Part shown: positions 1 to 64,000 of the stretch, one piece after another | Position numbering within the stretch: position 1 is the first letter of the stretch | Layout: each line of letters starts with the position of its first letter | NCBI RefSeq assembly: GCF_009769385.1 | Contig: NZ_VKAB01000016.1 | Coordinates: 186,001-250,000, forward strand | Source of the DNA: Saccharothrix deserti | GTDB lineage: Bacteria; Actinomycetota; Actinomycetes; Mycobacteriales; Pseudonocardiaceae | Length of the DNA stretch: 64,000 bases | Reading direction: 5' to 3' | Position numbers and translations under genes: made by a program | The notes under the pieces: model-generated | What the model saw: only the letters and a program-made list of their open reading frames with translations | Databases searched by the model: none | What the model was told of the DNA's origin: nothing

Positions 1-1154
1 TCACCGAGCAGCCCGGCGTCGCTGACGGCGCCGGCGCGCCACCGCGCGAGGCCCCGGTTGAAGGTGGCGTCGGGGTGCCGGGGGTCGTTCTCCAGCGCAC
101 GCTGCCAGCACAGCTCGGCCTCCGACCGCCGGTCGAGGTCCAGCATGGACAACGCCTTGTTGTTCCAGCCGTCGGCCATGAGCGTGGCCGTGGTCGCGGC
201 CGACCGCGGGTAGGGCCTGCCGATGACGCTCGGGTAGGCGTCGATCAACCGGGCGGCGACGTCGGCCATGCCCGGGGGCCGGTCATCAGGGTCGGCGGAC
301 AGGCACTCGGCCAGCAGGTCGGCGACCGGGCCGGGGATCGCGAGCCCGGTCCCGTCCGCACCGCCGACCGCCGCCCGCAGCACCTTGGCGGCCGAGGGAC
401 CCGACAGCCACACCACCTCGCCGATGAACAACTCCAGTACCGACACCGCCCACGAGTAGATGTCGCTGCGGCGGCCGACCCGCTGCCCCGCCACCTGCTC
501 GGGGGAGGCGTAGGCGGGCGTCATGCCCCCGTGGGTGACGAGGATCGACTCCCCCGGCACGTCGAGCCCTTCGGCAGCCCGTGCCCGCGCCCGCGCCAGC
601 CCGAAGTCGGTCAGCATCGCCCGCCCGTCCGCGGACAGCAGGACGTTGGCGGGCTTGACGTCCTGGTGCACGACCCCGGCCTCGTGCGCGGCCCGCAGCC
701 CCCAAGCCATCTGGATGGCGATGTCGAGCACGTCGGCCGTCGTCACGACACGCCCGTCGCGCAGGGCGTCGGCGACACTGCCGTTCTCGGCGAACTCGGT
801 GAAGATCAGCGGTACACCGCCGAGCACGCGCACGTAGTGACAAGCGCAGACGTGCGGGTGCGGCGCGAGGTCGACCCACACCCTCGCCTCGTCGAAGAAC
901 GCCTCGGCCCCGCCCCACAGCTCAGGCCGAGGACTCTTCACCGCCAGGTCCCGGTTCCACCCGAGGTGGCGGACGAGGTGGACCTGTCCCATCCCCCCGG
1001 TGCCGAGCACGCCCTCGACTCGGTACAGCCCGGCGACCACCTCGCCGGACCTCCACTCGACGGCCTCCGGCACCACTTCCGCCGCCGGCTCTTCGACGAC
1101 GTCTGCCGGTGTCCCGGAGCGCCCGCCGAACAACCCCCTCCACAACCCCCGCAC
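1..1154 (-). CDS. Serine/threonine protein kinase with C-terminal TPR-like part (cut by left edge)
   Basis: Eukaryotic-like Ser/Thr kinase that phosphorylates proteins in the cytoplasm; its C-terminus lies beyond position 1. Read on the minus strand, the glycine loop is GVLGTGGMGQVH (about 985-1025), the ATP lysine sits in LAVKSP, the catalytic loop is HQDVKPANVLL (about 640-680), the metal loop is LTDFGLARA, and TPAYASPEQ ends the activation segment. Residues after the kinase domain (DRRSEAELCWQRALENDPRH) look like a TPR helix pair. HQD replaces HRD, so this is a non-RD kinase and activation-loop control may differ. No transmembrane segment is visible in the part seen. The start is uncertain: GTG at 1154 gives VRGLWRGLFGG before the kinase domain, and an in-frame TTG lies at 1190. 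The substrate is unknown. Confidence 0.9.
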   Translation of the reverse strand, partial: MRGLWRGLFGGRSGTPADVVEEPAAEVVPEAVEWRSGEVVAGLYRVEGVLGTGGMGQVHLVRHLGWNRDLAVKSPRPELWGGAEAFFDEARVWVDLAPHPHVCACHYVRVLGGVPLIFTEFAENGSVADALRDGRVVTTADVLDIAIQMAWGLRAAHEAGVVHQDVKPANVLLSADGRAMLTDFGLARARARAAEGLDVPGESILVTHGGMTPAYASPEQVAGQRVGRRSDIYSWAVSVLELFIGEVVWLSGPSAAKVLRAAVGGADGTGLAIPGPVADLLAECLSADPDDRPPGMADVAARLIDAYPSVIGRPYPRSAATTATLMADGWNNKALSMLDLDRRSEAELCWQRALENDPRHPDATFNRGLARWRAGAVSDAGLLG

Positions 1155-1188
1155 GTCCCCAGGCTGTCCGAGGCCCTCCGCGCCAGTC

Positions 1189-1224
1189 AATCTTCCGCGC
1201 AATGTTCCGCGCGATGTTCCGCGC
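1189..1224. repeat. Three 12-bp tandem repeats between divergent genes
   Basis: Three consecutive copies of a 12-mer (aatcttccgcgc, aatgttccgcgc, gatgttccgcgc) sit just upstream of the kinase start and about 165 bp before the metalloprotease gene. The copies differ at only one or two bases. They could be an operator array for either divergent gene or a neutral slippage product. Confidence 0.7.
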
Positions 1225-1388
1225 CGACTCGGTGGCCTGATCAACACGGGCGCAGCAGCCGAACGTCGGATCCGCTGGTGCGCGATCCGCGCCACCGGTT
1301 GGCGTGAACGGGTCAACCTCGGTCGAACACCGACCCCCACCTCCTCTCCGGCGGTTTCCTTGAGATCCGGAGATCAGGGGGAGAACAC

Positions 1389-3272
1389 ATGGAAAAGCGC
1401 GTACTCGGCGTGCTGGCGGCGGGGGTGGCTGTCTCGCTCTTACTGGGCGGGCAGTCCGTCGCCGCACCGGAGCAGCAAGCCGTCCAACGGATCCAGCCCG
1501 ATCCGCTGCTGATGTTCCCGTCGAACCCGGCGCAGGCCGACTGGGCCGCGGTCGCCCGCGATCGCGAGGCCAAGGCGCAGGTGCGGGCGCAGGCACGACA
1601 ACAGGGCGTCGGCGCACAGGCGGCCTTGCCGTATCAGGAAAAGGAGGCGGCCGGTACCAGCGGCGCCAACAACACCCCGGCGACAGCCGAGCACATCGCG
1701 GGTTTCGGCACCCGCGGGAACGCCAACCCGAAGGTCGTGCTGACCGGTGACCTCAAGCCCGACGACACGATCCCGACCCTGCCGCCGTTCGCCGAGACCA
1801 ACGACGCGATCGGCCTGGCGAGCGACACCGGTGTCGGGGGCGACCGTCAAGCCGTCCGCACCAGCGGCACGATCGGCGACGGCCCGCACGGCAGCGCCGG
1901 CGACGGTACCGGCGACGTCGACTTCTACCGGATTGCCGGCGGCGCCTCCGGGGTGACGTTCACGGCTCGGACGTCGACCCCGACCGGCGACCTCAACACG
2001 TTCCTCGCGCTCTTCGACGCCGACGGCGGCATGTGGGCGGTCAGCGGCGATGCGGGTGGCTCGACGGATTCCGCCATCACGTTCACGATCCCACCGGGCA
2101 GGGACTTCTACCTCATGGTGGGCTCGGACCCGTTCGGTGTGCCGCGTGACCCGAAGACACCGGGCACCGGTGACGGCGTCGCCACTGAAGGCCCGTACGA
2201 GTTGGGGATCACCAGCGGCCGGAGCCGCGGCGACCTCGACTACTACTCGTTCGACCTGCGCGCGGGCGACGTGCTCGGCGCGTCCGTCGCCGGAGGTGGG
2301 ACGCGGCTCGCGGTGTACGACCCGGCCGGCCGCGAGGTGTTCGGCTCCATGCAGGACCTCACCAGCATCTTCGCCGTCGACTCACCGATGCCCGGCGGGG
2401 GCAACGCCGTGGTGGACTTCGTGGCCCCGCGGGACGGCCGGTACCGACTCGGTGTCGAGGCGGGCGAAGGTGGTCCGTACGACATCAAGCTCGAAGCGTT
2501 CCGCCCTGGCACGGAGACCGCTCCCCGCGGCTCCGTGCACACGATCTTCCTGGACTTCGACGGCGCCAGGGTGAACACGGCGATCTACGGCAGCGGTGGT
2601 GGCATACGCGACCTCTCCCCGCTGTCGAGCTTCCTGCCGAGGTGGGGGCTCACCGCGGGTGACGAACGCGCGTTGATCACCGCGATCATCGCTACCGTGC
2701 GTGAGAACATCGAGCGGGACATGGTCGCCAAGGGCACCAATCCGAGGTTCGCGGTGCGCATCCTCAACAGCCGCGACCACGCCGACCCCTGGGGACAGCC
2801 GAACGTCAGCCGGGTCGTCGTCGGCGGCAGCGTAGCCGAGACGGGTATCGGGACCATCGGCATCGCGCAGTCCATCGACGCCGGCAACTTCGGCCGTGAG
2901 GAGACCGCGCTGGTGCTGCTGGACGAGATCAGCGCACCGGCCGGACCGGCGTGGTCGCTCAACTCGTACATCAGGCCGGAGAGCGACCGGATCGCGTTCA
3001 TCGGCCGCGCGGTCGGCAACATCACCAGCCACGAGGCCGGGCACATGTCGGGCAGCTGGTACACGAACAGGCTCAACGACCTCCAGGGCGTCATGGACCC
3101 GGGCGGCAACCCGGCCGTGATGTTCGCGGTGGGCCCCGACGGTGTCGGCGGCACGGCCGACGACCCGGACCTCGACTTCATCGAGGAGGAGCTGAGCCCC
3201 TCCGAGGGCTTCACCGGGATCGAGGACACCGTCAACCGCACCGCGTGGGCGTTCGTGCGGGGAACCGGCTGA
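1389..3272 (+). CDS. Secreted zinc metalloprotease with pre-peptidase C-terminal (PPC)-like domains
   Basis: 627-residue secreted protease. ATG follows an AGGGGGA ribosome site. Residues 1-26 form a signal peptide (MEKRVLG, hydrophobic core, SVAAPEQ). Two beta-sandwich PPC-like repeats follow, at about 175-275 (starting DVDFYRIAGG) and 278-375 (starting DLDYYSFDLRAGD). The catalytic domain begins at HTIFLDFDGARV (about 385) and carries the zinc motif HEAGH at residues 548-552 (HEAGHMSG). Near the end, DPDLDFIEEELSPSEGF resembles a calcium- or structure-binding tail. HExxH with a downstream MDPGGNP suggests a metzincin-like fold, but the exact peptidase family is not assigned. It is transcribed alone, with a hairpin terminator directly downstream. 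Confidence 0.85.
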   Translation: MEKRVLGVLAAGVAVSLLLGGQSVAAPEQQAVQRIQPDPLLMFPSNPAQADWAAVARDREAKAQVRAQARQQGVGAQAALPYQEKEAAGTSGANNTPATAEHIAGFGTRGNANPKVVLTGDLKPDDTIPTLPPFAETNDAIGLASDTGVGGDRQAVRTSGTIGDGPHGSAGDGTGDVDFYRIAGGASGVTFTARTSTPTGDLNTFLALFDADGGMWAVSGDAGGSTDSAITFTIPPGRDFYLMVGSDPFGVPRDPKTPGTGDGVATEGPYELGITSGRSRGDLDYYSFDLRAGDVLGASVAGGGTRLAVYDPAGREVFGSMQDLTSIFAVDSPMPGGGNAVVDFVAPRDGRYRLGVEAGEGGPYDIKLEAFRPGTETAPRGSVHTIFLDFDGARVNTAIYGSGGGIRDLSPLSSFLPRWGLTAGDERALITAIIATVRENIERDMVAKGTNPRFAVRILNSRDHADPWGQPNVSRVVVGGSVAETGIGTIGIAQSIDAGNFGREETALVLLDEISAPAGPAWSLNSYIRPESDRIAFIGRAVGNITSHEAGHMSGSWYTNRLNDLQGVMDPGGNPAVMFAVGPDGVGGTADDPDLDFIEEELSPSEGFTGIEDTVNRTAWAFVRGTG

Positions 3273-3278
3273 CCCGGA

Positions 3279-3320
3279 GGTGGGCGCGGCTCCTCCCCAA
3301 CGGCAGGGGCCGCGCCCACC
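3279..3320 (+). terminator. Hairpin terminator after metalloprotease
   Basis: Perfect 12-bp stem ggtgggcgcggc (3279-3290) / gccgcgcccacc (3309-3320), starting 6 nt after the stop codon. The loop contains a further cccc/gggg pairing. There is no U-tract, as is usual in actinobacteria. Confidence 0.8.
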
Positions 3321-3480
3321 GACTGGCCGGCAGTTGGAGCAGTTGGAAACCTCACTCCCGCACATCCTCCGGCGTGAGCCCGTGCTCGGAAATGCACAAG
3401 CAGGCAGGGCTGTCCCGCCGCAGGACGTCGCCGCGCACCCGAAGGTGTCGGGCCTTTCGACAGCAGGCGATGTCGATCCG

Positions 3481-3509
3481 TTGACACACGGTGGTCCCCC
3501 GGTTTTACT
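3481..3509 (+). promoter_or_regulatory. Housekeeping-type promoter
   Basis: Perfect -35 TTGACA (3481-3486), a 17-bp spacer and -10 TTTACT (3504-3509), matching the HrdB/SigA consensus well. The predicted start near 3516 gives a leader of about 235 nt before the secreted-protein gene at 3751. Confidence 0.7.
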
Positions 3510-3552
3510 GTGGCGACCCGGCGCTGCGGAGCGCCGGTATCAGGGGGGTCTG

Positions 3553-3612
3553 ATGAATTCTTCGTCGGGCGCTGCCGCTTTCAAACGTCGGAGCGAGCGC
3601 TTCCCGGGCTGA
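3553..3612 (+). CDS. Possible 19-residue leader peptide
   Basis: ATG preceded by AGGGGGG (spacing 6). It encodes MNSSSGAAAFKRRSERFPG and stops before two strong hairpins. It lies inside the predicted transcript from the 3481 promoter and upstream of the secreted protein at 3751. There is no run of one amino acid that would suggest classical attenuation, although four Arg/Lys and four Ser are present. It could be a true leader ORF or chance. Confidence 0.35.
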   Translation: MNSSSGAAAFKRRSERFPG

Positions 3613-3628
3613 CGCGCCGACAACGCGC

Positions 3629-3700
3629 CCTCACCGCTTTCCACCAGCGGTGAGGCTTCCTCCACGAACATCGACGTGGCGATCACACCGCCACGTCGAT
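3629..3700 (+). promoter_or_regulatory. Two consecutive perfect hairpins in a 5' leader
   Basis: Hairpin A is cctcaccgct (3629-3638) / agcggtgagg (3646-3655), a 10-bp perfect stem. Hairpin B is atcgacgtggcg (3670-3681) / cgccacgtcgat (3689-3700), a 12-bp perfect stem with a 7-nt loop. Both lie between the promoter/mini-ORF and the gene at 3751. They could be terminators that insulate that gene, or a structured regulatory leader. Confidence 0.6.
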
Positions 3701-3750
3701 GGCGCGCGCCTCCCCGATCAACCGTGGAAACGAACGCCGGAAGGAAACCA

Positions 3751-4179
3751 GTGCGATTCATCCGAATGCTATCCGCCATTTTCCTGGCGCTGGCCGCCCT
3801 CACCGCGGTCGGCGCCGGCCAGGCCGTCGCGCAACCGATCTCCGAGGCGCCGATCAGCACCGCGCAGATCGGTGAGAACTGCGCGAACATCGGCAACGGC
3901 GACGTCTGCATCAGGATCAGCGACCCCTACGAGGGTCTCAACGTCGACATCACGGTCTGGTACGACAAGCACGCCGGCCCCCCGGCCACGATCCGGCTGC
4001 GCTACGGCGGGGCGCGCGTCGGCTACGACGAGGGGGCGTTCACCATTTCGGCGGGCGAGGTGCGCGGTTACATCTGGCGCCGCGTGTGGCTGGTCAACGG
4101 CTGTTACCACGGGCAGATCATGACCGGTCCGCCGCCGAACTACACGCCGATCATCAACGGCGGCTACGTCTGCGTCTGA
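3751..4179 (+). CDS. Small secreted cysteine-containing protein, function unknown
   Basis: 142 residues from GTG 3751, preceded by AAGGAA at ideal spacing; the longer upstream reading has no ribosome site. A Sec signal peptide (MRFIRMLSAIFLALAALTAV, cleavage near AVA-QP) is followed by about 115 mature residues with four cysteines (ENCAN, DVCIR, NGCYH, GYVCV), likely two disulfides. The mature part is rich in aromatic and beta-prone residues (VDITVWYDKH, TIRLRYGG). I do not recognise the family; it resembles the many short secreted proteins of filamentous actinomycetes. It is monocistronic, bounded by the structured leader upstream and a bidirectional terminator downstream. Confidence 0.75.
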   Translation: MRFIRMLSAIFLALAALTAVGAGQAVAQPISEAPISTAQIGENCANIGNGDVCIRISDPYEGLNVDITVWYDKHAGPPATIRLRYGGARVGYDEGAFTISAGEVRGYIWRRVWLVNGCYHGQIMTGPPPNYTPIINGGYVCV

Positions 4180-4212
4180 ACCCGGTGACCGGGTAATCGG
4201 AGGAATTGCACC

Positions 4213-4249
4213 CGCCACCACGGCCGAATGGATTCCGGCCGTGGTGGCG
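4213..4249. terminator. Bidirectional hairpin terminator
   Basis: 14-bp perfect stem with core gccaccacggcc (4214-4225) / ggccgtggtggc (4237-4248) and a 9-nt loop. It is placed exactly between two convergent genes (3751-4179 plus, 4254-4805 minus). Confidence 0.85.
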
Positions 4250-4253
4250 CCGG

Positions 4254-4805
4254 TCACCAGAGCCAGCGATCGAGGAATTCCGGCCAGATCAAGCCCTGGT
4301 GGCCGTCGAACGCCGGCGGGTCGATCCGCTTCAAGTCGGCCGCGATTTCGCCGAGTTCGGCCAGTGCCTCGTCCTCGAAGTCGTCCGGATCGGCGAGCAC
4401 CGGGGACCGGCTCACGGAAAGTCCGTAGTGGTGCAGTGCCCGGAGCCAGAGCTCGACCGAGGAGTTCGCGAACCACGCTTCCCCGTCGGGCAGGACGTAG
4501 TACACCGTTCCGGTGTCCGGCACGACGCCGAAGACCCACTCCAGGCCGGAATCGGGATCGCCCTGGCGGTTCACCGTCATCCGGTAGAGCGGGATTCCCG
4601 ATGCGGTGCGAAGTGCGGGGTCCGGTTCGGCTTGGAAGGCCGCACACTCGATCAGCCCCTCGACGACCGGCACCCCGACGCTCACCAGCATCGACTTCTG
4701 GTCCTCGGGCAATCGCCACGTGGCCACCACGTCGCGGGTGGCCCGGGTGACGTGCTCGGCCCAGCCGGTCAGATCGTCATGGGTAGGCGGCGGGTCGGGT
4801 GTCAA
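4254..4805 (-). CDS. SUKH-type (SMI1/KNR4-like, probably SUKH-4) protein, candidate immunity protein
   Basis: 183 residues. The TTG start at 4805 follows GGGGAG with 5-nt spacing. SUKH-like features are LPEDQKSMLVSVGVP near the N-terminus, a central DSGLEWVFGVVPDTGTVYYV strand pair, then FANSSVELWLRALHHYG, which matches the F-x-NSS-x(n)-F/W-L pattern that closes SUKH-4 domains. Family knowledge: SUKH proteins neutralise nuclease toxins in polymorphic toxin and CDI systems. It lies about 500 bp from the large toxin gene but on the other strand, so it may be an orphan immunity gene rather than its partner. The exact SUKH subclass was not verified. Confidence 0.6.
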   Translation of the reverse strand: MTPDPPPTHDDLTGWAEHVTRATRDVVATWRLPEDQKSMLVSVGVPVVEGLIECAAFQAEPDPALRTASGIPLYRMTVNRQGDPDSGLEWVFGVVPDTGTVYYVLPDGEAWFANSSVELWLRALHHYGLSVSRSPVLADPDDFEDEALAELGEIAADLKRIDPPAFDGHQGLIWPEFLDRWLW

Positions 4806-4856
4806 TGCGGCTCCCCGGGTGATTCAGGATGTGCGCGAATCTAATCCGTCACGCGT

Positions 4857-5129
4857 CACCAGCCGAAGCCCCTCGGCGTCGAGGCGCTGGTGAGCCGACG
4901 CACCCGCACCGCACGTTCCCCTTTGGCGACGTTGACCTCCCGTGAGCTGGACGTCCTGCGTGAGATGGCCCGGGGCAAGACGAACGCCGGTATCGAACAG
5001 GCCCTGTACCTGTCCGCGTCGACCGTGGAGAAACACGTCAACGCGATCTTCGGCAAACTGGGCCTGGCCGAGGAGCCGGCGCACCGCCGGGTGGCGGCCG
5101 TGCGGGCGTTCCCGGGTGCGACGGCCTGA
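4857..5129 (+). pseudogene. Remnant of a NarL/LuxR-family response regulator (HTH only)
   Basis: Only the C-terminal LuxR HTH is left: LTSRELDVLREMARGKTNAGI, then LYLSASTVEKHVNAIFGKLGL. Open reading upstream of the first GTG (4890), reading PKPLGVEALVSRRTR, still aligns with the linker that precedes the HTH in full-length regulators. The reading frame is closed by a stop just upstream, and the receiver domain (about 130 residues) is missing. No ribosome site precedes 4890. A truncated HTH-only protein cannot be excluded, but a 5'-deleted pseudogene fits better. Confidence 0.6.
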
Positions 5130-5243
5130 CGGCGTGTTCTCCGCGGTGACGCGCTGAACGCCGTGATGTGTCCTTTCGGAACCGCGCAGGACATCAATGC
5201 GTCATCATCTGTAGGAGACAGGCGAGTCAGGGGAGGTGTCGCC

Positions 5244-5303
5244 GTGTCCGTCGGGCCGGTCGATCAAGGCGCAGTCGTGTCCACCACCGGGGTGGGTGCC
5301 TGA
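5244..5303 (+). CDS. Possible 19-residue ORF translationally coupled to the toxin gene
   Basis: GTG 5244 follows GGGGAGG at about 7-nt spacing and encodes VSVGPVDQGAVVSTTGVGA. Its TGA overlaps the ATG of the toxin gene (TGATG at 5301-5305). The toxin ATG itself lacks a clear ribosome site, so translation of this mini-ORF may deliver ribosomes to it. It has no recognisable homology. Confidence 0.4.
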   Translation: MSVGPVDQGAVVSTTGVGA

Positions 5304-8300
5304 TGGCGGGCGAGAACCCGCTGGTCGCCGCGCCGCCCGCCGAGCCGGGCGGGTTCATGAACGCCGGTACCGGGGACAACGGGTGGGCGACGGGCATCTC
5401 CATCGCCGAGTCGGCGATGGACACGTTCAACGGGATCAAGGACGGCAACTGGGTCGAGGCCGGCCTGGGGATGGTCGGGTTGGCCGCGGACGCGGCGGCC
5501 ATGGCGATCGATCCGTTCGGGACGTTGTTGTCGTCGGCGGCGTCGTTCCTGATGGAACACATGCAGCCGTTGAAGGACATGCTCGACTGGCTGGCCGGGA
5601 ACCCGCCGGTGATCGAGTCGTATTCCACGACGTGGAACAACGTGTCCACCGAGTTGGGGAAGATCGCCGAGGACTACAACGCGTCGGTCAAATCCGGCAC
5701 CGAGGGCTGGACGGGTGCGGCGGCCGAGGCGTACCTGACCAACTCCACTGTGCACGGTGACGCCCTGACCGGTGCGGCGTCCGCCGCCGGCACGGTCGGC
5801 ACGGTCGTGGGCCTGATGGGGATGGTCGTCGGGTTCGTGCGCGAGATGGTGCGCGACCTGATCGCCGACCTGGTGGGCAAGCTGATCGCGTGGGTGCTGG
5901 AGGCGGTGTTCTCGCTGGGCTTCGGGACGCCGGTGATCGTCGCGCAGGCGGTGACGGCGATCTCGAAGTGGGCCGCGAAGATCGCGAAGATCATCCAGGA
6001 CCTGCTGAACACGATCAAGCGGGTCTCGCCGATGCTGAAGCGCCTGGTCGAGGTCTTCGAGAAGATCATGAAGGTGGTCGGCAAACTCGCCGGCAAGGCC
6101 ACCGGGCTGGACGTTCTGGACCCGAAGAACATCAAGCGGGGCGGGTTCCTGCAGACCGGGAACACCGACGTCGACATGCCGTCCGGCGGCACCGGAAGCA
6201 GCAACTCGCCTTCCTCTTCGTCCTCTTCGTCCTCTTCGGACTCGCCCTCTTCGAACTCACCGTCCTCGGATTCACCGTCGTCGACCCGCCCGGGCAACGA
6301 CGCCACCTCCACCTCCAGCAGCACCACACCCACCGACACGCCGACGTCGAGGCCGGGCCGGGGCGACCCGGCCGATGTGCCCCCGCCGTCCCCGCGCCCT
6401 GGCCGCGACCCGAGCAGCCCGGACAGCGACGCCCCACCCCGAGGCGTCACCCCGCCCGGCTCCGGCAACAGCCCGAGCCCCGGCGACAGGCCCCTGGGCG
6501 AACACCGAGGCGGCCCCGGCGGCAACACCCCCACCAGCAGCCCCGCCCCCGGCGGCAACACCCCGCTGGGCGAGCACCGGGGCGGACCGGGCGGCAACGC
6601 ACCCAGCGGCAACACGCCGGTCGGTGAACACCGAGGCGGACCAGGCGGCCAACCCGCACCCAGCAGCAACACCCCGCTCGGCGAACACCGAGGCGGGCCG
6701 GGCGGCCAGCCAGGAGGCGGCGGCACCGGTGGCGGCTCCTACACCGGCGGCAGTGGTGGCGGCACGGGCGGTGGTGGCGGCACCGGTGGGCCGAGCGGCG
6801 GCGGTTCGCCCAGCGGTGGTGGCGGCACGGGCGGCGGCGGGGACTCGGCACCACCCCCTGCGCGGTTCGACCAGACCTCCGCAGCCACAGCGGCCACGCC
6901 CGACGCGCCCGCACGCCCAGACCAGCCCCACACCGGCGGCCCGAACACCGGCCCGCAGGGCGGCCAACCCAACCCGGGCGGCACGCCTCCCGCCGGTGGC
7001 GGCATGCCAGGCGGTGGCGCACCCGGTGGTGCGCCGGGCGGCGGCGCTCCTGGTGGTGGCGCTCCCGGTGGTGGCGGCGCACGGCCCGGCTCGGGCGGCG
7101 GCTGGACCGGAACACCCGGAAACCGGGGCGACCTCGGCTCCGGCATCCCGGCGGCCCGAGGTCCGGAAGGCCCGCGACCTTCCTCGTACGGCCCGTCGCC
7201 CAGCGGACCCGGCACTCCCGGTCCGTCCCACGGCGGTCCGATCCCCGGCAACACGCCCCACGGCGGTCCACCCTCCGGCAACACACCCCACGGCGGTCCA
7301 CCCTCCGGCAACACACCCCACGGCGGCCCATCCCCCAGCAACGCACCCCACGGCGGTCCGCCGCACGCGGGTCCGGGTCCGTCCCACGCGAACCCCGGCA
7401 ACGGACCTGTCCCACGCGGCAACGGCCCGGTCCAGCCCGGTCCCGCGCACAACGGCCCGTTCAACACCGACCCCGCCAACAACCGCCCGCACAGCGGCCC
7501 CGGCCCCACGCAGAGCGGCCCGCCGCACAACGGGCCGTCGCACACGAGTCCGTCCCAGGCTGGGCCTTCGCACACGAGCCCGTCTCAGGCAGGGCCGTCC
7601 CACACCAGTCCGTCCCACGCGAACCCGTCCCACGGCGGCCCGCCGCACGGCAACCAGCCCCACAGCGGCCCGGGCAACCCGGGTCCGTCCCACACCGGCC
7701 CGTCGCAGGCAGGGCCGTCCCACGGCGGCCCGCCCAACAGCGGTCCGCCGAACCGGGGCCCCTCCAACACGGCCCCTTCCGGCGTACCGCACCAGCCCAC
7801 GCCCCCGCACACCCCGAACAGGCCGTTCGACGGCCCGCCACCCCAACGCCACCCGGACGCGCAGACCCCGTCACCGCGCCACGCCCCGGACAACGCACCT
7901 CCCCGGCACGCCGAGCCCCCCGTCCCCCACCAGCGCCCTGACTCGGACGCCTGGTCACCGCCGCACCGCGACCCCGACGGCCCGGACGCGGACCGGCCGA
8001 ACATCGACGAGGCCCACACCCGCCACGGCGAGACGACCCCGGCGGGCATCTCGCACCACCGGGGTGACTCGGACATGGGCGACTTGCCGCAGCGCGTGCC
8101 CCACGACCCGCGCTACTTCACCGCCGACGTCCACATCACCCCCGACGGCCGAGCGCGCATCGGCAACCACACCTACAGCCCCGAGGAATACGGCGACCTG
8201 CTCCGACGCAACGGCTGGGACGGCAAAACCCCCATCCGCCTGATCGGCTGCGACGCCGGCAGCAACAACTTCGCCAACCGCCTCTCCACCCACACCGGCG

Positions 8301-10120
8301 CCGACGTCCTCGCCCCCACCAAACCCGCCTGGACCGACACCCAAGGCCGCGTCTACACCAGCGACGCCGAAATCGGCCCCGACGGCAACCGCCAACCCAA
8401 GATCCCGCCCAACGGCGAATGGGAAACCCACCGACCCGACGGCACCCGCACCAAGGCGAGCGAAGACGGCTTCGTCCCCGGCACGCACGACGCCGACAAG
8501 CACGACCTCACCCCGGACGACGCACGCGACCGCGCCGCGCGGGACAACTCGATCACCGACCCGCCGGAAGGCCGCGACCCGACGCCGCAGCGGGCCGTGA
8601 CCTGGGACCCGCCCCAGGACCTGCCGCGGGTGGACGTGGAGGTCGACCCGAACCAGCGCGTCCTCGACTTCAACGGCGGGCCGCCGCTGGAGCCGAACTC
8701 GCGCGTCGTCGTCCACAACCCGGACGGCTCGGTGCGCGGCACGTACTACACCGACGCGAACCGCAACGTCACGCACGTCGACACCAGCGTGCCGAACACC
8801 CGCAACAGCGCGGGCGTGCCGGTCAACCCGGACACCGCCCACCCCGAACCGGGCGTCGTGTACCAGGTGGACACCGGGGTCAGCACGCTCACGTTCCGCG
8901 GCCAGGAGATCCCCGACACCACCCCGCCCCGGACGGACGGCAGCACCACCGACGCGGACACCCCGGCGAACCGGACGAACACCCCGGAGACCTCGCCGGA
9001 CCGAAGCCCGGACCAAAGCCCAGGCCAAAGCCCGGACCAGAGCGCGGACCAAACCCCGGACCAGAGCCCGGACCACCGCCCCGCCGACCGCTTCGACGAG
9101 TTCGACCGGGCCGGGACCGACCCCGCCGTGGAGTGGAACCCGCCCGGCGGCCCTGACGGCAACTACCGGACGATGCCGCCGCACGAGAACTACAACCCGT
9201 CTCCCCCACCGGACGGCGACGGCCCGTTCTCGTTGCGCGGCAACGACCCCGACAACCCGCTGGAGCCGCACGCCCGCTACGACGTCTACAACGACAACGG
9301 CGACTGGCACGGCACGTTCTACACCGACGCCGACGGCCGGGTGTCGCACGTCCAGACGTGGTCGGGCAACAGCACCCAGGGCTTCAACCCGGAACTGGGC
9401 ACCAAGGAGACGTGGGACGCGGGCATGCCGGTCCCGGCGCCGAACACGACGTTCGCAGTGGGACCGCGGTACGTGGAAGGCATGGAGCCGACCGTGCCGC
9501 AGCAGATGTACCGGACCGACGTGCACGGCGACACGATCGTTGCCAGCGGGCGCCCGGTCTACCCGCCCAGCGGCACCACGGCGGAGGACTTCTGGGGTCC
9601 GCGGCGCGGTGTCACGCCGGGCTCTTACGCTGAGGGTGTCCAGCCCGAGACCGGTCGGATCGCCAGCGGCGGCAAGGAGGGCTACAAGGACCCGACGGCG
9701 GGCGAGTACGCGCCGTTCAACTACTACGGGAACAAGCCGGAGCTGTTCAAGTTCGACGGCGGCCACATCACGCCGTTCGAGGGCGGCGGTCCCGGTGAGC
9801 GGATCAACCACATCCCCCAGTGGGCCTACGAGAACCGGCCCATGCGGATCGACGGCGGGTCGACGGACGACACGTGGAGGAGGATGGAGGAGGACATCGC
9901 GCGCCGCGCGGCGGTCGACGGCACGACCGTCGACCGGGTGGACTTCTACGCCGAGCGCACCACGCCGGACGTGCACACGCCGGACAAGCTGCACGTGCGC
10001 TACCACTTCACGGTGTCCGACCCGCCGCCGCCCAGGACCGTGCAGGAGATCAGGAGCTTCCACAATGTCCCCGAGCCAGCGAGGAACAACCGTGTCGTCC
10101 TCCCACCACCAACCCCTTGA
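5303..10120 (+). CDS. Polymorphic toxin: WXG100-like N-terminus, long repetitive linker, C-terminal DNA/RNA non-specific nuclease
   Basis: 1605-residue protein, probably exported by a type VII (ESX-like) system. Residues about 1-160 are helical with a WxG-type turn (TEGWTGAAAEAY, W near 135). Residues 163-225 are strongly hydrophobic. Residues about 290-910 are a Gly/Pro/His/Ser/Asn linker containing four GEHRGGPGG units and HGGPPSGNTP repeats. Residues 925-1070 form a compact domain with IRLIGCDAGSNNFANRLS and KIPPNGEWETH, conserved in actinobacterial toxins. Two diverged GTxYTDxxGRVxHV modules follow. The C-terminus (about 1458-1593) has D1485-GGH1488, INHIPQWAYENR, WRRMEEDIARRA and DKLHVRYHF. 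This is the Endonuclea_NS_2 pattern of YeeF-type toxins, with DGGH in place of DRGH. It would degrade nucleic acid in a competitor cell. Two immunity genes follow directly. Confidence 0.85.
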   Translation: MAGENPLVAAPPAEPGGFMNAGTGDNGWATGISIAESAMDTFNGIKDGNWVEAGLGMVGLAADAAAMAIDPFGTLLSSAASFLMEHMQPLKDMLDWLAGNPPVIESYSTTWNNVSTELGKIAEDYNASVKSGTEGWTGAAAEAYLTNSTVHGDALTGAASAAGTVGTVVGLMGMVVGFVREMVRDLIADLVGKLIAWVLEAVFSLGFGTPVIVAQAVTAISKWAAKIAKIIQDLLNTIKRVSPMLKRLVEVFEKIMKVVGKLAGKATGLDVLDPKNIKRGGFLQTGNTDVDMPSGGTGSSNSPSSSSSSSSSDSPSSNSPSSDSPSSTRPGNDATSTSSSTTPTDTPTSRPGRGDPADVPPPSPRPGRDPSSPDSDAPPRGVTPPGSGNSPSPGDRPLGEHRGGPGGNTPTSSPAPGGNTPLGEHRGGPGGNAPSGNTPVGEHRGGPGGQPAPSSNTPLGEHRGGPGGQPGGGGTGGGSYTGGSGGGTGGGGGTGGPSGGGSPSGGGGTGGGGDSAPPPARFDQTSAATAATPDAPARPDQPHTGGPNTGPQGGQPNPGGTPPAGGGMPGGGAPGGAPGGGAPGGGAPGGGGARPGSGGGWTGTPGNRGDLGSGIPAARGPEGPRPSSYGPSPSGPGTPGPSHGGPIPGNTPHGGPPSGNTPHGGPPSGNTPHGGPSPSNAPHGGPPHAGPGPSHANPGNGPVPRGNGPVQPGPAHNGPFNTDPANNRPHSGPGPTQSGPPHNGPSHTSPSQAGPSHTSPSQAGPSHTSPSHANPSHGGPPHGNQPHSGPGNPGPSHTGPSQAGPSHGGPPNSGPPNRGPSNTAPSGVPHQPTPPHTPNRPFDGPPPQRHPDAQTPSPRHAPDNAPPRHAEPPVPHQRPDSDAWSPPHRDPDGPDADRPNIDEAHTRHGETTPAGISHHRGDSDMGDLPQRVPHDPRYFTADVHITPDGRARIGNHTYSPEEYGDLLRRNGWDGKTPIRLIGCDAGSNNFANRLSTHTGADVLAPTKPAWTDTQGRVYTSDAEIGPDGNRQPKIPPNGEWETHRPDGTRTKASEDGFVPGTHDADKHDLTPDDARDRAARDNSITDPPEGRDPTPQRAVTWDPPQDLPRVDVEVDPNQRVLDFNGGPPLEPNSRVVVHNPDGSVRGTYYTDANRNVTHVDTSVPNTRNSAGVPVNPDTAHPEPGVVYQVDTGVSTLTFRGQEIPDTTPPRTDGSTTDADTPANRTNTPETSPDRSPDQSPGQSPDQSADQTPDQSPDHRPADRFDEFDRAGTDPAVEWNPPGGPDGNYRTMPPHENYNPSPPPDGDGPFSLRGNDPDNPLEPHARYDVYNDNGDWHGTFYTDADGRVSHVQTWSGNSTQGFNPELGTKETWDAGMPVPAPNTTFAVGPRYVEGMEPTVPQQMYRTDVHGDTIVASGRPVYPPSGTTAEDFWGPRRGVTPGSYAEGVQPETGRIASGGKEGYKDPTAGEYAPFNYYGNKPELFKFDGGHITPFEGGGPGERINHIPQWAYENRPMRIDGGSTDDTWRRMEEDIARRAAVDGTTVDRVDFYAERTTPDVHTPDKLHVRYHFTVSDPPPPRTVQEIRSFHNVPEPARNNRVVLPPPTP
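7241..7370 (+). repeat. 30-bp in-frame tandem repeats in toxin linker
   Basis: About four tandem units of 30 bp beginning cacggcggtcc, each encoding a variant of HGGPPSGNTP; the two central copies are nearly identical. The repeats are coding and in frame, part of the low-complexity stalk, and prone to copy-number change. Confidence 0.8.
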
Positions 10121-10550
10121 TCGGCAGCGGGAGCTGCTCCAGGAGATCGGCCGCGACCTCGTCGAGGCGTGCCCGAAGGGCTGGTTCCGGGTGGACCTGC
10201 GCGCGTCGGTGGCCGTGACCTCGGACTGGATGGCGCTCACCGTGCTGATGCCCGACCACTCCAGCCCGCCGGTGGACCCGCCGCTGTCGGTGGGCCGGGC
10301 GCTGCGGGAACTGCGCGAGCTGATGTACGCGGAGGGACGCGGCACGTGGTTCTCGCTGCGGTACACAATGGACCCGCCGGCCGAGTACCACGTGGTCTAC
10401 AACCACGACTTCGACCCGAAGTGGTCCCCGGACCTGAGCCCGCACGAGTGGGCGCTCGACCTGGAGCACTTCCCGCGCGCCCCGGAGCACGTCCCGGACT
10501 GGCTGCGGGCCAAGCTGCCGAACGACGACCAGCCGACTGCGGGATACTGA
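10092..10550 (+). CDS. YezG-like (DUF600 family) immunity protein, copy 1
   Basis: Cytoplasmic protein of about 152 residues that should bind and block the nuclease domain encoded just upstream. GTG 10092 has GAGGA at 6-nt spacing; an alternative ATG at 10065 (aggag at 8 nt) would add 9 residues. Either start overlaps the toxin 3' end, which implies translational coupling. Motifs typical of the family are ELLQEIGRDLVEACPKGW, RALRELRELMYAEGRGTWFS and LEHFPRAPEHVPDWLRAKL. Family knowledge: in Bacillus, YezG is the immunity partner of YeeF, whose nuclease type matches this toxin. It is paralogous to the next gene. Confidence 0.75.
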   Translation: MSSSHHQPLDRQRELLQEIGRDLVEACPKGWFRVDLRASVAVTSDWMALTVLMPDHSSPPVDPPLSVGRALRELRELMYAEGRGTWFSLRYTMDPPAEYHVVYNHDFDPKWSPDLSPHEWALDLEHFPRAPEHVPDWLRAKLPNDDQPTAGY

Positions 10551-10554
10551 CGAC

Positions 10555-10986
10555 ATGACGGAACCACTCAACCCGGTCCAGCAGGACGAACTGCTCCAGC
10601 AGATCACCCAACGCCTCGTGCTTGACCTGCCGGCGGGGTGGAACCACCTCCAGATCGAGCACAAGGCCCTCGGCGACCACGTCGAGGCGGGTGGCCTGCT
10701 GCGCATGGCGAACGGCGGCATGTTCGGCTGGGACCTGCCCGACGAGGTGGTCGACCTGTTCTCCCGGCTGCGCGCCGGCATGGCCCGCCCGGAGCGCGGC
10801 ACGTGGCTGCTCGCCACCTACTGGCTCGACTACCCGGACTCCTACTCGATCGAGTACAACCGCCAGGACGAGCCCCGCTTCCGCACCCCGCCGCCCCCGC
10901 AGGCACACGCCCGGGAGCTGGAGATCTTCCCGCGCACCGACGAGCACGTCCCGGACTGGCTCCGCGCGGCCGTCGCAGGCGCCTGA
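10555..10986 (+). CDS. YezG-like (DUF600 family) immunity protein, copy 2
   Basis: 143 residues, starting 4 nt after the stop of copy 1, so co-transcribed. It shares the frame DELLQQITQRLVLDLPAGW, LFSRLRAGMARPERGTWLL and LEIFPRTDEHVPDWLRAAV with copy 1 but has diverged in the middle (NHLQIEHKALGDHVEAGG against ALTVLMPDHSSPP). Tandem divergent immunity genes usually mean that one neutralises the resident toxin and the other a related toxin from a competitor. A hairpin terminator follows. Confidence 0.75.
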   Translation: MTEPLNPVQQDELLQQITQRLVLDLPAGWNHLQIEHKALGDHVEAGGLLRMANGGMFGWDLPDEVVDLFSRLRAGMARPERGTWLLATYWLDYPDSYSIEYNRQDEPRFRTPPPPQAHARELEIFPRTDEHVPDWLRAAVAGA

Positions 10987-11010
10987 TCCCGCGGCACCTG
11001 ATCCCGCCGC

Positions 11011-11048
11011 GGTGGCGGGTGCCGCCCGGTCCGGCGACACCCGCCACC
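11011..11048. terminator. Hairpin terminator between convergent operons
   Basis: Perfect 11-bp stem ggtggcgggtg (11011-11021) / cacccgccacc (11038-11048). It serves the toxin-immunity operon on the plus strand and the fumarate reductase operon on the minus strand. Confidence 0.8.
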
Positions 11049-11074
11049 GGCCGGTCGAACCGCTGTCCCGACGT

Positions 11075-11425
11075 TCAGGCGCGCAGCAGCACGTAGCCGG
11101 CAACGGCCGACCCGGCCAGCGCGCCGCCGTAGCAGAACACGATGATCAGGCCGCTGAGCTTCTTGAGCCGCAGACCGTCGTAGAGCGTGTAGCGGAAGCG
11201 GTGCGCCCAGTGGAACAGCGCCAGCACGCACAGTCCGAACAGGACGAGCTTCGTGATCGGGCTGCGCAGCACCGTCAGCAGGTGGGCGTGGTCTGGGCGG
11301 GGCAGCCAGCCGAGCGGGATCGCGACGCCGAACAGGAACAGCAGCACCGGCACCGACAGCGCCGCGGCCATCCCGCCCGCGCTGAAGAGCAGCCACACCA
11401 GCGGTTCCGGCGATCGCCTCCTCAT
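11075..11425 (-). CDS. frdD: Fumarate reductase membrane anchor subunit D
   Basis: 116 residues from ATG 11425, overlapping the frdC stop (ATGA). Three transmembrane segments: PLVWLLFSAGGMAAALSVPV, ITKLVLFGLCVLALFHWAHR and LSGLIIVFCYGGALAGSAVA. The pattern FHWAHRFRYTLYDGL matches the haem-less FrdD of E. coli-type quinol:fumarate reductase. Together with FrdC it anchors FrdAB at the cytoplasmic membrane and binds menaquinol. It is the last gene of the operon, with a terminator downstream. Confidence 0.9.
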   Translation of the reverse strand: MRRRSPEPLVWLLFSAGGMAAALSVPVLLFLFGVAIPLGWLPRPDHAHLLTVLRSPITKLVLFGLCVLALFHWAHRFRYTLYDGLRLKKLSGLIIVFCYGGALAGSAVAGYVLLRA

Positions 11426-11784
11426 CGCAGCACCACCCACGCCAGGGCAGCGGACAGTCCCAGCCACAGCAGGTAGTGCAGCACCAGGACCACGACCGGC
11501 GGGACGTGCGGCACGACCATCGCCCGCGGCGCCAGGTTGAACCACGTGACGGCGTGCAGCAGGACGAACAGCAGCGCGACCACGTTCAGCACGAGCACCC
11601 GGCCCGTGCTCCAGTCCAGGAACCGGTGGTACGCCTCGGGTCCGGCACTGATCGCGGAGACGAGCATCAGCAGGTAGACGACGAACCACGCGACGAAGAC
11701 GCTGCTCAGCTCACGCAGCGCGAAGAGGAAGTACGACGGACGCCGCAGCCACCACAAGGTGGAGATCGGCTTCACGTAGGTCAT
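11422..11784 (-). CDS. frdC: Fumarate reductase membrane anchor subunit C
   Basis: 120 residues. ATG 11784 overlaps the frdB stop (ATGA). It begins [20 protein letters not shown], the FrdC signature of W-W and R-x-x-Y-F-x-F near the membrane face. Three transmembrane helices follow, at about 25-50, 65-90 and 97-118, and [13 protein letters not shown] is characteristic. It forms the quinol-binding anchor with FrdD. As the family has no haem, the absence of conserved paired histidines for haem b is expected. Confidence 0.92.
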
Positions 11785-12518
11785 CGCGCGCCTCGCGGCA
11801 GGAGGAAGTCCTTCAGAGCGTGGGTCGCCGCGGTGAGCTTGTAGCGCTGGATCGCGCCGGCGGGGTCGACGCCCTTCGGGCACGCGGTGCTGCACTCGCC
11901 GACGAACGTGCACGCCCACACACCCTCGGCGGAGGACAGCACGTCCCTCCGGTCCGCGGCCCCCTCGTCGCGTGAGTCGAGGTTGTAGCGCTGGGCCAAC
12001 GCGATCGCCGCGGGCCCGACGAACGCCGGGTCGAGGGCGTAGACGGGGCACGCCGAGTAGCAGAGCATGCAGTTGATGCACATGCTGAACTTCTTGTAGT
12101 CGTCCAACTCGTCCGGTGTCTGCAGGTACTCGCCCTCGGGCGGCTCGTCGTCACGGATCAACCACGGCTTCACCGACGGCAGCTTGGCCATGAAATCGCC
12201 GATGTCCACGACCAGGTCCCGCACCACCGGGAAGTTGCGCAGCGGCTCGACGCGCACGGGGCCGGGCGCGTAGTCGGTCAGGAACGTGGCGCACGACAGC
12301 ACCGGCGAGCCGTTCACCGTCATCCCGCAGCTGCCGCAGATGCCCATCCGGCACGACCAGCGGTAGGACAGCGTCCCGTCCACGTGGTCCTTGATGTGGT
12401 TGAGCCCGTCGAGCACCGCCCACTCCTTGCGCAGCGGCACGTCGTAGGACTGGAAGACGGGCTCCGCCTCCTGCCCCGGCCGGTAGCGCGCCACCTGCAT
12501 GGTGATCGTGTCGGCCAT
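11781..12518 (-). CDS. frdB: Fumarate reductase iron-sulfur subunit
   Basis: 245 residues from ATG 12518 with GGGAGGT upstream. It passes electrons from the quinol site to FrdA. The [2Fe-2S] ligands lie in [10 protein letters not shown] plus a later LSC (about residues 57-77). The [4Fe-4S] and [3Fe-4S] ligands lie in [12 protein letters not shown] (about 148-159) and in [11 protein letters not shown] (about 203-213). Length and motif spacing agree with FrdB/SdhB. It is spaced 5 nt from frdA and overlaps frdC by 4 nt. Confidence 0.95.
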
Positions 12519-12523
12519 GGCTG

Positions 12524-14281
12524 CTACCTCCCGTACACGCGCTCGCCCGGCGGCCACTGGGTGATCTTCACCGGCATGTAGTCGACGAGGCCGCCACCGT
12601 CGGGCGTGCGGCGGACCAGCGAGTGCGCCAGGAACCGCTCGTCGTCCCGGCCGGGGAAGTCGGTGCGCTGGTGCGCGCCGCGCGATTCCCCGCGGTGCAG
12701 CGCGGACACCACGATGCTCTCGGCGACGTCGAGCATGAACGACAGTTCGAGCAGGGCGACCGCCTCGGTGTTGAACGTCCTGCTGCGGTCGTCGACGGTC
12801 GCGCGGCCGAACCGTTCGCGCAGGTCCCGCAGCCGGTCGGCGGCTTTGGCCAGCGACTCGCCGTCGCGGTAGATGCCGGCGCCGTTCTCCATCGCGGTCT
12901 GCATCTCGGTGCGGATGTCGGCGATGCGCTCCCGTCCCCCGATGTGCGAGCCCTCGGCGTGCCGGGCGAACTCCCGCTCCAGCAGCCGTTGCGCGTCACG
13001 TGCCTGCGCGTAGACCGCGGCACCGGGCGCGGTCCGGGTCGAGGTGACGAACTCGGCCGCCGCCTGTCCGGCCCGTGCCCCGAAGACCAGGCACTCGGGC
13101 AGCGAGTTCGACCCCAGCCGGTTGGCTCCGTTGATGCTCACGCAGGCGACCTCGCCCGCCGCGTAGAGCCCGGTCAACGAGGTCGCGCCGTGGATGTCGG
13201 TGTGGACGCCGCCCATCATGTAGTGGACCACCGGGCGGACCGGGATCAGCTCCTTGACGGGGTCGATGTTCTCGTACTTCGAGCACAGCTCGCGCACGAA
13301 GGGCAGCTTGGCGTCGATCACCTCGGCCCCGAGGTGGCGCAGGTCGAGGTGGACGATCGGCCCGTAGGGCGTGTCGGTCGTGCGGCCCTTGTCGTGCTCG
13401 TGGACGAACGCCTGCGACAGCCGGTCGCGCGGCCCCAGTTCCATGCTGCGCAGGACGGGGTGCGGTGTGGGTGTGCCCAGGTCGTAGTCCTGGAGGTAGC
13501 GGTAGCCGTCCTTGTTCAGCAGCCAACCGCCCTCGGCGCGGGCGGCCTCGGTGATCAGGATCCCGGTGAACGGCAACCCGGTCGGGTGATACTGGACGAA
13601 CTCCATGTCCTTGAGCGGCGCGCCCGCGCGGTAGGCCAGCGCCATGCCGTCGCCGGTCTTGATGTTGGCGTTGGTGGTGAACGGGAAGACCCGCCCGCAG
13701 CCACCGGTGCACAGGATGACGGCGTTGGCGATCACCGTCTCGACCCGGCCGGTGGCCAGCTCGATCGCCACGACGCCGTAGACCTGGCCGTCGTCGACCA
13801 GCAGCGAGGTGACGAACCACTCGTCGTACCGGACGACGTCCGGGTTGGACAGCGTGGTCTGGAACAGCGTGTGCAGCATGTGGAAGCCGGTCTTGTCGGC
13901 GGCGAACCAGGTCCGCTTCTTCTTCATCCCGCCGAACGCGCGCACGGCGATGCGCCCGTCGCGCTGCCGGCTCCACGGGCAGCCCCAGTGCTCCAGCCTC
14001 AGCAGCTCGCGGGGCGCCTCCTGCACGAACGCCTCGGCGGCGTCCTGGTCCACCAGCCAGTCGCCGCCGGAGATCGTGTCGTAGAGGTGTTCCTCCAGGC
14101 TGTCGTCGGGGCCCGCGACCGCGGCGGCGCCACCCTCGGCGGAGACGGTGTGGCTGCGCATCGGGTACACCTTGGACACGACCGCCACGGTCAGCCGCGG
14201 GTTCGCCTCCGCGACGGCGATGGCGGCGCGCAGACCCGCACCGCCACCGCCGACCACGACCACATTGTGAAATGTGCTCAT
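12524..14281 (-). CDS. frdA: Fumarate reductase flavoprotein subunit
   Basis: 585-residue catalytic subunit that reduces fumarate to succinate (or the reverse) at covalently bound FAD. The dinucleotide fold is [14 protein letters not shown] (7-20), the FAD-attachment histidine is in [10 protein letters not shown] (His44), and the active-site region has GGVHTDIHG and [20 protein letters not shown]. The C-terminal RTDFPGRDD is typical of FrdA. Membership with frdBCD and their E. coli-like anchors makes fumarate reductase more likely than succinate dehydrogenase. Such an operon suggests respiration with fumarate under oxygen limitation. Confidence 0.95.
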
Positions 14282-14284
14282 GTG

Positions 14285-14518
14285 TCACGCTTCGTGGTCG
14301 GCGCTGCGCTCATCGCTCAGCACCTTCCCGTCGTGCCGGACGACTCTGATCCGGACGCTGCCGTCGTGGAACTCGTGCCGGGAACGACGGCAGCCGCAGG
14401 CGTAGTCGACGTGGTCGACGATGAAGCCGTCGCCGTCGTCCTCGCGGTGGTGCTCCCCGTCCTTCAACCGCCCGCAAGGTGCCTTTTCGCTGGTGAAGTG
14501 GGTACTGGTGGCGACCAT
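14285..14518 (-). CDS. Small Cys/His-rich protein at the head of the frd operon
   Basis: 77 residues, stop 3 nt before frdA, so first gene of the operon. ATG 14518 has GAGAGGGG upstream; an in-frame GTG at 14524 is too close to that site. It carries FTSEKAPCGRLKDGEHH in the N-terminal half and DYACGCRRSRHEFHDGSVRI in the second half. Three cysteines and seven histidines suggest metal binding or a redox-sensing role, but I do not recognise the family and assign no function. A TTGTGA-N6-TCACAA palindrome lies 19 bp upstream. Confidence 0.7.
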   Translation of the reverse strand: MVATSTHFTSEKAPCGRLKDGEHHREDDGDGFIVDHVDYACGCRRSRHEFHDGSVRIRVVRHDGKVLSDERSADHEA

Positions 14519-14536
14519 GCCCACCCCTCTCGCCAG

Positions 14537-14554
14537 TTGTGATTCAGCTCACAA
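14537..14554. promoter_or_regulatory. Perfect palindrome TTGTGA-N6-TCACAA (Rex- or Crp/GlxR-like operator)
   Basis: Both half-sites are perfect (14537-14542 and 14549-14554). The site sits in the 79-bp region between the divergent frd operon and the ABC importer. Known motifs: Rex operators read TTGTGAA-N4-TTCACAA and Crp/GlxR sites read TGTGA-N6-TCACA. The outer six bases fit both, while the inner pair (t and c in place of A and T) weakens Rex slightly. Confidence 0.7.
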
Positions 14555-14597
14555 AGAGGATACCTTTCATGGAGTTCCCCCGCGGGAGGAGCGAGCG

Positions 14598-16016
14598 ATG
14601 AACGATGGGCTGTTCGACACGCCTCGCACCCGGAGAGACGTGCTGCGGGCCGCCGCGATGACGGCGGTGGCCGCGTCGTTGGGCACAGCGTGTGCACGGG
14701 AGGAGAGCGGCGGGCCGATCCAGCCACCGTCCACCGGAGCACCACAGGAGACGTTCAGCGACCCGCGGACCAAGCTTTCGGGTGAGTTGAAGATCCTGCT
14801 CTGGAGCCACTTCGTGCCCAGCCACGACGAGTGGTTCGACAAGTTCGCCAAGGACTGGGGCGGCAAGGTCGGGGTCGCGGTGACCGTCGACCACATCGAC
14901 CAGGCGCAGATCCCGACCCGCATCGCCGCCGAGGTCCAGGCGGGCCAGGGCCACGACGTCATCCAGTACATCGCGACGTTGTCCCAGTACGAGCCCAGCG
15001 TGCACGACCTGAAGGACCTCGTGGACGAGGCGAACGACCGCTGGGGCGCGCAGCTCGACCTGTGCCGCAAGTCCAGCTTCAACCCGGCGACCAACCGGTT
15101 CTACGCCTACTCGCCGGGGTGGGTGCCCGATCCGGGCAACTTCCGCAAGTCGCTGTGGGAGCCGGTCGGGTTGCCCAACGGCCCCACGACGTGGGACGAG
15201 CTGCTCGAAGGCGCGGCCCGGATCAAGTCGGACAAAGGCGTCCAGCTCGGACTCGGCATGTCGCAGGAGATCGACTCCAACATGGTGCTGCGCGCCCTGA
15301 TGTGGTCCTACGGGGCGTCCGAGCAGGACGAGAACGAGAAGGTGGTGATCAACTCCCCGGAGACGGTCGCGGCCGTCGAGTACATGACCAGGCTCTACCA
15401 GCAGGCCATGACACCGGAGGTCTTCTCCTGGAACGCGGCGAGCAACAACCAGGGGCTGGTGTCCGGGAAGCTGTCGTACATCGTCAACTCGATCTCGGCG
15501 TGGCGCACCGCCCAGGGCTCCAACCCCGCCGTGGCCGACGACGTGTTCTTCGTGCCCGCGCTGCGCGGCCCGAAGACCGCGCTCGCCGCCCAGCACGTGC
15601 TCTACAACTGGATCATCCCCAAGCACGTCACGGCGGTCGACGCGGCCAAGGAGTTCCTGCTGCACTACACGGCGAACTTCGCGTCCGCGACCTACCACTC
15701 GAAGCTGTACGACTTCTGCGCGTGGGACGGCCTGACCCCGAACCGGAACGCGTGGCTCACCAGCGACCCGTTCGGCGCCCAACCGGCCGACAAGCTGGCG
15801 TTCCTGGCCGACGCGATCCCGTGGAGCGCGAACATCGGGCACCCGGGACCGGCGAGCACCGCGATCGGCGAGGTGTTCAACACGTTCGTGATCCCCAACA
15901 TGTTCGCCAGGGCGGTCAAGGGCGAGGCGACACCCCAGCAGTCCGTCGCCGACGCCGAGAAGCAGGTCACCGCGATCTTCGACAAGTGGCGGGCCGCCGG
16001 ACTGGTCGGTGGCTGA
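14598..16016 (+). CDS. ABC transporter substrate-binding lipoprotein (carbohydrate type)
   Basis: 472 residues from ATG 14598, with GGGAGGA 7 nt upstream. The N-terminus has a Tat motif (TRRDVLRAAAM) and a lipobox (LGTAC), so it is a twin-arginine-exported lipoprotein on the outer face of the membrane. The body follows the extracellular solute-binding family 1 fold: ELKILLWSHFVPSHDEWF, VQAGQGHDVIQYI, WVPDPGNFRKSLWEPVG and GPTTWDELLEGA. It captures a sugar or oligosaccharide for the following permeases; the substrate cannot be read from the sequence. It is the first gene of a tight four-gene operon, divergent from frd. Confidence 0.9.
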   Translation: MNDGLFDTPRTRRDVLRAAAMTAVAASLGTACAREESGGPIQPPSTGAPQETFSDPRTKLSGELKILLWSHFVPSHDEWFDKFAKDWGGKVGVAVTVDHIDQAQIPTRIAAEVQAGQGHDVIQYIATLSQYEPSVHDLKDLVDEANDRWGAQLDLCRKSSFNPATNRFYAYSPGWVPDPGNFRKSLWEPVGLPNGPTTWDELLEGAARIKSDKGVQLGLGMSQEIDSNMVLRALMWSYGASEQDENEKVVINSPETVAAVEYMTRLYQQAMTPEVFSWNAASNNQGLVSGKLSYIVNSISAWRTAQGSNPAVADDVFFVPALRGPKTALAAQHVLYNWIIPKHVTAVDAAKEFLLHYTANFASATYHSKLYDFCAWDGLTPNRNAWLTSDPFGAQPADKLAFLADAIPWSANIGHPGPASTAIGEVFNTFVIPNMFARAVKGEATPQQSVADAEKQVTAIFDKWRAAGLVGG

Positions 16017-17056
16017 TGGCCGTCGTCGAGGTGCGCGAGCTGGTCAAGCACTACGACGGTGGACGGGTGCACGCGATCGACGGCGTGGACCTGTCCGCCG
16101 GCGACGGCGAGTACCTGGTGCTGCTCGGGCCGTCGGGCTGCGGCAAGACCACGCTGCTGCGCACCCTCGCGGGCCTGGAGGTGCCGACGAGCGGCGACGT
16201 GCTGATCGGCGGCCGGGTGGTGACCCGGCTGCCGCCGCGCGCCCGCAAGATCGCCATGGTGTTCCAGAGCTACGCGCTCTACCCGCACAAGACGGTGTTC
16301 GCGAACATCATCTTCCCGCTGCGGGCCCAGGGCGTGCCGCCCGAGGAGCGCCACCGCAAGGTGCGGTGGGCGGCCGAGCTGCTGGACATCGGGCCGCTGC
16401 TGGGCCGCAAGCCCAGACAGCTCTCCGGCGGCGAGCGGCAGCGGGTGGCGCTGGCGCGGGCGCTGGTGCGCGAGCCGCAGGTGTTCCTGCTCGACGAGCC
16501 GCTGTCCAACCTGGACGCGAAGCTGCGCGCCAGCGCGCGGGACGAGCTCAAGCGGTTCCAGGCCGAGATCGGGACCACGACGATCTACGTGACCCACGAC
16601 CAGGTCGAGGCGATGGGCCTGGGTGACCGCATCGTCGTGCTGGCCGCGGGGAAGGTGCGCCAGGTCGGGCCGCCGGTGGAGGTCTACGACGACCCGGCCG
16701 ACACGTTCGTCGCGACGTTCATCGGCTCGCCGCCGATGAACCTCGTCACCCGCGAAGGCCGGCTCGTCGGGTTCCGGCCCGAACACCTGCTGCCCGTGGA
16801 GGACGTGCGCTCGCCGGATCGGGTGAGCGTGCCGCTGGCCGTGGACCGCATCGAGTACCTGTCCGGCGACCGGCACGTGTACGGCGTGGCGTCCCGGATC
16901 GGCGAGGAGACCAGGGTCGTCGCCCGCCTGCCCGCCACGGTGGACACGCCGATCGCGGCCGGGGAGACGCACGACTTCGCGGTGGACGCCCGTCGACTGC
17001 GGTTCTTCGACGCCGAAACGGGACTGCGCGCGGAACCCGTCCGGTTGGAGGGTTGA
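16016..17056 (+). CDS. ABC transporter ATPase, UgpC/MsmK type
   Basis: 346 residues; ATG overlaps the upstream stop (TGATG). Walker A GPSGCGKTT (about 38-46), Q-loop MVFQSYALYPHKTV, signature LSGGERQRVALARAL, Walker B VFLLDEPLSNLD and the switch histidine in YVTHDQVEAMGL are all intact. The C-terminal MalK-like OB region begins PPMNLVTREGRLVGFRPEH. It powers the importer. Unlike many actinobacteria, which share one MsiK, this operon carries its own ATPase. Confidence 0.95.
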   Translation: MAVVEVRELVKHYDGGRVHAIDGVDLSAGDGEYLVLLGPSGCGKTTLLRTLAGLEVPTSGDVLIGGRVVTRLPPRARKIAMVFQSYALYPHKTVFANIIFPLRAQGVPPEERHRKVRWAAELLDIGPLLGRKPRQLSGGERQRVALARALVREPQVFLLDEPLSNLDAKLRASARDELKRFQAEIGTTTIYVTHDQVEAMGLGDRIVVLAAGKVRQVGPPVEVYDDPADTFVATFIGSPPMNLVTREGRLVGFRPEHLLPVEDVRSPDRVSVPLAVDRIEYLSGDRHVYGVASRIGEETRVVARLPATVDTPIAAGETHDFAVDARRLRFFDAETGLRAEPVRLEG

Positions 17057-17057
17057 C

Positions 17058-17951
17058 GTGGCGACCAGGCTCGCGGACCGGGCGGGGCTGCTCGCCTGGC
17101 TCTTCCTGCTGCCCAGCGTGCTCTACATCGTCGCGCTGGTCGCGGTGCCGTTCGCGCTGGCGATCGCGTTCGCGCTGTCCGACGTGAGCGCCGGCGACCC
17201 GTCCTACGACTACGTCGGCGGCCGCAACTTCGAACGGGTCTTCGACGACCCGGTGTTCTGGCGCTCACTGGGCAACACGTTCGTCTTCACCGGGATCTCC
17301 ATGGTGCTGATCGTGGTGCTGGGCAAGGTGCTGGCGAACATCCTGGTGGCCGACTTCCGCGGCAAGTGGCTGGTGCGGTTCCTGGTCCTGCTGCCGTGGA
17401 CCACGCCGGTCGCGCTGTCGTCGATCTCCTGGCTGTGGCTGCTGGACTCCATCTACTCGCCGATCGACTGGGTACTGCGCTTCTTCGGTTTCCTCGGTCC
17501 GGGCGAGAACCTGTACTGGCTCGGCCAACCGGGTCTGGCGATGACGTCGGTGATCGCCGTGCACGTGTGGCGGCTCACCCCGTTGGCGGCGGTGATCATG
17601 ATGGCGGGGCTGGTCGCGATACCCCGTGACATCGAAGAGCAGGCGATGGTCGACGGCGCGGGGTACTGGCGCCGGATGTTCGAGATCAAGATCCCGCTCG
17701 TGCTGCCGGTGGCGGCGGTCGCCGCGCTGTTCGGCGCCGTCTTCACGTTCACCGACATGGCGGTGGTGCGCGTGCTGACCAGGGGCGGTCCCAACGACGC
17801 CACGCAGGTGCTGGCCAGTTGGGCGTTCTACCGGGGCATCGAGGGCGGCGACGTGGGGCAGGGCGCGGCCATCGCGCTGTTCCTCTTCCCACTGCTGTTG
17901 GCCGCCGCGATCGCGATCCTCCGCGTGGTGCGCCGGATCGAGGTGTGGTGA
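17058..17951 (+). CDS. ABC transporter permease, MalF/UgpA type
   Basis: 297 residues, GTG start 2 nt after the ATPase stop region. Six transmembrane helices; the first spans GLLAWLFLLPSVLYIVALVA. The cytoplasmic coupling EAA loop reads EEQAMVDGAGYWRRMFEIKI, followed by PLVLPV. It forms the pore with the next permease. Confidence 0.93.
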   Translation: MATRLADRAGLLAWLFLLPSVLYIVALVAVPFALAIAFALSDVSAGDPSYDYVGGRNFERVFDDPVFWRSLGNTFVFTGISMVLIVVLGKVLANILVADFRGKWLVRFLVLLPWTTPVALSSISWLWLLDSIYSPIDWVLRFFGFLGPGENLYWLGQPGLAMTSVIAVHVWRLTPLAAVIMMAGLVAIPRDIEEQAMVDGAGYWRRMFEIKIPLVLPVAAVAALFGAVFTFTDMAVVRVLTRGGPNDATQVLASWAFYRGIEGGDVGQGAAIALFLFPLLLAAAIAILRVVRRIEVW

Positions 17952-18802
17952 TGAACAGGTACGCGGTCCGGCGCGTCTCGGCGCGGATCGGCGTGTACGT
18001 CGCCGCGATCGTCGCGGCCCTGCTGTGCGCCGGACCGTTCCTGTGGAGCCTGGTCACGGCGTTCAAGCAGAACCGGGACCTCTACGACCCGACGAACAAC
18101 CCGTTCGTGTTCAACCGCCCGGCCACTCCCGACCACGTGACCTACCTGTTCACCGACACCGCGTTCCTCACCTTCACCTGGAACACGCTGTGGGTGGGCG
18201 TCCTGGTCGTGCTGATCACGCTGGTGCTCGCCCTGCCCGCCGCGTACGCGCTCGCGCGCCTGGACCGGCCGTGGTCCGGGCCGCTGGCCGTCGCCATCTT
18301 CCTCGTCTACCTGGTGCCGCCGAGCCTGCTGTTCCTGTCCCTGTCGCGGGTGGTCGTCGCGATCGGCCTGCAGGACTCGACGTGGTCGTTGGTGCTGGTG
18401 TACCCGACGATCACCATCCCGGTGTCGGTCTGGCTGCTGATGGGGTTCCTCAAGGGGATTCCGCGCGACATCGAGGAGCAGGCGATGGTCGACGGGTACA
18501 GCCGACTGGGCGCGTTCGTGCGAGCGGTGATCCCCCTCGTGTTCCCCGGGATCGTGGCGGTCGTGGTGTTCGCCTTCACGTTGACCGCCAGCGAGTTCAT
18601 CTACGCGCTGGCGTTCGTGGCGCCTACCGAGGAGATGCCGGTGAGCACGGGCGTGCCCACCCAGTTGGTGCGCGGCGACGTGTTCTTCTGGCAGTCGCTC
18701 CAGGCCGCCACCGTGGCGGTCGCGGTGCCCATCGCGTTCGTGTTCAACCTGTTCCTGGACCGGTTCGTCGCCGGTTTCACCATGGGCTCGGTCAAGGGGT
18801 GA
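17951..18802 (+). CDS. ABC transporter permease, MalG/UgpE type
   Basis: 283 residues; ATG overlaps the upstream stop (TGATG). Six transmembrane helices, with EAA loop EEQAMVDGYSRLGAFVRAVI and then PLVFPG. It ends FMVGFTMGSVKG-like (AGFTMGSVKG), as MalG proteins do. It is the last gene of the importer operon. No glycosidase or LacI regulator accompanies the operon, so the substrate is open. Confidence 0.93.
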   Translation: MNRYAVRRVSARIGVYVAAIVAALLCAGPFLWSLVTAFKQNRDLYDPTNNPFVFNRPATPDHVTYLFTDTAFLTFTWNTLWVGVLVVLITLVLALPAAYALARLDRPWSGPLAVAIFLVYLVPPSLLFLSLSRVVVAIGLQDSTWSLVLVYPTITIPVSVWLLMGFLKGIPRDIEEQAMVDGYSRLGAFVRAVIPLVFPGIVAVVVFAFTLTASEFIYALAFVAPTEEMPVSTGVPTQLVRGDVFFWQSLQAATVAVAVPIAFVFNLFLDRFVAGFTMGSVKG

Positions 18803-18948
18803 GCACCGGTCGAGGACCGCGGCGCGGCGGGTTCCGCGATATATCCACTGATAACCAGGGGTGCACGAGAAAAGGTTGTCATCGTCTTTGTTTTGTTATG
18901 ATGACCATCATCACCCGTCTTTTCCATCTGGTATGTGCGCGATCCTGC

Positions 18949-18954
18949 TACGTT
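18949..18954 (+). promoter_or_regulatory. Candidate leaderless -10 element (TACGTT)
   Basis: TANNNT-type hexamer followed by 8 nt and then ATG at 18963. There is no ribosome site upstream of that ATG, which supports a leaderless transcript. Confidence 0.4.
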
Positions 18955-18962
18955 TCGCCGCT

Positions 18963-19850
18963 ATGAGTGTGATCAACAAACGAGGGATCACGGCCGCGCT
19001 TCTCGTGGCCGCCTGTTCCGTCCCGGTAGCCGCTCCGGTGGCCGGTGCCGCGCCTGCTGCCGCCGCCGCGGTTTCGGCAGGCCAGGACGACTACGCCGGC
19101 CAGGGCGAGCACAAAGGCCGCTTCGACCCGAAGCTGCTGGGCCGGATCCTCCGGGCGAACGCCTATGCGGAAAGCCGCCCCGGTTTCGCCGGAATCGTGG
19201 TGCGGGACCGGAAGACCGGTGCGGTCTGGCGCAACACCGACTCGGACACGCTGGTCTGGGCCTGTTCCACCCCCAAACTCGCCATGGTCGTCGACCTGCT
19301 GCTGCGCAACGACGCCGGTGCCATCACGCTGACGGCCGAGGACCGCGACCTGATGCACCGGATGCTGAATTCCAGCGACGACAACGCGGCGCACGCGCTG
19401 TGGACCCGATACGGCGGCGAGCAGGAGTTCGCGGCCCGCTTCCCCTCCTACGGGATGACCGACATGCGGTTCACCGATGAGCACCCGCACCACTGGGGCT
19501 GGATCCTCACCACGGCCGACGACCTCGACCGGCTGATGAACTACGTGTTGACCAAACTCCCGGCCGCCCACCGCGACTACATCGTCAACGAGATGCGCTC
19601 GGTCGACGTCAACCAGCAGTGGGGAGTGTGGGGAGCCGGCTCCGCGGCCCGACCGGGCAACAAGAACGGCTGGTCCGACGACAACGACGACGGCTCGTGG
19701 CTGATGAACTCGGTGGGCTTCGTCGGCCCCGACGAGCGCTACACCCTCGCGGTCATGAACAACACGCAGGTGGTCGAGAACGGTTACGACGTGGGCATGG
19801 AAACCACGACCGGGATCAGCAGGATCATGTTCGACGGCTACTTCCGCTGA
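18963..19850 (+). CDS. Secreted serine hydrolase with class A beta-lactamase fold
   Basis: 295 residues with a signal peptide (GITAALLVAACSVPVAAPVA, cleavage near AGAAPA). Catalytic serine motif SxxK is in ACSTPKLAMV, the second motif lies in NSSDDNAAHALW, and the third appears as KNGWS in place of KTG. The changed third motif and the sequence WGWILTTADDLDRLM fit the beta-lactamase-related, penicillin-binding hydrolases of actinomycetes rather than a proven beta-lactamase. Substrate could be a cell-wall peptide or a beta-lactam. The start has no ribosome site but a TANNNT hexamer 8 nt upstream. Terminator directly downstream. Confidence 0.8.
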   Translation: MSVINKRGITAALLVAACSVPVAAPVAGAAPAAAAAVSAGQDDYAGQGEHKGRFDPKLLGRILRANAYAESRPGFAGIVVRDRKTGAVWRNTDSDTLVWACSTPKLAMVVDLLLRNDAGAITLTAEDRDLMHRMLNSSDDNAAHALWTRYGGEQEFAARFPSYGMTDMRFTDEHPHHWGWILTTADDLDRLMNYVLTKLPAAHRDYIVNEMRSVDVNQQWGVWGAGSAARPGNKNGWSDDNDDGSWLMNSVGFVGPDERYTLAVMNNTQVVENGYDVGMETTTGISRIMFDGYFR

Positions 19851-19877
19851 TCGCTCGGCTCGACAGGCAGCCTTCCA

Positions 19878-19906
19878 CCCACTACGTCCATTGTGGACGT
19901 AGTGGG
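19878..19906 (+). terminator. Strong hairpin terminator
   Basis: Perfect 13-bp stem cccactacgtcca (19878-19890) / tggacgtagtggg (19894-19906) with a 3-nt loop, 27 nt after the hydrolase stop codon. Confidence 0.85.
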
Positions 19907-19948
19907 GATTCCTGTTGTCAGCTAAGGGAAATGTCGGGCGGGTTTCGC

Positions 19949-19954
19949 TAGTAT
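19949..19954 (+). promoter_or_regulatory. Leaderless -10 element (TAGTAT)
   Basis: TAGTAT followed by 6 nt and ATG 19961. No Shine-Dalgarno sequence is present, so the transcript probably begins at the start codon. Confidence 0.55.
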
Positions 19955-19960
19955 CGAGGC

Positions 19961-20452
19961 ATGTCAACCATTTCGAGTGAGCCGCGGGTGAACCTGAAGA
20001 CGGTCACCTCCGACGTGTCCGCCGCCATGCGGGCGCTGCACCTCTCGGCCGCGGACGCCGCGGCGCGTGCCGGGGTGCCCGCCGCGCTGCTGGAGCTGGT
20101 GCGCCTGCGCGTCTCGCAGATCAACGGGTGCGAGTTCTGCATCGACCTGCACGCCCGCGACGCCCGGACCGGTGGCGAGTCGGAGCAGCGGCTGGCCGCC
20201 CTGAGCGGCTGGTCGGAGTCGCCGCTGTTCGACGCGCGGGAGAAGGCCGCGCTCGCGCTGGCCGAGGCGATCACCCTCGTGCACGACGGACGGGTGCCGG
20301 ACGGGGTGTACCGGGCCGCCGCCGGCGAGTTCGACGAGCAGGCGCTCGCCGCGCTCATCTGGGTCAGCACCGTGATCAACTCCTACAACCGCATCGCGAT
20401 CAGCACTCGCATGGTCCCCGCCGCTCAGCCGTCCACGACGACCTCAAGCTGA
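19961..20452 (+). CDS. AhpD/carboxymuconolactone decarboxylase-family alkylhydroperoxidase
   Basis: 163 residues. The signature VSQINGCEFCIDLHARDAR holds the redox pair Cys57 and Cys60 and the downstream His64 of AhpD-like enzymes, which reduce hydroperoxides through a CxxC relay. The helical body (LLELVRLRVS, EKAALALAEAIT, ALAALIWVSTVINSYNRIAI) matches the family and its usual length. Expressed from a leaderless promoter. Its 3' end overlaps the convergent pabC-like gene by 28 bp, so no terminator separates them. Confidence 0.88.
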   Translation: MSTISSEPRVNLKTVTSDVSAAMRALHLSAADAAARAGVPAALLELVRLRVSQINGCEFCIDLHARDARTGGESEQRLAALSGWSESPLFDAREKAALALAEAITLVHDGRVPDGVYRAAAGEFDEQALAALIWVSTVINSYNRIAISTRMVPAAQPSTTTSS

Positions 20453-21198
20453 CACGGCAGCGTGGCGGAGAGCGGGTCCAGCGGCGTGCGCAGCCGTTCG
20501 ACCCGCTCCCGCCACTGCCGCACGCGCGTGCCGCGGCCGGCCGGGACGTCGCACCCGACCCACCCGCTCACCAACCGGATGCCGTGCAGGGCGTTGAGCA
20601 GCCACACCTCCCGGTCGGCCAACTCCTCGACCCGGCGGGCACGGCGATCCGTCCGGATCCCGTTCGCCCTGGCCAGGTCCTTCACCAGCTCGGCGGTGGT
20701 GCCGACCAGCGCCGGGATCTCCTCGGGAGGCGAGCACAGCACGTCGTCCTCCCACCACAGGATCGACGACGTCGCCGCTTCGACCACGATGCCGTCCGCC
20801 GTCCGCAGCAGCGCTTCCTGGGCCTGGTGGTTCGCCGCCTCGGCACGCAGTCGGCCCATCGCGAGGAGGTCGGGTCCCTTGCGGGTCGGACTGCGCCGGT
20901 GATCGGCCGCGTCCGGCACCCACACCCGCACGGATCCGCCGCGCGCGGGCGCCCGGCGGATCCGCAGGCGCAGCGCCGGCGGATCACCGATGAGCTCCGC
21001 CCGCGGGAACCACGCGCCCGAGCGGGGCAGCACGGCGATCGCATCGCGCCAGAACGCGTGCAACTCGTCCGGTGTGACGGCACCGAGCTCCAGACAGGCC
21101 CGGGTGAACCTGACGACGTGCCGATCCAGCGACCGCACCGCCCCGTTCAGCACCAGCCAGGAGTCGGCCACCAGCAGAGACCCGTCGTCGATTCTCAT
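20425..21198 (-). CDS. pabC: Class IV aminotransferase-fold enzyme, probable 4-amino-4-deoxychorismate lyase
   Basis: 257 residues, ATG directly abutting the stop of the hydroxylase gene (TGAATG). Class IV PLP fold: PLP lysine in TRKGPDLLAMGRLRAEA (Lys107), then QEALLRTADGIVVEAATSSI, the conserved E-x-x-x-S-x-I cofactor-cradle region. The N-terminus SWLVLNGAVRSLDRHVVRF is the domain 1 signature, with R-x-x-x-H-x-x-R-F. With the fused PabAB in the same operon, the likely reaction is ADC to p-aminobenzoate plus pyruvate. A D-amino-acid or branched-chain aminotransferase role is less likely from context. Confidence 0.75.
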   Translation of the reverse strand: MRIDDGSLLVADSWLVLNGAVRSLDRHVVRFTRACLELGAVTPDELHAFWRDAIAVLPRSGAWFPRAELIGDPPALRLRIRRAPARGGSVRVWVPDAADHRRSPTRKGPDLLAMGRLRAEAANHQAQEALLRTADGIVVEAATSSILWWEDDVLCSPPEEIPALVGTTAELVKDLARANGIRTDRRARRVEELADREVWLLNALHGIRLVSGWVGCDVPAGRGTRVRQWRERVERLRTPLDPLSATLPCQLEVVVDG

Positions 21199-22416
21199 TC
21201 AGATACCCGTCCCGCTCGTCAAAACCCCTGGTCGCGGCCCGTAGGGTGCGCGCTCCAGCCACTCACCGAACCTCGGCACCACCGGTGCCAGGCGTGCCGC
21301 CGCCGTCCGCCGCAGCCGGGCCGCCGCGCTGGGCGGACGCAGGTGCCGCAGTGCCGCACCCGCGGCGGCGCTGTTGACCTGCGCCGCCGCACGCCTGGCG
21401 GTGACGAACTCGGAGACGGCGTCGGCGTTCGCCCCGGGGGAACGGCGGCCGGTCGCGATGGCGTCCGCCGCCGCCCGTGCGTCGACGAAACCGCTGTTCA
21501 TGCCGCGTGCGCCGAAGGGCGGGAACAGGTGGGCGGCCTCCCCCACGAGCAGCACCCGCCGGTGCGGGTCGGTGAAGTCGTCCGCGATGAGCTGGAGGAA
21601 CCGGTACACCGAGATCGCGGTGATGCGCGCGGTCGGCGTCGGTCCGATCAGGTCGGGCAGCCACCGCCGCACCTCCGCCGGCGAGGCGATGACGTCCGGG
21701 TCGTCACCGGCACGGCTCTGCACGTCGACCTGGAAGCCCGACGCGTAGGGCACGATCAGCACGCCGCGGCCGTCCGCGGCTGGGTGTTCGTAGTGCATCA
21801 CCCGCTCCAGGCTCGGTGTGCCGCCGGGCTCGTCGGCGACGTCGACGACCACGTGGAAGCCGTCCGAGGCGGCCGAGCCGGTCAACGGCACGCCCGTGCT
21901 CTTGCGCACCGTCGACCTGGCACCGTCGGCTCCCACGACGTGGCTGCCCCAGCAGGTCTCACCACCGGCGGTGGTGACGATGACCCCGTCGGAGTCCGCG
22001 GACACCTCGGTGACCGGGTGGTTCCACCGGATCTCCACCCCTGCCCGTTCACAGGCGTGGCGCAGGATGCGCTCGGTCTCGCTCTGCCGCAGGCTGGTGA
22101 ACGGCGGCAGGCCGCGGGAGGCGTCGCGCGCCGGGTACTCCCGCGCGTACACCTGCCGCCCTCGGTACAGGGTGCGCCGGACGTTCCAGAGCACGCCGTG
22201 TGCCGCGACCTCGGCTCCCAGACCCGGGCTGGTGGTTTCCAGCAGCGCCAGCGACTCGCCGTGCACGTAGAGGGCACGGCTGCCGGTGCGGACCCGGTCG
22301 GCGGGGTCGGCTTCGAGCAGGACCACGGGAATCCGCCGGGCGCGCAGGGCCAGCGCCGCGAAGAGCCCCACCGGGCCCGCGCCCACGACGATCACCGGCC
22401 CCGCCGCCTCAGCCAC
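21199..22416 (-). CDS. FAD-dependent aromatic monooxygenase (p-hydroxybenzoate hydroxylase type)
   Basis: 405 residues, group A flavoprotein monooxygenase that would hydroxylate an aromatic ring using NAD(P)H and O2. FAD fold VIVVGAGPVGLFAALAL (8-24), the middle motif HVVGADGARSTVRKSTG, and the second FAD motif VLLVGEAAHLFPPFGARGMNSG with GE in place of GD. The start overlaps the end of the upstream ligase by 8 nt, so the genes are coupled. In this operon the natural candidate substrate is p-aminobenzoate or its thioester/adenylate product. Family knowledge allows ring hydroxylation or oxidative decarboxylation, and the sequence does not distinguish them. Confidence 0.82.
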   Translation of the reverse strand: MAEAAGPVIVVGAGPVGLFAALALRARRIPVVLLEADPADRVRTGSRALYVHGESLALLETTSPGLGAEVAAHGVLWNVRRTLYRGRQVYAREYPARDASRGLPPFTSLRQSETERILRHACERAGVEIRWNHPVTEVSADSDGVIVTTAGGETCWGSHVVGADGARSTVRKSTGVPLTGSAASDGFHVVVDVADEPGGTPSLERVMHYEHPAADGRGVLIVPYASGFQVDVQSRAGDDPDVIASPAEVRRWLPDLIGPTPTARITAISVYRFLQLIADDFTDPHRRVLLVGEAAHLFPPFGARGMNSGFVDARAAADAIATGRRSPGANADAVSEFVTARRAAAQVNSAAAGAALRHLRPPSAAARLRRTAAARLAPVVPRFGEWLERAPYGPRPGVLTSGTGI

Positions 22417-23986
22417 GGGCCACCGCGCTGTCCCCCGCGGCGATCAACTGGGCGAGCGCCACGCGCTTGATCTTCCACGTCGACGTCCTGGGCAGGTCGT
22501 CGAACGCCCACTGCTGCGGTGCGCCCAGGTTCGGCAGGTCGGCCGTCGCCCGCCGCCACCGGGCCGGCCCCAGCGGCGCCCCGGTGCGGGTGCACACCAC
22601 CGGCACCGCCACCCCGCCCGCGCCGGGAACCACGACCACCTCGCGCAGCTCGTCCAGCCGGGACATCAGCACGTCCTCGATCCGCAGGTTGCTGTCCACG
22701 TCGTCGATCCGGTCGATCTCGCGGTCGATCAGGTGCAGTCCGCCCCACCAGCTGCGGGTGCCCATGTCGCCCATGCGCCACCAGCGCCTGTTGAGCTGCG
22801 CGTCGAACCTGTCCTGCGCTCCCTGGTAGGTGAGGATCCGGCCACGGGTGCGCGCCTCGATGTGCCCGACCGTTCCGCGTGGCGCCGGGGCGCCGGAATC
22901 GTCGGTGATCCGGACCTTGGTGAAGCCGGGGATGCCCATGCCCACCAGCCGTCCGTTGCCGCGCAACGCGCCTCGCTCGGTGAAGACGCGCACGGCCACC
23001 GGCCCGGTCTCGCTCTGCCCGTAGAGCTGCACGAGGTACTTCCCGCGCCGCTGGGACGCGCCGAGCAGCCGTTGCACGGTGCGCGGGTGGATGGCGTCGA
23101 ACGTGCTGCTGAAGCAGCGGACGTCGCGCAACGGTTCTCCCGGGGCGTCCACCAGGTCTTCCCACAGCACGAACGTGTTGGGGTGCGTCTCCACCACACC
23201 CGGCCTCCACCGGGTCAGCAGCGGGCCGACCGAGGCGGGGTCGTGGTTCACGAGCAGGAGCAACGGGCTGCCGCCGGACAGGAACGTGCCGAGAGCGTGG
23301 TAGAAGCGCGAGTGGACGAACGACATGCAGAAGGCCGCCGTCTCCCCGCGCACGGGGAGCGCCATGACCTTCTGCGGCACCAACCTGTTCCACAGCGCCC
23401 GGGGGCAGTGCACGGCGAGCTTGGGCACGTCGGTGGTGCCCGAGCTGTGCGTGATCAGCGCGGGCTCGTCGGGGTACAGCCGAACCGGCTTGGCCGGTCT
23501 GGTCACGAGGATGTCGGCGAGTGCCACGGCATCGCGGCTCGACCCGCTCACCAGGATCCGCCTGCTGGTCAGCCCGGAGATGTCGGTGTGCGCCATCAGC
23601 CGCGACAACGTCGTCTCGTCGGTGACCAGCAACGGCCGGTCGAGCCTGCCGAGCAGGATGCCCGCCGCGACGGCGTCCAGACCGGGCGACAACAGGACGG
23701 GCACCGCACCGATGCGGGACGCGGCACAGGCGAGCAGCGCGATGTCCGCGTTGTCGCTCTTGTGGACCGCGACGTGGCTCGCGGGCCTGACCCCGGCCGC
23801 CCACAGCTTGTCCGCCAGCCGGTCCACCAGATCGGCCATGGACCGGTACGTGTGCTGGAGCCCGTCCTCGGGAGCCACGTCCAGCGGACGGTCCAGGACG
23901 ACCGGCACGTCGCCGTGGCGGTCCGCCGCCTCGCGGAACATCTGCCCGATGTAGAAACCACTGCCGGAGAAGATCTTCTGCTGCAC
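22409..23986 (-). CDS. ANL-superfamily adenylating ligase (acyl-CoA synthetase-like), divergent
   Basis: 525 residues from GTG 23986, preceded by GAGGAG at 5-nt spacing; longer readings upstream lack a ribosome site. AMP-binding P-loop ITHSSGTTDVPKLAVH, aromatic A5-like VQLYGQSETGP, A8-like MGDMGTRSWWGGLHLIDREI, and a C-terminal catalytic lysine in RTSTWKIKRVAL, where the usual glycine of TGKI is tryptophan. The enzyme activates a carboxylate as an acyl-AMP. Divergence from the benzoate-CoA ligase next door suggests a different substrate or a non-CoA acceptor, such as amide formation. It is separated by 32 nt from that ligase. Confidence 0.8.
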   Translation of the reverse strand: MQQKIFSGSGFYIGQMFREAADRHGDVPVVLDRPLDVAPEDGLQHTYRSMADLVDRLADKLWAAGVRPASHVAVHKSDNADIALLACAASRIGAVPVLLSPGLDAVAAGILLGRLDRPLLVTDETTLSRLMAHTDISGLTSRRILVSGSSRDAVALADILVTRPAKPVRLYPDEPALITHSSGTTDVPKLAVHCPRALWNRLVPQKVMALPVRGETAAFCMSFVHSRFYHALGTFLSGGSPLLLLVNHDPASVGPLLTRWRPGVVETHPNTFVLWEDLVDAPGEPLRDVRCFSSTFDAIHPRTVQRLLGASQRRGKYLVQLYGQSETGPVAVRVFTERGALRGNGRLVGMGIPGFTKVRITDDSGAPAPRGTVGHIEARTRGRILTYQGAQDRFDAQLNRRWWRMGDMGTRSWWGGLHLIDREIDRIDDVDSNLRIEDVLMSRLDELREVVVVPGAGGVAVPVVCTRTGAPLGPARWRRATADLPNLGAPQQWAFDDLPRTSTWKIKRVALAQLIAAGDSAVARG

Positions 23987-24018
23987 GGTAACTCCTCTGT
24001 GGATAGTGGGCGGACAGG

Positions 24019-25500
24019 TCACCAGGAACCCGTGCGCACGACGTGCCGACGCAACTTGCCGGTGGCGGTCCTCGGTAACCGGTGCACGAGCCGCACCGTG
24101 CGAGGGACCTTGAACGCGGGTAGCCGGGACCGGGTCCAGGCGAGCAGTTCGGCCTCCAGCTCCGGTGTGGGTTCGGTCCCGCCTTCGGGGACCACGAACG
24201 CCCGCAGCCGTGAGGCGTGCTGGTGGTCGAGCACGGCGGCCACCGCGGCCTCGCGGACCACGGGGTGCGCGGCCAGCACCCGTTCGACCTCCAGTGGCGA
24301 CAGGGATATCCCGCCGACCATCTCCATGTCGTCGGTGCGGCCGAGGTGGCTCACCGTGCCGTCGGCGTTGTGGCGGACCCGGTCGTGGGTGGCCAGCCAG
24401 CCGTCGACGAGTGTTCTCCCGCTGAGTTCCGGCTGGTTGAGGTAGTGGGAGAACAGCGTCGGGCCGCGGACCCACAGTTCGCCCTCGGCGCCGGTGTCTA
24501 CGGGTCGGCCGTGCCGATCACGCACCTGCACGTCCCAGCCGGGCACCGGGCGGCCCAGCGTGCCGGGTGTGTTGTCGTCGATCCGGTTGGCGCAGAACGC
24601 GTGTCCGGCCTCGGTGGAGCCGATCTGCTCCAACACCTCGACGCCCAGGTCCTTCAGCCGAGCGCCGAGCGAGTCGGGCAGTGGTTCGCCGGCGGACACC
24701 GCGACACGCAGGGATGTCAGCGCACCGCGCGTGTCGGCGGACGCCAGCGCCCCGTAGGAGGAAGGCACCGAGTACAGGACGCTCACCCGGTGCCGGGCCA
24801 CCATGTCGACGATCTCCTCCGGTCCGGGGCGGTGCGGTGCGAGGACCGCGGCCGAACCCGAGTGCAGCGGGAAGACCAGCGCGTTGCCGAAGCCGTACGC
24901 CCAGAACATCTTCGACACCGACAGCGCGATGTCGTCGGGCCCGATGCGCAGCACGTCGCGTGCCACGGATGTGCCGTACAGGTCGAGGTCCTTGTGGGCG
25001 TGCACGACGCCTTTCGGGTGACCCGTGGTCCCGGACGTGTACTGCACGTAGAGCGGGCTCGTCGCGGTGACGTCGGCCGCGGGCACGACCGCGGACGCCC
25101 AGGCCCGGCCGATCAGGCGGTCGACGTCGATCCACGTGCGGCCCGCGAAGCGGTCCTCCAACGCCGCACCCGTCACGCAGGCACGTGCGCCGCAGTCCTC
25201 CAGCAGCAGTTCGTGGTCGGCCGGGGTGAGCTCGGGGTTCACCAGGACGGCCACCGCACCCAGCCGCGCGATCGCGAGGAAGGCGACCACCCACGCGACA
25301 CCGTCCGGCGCGGCCAGCAGCACGTGGTCACCCCGGCTCACGCCGCGGTCGCGCAGCACGCCCGCGGCCCGCGCGGCGCAGTCGTGCACCCGACCGTGCG
25401 TCCACACGTCGTCGCCCACCAGGTAGGCGGGCTGCGACGACCAGCCGAACCGCTCGGCGCGTGCGGCCAGCACGTGCGCCGCGTTGTCGACCCCGCCCAT
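24019..25500 (-). CDS. Benzoate/aminobenzoate-CoA ligase-type adenylating enzyme
   Basis: 493 residues. ATG 25500 shares a base with the PabAB stop. P-loop VQYTSGTTGHPKGVVHAHKD, then VSKMFWAYGFGNALVFPLHS, typical of benzoate-CoA ligases; A5 LEQIGSTEAGHAF; A7/A8 THDRVRHNADGTVSHLGRTDD; A10 lysine in RTATGKLRRHVV. The benzoate-CoA ligase family converts an aryl acid, ATP and CoA to aryl-CoA. Directly after an aminodeoxychorismate synthase gene the best guess is p-aminobenzoate as substrate. Cytoplasmic. Confidence 0.85.
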   Translation of the reverse strand: MGGVDNAAHVLAARAERFGWSSQPAYLVGDDVWTHGRVHDCAARAAGVLRDRGVSRGDHVLLAAPDGVAWVVAFLAIARLGAVAVLVNPELTPADHELLLEDCGARACVTGAALEDRFAGRTWIDVDRLIGRAWASAVVPAADVTATSPLYVQYTSGTTGHPKGVVHAHKDLDLYGTSVARDVLRIGPDDIALSVSKMFWAYGFGNALVFPLHSGSAAVLAPHRPGPEEIVDMVARHRVSVLYSVPSSYGALASADTRGALTSLRVAVSAGEPLPDSLGARLKDLGVEVLEQIGSTEAGHAFCANRIDDNTPGTLGRPVPGWDVQVRDRHGRPVDTGAEGELWVRGPTLFSHYLNQPELSGRTLVDGWLATHDRVRHNADGTVSHLGRTDDMEMVGGISLSPLEVERVLAAHPVVREAAVAAVLDHQHASRLRAFVVPEGGTEPTPELEAELLAWTRSRLPAFKVPRTVRLVHRLPRTATGKLRRHVVRTGSW

Positions 25501-27707
25501 CAGCCGGCCTCCACCTCGGTGCGCCGTGCGGCGGCACGTCGGCGGCGGGCGTGCCTGCCCCTGGACACGCGCGGCTCGGCGGGCAGCACCGCGGCCGGTT
25601 GGTGCGCGCCGGAATCCCAGTACGCCCGCATCGGCGCGGCCAGCTTGAGCAGCATCTCCCGGTATTCCGCCTCGGGATCGGAGTCCAGCACGACCGCACC
25701 GCCGGCTCCGATCCGCACCCGTCCGGAGGCGAAGACCGCGGTGCGGATGACGATGCTGAGGTCGGCGGACCCGTTGCAGCTCAGGAAGCCCAGTGCGCCG
25801 GAGTACACGCCGCGGGCGCCGGACTCCAGTTCGTCGATGATCTCCATCGTGCGTTCCTTGGGCGCACCGGTCATGGACCCGCCGGGGAAGCAGGCCCGCA
25901 CGCAGTCCAGCGCGTCCAGCCCCGGCCTCAGCTCGCCGCGCACCGTCGAGACGAGTTGGTGCACGGTCTGGTAGGAGCGGGTCGCCATCAGTTCCGGCAC
26001 TTCCACCGTGCCCACCCGGCACACCCGGCCCAGGTCGTTGCGCAGCAGGTCGACGATCATCAGGTTCTCCGCGCGCGTCTTCGGGTCCTCGGCCAGGCCG
26101 TCGCGCAGCGCGGCGTCCTGTTCGGGGGTCACCCCGCGTGCGGCCGTGCCCTTGATCGGTTCGGCCTGCACGACCCCGTCCGCGCCGACCCGGAGGAACC
26201 GCTCGGGTGACGAACTGGCCACGTCGACCTCGCCGAAGCGCAGGTAGGCGGAGAACGGCGCGGGGTTGACCCGGCGCAGCACCCGGTAGTAGTCGGCGGA
26301 GCCGGACGTCGCGGGCAGTTCCACCGCCGTGGTCAGGCAGATCTCGTAGCTCTCGCCCGCGTGCAGTTGCTCCTGGCAGGAAACGACATCCGTGCGGTAG
26401 TCCTCCGCCTCGCGCAGCAGCCAGCGTTCGGTGATCTCCACGGCGTCGTCGGCCTGCCGGGTCGACGAGTACAGCCGGGCTTTGGCGGGAGGTGTCTGGT
26501 GCGACGACAGGGAGGACAGGACGCGGAGTGTCGCGTCGAGCCAGGCGGTGGCCTCCTCGGCGGCGGCCGGTGTGTCCTCGGCGAGGCAGAGCAGGTACGC
26601 CGTGTGCTCGTGGTGGTCGATGACGACGACCCGGTCGGCGAACAACCAGGCGGCGTCGGGGGTACTGCTGCGGTGCGCGGCCCGGCCACCGAGGACGGCC
26701 TTGAGTTCGTACCCGAAGTACCCGACCCAGCCGCACGTGAAGTCGAAGGGGAGGTCCGGCCGCGGGTGTGCGCGTTGCTCGAGACCACGCCGCAGGTAGG
26801 CGAACACGTCTTCGCGCAGCCTGATCGCCGGTCGACCCGCGCGCTCCACCGTCAGCACACCGGCATCCACGTCGTAGCTGAGGTACTCGGCGAGCGGACC
26901 GGTGTCGTCGCCCAGGTAGGAGAAGCGCGCCCCCCGGTCCCCCGCTCCGGCGCCGTCCAGCCAGAACGCGCGTGGCGATGCAGAGTGGAGTTTCGCGAAC
27001 ACCTGCTCCGGGTCGACGACTCCGCGGTGCACCGCGGTGTGCAGCCGGTGGCCGGTGTGCCGGACGGGCGTGTCGTTCATCGTTTCCGCAGGTGTGGGGT
27101 GGGAACCGGGCACCGTGATGGACGGTCTCGCCACCTCGGAGAGCGCCCGGAAGTTGGCGACCAGCCGGGTTCCCCACTCGGTGAGGATCGATTCGGGGTG
27201 GAACTGCACCCCCCACTGGGGACGGGAGCGGTGGCGCAGCCCCATCAGCACGCCGTCCTCCGCCCAGGCGGTGGCCTCCAGTTCCGGTGGCAGCGGTTCG
27301 CGCACGCACAACGAGTGGTAGCGCACCGCGGTGAACCCTTGGGGCATTCCCGCGAACAGGTCGCGCCCGTCGTGGGTGACGGTGGTCGGATGACCGTGGC
27401 GGGCCTGCGGCGCGAACGCGACCTGCGCGCCGGCCTGGAACCCCAACCCCTGGTGGCCGAGGCACACCCCGAGCACCGGCAACACGTCCTGGTCCAGGAA
27501 GCGGTTCGCCCCGGCGAGGTCCCGGTCCCGGCCCGGTCGACCGGGTCCCGGGGAGATCACCACGTTGTCCACCTCGTCGAACGACAGCCTGGACAACTCC
27601 GGGTCGTCGTTGCGCAGCACGAGGGGTTCTTCCCCGTTCACGCCCGCGACGAGGTGGAACAGGTTGTACGTGTACGAGTCGTGGTTGTCGATGAGGAGGG
27701 TCCGCAC
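25500..27707 (-). CDS. pabAB: Fused aminodeoxychorismate synthase (glutamine amidotransferase plus chorismate-binding domain)
   Basis: 735 residues from GTG 27707 (GGAGC upstream). Residues 1-195 are a class I glutamine amidotransferase: nucleophile Cys82 in LGVCLGHQGLGF, catalytic His-x-Glu in VQFHPESIL. Residues about 225-695 are the chorismate-binding domain: GESYEICLTT, AEPIKGTAARG, MIVDLLRNDLGR, GGSMTGAPKERTMEII. PIKGT with a lysine near position 519 is the PabB signature, where TrpE has PIAGT; it marks formation of 4-amino-4-deoxychorismate rather than anthranilate. The last 25 residues are arginine-rich. Fused PabAB is typical of actinomycete secondary-metabolite clusters that need extra p-aminobenzoate. 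Confidence 0.92.
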   Translation of the reverse strand: MRTLLIDNHDSYTYNLFHLVAGVNGEEPLVLRNDDPELSRLSFDEVDNVVISPGPGRPGRDRDLAGANRFLDQDVLPVLGVCLGHQGLGFQAGAQVAFAPQARHGHPTTVTHDGRDLFAGMPQGFTAVRYHSLCVREPLPPELEATAWAEDGVLMGLRHRSRPQWGVQFHPESILTEWGTRLVANFRALSEVARPSITVPGSHPTPAETMNDTPVRHTGHRLHTAVHRGVVDPEQVFAKLHSASPRAFWLDGAGAGDRGARFSYLGDDTGPLAEYLSYDVDAGVLTVERAGRPAIRLREDVFAYLRRGLEQRAHPRPDLPFDFTCGWVGYFGYELKAVLGGRAAHRSSTPDAAWLFADRVVVIDHHEHTAYLLCLAEDTPAAAEEATAWLDATLRVLSSLSSHQTPPAKARLYSSTRQADDAVEITERWLLREAEDYRTDVVSCQEQLHAGESYEICLTTAVELPATSGSADYYRVLRRVNPAPFSAYLRFGEVDVASSSPERFLRVGADGVVQAEPIKGTAARGVTPEQDAALRDGLAEDPKTRAENLMIVDLLRNDLGRVCRVGTVEVPELMATRSYQTVHQLVSTVRGELRPGLDALDCVRACFPGGSMTGAPKERTMEIIDELESGARGVYSGALGFLSCNGSADLSIVIRTAVFASGRVRIGAGGAVVLDSDPEAEYREMLLKLAAPMRAYWDSGAHQPAAVLPAEPRVSRGRHARRRRAAARRTEVEAG

Positions 27708-27754
27708 AGATCACGCTCCGGTGTTCGTGGTGGCGGGGTCGTCCGGCGATCGCG

Positions 27755-28510
27755 TCAGCGGCGACGCGATCGGGACTGCTGTCCGCCAGGGGAGGTCGCG
27801 GGGGCGGCGTGCCGTGCCCGCGCGGCTCTGGGTGGTCGTGAACCCGATCGGGCGCCGTTGTCGGCAGGCACCGCCACGGGTCGGAGTCCGTGTGAGGTCG
27901 AGGTGGGTGCGACGTCGAGGTCGGGCTGGTCGTCACCACTGGGCGGGGCCACGGGAGCGGTGCCCCGGCGCAGCCACGGGCCGAGCAGCTTCTGCACCTG
28001 CGGCATGAGCACCCAGGTCATCAGCACCGTCACGCACACGCACAGCACGAACGTGCGCGCGACGAGCGGCAGGCCGGCCACCTGCGGGATGACGGTGACG
28101 TTGACCAGGAGCACCGCCGGGAACACCCCGGTCAGCGTCATCAGCGCCATCTTCCACCGCGGTGGTGGGCTCGGCGCCGCCGGTGGGACGGGTGGAGCCG
28201 GCACGTCCGCCGGGGGTGCCGTCGTGGACACGCCCACGCCGCCGGGGGTCGCGAAGCGCCCGATGTATTCGCGCCAGGTCTCGTGCAACCGCGACTGCCC
28301 CCACGCGGTGACGTTCTCCACGCTGTCGAACCAGCAGATGACCAGCCACGTCGCGGAATCGCCCGATGCTTTCTCCATTCTGCCTTCGAGATAACCCGGT
28401 GATCTGGACGCGGCGCCGAGCAGGCCCTTTACCGATGTCGAGAAACCCTCCATCCGACCCGGCGCCACCCGGTGTGTGCTAATGATCACACCTGGTTTTC
28501 CGTCGGGCAT
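27755..28510 (-). CDS. ABM-domain (antibiotic biosynthesis monooxygenase-like) protein with two C-terminal membrane segments
   Basis: About 251 residues. The N-terminal 95 residues form a dimeric alpha/beta-barrel ABM domain (VIISTHRVAPGRMEGFSTSV, SPGYLEGRMEKASGDSATWL, WGQSRLHETWREYIGRF). A Pro-rich linker is followed by two membrane helices (ALMTLTGVFPAVLLVNVTVI, TFVLCVCVTVLMTWVLM) and a basic, low-complexity tail. Membrane anchoring is the odd point, since most ABM proteins are soluble. It lies 47 nt upstream of pabAB on the same strand and is probably the first gene of that operon. An upstream in-frame start would add about 15 residues. A cofactor-free oxygenase role is only suggested. Confidence 0.7.
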   Translation of the reverse strand: MPDGKPGVIISTHRVAPGRMEGFSTSVKGLLGAASRSPGYLEGRMEKASGDSATWLVICWFDSVENVTAWGQSRLHETWREYIGRFATPGGVGVSTTAPPADVPAPPVPPAAPSPPPRWKMALMTLTGVFPAVLLVNVTVIPQVAGLPLVARTFVLCVCVTVLMTWVLMPQVQKLLGPWLRRGTAPVAPPSGDDQPDLDVAPTSTSHGLRPVAVPADNGARSGSRPPRAARARHAAPATSPGGQQSRSRRR

Positions 28511-28754
28511 CGGATCACCGGCCCCTCGACTCGACTGGAAAGGCGTGCAACGATTCATACGGCCCGGCACGCGGGTGGGTTCACCACGATCCCGACCGCA
28601 GGACCTCACGCCGGACACACACCGGCGGTGGAGTGGATAAACGCCGCCGCAGGCCCCACGGAGGCTTTTCGCGCAACTTCTCGTGACACCGATCGCCGGA
28701 AGACAATCCATTCAGGACTCCTACGACGACCCGATGAAAGGGCTGGGACGAGCG

Positions 28755-29140
28755 ACACCGGGCTTCGAGACCACCGACGCGGAGACGTTCGCGGAGTGGG
28801 GCGTGGACTACCTCAAGTACGACTGGTGCCGCGCCCACATCAACGACGGGCTCCGCCCCGAACCCGCCTTCCGCCGTATGCGGCAGGCGCTGCGGGCGAC
28901 CGGCGTGCCCGTGGTGTACTCGATCTCCGAGTACGGGCACTTCAAGCCCTGGGAGTGGGCCCCGGCATCGCGCACCTGTGGCGCACCACCGATGACCTGG
29001 TGCCCACGTGGGCGTCCGTGCTGTCCACCCTCGACCGGGCAGGTCGGCCTGGACGGGTACGCCCGCCCCGGCGCTTTCAACGACCCCGACATGCTCCAGG
29101 TCGGCAACGGAGAGCTGACCTACACCCACGCAGTAGTGCG
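28755..29140 (+). pseudogene. Broken GH27 alpha-galactosidase fragment
   Basis: Fragment of a family 27 glycoside hydrolase: TDAETFAEWGVDYLKYDWCR (nucleophile Asp in KYDW), PVVYSISEYGHFKPWEWAP, then the frame changes near 28962. GIAHLWRTTDDLVPTWASVL is read in a second frame, and the first frame returns near 29040 with VGLDGYARPGAFNDPDMLQV (NDPDM holds the acid/base region). The N-terminal part (about 100 residues, including the signal peptide) and the entire C-terminal half are missing. Two compensating frameshifts and both truncations make it a decayed gene, abutting the convergent pectate lyase. Confidence 0.85.
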
Positions 29141-29175
29141 GCGCGCCGCGCTGCACCGTCGCGGACGGCTCGCGG

Positions 29176-30447
29176 TCACGGGGCCAGGCTGTTGAGGTAC
29201 TTCTCGACGTTGGTGTAGCCGTCCGGGCCGAGGTCGTCGCCGTCGCCCGCGTCGGCGGGGTCGAGGCCGTTCACCCGCTCCCACGCGTCCGCCATGCCGT
29301 CGCGATCGGTGTCGGCCGGGGCTGTGCCGCCGATGAGACTGCCGAACCCGCCGACACTCGCCGGGTCGGTGATGATCGCACCGGTCTCGTTGGCCACACC
29401 GGCGACGACGCGTCGGTCGATGGTGTCCCGGCGCAGCGACGCCCCGGATTGGGCGAGCACGGTGCGGTACGCCTCCGCGGCGGGCGCGTCCTTGATCGCG
29501 GGGAACGGGAACGGGGTGGGTTCCACCACGACGTTGCCGAGGTCCGCCGTTGTCACCGGCACGCCGTCGAGCACCTTGTTCTTGTTGCCGTCGTGGTAGT
29601 TGCCCGCCGCGTAGATGTGGAAGTTGAGGTTCCCCCGCGTGAACGGGCTGCCCGATCCGGTCGACGGGCCCTTGACGAAGTAGTTGTTCACCACGTTCGC
29701 GTCGCTGCGTCCGGCGGAGTCGCCCTCGATGTAGGCGTCGGAGCCCCAGTTGTAGACGACGTTGTTGACGAACTGGTTGCGGCCCTTGACCTTGGGGTTG
29801 CGGGTCTTGTTGTGGGCGTAGAGGCTGCGGTAGATCGTCACGCCGTCGCTCTGCACCAGGCCGCCGCACGAGTGCGGGTCCAGGCCCTCCGAGATGATCG
29901 AGTTCTGCACCGTGATGTTGCTGCTGTTGTTGATGGAGAAGTTCTCGTCGCGCCCCCACGACACGGACACGTGGTCGAAGATCTGGTCGCGGCCCTCGTT
30001 GATCGTCACGCCGTCGCGGTTCTGCTCGGGCGTCAGGCCGTGCCGGAAGCGCATGTACCGGATGACGACGTTGGTAGCGCTCGACGTCGACACCTGGTAG
30101 CCGCGGGTGGCGATGCCCTCGCCCGGCGCCGTCTGCCCCGCGATCGTGATGTTGCTCTTGATGCCCAACGGCGACCGCAGCTCGATGTACCCGCCGACGT
30201 CGAAGACGACGATCCGGGGGCCGGTGCTCACCGCGTCACGCAGCGACCCCGGGCCGGAGTCGTTGAGGTTGGTCACGTGGTAAACCTGCCCGCCGCGCCC
30301 TCCGGTGGCCTGCGCGCCGAACCCGACCGCTCCCGGGAAGGCGGGTGCCACGGGTGCGGCGACGGCTCCCGGGGAGACGAGCGCCCAACTCGTGAGCAGT
30401 GGAACGCAGGCGATGATCGCCGCGACGCGTGCCGAACGTGGTGTCAT
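29176..30447 (-). CDS. Secreted pectate lyase-like beta-helix protein with Ca-binding C-terminal repeat
   Basis: 423 residues; AAGGA lies 6 nt before ATG. Signal peptide (VAAIIACVPLLTSWALVSPG). Right-handed beta-helix of polysaccharide lyase family 1 type: FPGAVGFGAQATGGRGGQVY at the start, GTGPRIVVFDVGG-like coil turns, SNITIAGQTAPGEGI, VVIRYMRFRHG, DQIFDHVSVSWGRDENFSI and GRNQFVNNVVYNWGSDAYIE. The C-terminal DTDRDGMADAWERVNGLDP with DDLGPDGYTNVEKYLNSL is a thrombospondin-3/dockerin-like calcium motif. It probably cleaves pectate by beta-elimination outside the cell. Confidence 0.88.
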   Translation of the reverse strand: MTPRSARVAAIIACVPLLTSWALVSPGAVAAPVAPAFPGAVGFGAQATGGRGGQVYHVTNLNDSGPGSLRDAVSTGPRIVVFDVGGYIELRSPLGIKSNITIAGQTAPGEGIATRGYQVSTSSATNVVIRYMRFRHGLTPEQNRDGVTINEGRDQIFDHVSVSWGRDENFSINNSSNITVQNSIISEGLDPHSCGGLVQSDGVTIYRSLYAHNKTRNPKVKGRNQFVNNVVYNWGSDAYIEGDSAGRSDANVVNNYFVKGPSTGSGSPFTRGNLNFHIYAAGNYHDGNKNKVLDGVPVTTADLGNVVVEPTPFPFPAIKDAPAAEAYRTVLAQSGASLRRDTIDRRVVAGVANETGAIITDPASVGGFGSLIGGTAPADTDRDGMADAWERVNGLDPADAGDGDDLGPDGYTNVEKYLNSLAP

Positions 30448-30590
30448 GTCGGTCCTTCATCGGGCCGGCAGTGGCCGCGGACCGCCGGAACGCCCCGCTA
30501 CCGGGCATCGACCGAACCGTCGGCATGGCAGGTCGAAAGTACCAATCCACGGTGTCGCTGACCAGGTCGGCGTTCGCCGCTCTGCGCGGT

Positions 30591-30619
30591 GGCCCATCCG
30601 GTCGACGCCCGGATGGGCC
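30591..30619 (-). terminator. Hairpin terminator after dacB
   Basis: Perfect 11-bp stem ggcccatccgg (30591-30601) / ccggatgggcc (30609-30619) with a 7-nt loop, 28 nt downstream of the dacB stop on the minus strand. Confidence 0.75.
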
Positions 30620-30646
30620 CCCACGTGGAGCCGGTCGGACCTCAGG

Positions 30647-32191
30647 TCAGCACGACTTCGTCCAAGAGCACTCCAAGTCCTGCCTCGGATCCGCTTTGTC
30701 CGTGTTCAGACGCCTGGCCTGGACGCCCGGCTGCGCCTGACCCGCGCGGTCGGAGGCCAGGCGGACCGCGATGGCGTCCTCGATGTCCCTCGGCACGGAC
30801 GACACGAAGTTGTTCATCATCAGCGAGAACACCAGCTTGCGGCCGTCGGCGTTCGTCACGTAGCCCGAGAGGCCGGATATCCCGGACATCGAGCCGGTCT
30901 TGGCGTGCACGTTGCCCGCCGCCGCCGTGCCCGCCATCCGGTTGCGCAGGGTGCCGCCTTCCAGCCGAGCCGACTTGCCGGCGATCGGCAGGGCGTCGTA
31001 CCAGCTCTGGAACCACGGCTTGGTGCGCGCCGACCTCAGGACCGCCACGAACAGGTCAGGTGAGAGGACGTCCATCCTGGAGATGCCGGACCCGTCGAAC
31101 ATGTTCATGGTCAGCGGGTCCGCACCCAGACCGGGCAGCAGGGACTCCAGCGCCCGCACGCCCGCCGGCCACGTGCCCTCCCCGTTGATCTCACGCCCCA
31201 GCGACTTGATCAGCGCCTCGGCGTGCATGTTGTTGCTGAGCTTCAAGAACGGCACCAGCAGCTCGCGCAGCGTCATCGACCGGTGGGTCGCCAGCACCCG
31301 CGCCGACGCGGGGGTCGCCCGGAACGCGGTCCCGCCGGTCACCGTGATGCCCTTGGCCGCCAAGGACTTGCGGAACAGGCCGGCGACCAGCGTGGTCGGG
31401 TCGTCCACGGAGATGTAGGAGGCGTGGGGCCAAGAGCCCGGCGCGATCGAGCCGCCCACGTACACGACGTTGGAGCCGTGCGCGCGCTGCACGTACACGC
31501 CGTCGCCGCCCGCCGTCGTGGTGGCGGTGTTGCGGATGTCGAGTTCCACCGGCGGGTCGACGCGCACCTGCGCCGGGCCGCCCGCGACACCGGGCGAGAC
31601 GTTGACGATGACGGAACCGGAGTCGTAGTCGGTGTCCGGCGCGATCGTCAGCGCCGAGGTCTGGGCGCTGTAGTAGTAGGGCTCGTCGTCCCAGGCCCAG
31701 CCGGTGCCCAACGGGACGGAGTCGAACCAGCTGTCGTCCGCGACGAGCCCGCCGCGAACGGTCCGCACGCCGGTGGCGGCCAGCTGCGCGGCCAGGTCGT
31801 CGTAGTCGGTGGCGAGCATGGTGGGGTCGCCGGTGCCGCGCAGGTAGAGGTCGCCGGTGAGTTCCGTGCCCTGCACGGCCGCGGTGGTGGCGAGATAGGT
31901 GTTCCAGCGGTAGTCGGGCCCGAGACCGTCCAACGCGACCGCGCTGGTGACCACCTTCGCGGTCGACGCCGGCTGGAAGCGCGTGCGCCCCGAACGGCTG
32001 TACAGCAGGTCGCCGGTGCCGGCGTCGCGCACCACCAGGCCCACCGCGGAGGCGGCGAGCCTGGGGTCACCGAGGATGCGGTCGAGGTCCGTCGTGAGCG
32101 GGTCCGCGACGTCGGCGGCGGCTCCGGCGGCGAGACCGAGAACGAGTGACAGGGAGAGGAGCAGGGGGGTCGTTCTTGATCGACGGATCAT
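30647..32191 (-). CDS. dacB: D-alanyl-D-alanine carboxypeptidase/endopeptidase (peptidase S13, PBP4 type)
   Basis: 514 residues with a signal peptide (LLLSLSLVLGLAAGAAA). Penicillin-binding motifs are complete: SxxK in FQPASTAKVVTS, SxN in LKLSNNMHAEAL, KTG in VHAKTGSMSGISG. The large insertion between motif 1 and 2 (about residues 95-290) is typical of S13 enzymes such as the Actinomadura R39 enzyme. It trims peptidoglycan peptides outside the membrane. The tail after RLASDR (about 30 residues, ending CSWTKSC) is unusual. Possible leaderless start (CAGAAT 6 nt upstream). Confidence 0.93.
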   Translation of the reverse strand: MIRRSRTTPLLLSLSLVLGLAAGAAADVADPLTTDLDRILGDPRLAASAVGLVVRDAGTGDLLYSRSGRTRFQPASTAKVVTSAVALDGLGPDYRWNTYLATTAAVQGTELTGDLYLRGTGDPTMLATDYDDLAAQLAATGVRTVRGGLVADDSWFDSVPLGTGWAWDDEPYYYSAQTSALTIAPDTDYDSGSVIVNVSPGVAGGPAQVRVDPPVELDIRNTATTTAGGDGVYVQRAHGSNVVYVGGSIAPGSWPHASYISVDDPTTLVAGLFRKSLAAKGITVTGGTAFRATPASARVLATHRSMTLRELLVPFLKLSNNMHAEALIKSLGREINGEGTWPAGVRALESLLPGLGADPLTMNMFDGSGISRMDVLSPDLFVAVLRSARTKPWFQSWYDALPIAGKSARLEGGTLRNRMAGTAAAGNVHAKTGSMSGISGLSGYVTNADGRKLVFSLMMNNFVSSVPRDIEDAIAVRLASDRAGQAQPGVQARRLNTDKADPRQDLECSWTKSC

Positions 32192-32379
32192 GCTCGGATT
32201 CTGCCCGTCCCGTTCACGTCGACAGGCAGGGGGATCACCCGTGACGCCACCCGACCGGTCGTGTCGCCACAGGGCGCTCAACCGAGGTCCTCGGACAGCG
32301 TTGTGCTCGAATCCCCCGGAAGTCCATAGTGGACTGTCCTGGCGGGTGGCCCGCCGAGCGTGGCGGGAGGGTCGTCGTT

Positions 32380-32425
32380 TCAGGGGCCGGCGGGCCTGGT
32401 TCTCACCGAGCCCGCCGACCCCTGA
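32380..32425 (-). terminator. Long hairpin terminator between gabP and dacB
   Basis: 16-bp stem with one mismatch, starting tcaggggccggcgggc (32380-32395) against 32410-32425, located 25 nt after the gabP stop on the minus strand. Confidence 0.8.
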
Positions 32426-32449
32426 ACGAGATTTCCGTCGGACCCGTGG

Positions 32450-33826
32450 TCACACGGTTTCCGGCACCTCCACCGGCCGTGGCGCGCCGCGACGGCCGCG
32501 GACGACGCCGACCACCACCACGACCGCCGCGACGAGCAGGCTCAGCAACAGCTGGGAACGGGTCCCGGCGTCGAACAGCATGCCCACCAGCAGACCCACC
32601 ATGCCGACGATCGTCGCCCACGTCAGGTACGGGTAGCCCCACATGCGCAACGTCAGCCGATCGGGCGTCTCCTGCTCCAGGCGCCGCCGCATCCGCAGCT
32701 GGGACACCGCGATGGCCAGCCACACGAACACCGCCACCGCGCCCGAGGAGTTCACCAGGAACAGGAACACCGTGTCCGGCGAGAGGTAGTTCAGCACCAC
32801 CGTCACGAAACCGACCACAGTGGACGCCAGCACCGCGGCGGTCGGCACCCCGCGCCGCGAGACCCGGCCCAACGCGGTGGGGGCCTCACCGCGGCGGGCG
32901 AGCGAGAACACCATCCGGGAGGCGGTGAACAGGCCGGAGTTCAGGCAGGACAGCACCGAGGTCAACACGACGACGTCCATGACCACCGCGGCCGAGGGCA
33001 GACCGATGGCGTCCAGCACCGCGACGTACGGGCTCTTGGCGACACCGGCGTCGTTCCACGGGATCAGCGTGACGACGACGGCGATGGAACCGATGTAGAA
33101 GACGAGGACGCGCCACACCACCGACCGCACCGCGGTGCGCACGGCCTGCACGGGGTTGGCCGACTCCCCCGCCGCGACGGTGGCGATCTCCGCGCCGAAG
33201 AAGGAGAAGACCACGACGAGCATCGCGGCGGCGACCGGACCGGTGCCGTGGGGGAAGAAGCCGCCGTGACCGGTGAGGTTGTCGAGACCCGGCGAGTCGA
33301 CGTTCGGCATCAGGCCGACGATCGCCGCCACGCCCAGGACGAGGAACACGGTGATCGCGGCGACCTTGATGCCGGCGAACCAGAACTCGAACTCGCCGAA
33401 CGACCGGACCGAGTAAAGGTTGGTCAACGTCAGCACGACCGTCAACGCGAGCGCCCACGTCCACTGCGGGACGGCGGGGACCCAGCGGTGCACGATGGCC
33501 GCGCCCGCGGTGGCCTCGATGCCGACCACGACGACCCAGAACCACCAGTACAGCCAGCCGATCGTGAACCCGGCCCACGGGCCGATGGCGCGTTCGGCGT
33601 AGGCGGAGAAGCTGCCGGTGTCCGGGTTGGCCGCGGACATCTCCCCCAGCATCCGCATCACGAGCACGACGAGCAGGCCGGCGGCGGCGTAGGAGACGAG
33701 CACACCGGGGCCCGCCGTGCCGATCGCGGCACCGCTGCCGACGAACAGCCCGGCGCCGATGACCCCGGCGATGGCGATCATGCTGAGGTGCCGTTTGCGC
33801 AGCGAGGGTTGCAGGTCCTGCGACAT
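32450..33826 (-). CDS. gabP: APC-family amino acid permease, GABA permease type
   Basis: 458 residues, GGAGGG before ATG. Twelve predicted transmembrane helices. Strong GabP-like stretches: LSMIAIAGVIGAGLFVGSG, MRMLGEMSAANPDTGSFSAY, GFTIGWLYWWFWVVVVGIEA and FSFFGAEIATVAAGESANP. It imports 4-aminobutyrate or a related amino acid with protons across the cytoplasmic membrane. The neighbouring PucR regulator and gabT on the far side support a GABA role. Confidence 0.88.
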   Translation of the reverse strand: MSQDLQPSLRKRHLSMIAIAGVIGAGLFVGSGAAIGTAGPGVLVSYAAAGLLVVLVMRMLGEMSAANPDTGSFSAYAERAIGPWAGFTIGWLYWWFWVVVVGIEATAGAAIVHRWVPAVPQWTWALALTVVLTLTNLYSVRSFGEFEFWFAGIKVAAITVFLVLGVAAIVGLMPNVDSPGLDNLTGHGGFFPHGTGPVAAAMLVVVFSFFGAEIATVAAGESANPVQAVRTAVRSVVWRVLVFYIGSIAVVVTLIPWNDAGVAKSPYVAVLDAIGLPSAAVVMDVVVLTSVLSCLNSGLFTASRMVFSLARRGEAPTALGRVSRRGVPTAAVLASTVVGFVTVVLNYLSPDTVFLFLVNSSGAVAVFVWLAIAVSQLRMRRRLEQETPDRLTLRMWGYPYLTWATIVGMVGLLVGMLFDAGTRSQLLLSLLVAAVVVVVGVVRGRRGAPRPVEVPETV

Positions 33827-33963
33827 CGGCCCTCCTTCCCGCGTTGAGAGCGACCGGTTGGTTGCCGATCAGTCTGGGAGGGCCGTCGCCGGGGTGACAG
33901 TGGACATTCCGTCGAAGTCGCGCCGGGCCGTTGTCCGAACCGGACAGTTCGGCTCGGTGCAGG

Positions 33964-35424
33964 TCAGGGCCGTGTTTCCGGCATGTCACCGGGCCGGTCC
34001 GCCGGGTCGTCGAGGAGTTGCAGGGCGAACCAGAACTCCGCCCGGGTGCCCGGCGAGTCCAGGTCCCGGCCGGTGAGTTCGGCGATCCTGCCGATGCGGT
34101 TGCGCAGGGTGTGCCGGTGCACCCCCAGCCGCGCCGCCGCCGGGTCCCACTGCCCGTGCCGGCGCAGCCACTCGGTGAGCGACACGATGAGGTCGCCGCG
34201 GCCGTTGCGATCGTGCTCGATGACCGGGGCCAGCAGCGACAGCGCGTACGCGTGCGCGGCCTCGGGGCGCAGCAGGCCGAGCATCCCGGCGCCCACCACG
34301 TCGCCGAACCGGACGAGTCCGCCGGCGTGCGCCGATTCCGCGGCCTGGACGGCCTGCCGGTGCGCGTGATCGAAGTCCCGGTAGCCGACGGGCCCCGACA
34401 CGCCGCCGCGCAGACCGGTCACCGCCTCGGCGGTCTCGCCCGAGGTCACGACGACCAGCTGGTCGTCCAGTTCGGCGCAGAACACCTCACGGCCCTCCAG
34501 CAGTTCCAGCCCACGCGCGCGGTGCTCCGCCTGACCGGTGAACACCTGCACCACGACCGGCTCGTCGGGCAGCGGCAGCAGGTCGGCGGCGAGGTCGCGG
34601 TGACCGGCCACCAGCAGGCGCAGCACCGCGCCGCGCAGCCGGCGTCGGGCCGTGTCGAGGTCGCCCGCCCGCGCGATCGTCAGCGTGAGCACCGACGCGG
34701 CGGCGGCCAGGACCTGCTGCCCCACCCGGTCCAGCGGCGCCGCGCGCCCCGCGACGAGAACGCTGCGGTTGCCCAGGACGTGGACGGCGACGTGGTCCTC
34801 GCCGAGCGTGAACCCGGCGCTGGCGACGCCGCGGCCCAGCCGGTCCAGCTCGGCCGACAGCGCGGTGACCCGGTTCGTGGCGGCGGCGGGTGCGGCGGCC
34901 AGCACCGCCCCCGACCGCTCCAGCAGCAGCACCCAGCCCTCCAGGAGCCGGGACAGGCGCCGCACGACCCGTTCCGGACCGGACAGCGCCGCGGTCGTCA
35001 GCTCCCGCTGCGCCGCGTTCGTCGCCGTGACCGTCGCGTACGCGTCCGCGGCCACGGCGGCGGACACGGCCTTGCTGATGGCGATGAACGGCGTGCGCCT
35101 CGGCACGTCGAGCAGCGGCAACCCGGCCTCGTCGGCGGCCTTGACCAGCGGCGACGGCACGGTGTCGTGGCCGAGTCCCGTCCCGAAGCCCAACCCGGCG
35201 ATACCACGGGTGACCAGCCGTGCCACGAACGTCGGGAAGTCGGTGTCCGCGTCGACCCGCAGACCGGTGGTGAGCAGCAGCTCGCCGCCCTCCAGGAACG
35301 GCGTCGGGTCGTCGAGCTCGCTGACGTGGACCCACCCGACCGGGCGGTCCAGCAGGTCGTGACCCGCGACCACCCGCAGGCCGAGCGCCCGTTCCCGCAC
35401 GAGCCCGCCGAGCGTCATCGGCAT
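33964..35424 (-). CDS. PucR-family transcriptional regulator, probable GABA-use regulator
   Basis: About 486 residues. The N-terminal PucR ligand-sensing domain runs from GHDLLDRPVGWVHVSELDDP to about 120. The C-terminal helix-turn-helix of the PucR/CdaR type is in LTEWLRRHGQWDPAAARLGV, then HRHTLRNRIGRIAEL. Between them lies a GGDEF-like/CdaR central region. It sits between gabP (same strand) and gabT (divergent), so it probably activates both in response to GABA. The start is uncertain: ATG 35424 and ATG 35418 are candidates, and GTG 35433 is also in frame. Confidence 0.85.
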   Translation of the reverse strand: MPMTLGGLVRERALGLRVVAGHDLLDRPVGWVHVSELDDPTPFLEGGELLLTTGLRVDADTDFPTFVARLVTRGIAGLGFGTGLGHDTVPSPLVKAADEAGLPLLDVPRRTPFIAISKAVSAAVAADAYATVTATNAAQRELTTAALSGPERVVRRLSRLLEGWVLLLERSGAVLAAAPAAATNRVTALSAELDRLGRGVASAGFTLGEDHVAVHVLGNRSVLVAGRAAPLDRVGQQVLAAAASVLTLTIARAGDLDTARRRLRGAVLRLLVAGHRDLAADLLPLPDEPVVVQVFTGQAEHRARGLELLEGREVFCAELDDQLVVVTSGETAEAVTGLRGGVSGPVGYRDFDHAHRQAVQAAESAHAGGLVRFGDVVGAGMLGLLRPEAAHAYALSLLAPVIEHDRNGRGDLIVSLTEWLRRHGQWDPAAARLGVHRHTLRNRIGRIAELTGRDLDSPGTRAEFWFALQLLDDPADRPGDMPETRP

Positions 35425-35514
35425 CCGCACCACCGCCGATCCGGCCAGGTTGAGGGCTCAATCTAGCCGATTACGCCATTGGGCCACCCGGCCGGCGGGG
35501 CCGATGCTGGGCCC

Positions 35515-36849
35515 ATGACCACGACAACCGCTGTGAACCGGCTGCGCACCGAGATCCCGGGGCCCGTCTCGCGCGCCCTGCAATCCCGCCGCTCGGACGC
35601 GGTGGCCGCCGGTGTCGGCAGCACGTTGCCCGCCTTCGTCGACCACGGCGCCGACGGACTGCTGGTCGACGTGGACGGCAACGAGCTGATCGACCTCGGG
35701 TCGGGCATCGCCGTCACCTCCGTCGGCAACCCGGCGCCCGCGGTGGCCGACGCCGTCCGGCGGCAGGTGGAGCGCTTCACCCACACGTGTTTCATGGTGA
35801 CGCCGTACGAGGAGTACGTGGCGGTGTGCGAGCAGCTCAACGCCCTCACCCCCGGCGACCACGCCAAGAAGTCGGCGCTGTTCAACTCGGGCGCCGAGGC
35901 GGTGGAGAACGCGGTGAAGATCGCCCGGCACGCGACCGGCCGTCCCGCGGTCGTGGTGTTCGACCACGCCTACCACGGGCGCACCAACCTGACGATGGCG
36001 CTGACGGCGAAGAACATGCCGTACAAGCACCGCTTCGGCCCGTTCGCGGGCGAGGTCCACCGGGTGCCGATGTCCTACCCGTTCCGCGACCCGGCCGGGA
36101 TGACCGGGCCGCAGGCGGCGGAGCGCGCGACGAGCCGGATCGAGCAGCAGGTCGGCGCGGAGAACGTGGCGGCCGTGCTGATCGAGCCGATCCAGGGCGA
36201 GGGCGGGTTCGTGGTGCCCGCGCCGGGCTTCCTGCGCGCGCTGGCCGACTGGTGCGCCGCGAACGACGTGCTGCTGGTGGCCGACGAGATCCAGACCGGG
36301 TTCTGCCGCACCGGCGCGTGGTTCGCCGCCGAGCACGAGGGTGTGGTGCCGGACCTGATCACCACCGCGAAGGGCATGGCGGGCGGTCTGCCGCTGGCCG
36401 CGGTGACCGGTCGGGCCGACGTGATGGACGCGGTGCACGCCGGTGGGCTGGGCGGCACGTACGGGGGCAACCCGGTCGCCGCCGTGGCCGCGCTGGCGGC
36501 GATCGACACCATGCGGTCGCGCGACCTGGCCGGTGCGGCGGCACGCATCGAGGCGTTCGCCGTGGCACGGCTGCGTGCGCTCGCCGAGGTCACGAACGTC
36601 ATCGGCGACGTGCGCGGTCGTGGCGCCATGCTCGCCGTCGAGTTCGTCCGGCCCGGCTCGACGGAGCCCGACGCGGACCTCACCGCACGGGTCGCCGCCG
36701 CGTGCCACCGGGCGGGGGTGGTCGTGCTGACCTGCGGGACCTACGGGAACGTCATCCGGTTGCTGCCGCCGCTGGTGATCCCGGACGCGCTGCTGGACGA
36801 GGGACTTGCCGTGCTGGAGCGTGCCGTGCTGGAGGAAGCACGTCGCTGA
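35515..36849 (+). CDS. gabT: 4-aminobutyrate aminotransferase
   Basis: 444 residues. Class III PLP aminotransferase: PLP lysine in LITTAKGMAGGLPLAAVTG, aspartate in LLVADEIQTGFCRTG, LFNSGAEAVENAVKIAR for the phosphate cradle and FDHAYHGRTNLTMALTAK. It transfers the amino group of GABA to 2-oxoglutarate, giving succinic semialdehyde. The gabD partner is not in the window. Divergent from the PucR regulator, with about 90 bp between starts. Confidence 0.93.
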   Translation: MTTTTAVNRLRTEIPGPVSRALQSRRSDAVAAGVGSTLPAFVDHGADGLLVDVDGNELIDLGSGIAVTSVGNPAPAVADAVRRQVERFTHTCFMVTPYEEYVAVCEQLNALTPGDHAKKSALFNSGAEAVENAVKIARHATGRPAVVVFDHAYHGRTNLTMALTAKNMPYKHRFGPFAGEVHRVPMSYPFRDPAGMTGPQAAERATSRIEQQVGAENVAAVLIEPIQGEGGFVVPAPGFLRALADWCAANDVLLVADEIQTGFCRTGAWFAAEHEGVVPDLITTAKGMAGGLPLAAVTGRADVMDAVHAGGLGGTYGGNPVAAVAALAAIDTMRSRDLAGAAARIEAFAVARLRALAEVTNVIGDVRGRGAMLAVEFVRPGSTEPDADLTARVAAACHRAGVVVLTCGTYGNVIRLLPPLVIPDALLDEGLAVLERAVLEEARR

Positions 36850-36915
36850 CCACTTCCGCGGTGTCCTCATCGCACCTGTTCACCTGGCGCTTCCCTGTTG
36901 TCCATTGGCGCAGGT

Positions 36916-36921
36916 TAGACA
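36916..36921 (+). promoter_or_regulatory. Leaderless -10 element (TAGACA)
   Basis: TAGACA followed by 7 nt and GTG 36929. There is no ribosome site before this GTG, matching the other leaderless starts in the window. The last base deviates from TANNNT. Confidence 0.4.
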
Positions 36922-36928
36922 TTGCGCC

Positions 36929-38488
36929 GTGACGACCTCCATGGGTAGGCGGCAGTTCCTCGCCGCGGTTTCGACTGTGGCCGGGGCGGCCGCGTTGTCC
37001 CAGGTGCCCGCCGACCGCGCGGCCGGGTCACCGCGGCCCGGCGGCGGGAACCACCCGTTCCGGCTCGGCGTCGCCAGCGGGGATCCGACGTCGACGGGCG
37101 CCGTGCTGTGGACGCGGCTCGTACCGGAGCCGTTCGAGCCCGGCGGGGGTATGCCGCGCACCAAGGTGCCGGTCGAGTGGCAGGTCGCCAAGGACGAGGG
37201 GTTCCGCCGGATCGCCGCCAGTGGCATCGCGTGGGCGGTGCCGGAGCTGGCGCACTCCGTCCACGTCGAGGTCGACGGCCTGGCGCCGGACCGGGAGTGG
37301 TTCTACCGCTTCCGGTACCGCGACGACGTCTCACCGGTCGGGCGCACGCGCACCGCGCCCGTTCCCGGCGCCTCCGGGGGCTCGCTGGCCTTCGCGTTCG
37401 CCTCGTGCCAGGACTGGGCGAGCGGCTACTACCCGTCGTACCAGCACATGGCCCGCGACGACCTCGATCTCGTGGTGCACCTGGGCGACTACGTCTACGA
37501 GGGCGGCATCCCCGCGGACGGCGGCTACCGGCGAACCAGCACGCCGGACGTGCTGAGGTCGGCGCCGCAGGATCTGGAACGCTGGCGGATGCAGTACGCC
37601 CTCTACAAGAGCGACCCGGATCTCCAGCTGGCGCACGCCCGGTTCCCGTGGGCCGTCACGTGGGACGACCACGAGGTCAAGAACGACTACGCGGGCACGC
37701 GTCAGGAGCACGCGGGCGACATCACCGCGTTGCGGGCCGCGGCATATCAGGCGTGGTACGAACACCAGCCCGTTCGCCTGGCCGCGTTCGACGAGGCACG
37801 GATCTACCGACGTCTGCACTGGGGCAGGCTCGCGCAGCTGGACATCGTCGACGGCAGGCAGTACCGAAGCGTGCCGCCCTGCGGTTGGGGTGAGGCCGAC
37901 GCGTGCACCGGCGGCTACGACCCGAACGTGACGATGCTCGGCTTCCCGCAGGAGAAGTGGCTCTTCGACGGGCTGGCCGCTTCGCGCGCGCGGTGGAACA
38001 TCCTGGGCAGCAACGTGATGCTGGGCCGCCTCGACCACGACGGCGCGACCGGCAACCGGTTGTGGCACGACGCGTGGGACGGCTACCCGGCCGCTCGCAA
38101 CCGGCTGACCGAGACCTGGGTCCGGCACCGGGTCGACAACCCGGTCGTGGTCACCGGGGACTGGCACTCGACGTTCGTCAACGACATCCACCGGGACTTC
38201 GACCGGCCCTCGTCGCCGGTCGTCGGCACCGAGTTCGTCGGCACGTCGATCTCGTCCAATGGGGACGGTGAGGTGTACGGGCCGTACTACGGTCCGATGA
38301 TCAAGCACAACCCCCACATCAAGTTCTTCGACGGCGACCGCCGAGGTTACGTCCGCTGCCAGGTGGACGGTTCGCAGCTGCGCGCCGATCTCAGGACCGT
38401 CTCGACCGTCAGCCGCCGTGACGCCCCGGAATCGGTTTTCGCGTCGTTCGTCGTCGAGTCGGGCAGGCCTGGCGCGCACCAGGTGTGA
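36929..38488 (+). CDS. phoD: PhoD-family alkaline phosphatase/phosphodiesterase, Tat-exported
   Basis: 519 residues. Tat signal MGRRQFLAAVSTVAGAAALS. The N-terminal PhoD domain (FRLGVASGDPTSTGAVLWTR) is followed by the metallophosphatase domain: FAFASCQDWASGYYPSYQHM, LVVHLGDYVYEGG, VTWDDHEVKNDYAG, ILGSNVMLG, VVTGDWHSTFVNDI. The Asp/Asn/His ligands for Ca and Fe are present. It hydrolyses phosphomono- and diesters outside the cell. GTG 36929 is chosen because of a TAGACA box 7 nt upstream; ATG 36941 is an alternative. No Pho box was identified. Confidence 0.93.
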   Translation: MTTSMGRRQFLAAVSTVAGAAALSQVPADRAAGSPRPGGGNHPFRLGVASGDPTSTGAVLWTRLVPEPFEPGGGMPRTKVPVEWQVAKDEGFRRIAASGIAWAVPELAHSVHVEVDGLAPDREWFYRFRYRDDVSPVGRTRTAPVPGASGGSLAFAFASCQDWASGYYPSYQHMARDDLDLVVHLGDYVYEGGIPADGGYRRTSTPDVLRSAPQDLERWRMQYALYKSDPDLQLAHARFPWAVTWDDHEVKNDYAGTRQEHAGDITALRAAAYQAWYEHQPVRLAAFDEARIYRRLHWGRLAQLDIVDGRQYRSVPPCGWGEADACTGGYDPNVTMLGFPQEKWLFDGLAASRARWNILGSNVMLGRLDHDGATGNRLWHDAWDGYPAARNRLTETWVRHRVDNPVVVTGDWHSTFVNDIHRDFDRPSSPVVGTEFVGTSISSNGDGEVYGPYYGPMIKHNPHIKFFDGDRRGYVRCQVDGSQLRADLRTVSTVSRRDAPESVFASFVVESGRPGAHQV

Positions 38489-38511
38489 GCGGTGCGCCGC
38501 CGGCCCTGCGG

Positions 38512-38532
38512 GCGGTCACCGTGGGTGACCGC
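38512..38532. terminator. Short hairpin terminator
   Basis: Perfect 9-bp stem gcggtcacc / ggtgaccgc with a 3-nt loop, 23 nt after phoD and 39 nt before the end of the convergent gene. Confidence 0.6.
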
Positions 38533-38571
38533 GCTGCGGCTCGGTGGCCGACGGCGCGTGCCGGTGGCCGC

Positions 38572-38868
38572 CTAGACCAGTTCCTCCCGGTTCACGTCCA
38601 GGTTGCGGAACTGGACCGGGCCGTCACAGAGCGCGGCCATCTCCTTGGCGAACCGGTCGGTCTCGGGCCGGTTGGAGTTGCGCATCGCCTCCTCGTAGGA
38701 GGGGAACTCGACGATCGAGATGTAGCGGTTCGGGCGGTCGTGGTCGGCGGTCAGCACCGTCCTCGTCACGGTCGACTCGTCGCCGCTCTCCTCGCGCCAG
38801 CGGTCCAGCAGGCGGCTGATCTCCTCGGGCTTGTGGGTCTCGTACTCGATCAGCTGGATGAACTTCAT
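38572..38868 (-). CDS. Conserved small alpha/beta-barrel protein (ABM/EthD-like)
   Basis: 98 residues; GGGAG lies 6-7 nt before ATG. MKFIQLIEYETHKPEEISRL and RYISIVEFPSYEEAMRNSNR match the ferredoxin-like dimeric alpha/beta-barrel family (ABM, EthD, DUF-type proteins). No catalytic residue is diagnostic. It stands alone. Widespread in actinomycetes, with unknown role. Confidence 0.8.
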   Translation of the reverse strand: MKFIQLIEYETHKPEEISRLLDRWREESGDESTVTRTVLTADHDRPNRYISIVEFPSYEEAMRNSNRPETDRFAKEMAALCDGPVQFRNLDVNREELV

Positions 38869-39052
38869 GACCGTCTCCCGTCCGCGGTGGACCCCCTCGA
38901 CCCATCAGGGTGCGCCTTCCGGCTCAAGGTCGCACCTACGGCGCCCGAACGGGCTCGCGTCCCGGCGAACGTGACCGCCGGCCGGCCGCCGCGCTGTCGG
39001 TCCGAAGTGGACTAGCCGGAGTGGCGAAGTCGTCACCCTGCGTTGGTGTCCT

Positions 39053-39667
39053 TCATCGAAGCTCGGTACTGCCACTCGGCCCCTGGACTCGGACGACGAG
39101 CGCGGGCTTCGGCGCCGGACGGACCTCCACCCGGGCGCCGAGGGCGTGCAGCGGCCCCGTGACCGACGCCGGGTCCGGATGCTCTACGTGCAGGGACTCC
39201 AGAACGAGCCCCGCGGGTGCCGAGGCCGCCGGGTGTGGGGTGTCGCCCCAGCTGATCAGGAACGGGATGACGCCGGCGGTCAGCGCATTGCGCGTGAGGT
39301 GCCATCGCAGCAGGGTGCCGGTCGGTGCGGATCGGTGGCCCTCGATCACGTCGCCCGGGTCGAAGCCGTCGGCGCGGGCTTTGCCGAGAGCGTCCGCGAT
39401 GTCGTCGCAACCGAGAGCCCAACCCACCAGGCCGCCGCGGGTGACGCCGTCGACGCCGTACGGCCGCGGACCGGCGGGTTCGGGTTGGTCGGGATCAGGG
39501 GCGACGATCTCCAGATACGTCTCGGGCCCCAGGGCGAGCAGCTTGTTGTGAGTGCCTTGGCCAGGGTGCTGTCCGCCGCCGGCCGCGTGAACACCAAGGC
39601 GCGTCCCGAGGTCGGCCACCGCGGCCTCGAGATCCGGTGCGGCGTAGATGATGTGGTCGATTCGCAT
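39053..39667 (-). CDS. VOC-family protein (glyoxalase-like domain)
   Basis: 204 residues, with GAGGG before ATG. N-terminal MRIDHIIYAAPDLEAAVADL and THNKLLALGPETYLEIVAPD are the first beta-alpha-beta-beta-beta unit, with metal-type His4 and Glu near 54. The second half (GLVLESLHVEHPDPASVTG) forms the weaker second unit, so it resembles the Glyoxalase_3 type. Substrate unknown. Confidence 0.82.
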   Translation of the reverse strand: MRIDHIIYAAPDLEAAVADLGTRLGVHAAGGGQHPGQGTHNKLLALGPETYLEIVAPDPDQPEPAGPRPYGVDGVTRGGLVGWALGCDDIADALGKARADGFDPGDVIEGHRSAPTGTLLRWHLTRNALTAGVIPFLISWGDTPHPAASAPAGLVLESLHVEHPDPASVTGPLHALGARVEVRPAPKPALVVRVQGPSGSTELR

Positions 39668-39738
39668 GGAAAACCCTCACGGTTCGCTACCGTGAGGCGA
39701 CCCTACCGTCCACCGGTGAGCGGACATCCGGGAAAGCG

Positions 39739-40018
39739 TCAGCCGAGGATCGCCGCCGCTTCGAACACCCGTTCCAGAGCGCTGGACCGGCTCGATGCCG
39801 CCTTCTCGCCGTTCGACGAGTGGACCCCGCCGTTCACGGGACCGCGCACCCGGTGGACCGCGGTGTCGCCGGGCAGCGGCGACGAGTCCGACCTTCCCGG
39901 AGGTCGACGGCGCCTTGGTGTACTCGTCGTGCACCAGGATTTCGAGCGCGGCGACCACCATGCCGGTGTCGCTGTAGAGGGCGCTGAAGACCCAGCGGTC
40001 CAGGTCGTCGCCGCGCAT
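39739..40018 (-). pseudogene. Frameshifted small gene of unknown function
   Basis: Start ATG 40018 has an excellent ribosome site (AGAGGAG, 5-nt spacing). The first 45 codons (MRGDDLDRWVFSALYSDTGM, ALEILVHDEYTKAP) have strong G/C third positions. From about 39880 the G/C-third-position pattern moves to another frame that reads SSPLPGDTAVHRVRGPVNGG, then SALERVFEAAAILG, and stops at 39739. The first frame becomes arginine-rich and irregular. I read this as one gene of about 93 codons with a single-base indel. I do not recognise the family. Confidence 0.5.
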
Positions 40019-40063
40019 GGAGCTCCTCTTCCACGGTGCTGTCCGGATCGACTCGGGGGTGTG

Positions 40064-40924
40064 TCACACGTCGCGGCGGGTGATGGCGAAGGCGGCCGCG
40101 CCGAGCGCCGCCGCGACCCACGCGGCGAGGACCGCGACTCCGGCGCCCGCGCTGAGGGTGCTGTCCCCCGCGGACATCACGGTGGTGAACGACGATGCGG
40201 CGGAACTGGGGAGGAACCGCAGGACAGTGTCCCAACTGTCGGGCAACAACGCCCCGGCCACGGTGGGCAGGACCATGATCCCGCCGACCACGGCGCCGAT
40301 GCTGCCCGCCGTGCTGCGCAGCAGGATGCCCAGGCCCAGGCCGAGCAGGGCGATCGCGGTGACGTACCCGGCCATGCCGAGCACCGACCTCAGCACACCG
40401 TCGTCGGTGAGGGCCACGGTGGCGGCGTCACTGGCGGACAGGATGCCCATGCCCGCGCCGAACGCGCCCATGACGCCGATCAGCGCCGTCGGGATCACCA
40501 CGGCCGCGAGGACGATCGCCTTGGCCGCGACGACCTGCCAACGCCGTGGCACGGCCGCCACCGTGGCGGAGATCATCCGCGAGCTGTACTCGCGGGCGCC
40601 GGCCAGGGAACCCAGCACACCGATCAGGAGCACCGCGAAGTCGGCTCCGGCCAGGACGGTCGAGAGAGGACCGCCGCCGCCGAGCGGGCCGCCGCCGTCC
40701 CCCGGCGCCGCAACGGACCCGGTCGACACGGCCGCGGACAGCGAGCCGAGGCCGATCATCACCAGGACGACGGTGGCCATGCCGATCCAGGTGCTGCGCA
40801 GGCTGCGGATCTTGATCCACTCCGAGTGGATCGCCCGGCCCAGGGTCTGGCGGTGCGCGGTGGTGGGGGTGGCGGTCGAAGTCGTCTCCGCCGGACGGGG
40901 CGGCATCTCCAGTGTGGTGGTCAT
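40064..40924 (-). CDS. ABC-2 type transporter permease
   Basis: 286 residues; ATG overlaps the ATPase stop (TGATG). The N-terminal 25 residues are Thr/Pro-rich and cytoplasmic, followed by HSEWIKIRSLRSTWIGMATV, the usual entry into the first helix. Six transmembrane segments, with AREYSSRMISATVAAVPRRW as the coupling loop after helix 2. It exports an unknown substrate with the ATPase encoded upstream. Divergent from a two-component system that may control it. Confidence 0.88.
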   Translation of the reverse strand: MTTTLEMPPRPAETTSTATPTTAHRQTLGRAIHSEWIKIRSLRSTWIGMATVVLVMIGLGSLSAAVSTGSVAAPGDGGGPLGGGGPLSTVLAGADFAVLLIGVLGSLAGAREYSSRMISATVAAVPRRWQVVAAKAIVLAAVVIPTALIGVMGAFGAGMGILSASDAATVALTDDGVLRSVLGMAGYVTAIALLGLGLGILLRSTAGSIGAVVGGIMVLPTVAGALLPDSWDTVLRFLPSSAASSFTTVMSAGDSTLSAGAGVAVLAAWVAAALGAAAFAITRRDV

Positions 40925-41904
40925 CAGGCGGCCTTCGTGGTGTCGTCGGTGGCGGGGCGCGCGGTGCGAGCGGTGCGATCGGTGCGAGCGGGGTGCTGGG
41001 CGGTCGCGGTGAACTCGACCCGGTCTCGGGTGAGTTCGAGGTACGCGGACTCCAGCGAGGCCGTGACGGGGGTCAGCTCGTGGATCCTGAGTCCGTGTTC
41101 GGCGGCGACATCGCCGATCTCGGCCGCCGTCAGGTCCCGCACCTCGAACCGGCCCGGCTCCCGGGTGGTCAGGACGACCCCGTCCCCGGTGAGCAGCCGC
41201 GCCAGCGCGCCGGCGTCCGGCGAGGCGACGACGACCCTGCTGCCGCCCGAGGACTCCTCGATGAAGCCCTCGATCGAGGTGTCGGCCAGGATGCGGCCCT
41301 GGCCGATGACCAGCAGGTGGTCGGCGACCAGCTGCATCTCGCTCATGAGGTGGGAGGACAGCAGCACCGTGCGGCCCTCGTCCGCGAGTTCGGTGAGCAG
41401 GGCGCGGATCCACTGGATGCCGTCGAGGTCGAGACCGTTGACGGGTTCGTCGAGGATCAGGACTTCCGGGTCGGCCAGCAACGCGGCGGCGATGCCGAGG
41501 CGCTGCCCCATGCCGAGCGAGAACGAACCCGCCGACTTGTGCGCGACCTCGGTAAGGCCGACCGAGGCCAGTACCTCGTCCACCCGTCGCTTGCCGATGC
41601 CCACCGTGGCGCCGAGCGCGAGCAGGTGGTTGCGGGCGGTGCGTCCGCCGTCGGCCGCTTTGGCGTCGAGCAGCGCGCCGACCTCGGCGAGGGGTGCGCG
41701 GGACGCGGCATAGGGCCTCCCGTTGACCAGCGCGGTGCCGGAGGTCGGCCGGTCGAGGCCGACGATCATCCGCATGGTGGTGGACTTGCCCGCCCCGTTG
41801 GGTCCGAGGAAGCCGGTGACGACACCGGGCCGGACCGTGGCGCTGATGCCGTCCACGGCCACCTTGTCGCCGTACTTCTTGGTGAGTTGCTGGAGTTCGA
41901 TCAT
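40924..41904 (-). CDS. ABC transporter ATPase (drug/lipid exporter type)
   Basis: 326 residues. Walker A GFLGPNGAGKSTTMRMIV, Q-loop near LLDAKAADG, signature SFSLGMGQRLGIAAALL, Walker B VLILDEPVNGLDLDG, switch His in LLSSHLMSEM. The signature SLGMGQR is the variant common in BcrA/CcmA-like exporters. The C-terminal 80 residues form a regulatory domain, and the last 25 are Thr/Ala/Arg-rich and low complexity. First gene of a two-gene operon. Confidence 0.92.
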   Translation of the reverse strand: MIELQQLTKKYGDKVAVDGISATVRPGVVTGFLGPNGAGKSTTMRMIVGLDRPTSGTALVNGRPYAASRAPLAEVGALLDAKAADGGRTARNHLLALGATVGIGKRRVDEVLASVGLTEVAHKSAGSFSLGMGQRLGIAAALLADPEVLILDEPVNGLDLDGIQWIRALLTELADEGRTVLLSSHLMSEMQLVADHLLVIGQGRILADTSIEGFIEESSGGSRVVVASPDAGALARLLTGDGVVLTTREPGRFEVRDLTAAEIGDVAAEHGLRIHELTPVTASLESAYLELTRDRVEFTATAQHPARTDRTARTARPATDDTTKAA

Positions 41905-42098
41905 CCTGGTCCTCGCGGTTGTGCCGGCGGCGTTGTTCCGCCGCGGTAGCGCTTGACGGCCTCAACGATGCTCGACAGGGCGGCTCGTCCGCGTCGTCCG
42001 GCGGCAGACAGCTGCGACAATCGGAGTACTGCGTTCGTGGTAGGTCGGCGGTGCCGCGCTTACCGTCGCTGGAGGACGTGTCCGCCGGCTCGAATGCC

Positions 42099-42104
42099 TA
42101 GCGT
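42099..42104 (+). promoter_or_regulatory. Leaderless -10 element (TAGCGT)
   Basis: TAGCGT followed by 7 nt and ATG 42112, with no Shine-Dalgarno sequence. Same layout as at 19949 and 61752. Confidence 0.5.
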
Positions 42105-42111
42105 GATCCGC

Positions 42112-43041
42112 ATGGATCCGACCGGGACGGCACTGGCCGTGACGCTGTGCGTGGCTTCGGCGTTCGCCTACGCGCTCGGCGCGGTGGTGCAGCAGAGGTT
42201 GGCCGACCGGCCGACGCGGACCCTGGTCCGCACGCCGTTGTGGTGGGGTGCGATCGGGCTCAACGGTCTGGGCGCGGTCCTGCACGTCGTCGCCCTGCCG
42301 TACGGCCCGCTGGTGCTCGTGCAGTCCTTCGGTGTGCTGACGCTGGCGCTGGCGGTGCCGATGGGTGCGGTGGCACAACGGCGTCGGATCACCGGCACCG
42401 AGTCCGTCGCCACGACGCTGGTCGTGGCTGGCCTGCTCGGGCTGCTGCTGTCGACCGGTTCCGGGCACGGCGCCGTGGCGCTGTCCGGCGGCCAGTTGTC
42501 CGGTCTGCTGTCGGTGACCGCTGCCGCGCTGATCCTCCTGGGCTACCGCGGCCGAGCCGCCGGCGCGTCCGGCCTCTGGTCCGCGGTGGCGGGCGGCACG
42601 GCGTTCGGTGTCTCGTCGGCGGTCAGCCAGACCGTCGCCGTGCACGTGACCACCGACGGCCTCGACGCCCTGCTCCGGCTCGACGTCCTCGCGGCGGTCG
42701 TGGCCATCGCCGCGCTCGCCACGGCGGGGGTGTTCTTCACCCAGCGCTCCTACCGCAGCGGCCTCGGTGCTCCGCTGGCGATCAGCAACATCGCCAACCC
42801 GGTGTCCGCCGCGGCGATCGGCGTGGTGCTGCTCGGTGAGCGGTTGGGCACCGACGTCAACAGCGTGCTGCTCGCCCTCGTCGCCGCGCTCGCCGCCGTG
42901 ATCGGGGTCCACCTGCTGTCCGTCGCGTCGGCCGGGTCCGGCGCCGCGTCACCGTCCTACCGGGAGGAACCGAACCGCCGGTACGACGACACGTCCGCCG
43001 GTGTCCTCGTCGGCGTCCCGGTCACCATGCACGTACGGTGA
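42112..43041 (+). CDS. DMT-superfamily membrane transporter
   Basis: 309 residues with about nine or ten transmembrane helices. It begins TALAVTLCVASAFAYALGAV, has FGVSSAVSQTVAVHVTTDGL in the middle, and ends the second repeat with PLAISNIANPVSAAAIGVVL, then LGERLG, a typical EamA/DMT signature. Possible small-molecule exporter. The last 40 residues are polar and variable. Its stop overlaps the GTG of the histidine kinase, so it is co-transcribed with the two-component system. Confidence 0.82.
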   Translation: MDPTGTALAVTLCVASAFAYALGAVVQQRLADRPTRTLVRTPLWWGAIGLNGLGAVLHVVALPYGPLVLVQSFGVLTLALAVPMGAVAQRRRITGTESVATTLVVAGLLGLLLSTGSGHGAVALSGGQLSGLLSVTAAALILLGYRGRAAGASGLWSAVAGGTAFGVSSAVSQTVAVHVTTDGLDALLRLDVLAAVVAIAALATAGVFFTQRSYRSGLGAPLAISNIANPVSAAAIGVVLLGERLGTDVNSVLLALVAALAAVIGVHLLSVASAGSGAASPSYREEPNRRYDDTSAGVLVGVPVTMHVR

Positions 43042-44240
43042 CCGCCATGGAGTCGACGAAGACGTCGGGGATCCGCGGGTGGATGTGCCACCACCCGCTG
43101 GTCGTCGACGCCGCGCTGGGCTGTCTCCTGGTGGTGGCCGGCGTGGTCGGTGAGCTGAAGGGGGTCGGTGAACGGCACGACGGCGTGATCACCGGCCGTG
43201 ACATCGCGGCACTGGTCGTCGTGCTGCTGGCGGTCACGTTGCGGCGCAAGTGGCCGCAGCACACGCTGGTCGCCACGGCCGCCGCCGTGACCGTGCTCGT
43301 CGCCACCACCGGCGTCAGACAGGTCATCCTGCTCGTCGCCGTCGTGATCGCAGCCTTCACCACGGCCTCGCGCACCAGCCGCCGCGTCGCGTGGACGACC
43401 GCCGGTGCGGTCGCCGTCGTCATGTACCTGGTGGACGCATTCGGCAGCACGGGGTCCGTTTGGTCTCCCCAGAGCATCGGGATCGTCGCCTGGATCGGCA
43501 TGGCCACCGCCGTCGGTGACGCCGCGCGCAGCCGCCGCGCCTGGGTCGCCGAGGTCGTGGAGCGCGCCCACCGCGCCGAGCAGACCCGCGAGGAGGAAGC
43601 CAGCCGCCGCGTCATCCAGGAACGGCTGCGCATCGCCCGTGAACTGCACGACGTGGTGGCCCACCACATCGCCGTCATCAACGTGCAGGCCGGCGCCGCC
43701 AGCCACGTCCTGCACCGGCAGCCGGAACAGGCCAACCGTGCGCTCACCCACATCCGCACCGCCTGCGACACGGTGCTCAGCGAGCTCTCCTCGATCGTCG
43801 GCGTCCTGCGCCAGTCCGACGACGACCCCGACTCCTCCACCGAACCGGTGCGCGGGCTGTCCCGCCTCGCCGACATGGTCGACGCGCTGGCCGCCGCCGG
43901 TCTCACCGTCGAACGCAGGCAGATCGGCGTGACCAGGGAACTGCCCGCCGTGGTGGACCTCGCCGCGTACCGCATCATGCAGGAAGCGCTCACCAACGCC
44001 CACAAGTACGGCACCGGCACGGCCGGCCTCACCATCACCTACACCCCCGAGGGCATCACCATCGACGTCGTCAACACCGTCGCCGCGGAACGCACGCCCG
44101 CCCAATCCGGGTACGGCATCGTCGGCATGAGAGAACGCGCCGCCGCCGCGGGCGGCACTCTAGAAGCCCAGGTGGGCCCCAACGGGCGGTTCACCGTGCA
44201 CGCCGAACTGCCCGCACCGGCGTTGAAGGCCGTGTCATGA
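43038..44240 (+). CDS. Membrane histidine kinase (HisKA_3 / NarX-DesK type)
   Basis: 400 residues; GTG overlaps the DMT gene stop. Four or five N-terminal membrane helices (about 20-160) without a periplasmic domain, an HisKA_3 dimerisation helix with phospho-acceptor His in RIARELHDVVAHHIAVINVQ, and a HATPase_c domain with N-box QEALTNAHKYG and G-boxes QSGYGIVGMRERAAAAGG. It senses a membrane-related signal and phosphorylates the next gene product. Alternative start ATG 43047. Confidence 0.92.
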   Translation: MTAMESTKTSGIRGWMCHHPLVVDAALGCLLVVAGVVGELKGVGERHDGVITGRDIAALVVVLLAVTLRRKWPQHTLVATAAAVTVLVATTGVRQVILLVAVVIAAFTTASRTSRRVAWTTAGAVAVVMYLVDAFGSTGSVWSPQSIGIVAWIGMATAVGDAARSRRAWVAEVVERAHRAEQTREEEASRRVIQERLRIARELHDVVAHHIAVINVQAGAASHVLHRQPEQANRALTHIRTACDTVLSELSSIVGVLRQSDDDPDSSTEPVRGLSRLADMVDALAAAGLTVERRQIGVTRELPAVVDLAAYRIMQEALTNAHKYGTGTAGLTITYTPEGITIDVVNTVAAERTPAQSGYGIVGMRERAAAAGGTLEAQVGPNGRFTVHAELPAPALKAVS

Positions 44241-44923
44241 CCATCCGCGTGCTGCTCGCCGACGACCAGGCGCTCATCCGCGCCGGCTACAAGATGATCC
44301 TCGACTCCGAACCGGACATCGAAGTCGTCGGCGAGGCCGTCAACGGGCGCGAAGCCGTCTTCCTGGCCCGCACCACCCGCGCCGACGTCATCCTCATGGA
44401 CATCCGCATGCCCGAGGTCGACGGCATCGAAGCCACCCGCCGCATCGCCGCCGACGACGACCTCGCAGGCGTCCGGGTCCTGGTGCTGACCACGTTCGAG
44501 AACGACGAGAACGTCCTGCTCGCCGTGCGCGCCGGCGCCAGCGGGTTCCTCGGCAAGAACGTCGGTCCCGACGAGCTGATCCACGCCGTGCGGGTCGTCG
44601 CCACGGGCGACGCGATGCTCTCGCCGAAAGCCACCCGCGGGCTCGTCCTCCACGTCCTCAACCAACCGGAGGCCGCCGCACCACCGCAGGCCACCACCAC
44701 CGCGCTCAAGCACCTCACGGACCGCGAACGCGAGGTCGTCGTCCTCGTCGCCCACGGTCTGTCCAACGACCGGATCGCCGAATCCCTCCACCTCTCACCG
44801 CTGACGGTGAAGACCCACGTCAACCGCGCGATGACCAAGCTCGGCGTCCGCGACCGCGCCCAACTCGTCGTCATCGCCTACCAGAACGGCCTGGTGCGGC
44901 CGGGCGAACCACCGCCGCCCTGA
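44237..44923 (+). CDS. NarL-family response regulator
   Basis: 228 residues; ATG overlaps the kinase stop (ATGA). Receiver domain: LLADDQALIR, phospho-acceptor Asp in VILMDIRMPEVDGIEA, Thr in VLVLTTFEND, Lys in GFLGKNVGP. LuxR HTH at about 155-210 (LTDREREVVVLVAHGLSNDR, then LHLSPLTVKTHVNRAMTKLG). Likely targets are the adjacent divergent ABC exporter (40064-41904) and its own operon, as is common for such pairs. Confidence 0.94.
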   Translation: MTIRVLLADDQALIRAGYKMILDSEPDIEVVGEAVNGREAVFLARTTRADVILMDIRMPEVDGIEATRRIAADDDLAGVRVLVLTTFENDENVLLAVRAGASGFLGKNVGPDELIHAVRVVATGDAMLSPKATRGLVLHVLNQPEAAAPPQATTTALKHLTDREREVVVLVAHGLSNDRIAESLHLSPLTVKTHVNRAMTKLGVRDRAQLVVIAYQNGLVRPGEPPPP

Positions 44924-44958
44924 CCGCACGTCGGCAGCCACGTCCGACCGAAGTCCAA

Positions 44959-46971
44959 TTAGGACATCGTCTTCGCCGCCAGGTTCCTGTTGGACAGATA
45001 ACGCATGTACTCGTCGTGGTCGAGCGGGTTGCCGTCGAACCGCTCACGGGTGGGAGGTGTGCCGCGGACCCGGCGGTCGCTGCCGGGTTCGTACCAGATC
45101 GTCCCCTCGCCGTGGGTGAGGCCGGGCAGGGCGATGGCGAGGTCCCGCAGCGATCTGGCGGCGATCTCGGCCGGCACGACCCAGCCCGATCCGGACTCCG
45201 CCGCCTGCCCGAGGTCGGCTCCCAGCGACACGAGGAAACCGATCACGCCGCTCAGGGCGTCGTCCGGCACCTCCACCTCGATGGTGTAGCTGGGTTCGTA
45301 GACGGCGCTGCCCGCCGCCTTGAACGCCCGCATCAGGATCAGGGGTGTCAGGTTGCGGAAGGCCGCGGCCACGGTCATCGGCGGCTCGTAGCCGATGTGG
45401 GTGATGGTCACCGCGCAGTCGGTCACCTCCCAGCCGTACAGGCCCTGCTGGAGCGTCGCCACGGCGGCGTCCTCGATCGCGCGGTGGTAGGCCCTGGGCA
45501 GCGCGCCCGACTCCACCTCGCGGGTGAAGGTGTTCCCCGTGCCGCGCGGTGCGGGCTCGATGCGCACGCCGAGCGTCTGCCAGAACTCGTTGGGGCCGCG
45601 CGGCGCGAACTCGTGGACCGCCTCGCCCCGGCCGGCCGGTCGTTCGAAGTACACCGGCTGGACCTGTTCGAAGACCGCCTCGACACCGAACTCGCGCTTG
45701 AGCCGTTCCGCGATCACCTCTTTCTGCACCGCTCCGTAGAGCAGCACCGACGTGGCGCCGCCGGCGACCGTGCGGGTCCGGATGAGCGGGTCCTCGTCGG
45801 CGAGCCGGGTCAGCGCGGCGTGGAGTTCGACTTCCCGGCCCGGCTGCTCGGGCCGGACGAGCGACTCCAGGATCGGCGGGGAGAAGTGCGCCCGCGGTCG
45901 CGACGCGTCCTCCTCTCCTACCCGGTCGCCGACGCGCACCCGGGGCAGGCCGCGCAGCTTGCCGATGTTGCCGGCGGTGAGCGGTCCGGGCCGGGACCGC
46001 ACGCCGCCGCCCTTGTCGCCCGCGCCGACGACCTCCAGTCCGGCGATGCGCCCGCTGTACTCCTCGGTGGCCCCGGCGTCACGCCGGTGGAACGTCACCC
46101 GCTGCCGTTCGTGCAGCTTTCCGGAGAACAGCCGCAGATACGCGACCTTCTCCCCCTTGCCGGTGCGTTCGATGGCGAAGACCGTGCCGCGGGTGCCGTC
46201 GTCGGACGACGGGTGGCCGCGGCGCACGAGGAATTCCCGAATGCCCTCGGTGAGTTCACCGGTGCCCGCGCCCGACATCGCGGATCCGAAGAAGACGGGG
46301 TGCACCAATCCTTCGGACGTCAGCTCCCCGAGTTGTTCGCGAATTCCCTCGTGCGCGGGCATGGTGTCGTAGACGAATCGGCTCAGCAGTTCCTCGTCGT
46401 TGTCCGCGAGGAGTTCGGCCACCTCGGTGGAGAAGGTCGCGTCGGCGAACGACCGGAGGGCCACGGCCGCTCCACGCGTGCCGAGCCCGTCGACCCGCAC
46501 CACCGGGACGACGGCGGGCGTGAGCCTCCTGCGGATGTCGGCCAGCAGGTCGTCGTAGCGGGCGCCCATCCGGTCGATCTTGTTGACGAAGATCAGCGTG
46601 GGCAGGCGCAGGCGCTTGAGGGACCGCATGAGCACCCTGGTCTGGGCCTGGACGCCCTCGACCGCCGAGATCACCAGGACGGCGCCGTCGAGCACGGAGA
46701 GCGCGCGCTCCACCTCGGCGATGAAGTCCGGGTGCCCCGGCGTGTCCACCAGGTTGACCTGCAGGTCCCCGAGCGCGAAGGACGCCACGGCGGAGCGGAT
46801 GGTGATGCCCCGCTGCCGCTCCAGTTCACCGGCGTCGGTCTGGGTGTTGCCGCCGTCGACGCTGCCGAGCGTCGGAATGGCGCCGTTGTCGAACAGCAGC
46901 CGCTCGGTGAGGCTGGTCTTACCCGCGTCGACGTGCGCGAGGATGCCCAGGTTGAGGGTTTGAGTCGCCAT
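44959..46971 (-). CDS. Ribosomal protection protein (OtrA/Tet(M)-like translational GTPase)
   Basis: 670-residue EF-G paralogue that releases tetracycline-type drugs from the ribosome. G1 NLGILAHVDAGKTSLTERLL, G2 RQRGITI, G3 VDTPGHPDF, G4 FVNKIDR. The later domains include VEAVFEQVQPVYFERPAG and PPMTVAAAFRNLTPLILMRA (domain IV/V), as in Tet(M)/OtrA. The Tet(M) domain IV tips are not clearly conserved. ATG 46971 follows AGGA at 5 nt. A consensus TATAAT box and a leader ORF precede it. The group contains both resistance factors and housekeeping-like relatives in producers, so drug resistance is inferred. Confidence 0.88.
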   Translation of the reverse strand: MATQTLNLGILAHVDAGKTSLTERLLFDNGAIPTLGSVDGGNTQTDAGELERQRGITIRSAVASFALGDLQVNLVDTPGHPDFIAEVERALSVLDGAVLVISAVEGVQAQTRVLMRSLKRLRLPTLIFVNKIDRMGARYDDLLADIRRRLTPAVVPVVRVDGLGTRGAAVALRSFADATFSTEVAELLADNDEELLSRFVYDTMPAHEGIREQLGELTSEGLVHPVFFGSAMSGAGTGELTEGIREFLVRRGHPSSDDGTRGTVFAIERTGKGEKVAYLRLFSGKLHERQRVTFHRRDAGATEEYSGRIAGLEVVGAGDKGGGVRSRPGPLTAGNIGKLRGLPRVRVGDRVGEEDASRPRAHFSPPILESLVRPEQPGREVELHAALTRLADEDPLIRTRTVAGGATSVLLYGAVQKEVIAERLKREFGVEAVFEQVQPVYFERPAGRGEAVHEFAPRGPNEFWQTLGVRIEPAPRGTGNTFTREVESGALPRAYHRAIEDAAVATLQQGLYGWEVTDCAVTITHIGYEPPMTVAAAFRNLTPLILMRAFKAAGSAVYEPSYTIEVEVPDDALSGVIGFLVSLGADLGQAAESGSGWVVPAEIAARSLRDLAIALPGLTHGEGTIWYEPGSDRRVRGTPPTRERFDGNPLDHDEYMRYLSNRNLAAKTMS

Positions 46972-47032
46972 GAAGGTCCTCGAAGGTGTGGGAAGTGGCA
47001 CTGGGCCGGACAACACCAACGAGTCGCCGCAT
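46919..47032 (-). CDS. Possible 37-residue leader peptide overlapping the ribosomal protection gene
   Basis: ATG 47032 is preceded by GGAGG (9 nt). The peptide begins MRRLVGVVRPSATSHTFEDL and ends in TAA inside the main gene, overlapping its start codon by 53 nt in another frame. Translation of this ORF would pass over the main ribosome site, which fits translational or transcriptional attenuation as known for tet(M). It may also be chance. Confidence 0.4.
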   Translation of the reverse strand: MRRLVGVVRPSATSHTFEDLHGDSNPQPGHPRARRRG

Positions 47033-47062
47033 GTCTCGAATCCTCCATCAAATTCGGAGATC

Positions 47063-47090
47063 GTGCGCTCAAATAAACGCGCACATTATA
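47063..47090 (-). promoter_or_regulatory. TATAAT promoter box with overlapping palindrome
   Basis: A perfect -10 TATAAT (47090-47085, minus strand) lies directly before an inverted repeat gtgcgc (47063-47068) / gcgcac (47079-47084), which overlaps the expected transcription start. No good -35 at 17 bp; a TTGCCG is 20 bp upstream. The segment is AT-rich against its surroundings. Probably an operator-controlled promoter of the ribosomal protection gene. Confidence 0.55.
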
Positions 47091-47171
47091 GTAATGGAGT
47101 GGACTCACCACGGCAAACGAATAAACCTGATCGAGGGACCTGATGGAGGGAGACGACCTGGGGATGCGACC

Positions 47172-48136
47172 TCAACCGGCTCGCAGCTGCCGAATCGGGT
47201 CGCCGTCGACGAAGGCGGCGATGTCCTCCACGACGTCGCCGTAGTACGTGCGGTAGTTCTGCTCGGTGACGTAGCCGAGGTGCGGTGTGGCGAGCACGTT
47301 CGGCAGCGAGCGGAGGGGGTCGTCGGCGGGCAGCGGCTCGGTGTCGAAGACGTCGAGGCCGGCCCCGGCGATCCAGCCCTCCCTCAGGGCGCGGAGCAGA
47401 GCCGTCCGGTCGACGAGCCCCGCGCGGGAGGTGTTGACCAGGTAGGCGTGGGGCCGCATGGCGCGCAGTTCCGCTTCCCCGAGCAGGCCACGCGTGCGCT
47501 CGGAGAGCACAAGGTGGATCGACACGAAGTCACCGCGTCGCAGCAGGTCCTCCTTGCTGTCGGCCAGTTCCGCCCCGCGGCGGCCGCGCGTTCGGCGGTG
47601 AGGTGCGGGCTCCAGGCGAGCACCCGCATGTCGAACGCCGTGGCGACGCGGGCCACCCGGCTGCCGATCTTGCCGAGCCCGAGCAGCCCCAGTGTCCGGC
47701 CGTGCAGGTCGTGGCCCACTGTGGACTGCCACGGGCCTCCCTCGCGCAGTGCCCGGTGCTCGACCGTCAGGTGCCGGGCCAGCCCCAGGATCAGCGCCCA
47801 CGTCAGTTCCACCGGCGGGGTGGAACTGCTGGCCGTGCCGCAGACGGTCACCCCCGCGGCAGCCGCTGCGGCGAGGTCGATGGACGCGTTGCGCATGCCC
47901 GTCGTCACCAGCAGCCGCAACCGGGGCAGGCGGCGCAGGAGTTCCGCGTCGAAGGGTGTCCGCTCCCGCATGGCCACGACGACCTCGCAGTCCGCGATCG
48001 CGACGACGAGCTCGTCCCGGTCCGCCAGGTGTTCGCGCAGCACGCGCACTTCCACCCGTCCCGCGAGAGGCGTCCAGTCCGCGTGGGTCGGGGCGGCGCC
48101 CTGGTAGTCGTCGAGCACGGCGCAGTGCAATGTCAT
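47172..48136 (-). pseudogene. D-2-hydroxyacid dehydrogenase, one-base frameshift
   Basis: NAD-dependent 2-hydroxyacid dehydrogenase split over two frames. ATG 48136 begins MTLHCAVLDDYQGAAPTHAD. The Rossmann motif LHGRTLGLLGLGKIGSRVAR and FDMRVLAWSPHLTAERAAAAG are in the first frame. At the CCCC run 47573-47576 the frame is lost, and the rest (AELADSKEDLLRRGDFVSIH, LVNTSRAGLVDRTALLRALR, TPHLGYVTEQNYRTYYGDVV) is in the next frame. Adding one G to the run restores a 321-residue protein of normal length. Catalytic Arg, Glu and His lie in the second part. Either a true inactivating deletion or a homopolymer sequencing error. Confidence 0.85.
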
Positions 48137-48329
48137 GGCAGACAATGTTGCACGGTGTGTAGACCGTCGACTCGGGACGGTCACCGCAACCTGCTCGGCG
48201 GCCGTGAGGACGGCCGGCCACGCCCCGGTGTATTCGCATTCGCAACCGTTCGACGATACCAAGGGCACGAGCAGGAGCGCATACTGAACGTGACGGGACC
48301 ACCATGCGGTTCCGAGAAGGTTCGTCACC

Positions 48330-50648
48330 ATGACCGTCATCAATAATCGAACACGACAGCTCGGCAACCTCCCTGCGCCCTTGACCAGCTTCATCGGGCG
48401 GCACCAGGAGATCGCGGCGGCCAAGGGCCTGTTGTCCGCGAGCCGGGTGCTCACCTTGACCGGCACCGGAGGAGTGGGCAAGACGCGGCTCGCGCTGCAG
48501 ATCGCCGCCTCCCTCCGCCGCGCCTTCCACGACGGCGTGTGGCTGGTCGAACTCGCACACCTCACCGACGCGGGGATGCTCCCGCGCACCGTCGCCGGGA
48601 CCGTCGGGCTGCGCGACGAGTCCCCCTCCCCCACCGCCCGCCTGGCCGAGCACCTGTCCGACAAACAGCTCCTGCTCGTGCTGGACAACTGCGAGCACCT
48701 GCCCGACGCCTGCGCGTACCTGCTCGACACCATCCTGCCGGTCGCGCCCTCGGTGAAGGTCCTCAACACCAGCAGGCAGCGGCTCGGTGTCGACGGCGAG
48801 CAGCTCATGAACGTGGACCCGCTCCCGGTCACACCGGAGGGCGGGAGCCGCCAAGAAGCCGTGCAGCTGTTCGTCGAGCGCGCACGTGCCACCGCACCCG
48901 GCTTCGAGCTGACCGACGCCAACCGCGACACCGTGGTCGCCATCTGCCGGAAGCTGGACGGGCTGCCGCTCGCGATCGAGCTGGCCGCGGTGTGGGTGGC
49001 CGCCTTGACGCCCGAGCAGATCCTCGCCCAGCTGTCGGACCGGTTCCGGCTGCTGTCGGGCGGACGGCGCGGCTCACGTCCGAACCAGCGGACCCTCCAG
49101 GCCGCCGTGGACTGGAGCTTCTCGCTGTGCTCCCCGCAGGAACGCGCGCTGTGGACGCGGCTGTCGGTGTTCACCGGGGGATTCGACCTCGACGCGGTCG
49201 AGGCCGTGTGCGTCGACGACGAGGTGCCGCGCGAGGACGTGGTCAGCCTGGTCGCCGCGTTGCTGGACAAGTCCGTCATCGACCGCCTCACGCACCTGCA
49301 GGACGACCGCACGCGCTTCCGGATGCTGGAGACCATCCAGTCCTACGGCCTGGCGAAGCTGGCGGAGTCCGGGCGCGAGCACGAGGTCCGCCAACGCCAC
49401 CGCGACCACTACCGGCGGCTGTCGATGCGGTACGAGGCGGAGTGCTTCGGCGCGCAGCAGGTCGACTGGCTGCTGCGGTTGCGCGCCGACCACGCCAACC
49501 TGCGGTCCGCCATCGAGTTCTGCCTCAACGCGGACGAGGGGTGCACCGCGCTGGAAGTCGCGGGCCCGACCTACCACTGGATCTCGTCCGGGTACCTGCG
49601 CGAGGGCCTGACCTGGTTGGACCGGGCGCTGGCGGCCGACCAGGAGCCGAGCGCGGTGCGCGCCAAGGCGTTGTGGGTGCGCAGCTTCCTCGCGATCCTG
49701 CTCGGTGAGGAGGGCGCGCCGGAGCGCATGCTCGCCGAGTGCCGCGCGCTGGCCGAACAGCTGGACCGGACCAACATCTTCTACCCGAAGATCTGGCAGT
49801 GCCAGGGCCTGGCCGCGTTCATGCACGGTGACGTCGACGAGTCCGAGCGGCTGTTCGAGAAGGCTCTCGAATGGCACCTGCGGGCGGGCCCCGGTCACTT
49901 CCACTGCGCGTTCGACTGCATGTTCCAGCTGGCCCTGATCAGCCTGCACCGCGACGACGAGCAGGCCGAGGAACGCGTGCGGCGGTGCCTCGCGTTCTGC
50001 GAACAGCACGGGGCCGACTGGTCCAGGTCCTACGCGCTGTGGCTCCAGGGCGTGCTCCTCTGGCGGCGCGGCGACACCGACGACGCCCTGCCGCTGCTGT
50101 ACGAGAGCATCCGGCTGCGGCAGCCGGTCGACGACCAGACCGGCCTGGCCCTCTGCGTCGAGGTCATCGCCTGGTGCGAGGCGGCCAACCACCGGTGGGA
50201 GCGGGCCGCGACGCTGCTGGGCGCGGCGATGTCGGTGGTGAGGCACAGCGGCGCCAACATCGCGCACGACCCGATGCACCGGTTCGCCCACGACGAGGTC
50301 GAGACTCACGTACGCGCACAGCTGGGTCCCGAGCTCTTCGCCCGGCACTACAACGCCGGTGCCGCGTGCTCGCCAGAGGAAGCGGTGGCGCTGGCGCTGC
50401 CGGAACAACGACGCCGCGAGACCGCCGCCGCCGCGGCCACCTCGGACGTGCTCACCCGCCGTGAGGCCGAGATCGCCGACCTCATCGCGGCAGGACGGAC
50501 GAACCGCGAGATCGCCGCCGCGCTGGTCATCTCCCAGCGCACCGCCGAATCCCACGTGGACCACATCCTGTCCAAGCTCGGGTTCACCTCGCGCACGCAG
50601 ATCGCGACGTGGGTCATGGAACGGCGCACGGCCCTCGGCGGTCGTTGA
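48330..50648 (+). CDS. Large LuxR-family regulator with AAA/NB-ARC-type ATPase and TPR region
   Basis: 772 residues. N-terminal LPAPLTSFIGRHQEIAAAKG leads into Walker A LTLTGTGGVGKTRLALQIAA (about 46-65) and Walker B LLVLDNCEHLPDACAYL. The middle (about 300-690) is helical, TPR-like (ALLDKSVIDRL, LVEEGAPERMLAECRA-type helices). The C-terminal LuxR HTH is LTRREAEIADLIAAGRTNRE, then ALVISQRTAESHVDHILSKL. It lacks the N-terminal OmpR/BTAD part of SARPs. Such ATPase-LuxR proteins act as signal-gated activators, often of secondary metabolism. Divergent from the frameshifted dehydrogenase. Confidence 0.9.
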   Translation: MTVINNRTRQLGNLPAPLTSFIGRHQEIAAAKGLLSASRVLTLTGTGGVGKTRLALQIAASLRRAFHDGVWLVELAHLTDAGMLPRTVAGTVGLRDESPSPTARLAEHLSDKQLLLVLDNCEHLPDACAYLLDTILPVAPSVKVLNTSRQRLGVDGEQLMNVDPLPVTPEGGSRQEAVQLFVERARATAPGFELTDANRDTVVAICRKLDGLPLAIELAAVWVAALTPEQILAQLSDRFRLLSGGRRGSRPNQRTLQAAVDWSFSLCSPQERALWTRLSVFTGGFDLDAVEAVCVDDEVPREDVVSLVAALLDKSVIDRLTHLQDDRTRFRMLETIQSYGLAKLAESGREHEVRQRHRDHYRRLSMRYEAECFGAQQVDWLLRLRADHANLRSAIEFCLNADEGCTALEVAGPTYHWISSGYLREGLTWLDRALAADQEPSAVRAKALWVRSFLAILLGEEGAPERMLAECRALAEQLDRTNIFYPKIWQCQGLAAFMHGDVDESERLFEKALEWHLRAGPGHFHCAFDCMFQLALISLHRDDEQAEERVRRCLAFCEQHGADWSRSYALWLQGVLLWRRGDTDDALPLLYESIRLRQPVDDQTGLALCVEVIAWCEAANHRWERAATLLGAAMSVVRHSGANIAHDPMHRFAHDEVETHVRAQLGPELFARHYNAGAACSPEEAVALALPEQRRRETAAAAATSDVLTRREAEIADLIAAGRTNREIAAALVISQRTAESHVDHILSKLGFTSRTQIATWVMERRTALGGR

Positions 50649-50700
50649 GCGGCGACCGCACCGGCGGCTCCGCACCAGCGGGGCCGCCGGCGGGCGGGCT

Positions 50701-50984
50701 TCAGCTGGTTCGGGAGCCGATGGTCAGGGTGATCTGCTGGTCTGCGTCACCGCGGGCCAGCGTGATCGTCACCTGTTGCCCAGGCCTTCACCGGCCTGGA
50801 CGGTGACCACGCTCGGCCCGATCCGTTCGACCACGTCGGCGAAACCGGCGTCCGCCCCGGCCGGGGTCGGGGCGGTGACGACCGGTTCGCCTCCGGTTGG
50901 TGCGGTGGCGTCTTCCGCGGTGCACGCCGACAGCGCGATGACCGCCGCCGCCACCGCCGCGCTGATCCTCCGTTTCCTGGTCAT
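50701..50984 (-). pseudogene. Internally deleted HtrA/DegP-like protease lipoprotein
   Basis: The N-terminal part is a lipoprotein signal (RRISAAVAAAVIALSACTAE, lipobox LSAC) and the start of a trypsin-like domain (DVVERIGPSVVTVQAGEG). The frame then stops. The remaining sequence, in another frame, reads RPGQQVTITLARGDADQQIT and ends TLTIGSRTS, which is the last part of a PDZ domain. About 250-300 codons, including the catalytic triad, are missing at a junction near 50785-50800. The start overlaps the htpX stop (ATGA), so the pair was once an operon of two membrane quality-control proteases. Confidence 0.8.
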
Positions 50985-51922
50985 GGCCGTCGGAAGTACC
51001 TCGGGGTCGGCACCGTCACGTCGGGGAACGGTGTGCTGTGGACACGACGCGGCAGGTGGGTGCGGCGGTCGGCGGCCAAGTGCCGCAGGCGGCGGATCCG
51101 GTCGGCTGTCGGCGGGTGGGTGCGGAACAGCGCGGCCATGCCGCCGGCGGTGAGCGGGTTGGCGATCATGAGGTGCGCCCGGGACGCGTGCGGCGCGTCG
51201 GCGGGCAACGGCAGGCGCCGGACGCCGTGCTCGATCTTGTCCAGGGCGCTCGCCAGGGCGAACGGGTCGCCGGACAGGTGTGCTCCGTCGGCGTCGGCCT
51301 GGTACTCGCGGCTGCGGCCGATGGCCAGCTGGATCAGGCCGGCGGCCAGCGGCCCGAGGATGAGCATGAGCAGCGCGGCCAACGGGTTGGGCGCCTCCTC
51401 GTCGTCACCGGACCCGAGCGGCAGGAACAGCGCGAGGTTGGCCAGCGAGGTGATGATGCCGGCGAGCGCGGCGGCGACGCTGGAGATGAGGATGTCGCGG
51501 TGGTACACGTGGGACAGTTCGTGGCCGAGCACCGCACGCAGCTCGCGTGGGGTGAGCAGGCGCAGGATGCCCTCGGTGACGCAGACCGCGGCGTTGACCG
51601 GGTTGCGGCCGGTGGCGAAGGCGTTGGGCTGCGCGATCGGGCTGATGTACAGCCGCGGCATGGGCCGGCCGGCGGCGGTGGCCAGTTCGCGCACCATCGC
51701 GTACAGCTGCGGTGCTTGGACTTCGGTGACCGGTCGGGCGGCCATGGCCCGCAGCGCGAGCTTGTCCGACCAGAAGTAGGCGGCCCCGTTCACCGCCAGG
51801 GACAGCACCGTGGCGAGGACGAGTCCGGGACCGCCGCCGAGCCAGTAGCCGGTGGTGAGGATGAGTGCCGTGAGCAGACCGAGCAGCAGCGCGGTCTTCA
51901 GTCCGTTGTAGTAGCGACGCAT
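50981..51922 (-). CDS. htpX: HtpX-family membrane zinc metalloprotease
   Basis: 313 residues, GGAAGGAG before ATG. Two N-terminal membrane helices ([39 protein letters not shown]), the catalytic HExxH in [19 protein letters not shown], a further pair of helices, then the third ligand Glu in [16 protein letters not shown]. It degrades misfolded membrane proteins under stress. Encoded 30 nt after clpB on the same strand, so it probably belongs to the heat-shock transcript. Confidence 0.94.
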
Positions 51923-51952
51923 CGTCGTTCAGCTCCTTCCAGTGGTGATGCG

Positions 51953-54619
<2,667 letters not shown>

Positions 54620-54664
54620 GATCAACCTCCACGAACGATCTCGAGTTCCTCGCCGCCGGTGTCG

Positions 54665-55968
<1,304 letters not shown>

Positions 55969-56568
55969 TCACCCCCCGTTCTCCCCGTCGGACGACCCGT
56001 CGCCCGCGGGCCCGCCGTGCTCGGGTCGTGCCGCCACGACGACCGCCGCGGCACGCAGCTGCCGTTCGTCCTCGCCGTAGCCGGGCCGCAGCACGGCCAC
56101 GACCGTGCCCGGTTCGGCCTCGGTGTCCGCGGTGGCGGAGACGGCCTCGTGCCTGGCCGGGTCGAACGTCGCGCCCACGTCGTCCCGCCGGGGGAAGCCC
56201 AACCCGGCCAGCACCGTCAGCGCCTGGTCCCGGACCGCCCGCACGCCTTGCACGATCGAGGTCGGATCGGCGTCGGCGTGCTGCAACGCCAGCTCCAGGT
56301 TGTCCACCACGGGCAGCCAGGCCGCCGCGACCCGGCTGCGCTCCTCCCACCGCTGCCGCTCGGCCTCACGGGCGACCCGCTTGCGCAGGTTGTCCAACTC
56401 CGCCGCGGTACGCCGCCAGCGGCCCTCCAGCCGCGCCACCTCGGCCTCGAACTCGGCCACCCGGTCCGCACCCCCCACCTCGGCGGTGGAGGGTGCGGTG
56501 CGCCGGGCCTGGTCCGAGGGCGGCTGCGGATCACCGCGGCCGGGTGTGAAACCTTCCTGTTGGGCCAT
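55969..56568 (-). CDS. grpE: GrpE nucleotide-exchange factor
   Basis: 199 residues, GGAGG before ATG. Long N-terminal helix (ADRVAEFEAEVARLEGRWRR), then RKRVAREAERQRWEERSRVA and WLPVVDNLELALQHADADPT (the conserved PVVDNLE region), and the beta wing GATFDPARHEAVSATADTEA. It promotes ADP release from DnaK. It sits 11 nt from dnaK and 6 nt from cbpA. The C-terminal tail is polar and variable. Confidence 0.94.
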   Translation of the reverse strand: MAQQEGFTPGRGDPQPPSDQARRTAPSTAEVGGADRVAEFEAEVARLEGRWRRTAAELDNLRKRVAREAERQRWEERSRVAAAWLPVVDNLELALQHADADPTSIVQGVRAVRDQALTVLAGLGFPRRDDVGATFDPARHEAVSATADTEAEPGTVVAVLRPGYGEDERQLRAAAVVVAARPEHGGPAGDGSSDGENGG

Positions 56569-56579
56569 GGCAACCTCCG

Positions 56580-58469
56580 TCAGCCACTCGTGAACTCGGC
56601 GTCGATGACGTCGTCGCCGCCGGCCCGTCCGGCGCCGGCCTCGCCGCCGGTGGACGCCCCACCGGTCGACGCCGCGCCCGCGCTGTCGAGGCCGTAGTAG
56701 AGCTGCTGGAGCTCGGAGGTCAGCTCCCGCAGCCGGTCCAGCCCGACGCTGTCGTCCTTGATCGCCTGGCGGGCGTCGGCGAGCAGCATCTCGGCCCGCG
56801 CCCGTTCGTGTGCCGGTGCGGCGTCGCCGAGTTCACCGAGGCGCTTCTCCACCTGGTAGGCGGCCGAGTCCAGCGTGTTGCGGGCATCGACCCGCTCGCG
56901 GATCCGGGCGTCCTCGCCCCGGTGCCGCTCCGCGTCGGCGACCATCCGCTCCACCTCGCTCTGGTCGAGGTTGGAGCTCTCGCTGATGGTGATGCGCTGC
57001 TCGGCGCCGGTGTCCTTGTCCTTGGCGGACACGTTGAGGATGCCGTTGGCGTCGATGTCGAACGTCACGTCGATCTGCGGCTCACCGCGCCGCGCCGGAC
57101 GGATGTTCTCCAACCGGAACCGCCCGAGCACCCGGTTGTCCGCCGCACGTTCGCGCTCGCCCTGGAGCACCACCACGTCGACGGCGCCCTGGTTGTCCTC
57201 CGCGGTGGAGAACACCTCGCTGCGCCGCGCGGGGATCGTGGTGTTGCGCTCGATCACCTTCGTCATCACGCCACCGAGGGTCTCCACGCCCAGCGACAGC
57301 GGCGTGACGTCCAGCAGCAGGACGTCGGACACCTCGCCCTTGATCACCGCCGCCTGCAGCGCCGCGCCCAGCGCCACGACCTCGTCCGGGTTGACCGTCA
57401 TGTTCGGGTCCTTGCCGCCGGTCAACCGCCGCACCAGGCTCTGCACCGCCGGGATCCGGGTGGAACCGCCCACCAGGATGACCTCGTCGATGTCGTTCGC
57501 GGTCACCTTGGCGTCGGCCATCGCCTGCTTCACCGGGCCCATGCACCGCTCCACCAGGTCCGCGGTGAGCTGCTCGAACGTCGAGCGCATCAACGTCGTG
57601 TTCAGGTGCTTCGGGCCGCCCGCGTCCGCGGTGATGAACGGCAGGTTGATCGTCGTCTGGGTGACCGACGACAGCTCGACCTTGGCCTTCTCCGCCGCCT
57701 CGAACAGCCGCTGCAACGCCTGCGGGTCCTTGCGCAGGTCGATGCCGTAGTCCTTGCGGAACTCGTCGGCCAGGTGCTCGACGATCCGCCGGTCGAAGTC
57801 GTCACCGCCCAGGTGGGTGTCGCCGGCCGTGGCACGGACCTCCACGACGCCGTCACCGACGTCGAGCAGGCTCACGTCGAACGTGCCGCCGCCCAGGTCG
57901 AACACCAGGACGGTCTCGTTCTTCTTCTTGTCCAACCCGTAGGCGAGTGCCGCCGCGGTGGGCTCGTTGATGATCCGCAGCACGTTCAGCCCGGCGATCT
58001 TCCCGGCGTCCTTGGTGGCCTGCCGCTGGGCGTCGTTGAAGTAGGCGGGCACCGTGACCACGGCCTCGGTCACCTTCTCGCCCAGGAACTTCGACGCGTC
58101 GTCGACCAGCTTGCGCAGCACCGCCGCGGAGATCTCCTCCGGTGCGTGCTCCCGGTCCCGGATCCGGAACCGCGCCGCCCCCTGCGGCCCGGACACCACG
58201 TCGTAGGACACGGTGTCCTTCTCGTTGCTCACTTCCTCGAAACGGCGACCGATGAACCGCTTGGCCGACGCGATCGTGGCCTTCGAGTTCAGGATCGCCT
58301 GACGCCGCGCGAGCTGACCCACCAGCCGTTCACCCTGGTCGGTGAACGCGACCACTGACGGGGTCGTGCGCGCGCCCTCGCTGTTGGGGATCACGGTCGG
58401 CTTGCCGCCTTCGGTGATGGCGATCACCGAGTTGGTGGTCCCCAGGTCGATACCGACTGCCTTGGCCAT
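56580..58469 (-). CDS. dnaK: Hsp70 chaperone DnaK
   Basis: 629 residues from ATG 58469, with GGGAGG at spacing 5. ATPase domain [20 protein letters not shown], phosphate loop [16 protein letters not shown], and [20 protein letters not shown]. The peptide-binding domain begins near [20 protein letters not shown]. The C-terminus VIDAEFTSG resembles the DnaK EEVD-type tail (DAEF) of actinobacteria. First gene of the dnaK-grpE-cbpA-cbpM-clpB-htpX series. A 15-bp tandem duplication lies across its translation-initiation region. Confidence 0.97.
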
Positions 58470-58476
58470 CACAACC

Positions 58477-58506
58477 TCCCCTGCGCTCGATTCCCCTGCG
58501 CTCGAT
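58477..58506. repeat. Perfect 15-bp tandem duplication upstream of dnaK
   Basis: tcccctgcgctcgat occurs twice in succession (58477-58491 and 58492-58506). On the minus strand each copy ends in AGGGGA, so the dnaK leader holds two copies of the ribosome-binding purine run, the proximal one joining GGTTGTG and ATG. Confidence 0.8.
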
Positions 58507-58559
58507 CAGGGCCGGCTCGATCAGGTGCTCCACCCGTGCCCCACCGCATCGACACACGA

Positions 58560-58606
58560 GGGCCGGCGGCCGTCTCCGGCCGGAAACCGGACACGACCGC
58601 CGGCCC
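58560..58606. promoter_or_regulatory. Inverted repeat upstream of dnaK
   Basis: gggccggcgg (58560-58569) / ccgccggccc (58597-58606), 10 bp, with an inner ccgg-rich pairing. It could be a leader structure of dnaK or a distant terminator for the hsp20 gene at 58753. No clear promoter hexamers were identified. Confidence 0.45.
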
Positions 58607-58691
58607 CGGTCCGGCCCCACCCGCGCCAGTGCGTCGTCAAGACGCCGGACGGCCCGAACCCGCCACGGGCGCCGACACGTGGGCGGTGATG

Positions 58692-58710
58692 GCCGTGTCG
58701 TCGACACGGC
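58692..58710 (-). terminator. Perfect palindrome downstream of hsp20
   Basis: gccgtgtcg (58692-58700), t, cgacacggc (58702-58710): 9-bp arms around one base, 43 nt after the hsp20 stop. Likely terminator; an operator for the dnaK promoter is an alternative. Confidence 0.5.
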
Positions 58711-58752
58711 GTCGAGGTGGGCGCCGGACACTCCCGCGCGGCGGTTGCCGGA

Positions 58753-59181
58753 TCAGGTCTTGATCGCCCGGCGTTCCTCCGCGCCCGCGTTGATGGCGAT
58801 CTTGCGCGGCTTCGCTCGCTCGGCCACCGGGATGCGCAGGGTCAGCACACCGGCCGCGTAGTCGGCCTTGATGTCATCGGTGTCGAGGTTGTCACCCAGG
58901 AACAGTTGCCGACTGAAGCTCCCGGTCGGGCGCTCGTTGAGCACGGTCTCGACCTTGTCGTCGGCGGTCTGCCTGCGCTGCGCCTTCACCGTGAGCACGT
59001 TGTCCTGCACGTCGACGTCGATGGACTCGGTGCTCACGCCGGGCAGGTCGAACTGCACCACGAACTCGTCGCCGCTGCGGTAGGCGTCCATCGGCATGGC
59101 CCTCGACCCCGACAGGTCGTTGCGGAACCACTGCTGCGTCAGCCGGTCCAGTAGCTGGAACGGATCGGTCCGCATCAGCAT
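58753..59181 (-). CDS. hsp20: Small heat-shock protein (Hsp20/alpha-crystallin), copy 1
   Basis: 142 residues. Alpha-crystallin domain from about residue 32 ([20 protein letters not shown]) to 130, with [20 protein letters not shown] and the A-x-x-x-G-V-L motif [10 protein letters not shown]. The N-terminus [20 protein letters not shown] is the hydrophobic substrate arm, and the C-terminal tail lacks a clear I-x-I. An ATP-independent holdase that keeps unfolding proteins soluble for DnaK/ClpB. Divergent from copy 2 across a region with a HAIR-like operator. Confidence 0.93.
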
Positions 59182-59327
59182 GGCCGTTCTCCTCCTTCCC
59201 TCACGTGATCACGTCCTCACAACTGGCACCACCCTCAACGTGCCGTTCCGGGGACCTGTTCCAACCGTGAAGAAGTTAACCCGAATGGAGTATTGTCAGG
59301 CGTGGGCCGGATGTGAGCGTTCACAAA

Positions 59328-59348
59328 GTTGAGCCGACCCTACTCAAG
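59328..59348. promoter_or_regulatory. HAIR-like operator (HspR-associated inverted repeat)
   Basis: GTTGAGC (59328-59334), 7 nt, ACTCAAG (59342-59348). The HspR consensus is CTTGAGT-N7-ACTCAAG, so the right arm is perfect and the left arm differs at its two outer bases. It lies in the 272-bp intergenic region between the divergent hsp20 genes, next to the inverted repeat TGTGA-gcgt-TCACA (59312-59325). Confidence 0.6.
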
Positions 59349-59453
59349 TAGGGGAACAATTGGCGGCGCAAGTTCGTCATACAGGTCGAGCGCGCGTCGC
59401 GACGCGCGACTCGCACGCGATGGCGTTGGTTGATCGTTCCAGGAGGTGGAGTC

Positions 59454-59909
59454 ATGACACTGCCAGCCGTGCGATCGTCCGGTCCGCCCGGCCGGTGGGA
59501 CCCGTTCCGGGAGTTCGAGGACCTCTACCGCGAGATGGGCCGCTGGATGGACTCGGTGACCGGACGACTGGACGAGGGCGTTCGGGCGTGGTCGCCGTTG
59601 GCCGATGTCGCCGAGACCGATGACGCGTACCTGGTCGAGGTGGAGCTGCCCGGCGTCAAGCGCGAGGACATCAACATCGACCTCATCGGCAGTGAGCTGG
59701 CCATCACCGGTGAGCTCAAGGAGAAGGAGCGGCAGGGCCTGTTCCGGAGCCGCACGCGCCGCACCGGCCAGTTCTCCTACCGGGTGACGCTGCCGCACGA
59801 CGTGGACGCCGACAAGGTCGAGGCGAACCTGGCCGACGGCGTGCTGTCCGTCCGGGTGCCCAAGAGCGAGGCGGCCAAGCCGCGGCGCATCGCCATCAGC
59901 GGCAAGTGA
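59454..59909 (+). CDS. hsp20: Small heat-shock protein (Hsp20/alpha-crystallin), copy 2
   Basis: 151 residues, AGGAGG 9-10 nt before ATG. The N-terminal arm DPFREFEDLYREMGRWMDSV is typical of actinobacterial Hsp18. The alpha-crystallin domain has DDAYLVEVELPGVKREDINI and GQFSYRVTLPHDVDADKVEA, then A-x-L-x-D-G-V-L (ANLADGVLSVRVPKSE). Only weakly similar to copy 1, so the two are not recent duplicates. A strong terminator lies 27 nt downstream. Confidence 0.93.
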   Translation: MTLPAVRSSGPPGRWDPFREFEDLYREMGRWMDSVTGRLDEGVRAWSPLADVAETDDAYLVEVELPGVKREDINIDLIGSELAITGELKEKERQGLFRSRTRRTGQFSYRVTLPHDVDADKVEANLADGVLSVRVPKSEAAKPRRIAISGK

Positions 59910-59935
59910 CCCCCTCACCGTTCGGGTGACCGACG

Positions 59936-59977
59936 CGCGAGCCCCGGCCTGCCCCGACCGGCAGGCCGGGGCTCGCG
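59936..59977 (+). terminator. Very strong 18-bp hairpin terminator
   Basis: Perfect stem: cgcgagccccggcctgcc (59936-59953) pairs with 59960-59977, with a 6-nt loop. The most stable hairpin seen in the window. Confidence 0.88.
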
Positions 59978-60027
59978 GTCAGGGCGTGTCGGCACGAGTT
60001 CGCGCAACCACTTGGAGGTGAGACCCC

Positions 60028-60534
60028 ATGAACACCAACCCGCTCCTGCCCGGCGGGCCGACAAACGTGCCGACCCCGCCCACGGGATGGCCCATCGGCT
60101 CCTACGCCACCTACACCGAGGCCCAACGCGCCGTGGACTACCTGGCGGACAAGGACTTCCCCGTGCACGACGTCACGATCGTCGGCGTCGGGCCGATGGT
60201 CGTCGAACGGGTCACCGCCCGGCTGACCTGGGGCCGCGTCCTGGCCGGCGGGGCGGCGTCCGGCATCTGGTTCGGACTGTTCGTCGGCCTGCTGCTCGGC
60301 CTGCTCGGCACCGCACCGCTGCCGCTGGCGATCCTGACCGGCCTGGTCACCGGCGTCAGCTTCGGCACGGCGTTCGCCGCCGCGAGCTACGCCTCGGTGA
60401 GGGGCCGGCGTGGCTTCGCCTCGACCACCCAGCTGGTCGCCGGCCGCTACGACGTGCTCTGCGAACCCCGCAACGCCGAGAAAGGCCGGGACTTCCTGGC
60501 CGAACTCGCACTCAAGGCACCGTCGAGCCCTTGA
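60028..60534 (+). CDS. General-stress membrane protein (Gly-zipper, GSP17M-like)
   Basis: 168 residues, with GGAGGT 10 nt before ATG. N-terminal cytoplasmic part (IGSYATYTEAQRAVDYLADK, DVTIVGVGPMVV) resembles the heat-stress YflT/GSP17M domain. Two Gly/Leu-rich membrane helices follow (GIWFGLFVGLLLGLLG, LTGLVTGVSFGTAFAAA). It sits after the hsp20 gene and its terminator in a stress-gene island. Function unknown. Confidence 0.8.
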   Translation: MNTNPLLPGGPTNVPTPPTGWPIGSYATYTEAQRAVDYLADKDFPVHDVTIVGVGPMVVERVTARLTWGRVLAGGAASGIWFGLFVGLLLGLLGTAPLPLAILTGLVTGVSFGTAFAAASYASVRGRRGFASTTQLVAGRYDVLCEPRNAEKGRDFLAELALKAPSSP

Positions 60535-60583
60535 CGTCCGCAACCCGGGAGCACACCACCGGGAGGTGGACTGGCCGGTCAGG

Positions 60584-60780
60584 TCAGGCGAGGTCCGCGA
60601 CGCGTTCCACTTCGGCGGTGCGGCCGGCGACGATCAGCACGTCAACACCCCGGCGGGCCGGCCGGTCCCGGTCGCCACGGGCAACATCAGCAACACCGTG
60701 GCGGCGAGGAACGCCAGGACGACGAGCCGGGCGGGATGCCGCCACCCACGCGTTCGCCGCACGCCGACCAGTCTGCTCAC
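60584..60780 (-). pseudogene. Deletion scar: TrkH N-terminus joined to TrkA C-terminus
   Basis: GTG 60780 reads VSRLVGVRRTRGWRHPARLV, then VLAFLAATVLLMLPVATG, the first helix of a TrkH potassium channel subunit. After about 41 codons the frame meets a stop (TGC TGA), while another frame gives RRGVDVLIVAGRTAEVERVA and stops at 60584, the final strand and helix of a TrkA regulatory protein. Nearly all of trkH and trkA between these ends is absent. It is best read as a large internal deletion of a former trkH-trkA potassium-uptake operon. Confidence 0.75.
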
Positions 60781-60831
60781 CGTGGCCCGCCGCAACCTGA
60801 TCGGGGATGTGATCGGCCACTTTATCCGTCC

Positions 60832-61365
60832 TCAATCGACTGCCGCGGCCCGGCCACTCGGGACGGCTGAGCCGAACAACAGCGCCGTCGCCACCACACC
60901 GACACCGAGAAGTGCGATCGACACCCCGAGCAACGCGAAGTACCCGCCGATGCCCGCCCACGTCAGCGGCATCACCACCAACGCCCACCTGGCCACGCCG
61001 GGCCGGCGGAACACGTTCACCAGCACACCGAACCCGGCCGTGGCCTGCCGCGGCCGACCGCCCCGTCCTGCCGGACGAGCGCGAGACCCATCGGCGAGAC
61101 CGGGATCCAGCGCGGCCACACCGGCCTGCGCACCGATCTGACCGCCGTCGTCCGAGGCACGAGGCTCGCGGAGGCGTGCCACCTGCACCGCCGGTACCGC
61201 GGTCGCCACGGCGAGCGTGAGCACCGCGGCCGTCCACCCCGCCAGGTCGTAGACCAGCAGCACCGCACCGCTGCGCAGGAAGCTCGGCGCCAGCCACTGG
61301 CCCACGTACAGCCCGGCGAGCAGCCGGTAGTGGCGGGTCGGCGCCCGGGCCGGCGTGGCCGTCAT
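60832..61365 (-). CDS. Hypothetical membrane protein
   Basis: 177 residues from ATG 61365. Three or four membrane segments: SFLRSGAVLLVYDLAGWTAA, VLTLAVATAVPAVQVARLRE, WALVVMPLTWAGIGGYFALL and SIALLGVGVVATALLFGSAV. The middle (about 65-110) is a charged, Gly/Arg-rich loop. It lies 27 nt downstream of a truncated DJ-1 gene on the same strand. I do not recognise the family. Confidence 0.6.
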   Translation of the reverse strand: MTATPARAPTRHYRLLAGLYVGQWLAPSFLRSGAVLLVYDLAGWTAAVLTLAVATAVPAVQVARLREPRASDDGGQIGAQAGVAALDPGLADGSRARPAGRGGRPRQATAGFGVLVNVFRRPGVARWALVVMPLTWAGIGGYFALLGVSIALLGVGVVATALLFGSAVPSGRAAAVD

Positions 61366-61392
61366 GCGCGGCCCACCAGTCGCGCGGACCAC

Positions 61393-61665
61393 TTACGCCA
61401 ACAGCCGCTCGTCGGTCATCGCCCGGATCGTGGCCACGTCGCCACCGGGCACGACCAGCGCGTGCGGCGAGGGGACGTCGGCGAACGTGTGGCTCGCGGT
61501 GAGCGCCAACGGGGTGTCGGTCCCCATCGGCTCCAGCCGGTCGGCCACCACCACGACCTCGTGCCCGAGCCCGGCCTGGCCGAGGGCGGAGAGCACCTGG
61601 AGCGGCCCGACGAGGTCGAGTGCGGTGATACCGGGGTAGAGCACGAACGCGATCGTGTCGGTCAT
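61393..61665 (-). pseudogene. 3'-truncated DJ-1/PfpI-family gene
   Basis: 90 codons from ATG 61665: MTDTIAFVLYPGITALDLVG and LEPMGTDTPLALTASHTFAD, then HALVVPGGDVATIRAM and a stop after TDERLLA. DJ-1/PfpI proteins continue with a nucleophile-elbow segment (VCTGA/S) that is absent here. About 120 C-terminal residues are lost. Divergent from the GlxA-like regulator, the usual partner of such genes. Confidence 0.75.
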
Positions 61666-61751
61666 GGTCGCCAATCAACCGGGCGCCCGGTCACGCTGTG
61701 GGCGTCGTGTCCGGAATCCTGCGAACCACGTCATCCCGCCAGGCGCGCTGC

Positions 61752-61757
61752 TAGCCT
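61752..61757 (+). promoter_or_regulatory. Leaderless -10 element (TAGCCT)
   Basis: TAGCCT followed by 7 nt and ATG 61765, with no ribosome site. Same spacing as the other leaderless starts. Confidence 0.5.
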
Positions 61758-61764
61758 CGCGATC

Positions 61765-62739
61765 ATGCGGGAGCCACCGAGACGAGTGGTGATCGTGGGC
61801 TACCCGGACGCCGAGCTGCTCGACATCGCCTGCCCGTCGGACGTCCTCGACGCGGCGAACCGCCTCGGCGCGCGGCGCCCGTACGAGATCGCCCTGGCCA
61901 GCCTCGACGGTCGCGGCGTGCGCTGCGAGTCCGGCCTGACCGTGGTCGCCGGGCTACGGCTCGACCAGGTCGACGGGCCGCTGGACACGTTGATCGTCGC
62001 GGGCGGCATCGGCCACGAGGCGGCGTCGGCCGACCGCCGGTTGACCACGCACCTGCGCAGGCTGGCCGGCGTGAGCCGACGGGTCGCCTCGGTGTGCACC
62101 GGCGCCACCGTCCTGGCCGCGGCCGGGCTGCTGGCGGGCAGGCGGGCCACCACGCACTGGAGGTACGCGGCCCGGCTCGCCGCCCGCTACCCCGACGTGA
62201 CGGTCGATCCCGCGCCGCTGTTCGTCAAGGACGGCAACGTCTACACGTCCGCGGGCGTGACGAGCGCTCTGGACCTCACCCTGGCGTTCGTCGAGGAGGA
62301 CGAAGGGGCGTCGCTCGCCCGTGAAGTCGCCAGGACGCTGGTCACCTATCTGCAACGCCCCGGGAACCAGGCGCAGGTGAGCATGTTCCTCACCGCGCCG
62401 CTGCCCGACCACGGCGTGGTGAGGGACCTGATCAGCCACATCGTGAGCCGGCTGGACGCCGATCTCGGCGCGGCGGCGCTGGCCGGCCGGGCGGGTCTGA
62501 GCACCCGACAGCTGACCAGGCTGTTCGACACCCACCTCGGCACGACGCCGAGCCGGTACGTGCGCGCGGTGCGGACCGAGGCCGCCGCCAACCTGCTGGC
62601 CACCACGGAACTGCCGCTCACCGCGGTCGCGCGCCGGTGCGGTTTCGGCTCGACCGAAACCCTGCGCCAGGCCTTCCTCGACCACTACGAAACCTCCCCG
62701 TCGGCCTACCGCGCGGCAAACCGACGGCGGGCGTCATGA
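61765..62739 (+). CDS. GlxA-like AraC-family regulator with DJ-1/PfpI domain
   Basis: 324 residues. N-terminal DJ-1 domain (RVVIVGYPDAELLDIACPSD) with the nucleophile-elbow motif SVCTGATVLAAAGLLAGRRA and TTHWRYA. The C-terminal AraC domain has two HTHs (GAAALAGRAGLSTRQLTRLF; LPLTAVARRCGFGSTETLRQ) ending in HYETSPSAYR. It senses a small molecule through the DJ-1 domain. The divergent truncated DJ-1 gene may have been its target. Confidence 0.93.
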   Translation: MREPPRRVVIVGYPDAELLDIACPSDVLDAANRLGARRPYEIALASLDGRGVRCESGLTVVAGLRLDQVDGPLDTLIVAGGIGHEAASADRRLTTHLRRLAGVSRRVASVCTGATVLAAAGLLAGRRATTHWRYAARLAARYPDVTVDPAPLFVKDGNVYTSAGVTSALDLTLAFVEEDEGASLAREVARTLVTYLQRPGNQAQVSMFLTAPLPDHGVVRDLISHIVSRLDADLGAAALAGRAGLSTRQLTRLFDTHLGTTPSRYVRAVRTEAAANLLATTELPLTAVARRCGFGSTETLRQAFLDHYETSPSAYRAANRRRAS

Positions 62740-62752
62740 AAGTCGTTGCGTG

Positions 62753-63649
62753 TCACAGAGATGCCGCGTCGTGCAGGTACGTGACCATGTCCGAGATCGG
62801 GGTGCGTGGTCGCGGCCGGTGCACGAGGCAGATCTCCCGGGCCATCGGCTGGTCGAGGTCGCGGACGAGGTAGGCGCCGTGTTCGGCGGAGCGCAGTGTG
62901 GTGTCCGGCACGAGGGCGACGCCCAAACCGGCGCCGACCAGGGCGAGGGTGACCGCGTAGTCCCGGGTCTCGTACGCCACGTGCAGCTCGACGCCGGCCC
63001 GCCGGGCGGCCCCGTCCAGCGTGATCCGGTTGGGCACGCCGGGTGCGCCGGAGATCCACTCGTCGGCGGTGAGCGCGGCCAGCGGCAGCCTGCCGGCGGC
63101 GGCGTGGCGGTGACCGGCGGGCAGCACCAGCCGCAGCGGGTCGGTCATCAGGCGGGCGCGGTGCACGCCGGCGGCGGAGGCCGGTGGCACGTCGGGGTAG
63201 CGATGCGTGATCAGCAGGTCGAGGTTCCCGGAGGTGACGAGCCCGTACCCGTCGGGCGGCTCGATGTCCAGCAGGGAGAGGCGCACCTGCGGGTGGGCGC
63301 GGCGGAACGTGGCCAGCGCGGCGGGCACCAGGGCCTGGCCCGCGCTCGCGAACGTGCCGACGGACAGGTGTTCGCGGGGTAGCCGCCGGGCGTCGCGGAT
63401 GGCGTCCTCGGCTTCGTGGACCGCGCCGAGGACGCGTTCGCCGTGGCTGACCAGCACCTCACCGAGCGGTGTCGGCCGCACCCCGCCGGGGCCGCGGTCG
63501 ACCAGGCGCTCGCCGACCTCCCGTTCCAACTTGGCGAGCTGCTGGGACAGGGCAGAGGCGGTGAAGCCCATGCGCTTGGCCGCGGCGGCGATCGAGCCGC
63601 TGTGGGCGACCTCGACCAGGACCCGCAGCCGCTCGATGTCCAGAGCCAT
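62753..63649 (-). CDS. LysR-family transcriptional regulator
   Basis: 298 residues, AAGGA before ATG. N-terminal winged HTH (LVEVAHSGSIAAAAKRMGFT, ASALSQQLAKLEREVGERLV), then two periplasmic-binding-like effector lobes (LSVGTFASAGQALVPAALAT, AVTLALVGAGLGVALVPDTT). Divergent from the dehydratase, which is its likely target, in the usual LysR layout. The ligand may be an amino acid or oxo acid. Confidence 0.93.
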   Translation of the reverse strand: MALDIERLRVLVEVAHSGSIAAAAKRMGFTASALSQQLAKLEREVGERLVDRGPGGVRPTPLGEVLVSHGERVLGAVHEAEDAIRDARRLPREHLSVGTFASAGQALVPAALATFRRAHPQVRLSLLDIEPPDGYGLVTSGNLDLLITHRYPDVPPASAAGVHRARLMTDPLRLVLPAGHRHAAAGRLPLAALTADEWISGAPGVPNRITLDGAARRAGVELHVAYETRDYAVTLALVGAGLGVALVPDTTLRSAEHGAYLVRDLDQPMAREICLVHRPRPRTPISDMVTYLHDAASL

Positions 63650-63710
63650 TAGCGTTCCTTAACCCTCCCCAGCAGATTCCGCTTCAGCTTACGGCCGTCG
63701 GGCGTGCAGA

Positions 63711-64000
63711 GTGAGCGACGTGATTGAACATGCGGAAATCGCGGCCGCACTGCCGACCGTGGACGACGTCAGGCGGGCCGGCGAGCGGATCGCACCGCAC
63801 GTCCGGCGTACGCCGGTGCTGGAGGCCGAGGTCGCCGGCCGCCGGGTGACGCTGAAGCTGGAGCACCTGCAACTCACCGGCACGTTCAAGATCCGCGGTG
63901 CGCTCAACGCGCTGCTGAGCCGACCGGAGACCGACCAGGTGGTGACCGCGTCCGGCGGCAACCACGGGCTGGGCGTGGCCACCGCGGCACGGGTGCTCGG
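63711..64000 (+). CDS. Threonine/serine dehydratase (fold II PLP enzyme), cut by right edge
   Basis: First 96 codons of a PLP-dependent threonine/serine dehydratase: AGERIAPHVRRTPVLEAEVA, VTLKLEHLQLTGTFKIRGAL (PLP Lys in FKIRGA), and TASGGNHGLGVATAARVL, the phosphate/substrate loop. It deaminates threonine or serine to a 2-oxo acid. GTG 63711 or GTG 63720 is the start. The remainder is outside the window. Divergent from the LysR gene. Confidence 0.9.
   Translation, partial: MSDVIEHAEIAAALPTVDDVRRAGERIAPHVRRTPVLEAEVAGRRVTLKLEHLQLTGTFKIRGALNALLSRPETDQVVTASGGNHGLGVATAARVL

Follow-up and report, generated by a model that had tools for sequence, protein, structure and literature searches.

A candidate seven-gene actinomycete pathway from p-aminobenzoate to an aryl diazo compound

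Described routes to biological diazo compounds

The available accounts of cremeomycin biosynthesis in Streptomyces cremeus describe an aminobenzoate precursor, an ATP-dependent ANL diazotase (CreM, UniProt A0A0K2JLU1) and nitrous acid supplied by CreE and CreD. The same three elements appear to recur in a gene cassette found in a 64,000-nucleotide stretch of a Saccharothrix deserti contig (the window) and in its relatives, some of which also carry CreD and CreE; no match to either protein was found in the window. The precursors differ: cremeomycin is built from 3,4-AHBA, made by CreH and CreI, while the cassette would use chorismate-derived p-aminobenzoate (PABA). Furthermore, the cassette contains an additional ANL enzyme, ANL1, and the cremeomycin text at hand mentions no such partner. 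The penzonemycin (pzm) cluster of Streptomyces sp. SCSIO 40020 likewise combines, in its published outline, a chorismate-derived aminobenzoate with a CreM homologue, Pzm18 (48% identical), and has CreD and CreE. Unlike the PABA cassette, it is described as proceeding through 3-hydroxyanthranilate made by PhzE/PhzD-type enzymes, and its partner genes for an SRPBCC protein and a quinone reductase were not found beside PABA cassettes.

The avenalumic and p-coumaric acid clusters would share with the cassette an ATP-dependent ANL diazotase (AvaA6, CmaA6), and the relevant part of PMC10777205 reports that 72 of 134 clusters of this type have no local avaE/avaD. These clusters, however, encode a type II PKS and carrier proteins, which the cassette lacks. 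As far as the consulted sections of reviews go, CreM-type pathways have 3,4-AHBA, anthranilates or amines of polyketide origin as their starting compounds. The comparisons draw on portions of PMC11705231, PMC13061610, PMC11429834, PMC9323291 (gene table) and PMC10777205. No report linking PABA to diazo biosynthesis was found in the open-licence literature, among the matches listed, which fits the view of an earlier note on this DNA that no cluster of exactly this composition has been described.

Organisation of the cassette

The earlier note described six tightly packed genes on one strand as one operon, and the six minus-strand ORFs were confirmed between 20425 and 28510 (Table 1), as were the junctions: a TGATG overlap at 25500 between PabAB and ANL1, an 8-base overlap between ANL2 and the hydroxylase (22409-22416), and abutting hydroxylase and ADC-lyase-like genes (21198/21199). 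The ANL2 frame is open from 24475, with GTG 24022 as an alternative start. Pfam matches comprise Aminotran_4, FAD_binding_3, two AMP-binding domains, Chorismate_bind with GATase, and ABM at its cut-off, in agreement with the predicted FAD hydroxylase, pair of ANL enzymes and ABM protein. PKS, NRPS, carrier-protein and halogenase domains, which the note had reported as missing, were found neither in the cassette nor in the flanking genes scanned (part of the flanking ORFs); the same genes gave no ketosynthase or condensation domain for a PABA-primed PKS/NRPS.

Table 1. Predicted genes of the cassette, with positions in the window
Gene product	Position	Strand	Basis
ABM-domain protein, hydrophobic C-terminal segments	27755..28510	-	Pfam ABM 23.1 bits, exactly equal to cut-off
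Fused PabAB, 4-amino-4-deoxychorismate synthase	25500..27707	-	TIGR00553 346.4 bits; PDB 8hx6; PIKGT Lys
ANL1, benzoate-CoA-ligase-like, presumed carboxylate activation	24019..25500	-	TIGR02262 357.3 bits; PDB 2v7b
ANL2, CreM/Pzm18-family, presumed ATP- and nitrite-dependent diazotase	22409..23986	-	family context, tree, alignment, model compared with PDB
FAD-dependent aromatic hydroxylase	21199..22416	-	FAD_binding_3; top PDB match PnpA 6ain, 90.6 bits
ADC-lyase-like class IV PLP enzyme	20425..21198	-	Aminotran_4; presumed PLP Lys107
AhpD/CMD-family protein, convergent, overlaps operon end	19961..20452	+	CMD 63.3 bits

Predicted supply of p-aminobenzoate

PabAB scores above the cut-off (328.4 bits) of the ADC-synthase component I model, its closest solved structure is a fused 4-amino-4-deoxychorismate synthase, and the PIKGT motif lies in its PabB half, with the lysine kept in 40 of 40 PabAB copies; the earlier identification of this gene, and the statement that the set can make PABA, are supported on these grounds. 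In the ADC-lyase-like enzyme the Aminotran_4 domain and the presumed PLP lysine are present, but the protein fails the equivalog model (best 46.7 bits against a cut-off of 273). The GriH/GriI gene set for 3,4-AHBA and the PhzE/D set for 3-hydroxyanthranilate were found in none of the 24 cassette loci, and these two compounds were rejected as precursors. Taken from sequence, a PABA-type specialised cluster that operates without PKS or NRPS is supported.

The two ANL enzymes and the hydroxylase

ANL1 is by sequence a relative of the benzoate-CoA ligases, scoring slightly below the cut-off of their model (375.25) and matching one of them best in the PDB. It shares the ANL fold with these ligases and contains the A8 CoA-ligase loop; in the alignment a different segment takes the place of this loop in ANL2 and in its homologues. 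No obvious acceptor was seen for the product activated by ANL1, which counts against a diazo reading. The closest solved relative of the hydroxylase is a para-nitrophenol 4-monooxygenase, PnpA, an ipso-hydroxylating enzyme.

According to the earlier note, PABA would be activated twice, which is not supported. An initial interpretation of ANL2 as an amide synthetase or a further CoA ligase was set aside because its homologues are linked to CreE and nitrate-reductase genes. ANL2 probably groups with the CreM/Pzm18 diazotases, so that its probable target is the amine rather than the carboxylate. This placement in the family of ATP-dependent diazotases is probable from homology and gene context, that is, from look-alikes and a published identity. 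ANL2 shares 48-54% identity with homologues from pzm-like clusters (L138, L139, L142) and from a 3,4-AHBA-type cluster (L222), which all appear in the same tree, and several of its homologues were found in penzonemycin-like neighbourhoods. In this 66-row tree, which excludes L154 and L135 (duplicates) and L172, L208, L015 and L030, all 37 cassette rows fall in one 40-row clade (SH-aLRT 99) that includes the 3,4-AHBA-type homologue, 54% identical to the window ANL2. The cluster of that homologue, L222, has GriH/GriI-like genes and a methyltransferase; it was rejected as a true cremeomycin cluster and called only 3,4-AHBA-type because no CreD/E was found in its fetched flanks and CreE was not recorded for its genome at E<=1e-85. 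The ANL catalytic residues, A10 Lys505 and A5 Glu326, are kept in 42 of 43 ANL2 copies, the exception (L029) being frame-split.

ANL2 does not reach the AvaA6 diazotase equivalog NF058622 (45.8 bits against a cut-off of 975), and several generic acyl-CoA ligase models outscore it; NCBIfam models leave ANL2 unplaced, matching it to generic acyl-CoA ligase subfamilies only. Its top sequence match in the PDB is the amide bond synthetase McbA (65.4 bits), which has the ANL fold in common with it; a FadD is likewise among the best matches, and Tri17 ranks after both; CmaA6 is not among these PDB matches at E<=1e-10. A fold search with the ANL2 model placed CmaA6 first (8ztz, Z 37.2, rmsd 3.1, 503 aligned), with MenE (Z 37.0) and others tied, and the fold comparison fails to separate diazotases from other ANL enzymes for this protein.

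Probable source of nitrite

In contrast to McbA, ANL2 has relatives that are linked to nitrite genes. Among the matches listed, CreE lies within 10 kb of at least 35 of 99 Streptomyces ANL2 homologues of 42-56% identity, where about 0.0009 per homologue would be expected; the entries of this bin include the PABA cassette of G769 in two copies, and other genomes are represented more than once, while two partial ANL2 matches (the G638 second copy and G022) were left out of the distance counts. At ANL2 identities of 57% and above, again among the matches listed, CreE lies within 10 kb of none of the 49 Streptomyces cassettes. A nitrite source is present in 7 of the 19 non-cassette homologue neighbourhoods read, as CreD with CreE in L139 and L142; in L138, L141, L143, L144 and L224 it is a nitrate reductase, in most cases accompanied by a nitrate transporter (L143 and L144 are one genome).

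CreD and CreE adjoin 5 of 24 cassette loci (L008, L009, L011, L013 and L022, from Lentzea, including Lentzea aerocolonigenes, and Kibdelosporangium); against the nitrosuccinate-lyase model, with a cut-off of 650, the CreD of L013 scores 662 bits and that of L008 640 bits. A Streptomyces locus, L221, carries DAHPII-PabAB-ANL1-ANL2-FADmo-ADCL-CreE on a single strand. The genome that contains the window has CreD/CreE pairs elsewhere, on contigs C7 and C33. The genomes from which the 24 loci come were searched for CreE at a minimum of 50% identity: of the 23 covered, 19 have it, including a Kutzneria without the cassette, and 4 gave no match. Among Streptomyces genomes, CreE accompanies the ANL2 orthologue in 41 of 50 cases versus 193 of 342 others (p=3.1e-4 in a test that ignores phylogeny; rows read by eye at E<=1e-85), and was not found at that threshold in the remaining 9.

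Proposed pathway and alternatives

We infer PABA supply, the ANL fold with its catalytic residues and the hydroxylase class from sequence, and diazotisation by ANL2 from family and gene context. On balance, we consider it probable that the seven-gene cassette makes a PABA-derived aryl diazo compound, the product itself being a prediction. Chorismate would be converted by PabAB, together with the PabC-like protein or the ADC lyase of the host cell, to p-aminobenzoate, to which the flavin hydroxylase would add a ring hydroxyl, most likely beside the amine, giving 4-amino-3-hydroxybenzoate; the position is a guess. ANL1 would turn the carboxylate into an acyl-AMP or CoA ester, whose fate is conjectural, and ANL2, as a CreM-type enzyme, would diazotise the aromatic amine with ATP and nitrite, yielding an o-quinone diazide of the cremeomycin kind. 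The CreE/CreD aspartate-nitrosuccinate pathway would supply the nitrite; its genes adjoin the cassette in some Lentzea, in Kibdelosporangium and in one Streptomyces (CreE only), and lie elsewhere in the genome studied here. The sequence of the reactions is likewise a guess, as is what the AhpD and ABM proteins do. The broader proposal, a widespread minimal actinomycete pathway (about one in eight sampled Streptomyces) from PABA to a carboxylate-activated aryl diazonium or quinone diazide, with no PKS/NRPS and with nitrite provided in trans in most hosts, we regard as evenly balanced. If the proposal is true, PABA would be a new precursor for diazo biosynthesis and an unusual starting point for such chemistry, and seven small genes, not a PKS or NRPS, would define the new cluster type. 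The cassette is common, and its product may have ecological importance and still escape notice because diazo compounds are unstable.

A diazotase acting without a retained ortho-aminophenol is a less likely variant of this diazo reading, with which its probability overlaps: the hydroxylase would decarboxylate PABA to 4-aminophenol on the way to a p-quinone diazide, or PABA would be converted directly to 4-diazoniobenzoate. The kinship of the hydroxylase to PnpA argues for the p-quinone diazide, but ANL1 would be pointless once PABA is decarboxylated. Locus L223 also speaks for this variant in that it has retained PabAB, ANL2 and the ADC-lyase-like gene but has neither the hydroxylase nor ANL1 (no hydroxylase relative was found in its genome at E<=1e-40). 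However, Gly stands in place of its PabA catalytic Cys and its ANL2 sits on a long branch of the tree, so that L223 looks decayed and was rejected as a working minimal cassette.

The thioester, amide or aminophenol product of the earlier note misses the proposed N-N chemistry. A PABA amide or thioester made by ANL2 as an amide synthetase or second acyl-CoA ligase, with no N-N bond, comes near to that earlier view and is improbable; the McbA match, the generic NCBIfam placement and the 49 listed Streptomyces cassettes with no adjoining CreE agree with it, while the altered A8 loop, the CreE and nitrate-reductase genes near ANL2 homologues and the CreD/CreE beside cassettes argue for the diazo reading instead. 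More doubtful still is a transient diazo group lost by diazotisation-dependent deamination, leaving benzoate or hydroxybenzoate and N2: the avenalumic and p-coumaric acid pathways, as covered in the part of PMC10777205 used here, offer a precedent, but a separate NAD(P)-dependent reductase is not evident among the seven genes. A duplicate folate PABA supply with unrelated passenger genes is very improbable, for although folate-type enzymes are represented in it by PabAB and the PabC-like protein, the two additional fused PabAB genes elsewhere in the genome, the joint travel of the seven genes across genera, and the class II DAHP synthase (dedicated, within 8 of 24 loci) and nitrous-acid genes in relatives' clusters set the cassette apart from plain folate metabolism, as its earlier description as a biosynthetic cluster implied.

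Distribution and conservation

The core of PabAB, ANL1, ANL2, flavin hydroxylase and ADC-lyase-like protein is recognisable in 20 of the 24 fetched loci, from several actinomycete families, and all seven genes, including a recognisable ABM protein, in 15. The comparison of the six proteins across actinomycete genomes, which the earlier note had proposed, finds the set recurring in many genera; this recurrence, together with seven stop-free genes in a sister genome and dN/dS values of 0.19-0.61, argues that the gene set is not there by chance. An ANL2 orthologue is present in 50 of 392 sampled Streptomyces genomes. The AhpD/CMD gene, absent from the earlier six-gene description, is a seventh conserved gene and adjoins the cassette in all 16 Streptomyces neighbourhoods (L205-L220).

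Organization and Conservation of the Cassette

The earlier note had described six genes as one operon, and their order, strand and junctions are confirmed here; a seventh gene completes the cassette.

Genes of the PABA-type cassette in window coordinates
Gene	Coordinates	Strand	Position (5' to 3')
ABM protein	28510-27755	minus	first
PabAB	27707-25500	minus	second
ANL1	25500-24019	minus	third
ANL2	23986-22409	minus	fourth
FAD hydroxylase	22416-21199	minus	fifth
ADC-lyase-like	21198-20425	minus	sixth
AhpD/CMD-family	19961-20452	plus	seventh, convergent with the six

The window covers 64 kb of a 10.8-Mb genome, and the scanned flanks of the cassette carry solute-binding protein, S13 peptidase, permease, PucR regulator, class III aminotransferase, phosphatase, beta-lactamase-like and pectate-lyase-like genes, which look unrelated to the cassette. 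A 1650-aa ORF (5168-10120, plus strand) gave no Pfam match at E≤1e-5; it shows strong AT skew and numerous 15-base (5-residue) Pro/Gly/His-rich repeats at ~7169-7780.

Searching public genomes with ANL2 yielded 24 loci. Twenty of them show recognizable PabAB, ANL1, ANL2, hydroxylase and ADC-lyase-like genes together, a count that takes in L028-L030, where genes are cut or in pieces, and 15 have all seven genes. Contig ends truncate L014 and L015, no ADC-lyase-like gene lies in the stretch fetched for L012, and L027 belongs to another type of cluster. In some cassettes from Pseudonocardiales (L023, L024, L136) there is also a methyltransferase. An ANL2 orthologue (≥59% identity) is present in 50 of 392 sampled Streptomyces genomes, one of them partial; the 16 neighbourhoods fetched (L205-L220) all contain ANL1, the hydroxylase and AhpD; 15 also have PabAB (the exception, L208, stops at the end of its contig) and 14 have the ADC-lyase-like gene. 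Saccharothrix sp. ALI-22-I is the closest relative among those fetched (ANL2 95%). All seven genes are open in the window and the sister genome, between which dN/dS is 0.19 for ANL2, 0.20 for the hydroxylase, 0.26-0.39 for PabAB, ANL1, ABM and AhpD, and 0.61 for the ADC-lyase-like gene.

Locus L223 (genome G488, 6.7-11.7k) holds a reduced PabAB-ANL2-ADCL cassette, with the PabA catalytic Cys changed to Gly and a long ANL2 branch; it is probably decaying. The ANL2 of L012, labelled Rhodococcus rhodnii NRRL B-16535, pairs with Kibdelosporangium in the tree, and the strain label may be wrong because the ~12.4-Mb genome is large for that species.

PABA Supply

The earlier interpretation, that the operon can make PABA and activate it with two ligases, is supported in its first part: the aminodeoxychorismate synthase component I model accepts PabAB, whose closest relative of solved structure is a fused ADC synthase. 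PIKGT marks ADC synthase, not anthranilate synthase. The presumed PLP lysine of the PabC-like protein is present in the window copy; of the 38 copies that have a residue at this position, 33 keep it and five, all Streptomyces, have Thr (L017, L019, L020, L029) or Pro (L030). This loss and the weaker constraint together suggest that the host's ADC lyase is able to replace it. Eight of the 24 loci have a class II DAHP synthase gene within the same stretch, pointing to dedicated shikimate flux.

ANL2 as a Presumed Diazotase

The second part, which makes ANL2, the pivotal enzyme here, another acid-activating ligase, is not supported, as its homologues and cassette relatives are tied to CreD/CreE and nitrate reductase. 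In ANL2 the lysine and glutamate for adenylation are conserved, whereas the A8 loop of ANL1, a mark of CoA ligases, is missing. In a tree of 66 family proteins, built by a quick method without bootstrap and with some long branches flagged, all 37 PABA-cassette rows fall inside one 40-row clade (SH-aLRT 99), which also takes in a single row of 3,4-AHBA type and a pair belonging to a different type of cluster; because the cassette label has to change twice on the tree, its rows do not strictly form one clade.

The predicted ANL2 model (mean pLDDT 83.5) has the diazotase CmaA6 as its first match (Z 37.2, rmsd 3.1, 503 aligned), level with MenE and further ANL enzymes; for Tri17, which a review also lists as an ANL enzyme forming N-N bonds, the values are Z 35.7, rmsd 3.1, 438 aligned. 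The modelled fold agrees with a diazotase assignment without proving it. The best PDB sequence matches are McbA amide synthetase (65.4 bits), FadD (64.7) and Tri17 (58.1), and the AvaA6 model gave ANL2 45.8 bits against a cut-off of 975; sequence models on their own would not have identified ANL2 as a diazotase.

Nitrite Genes

Nitrous acid for diazo groups is made by CreE and CreD, according to PMC11705231 and PMC11429834. In Lentzea and Kibdelosporangium, nitrosuccinate lyase flanks the cassette (NF052556, cut-off 650: 662 bits in L013, 640 in L008), and the flavoprotein there, to which no NCBIfam model matched, is taken as its partner CreE because of its adjacency and appearance. CreD and CreE adjoin the cassette in 5/24 loci (L008, L009, L011, L013, L022), and L221 reads DAHPII-PabAB-ANL1-ANL2-hydroxylase-ADCL-CreE on a single strand.

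Among the matches listed, CreE lies within 10 kb of 0/49 Streptomyces ANL2 of ≥57% identity; PABA cassettes of this group in the sample are without neighbouring CreE, a zero that matters. Genome-wide, CreE occurs in 41/50 Streptomyces with an orthologue versus 193/342 others (odds ratio 3.5, p=3.1e-4, kinship ignored), and was not found at E≤1e-85 in the other 9/50. Ava-type clusters, 72/134 of which are without local avaE/avaD according to PMC10777205, are a precedent for clusters without local nitrite genes.

Nineteen non-cassette homologue neighbourhoods (~43% identity or more; L027, L137-L152, L222, L224) were read. Seven hold a nitrite source: CreD and CreE in L139 and L142, and nitrate reductase in L138, L141, L143, L144 and L224 (L143 and L144 overlap within one genome); a nitrate transporter accompanies the reductase in L138, L143 and L224. 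PhzE-type genes occur in six. Among Streptomyces homologues of 42-56% identity, at least 35 of the 99 have CreE within 10 kb, ~0.0009 being expected per homologue. Several ANL2-homologue neighbourhoods match the penzonemycin cluster in gene content and protein lengths; the same source describes Pzm18 as a homologue of CreM with 48% identity to it (PMC9323291). The wider family thus tells the same nitrite-linked story.

The CreM-family homologues of L138 (4.1-12.3k), L143 (8-18k), L141 and L224 sit beside nitrate reductase and nitrite-reductase-like genes, with SRPBCC and mostly also quinone reductase genes, and a NarK-like transporter in L138, L143 and L224; these are apparently diazo clusters drawing nitrite from nitrate. 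L138 and L143/L144 also carry 3-hydroxyanthranilate genes.

The window contains no CreD or CreE. CreD-CreE pairs lie on contigs C7 and C33 of the same genome, the C7 pair (L040) adjoining 3,4-AHBA-type genes; on C6 (L042) a CreE match, split in two with an internal stop reported, lies near a 37%-identical ANL2 paralogue. C7 and C6 are apparent further diazo or nitrite loci, and nitrite could possibly reach the window cassette in trans.

Proposed Chemistry

We favour, with moderate confidence, a PABA-derived diazo cassette as the best reading, and hold each chemical detail less firmly. The precursor routes recognized beside the ANL2 family, 3,4-AHBA-type and 3-hydroxyanthranilate-type, both lead to aminophenol acids; for this reason the hydroxylase would act ahead of the diazotase, at a guess ortho to the amine. 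An ipso, decarboxylating hydroxylation, which the likeness of the hydroxylase to PnpA would fit, is a less probable alternative, but ANL1 argues for a carboxylate that would be kept and activated for some acceptor. If right, the diazo reading makes the cassette a new precursor branch (PABA) of an already known pathway kind.

Outside the PABA cassette, AhpD-family genes adjoin CreE in L042 (8.6-10.6k) and L153 (7.5-9.6k), and one lies inside the CreM-family cluster of L144 (14.2k), which may point to a common function in diazo or nitrosative chemistry.
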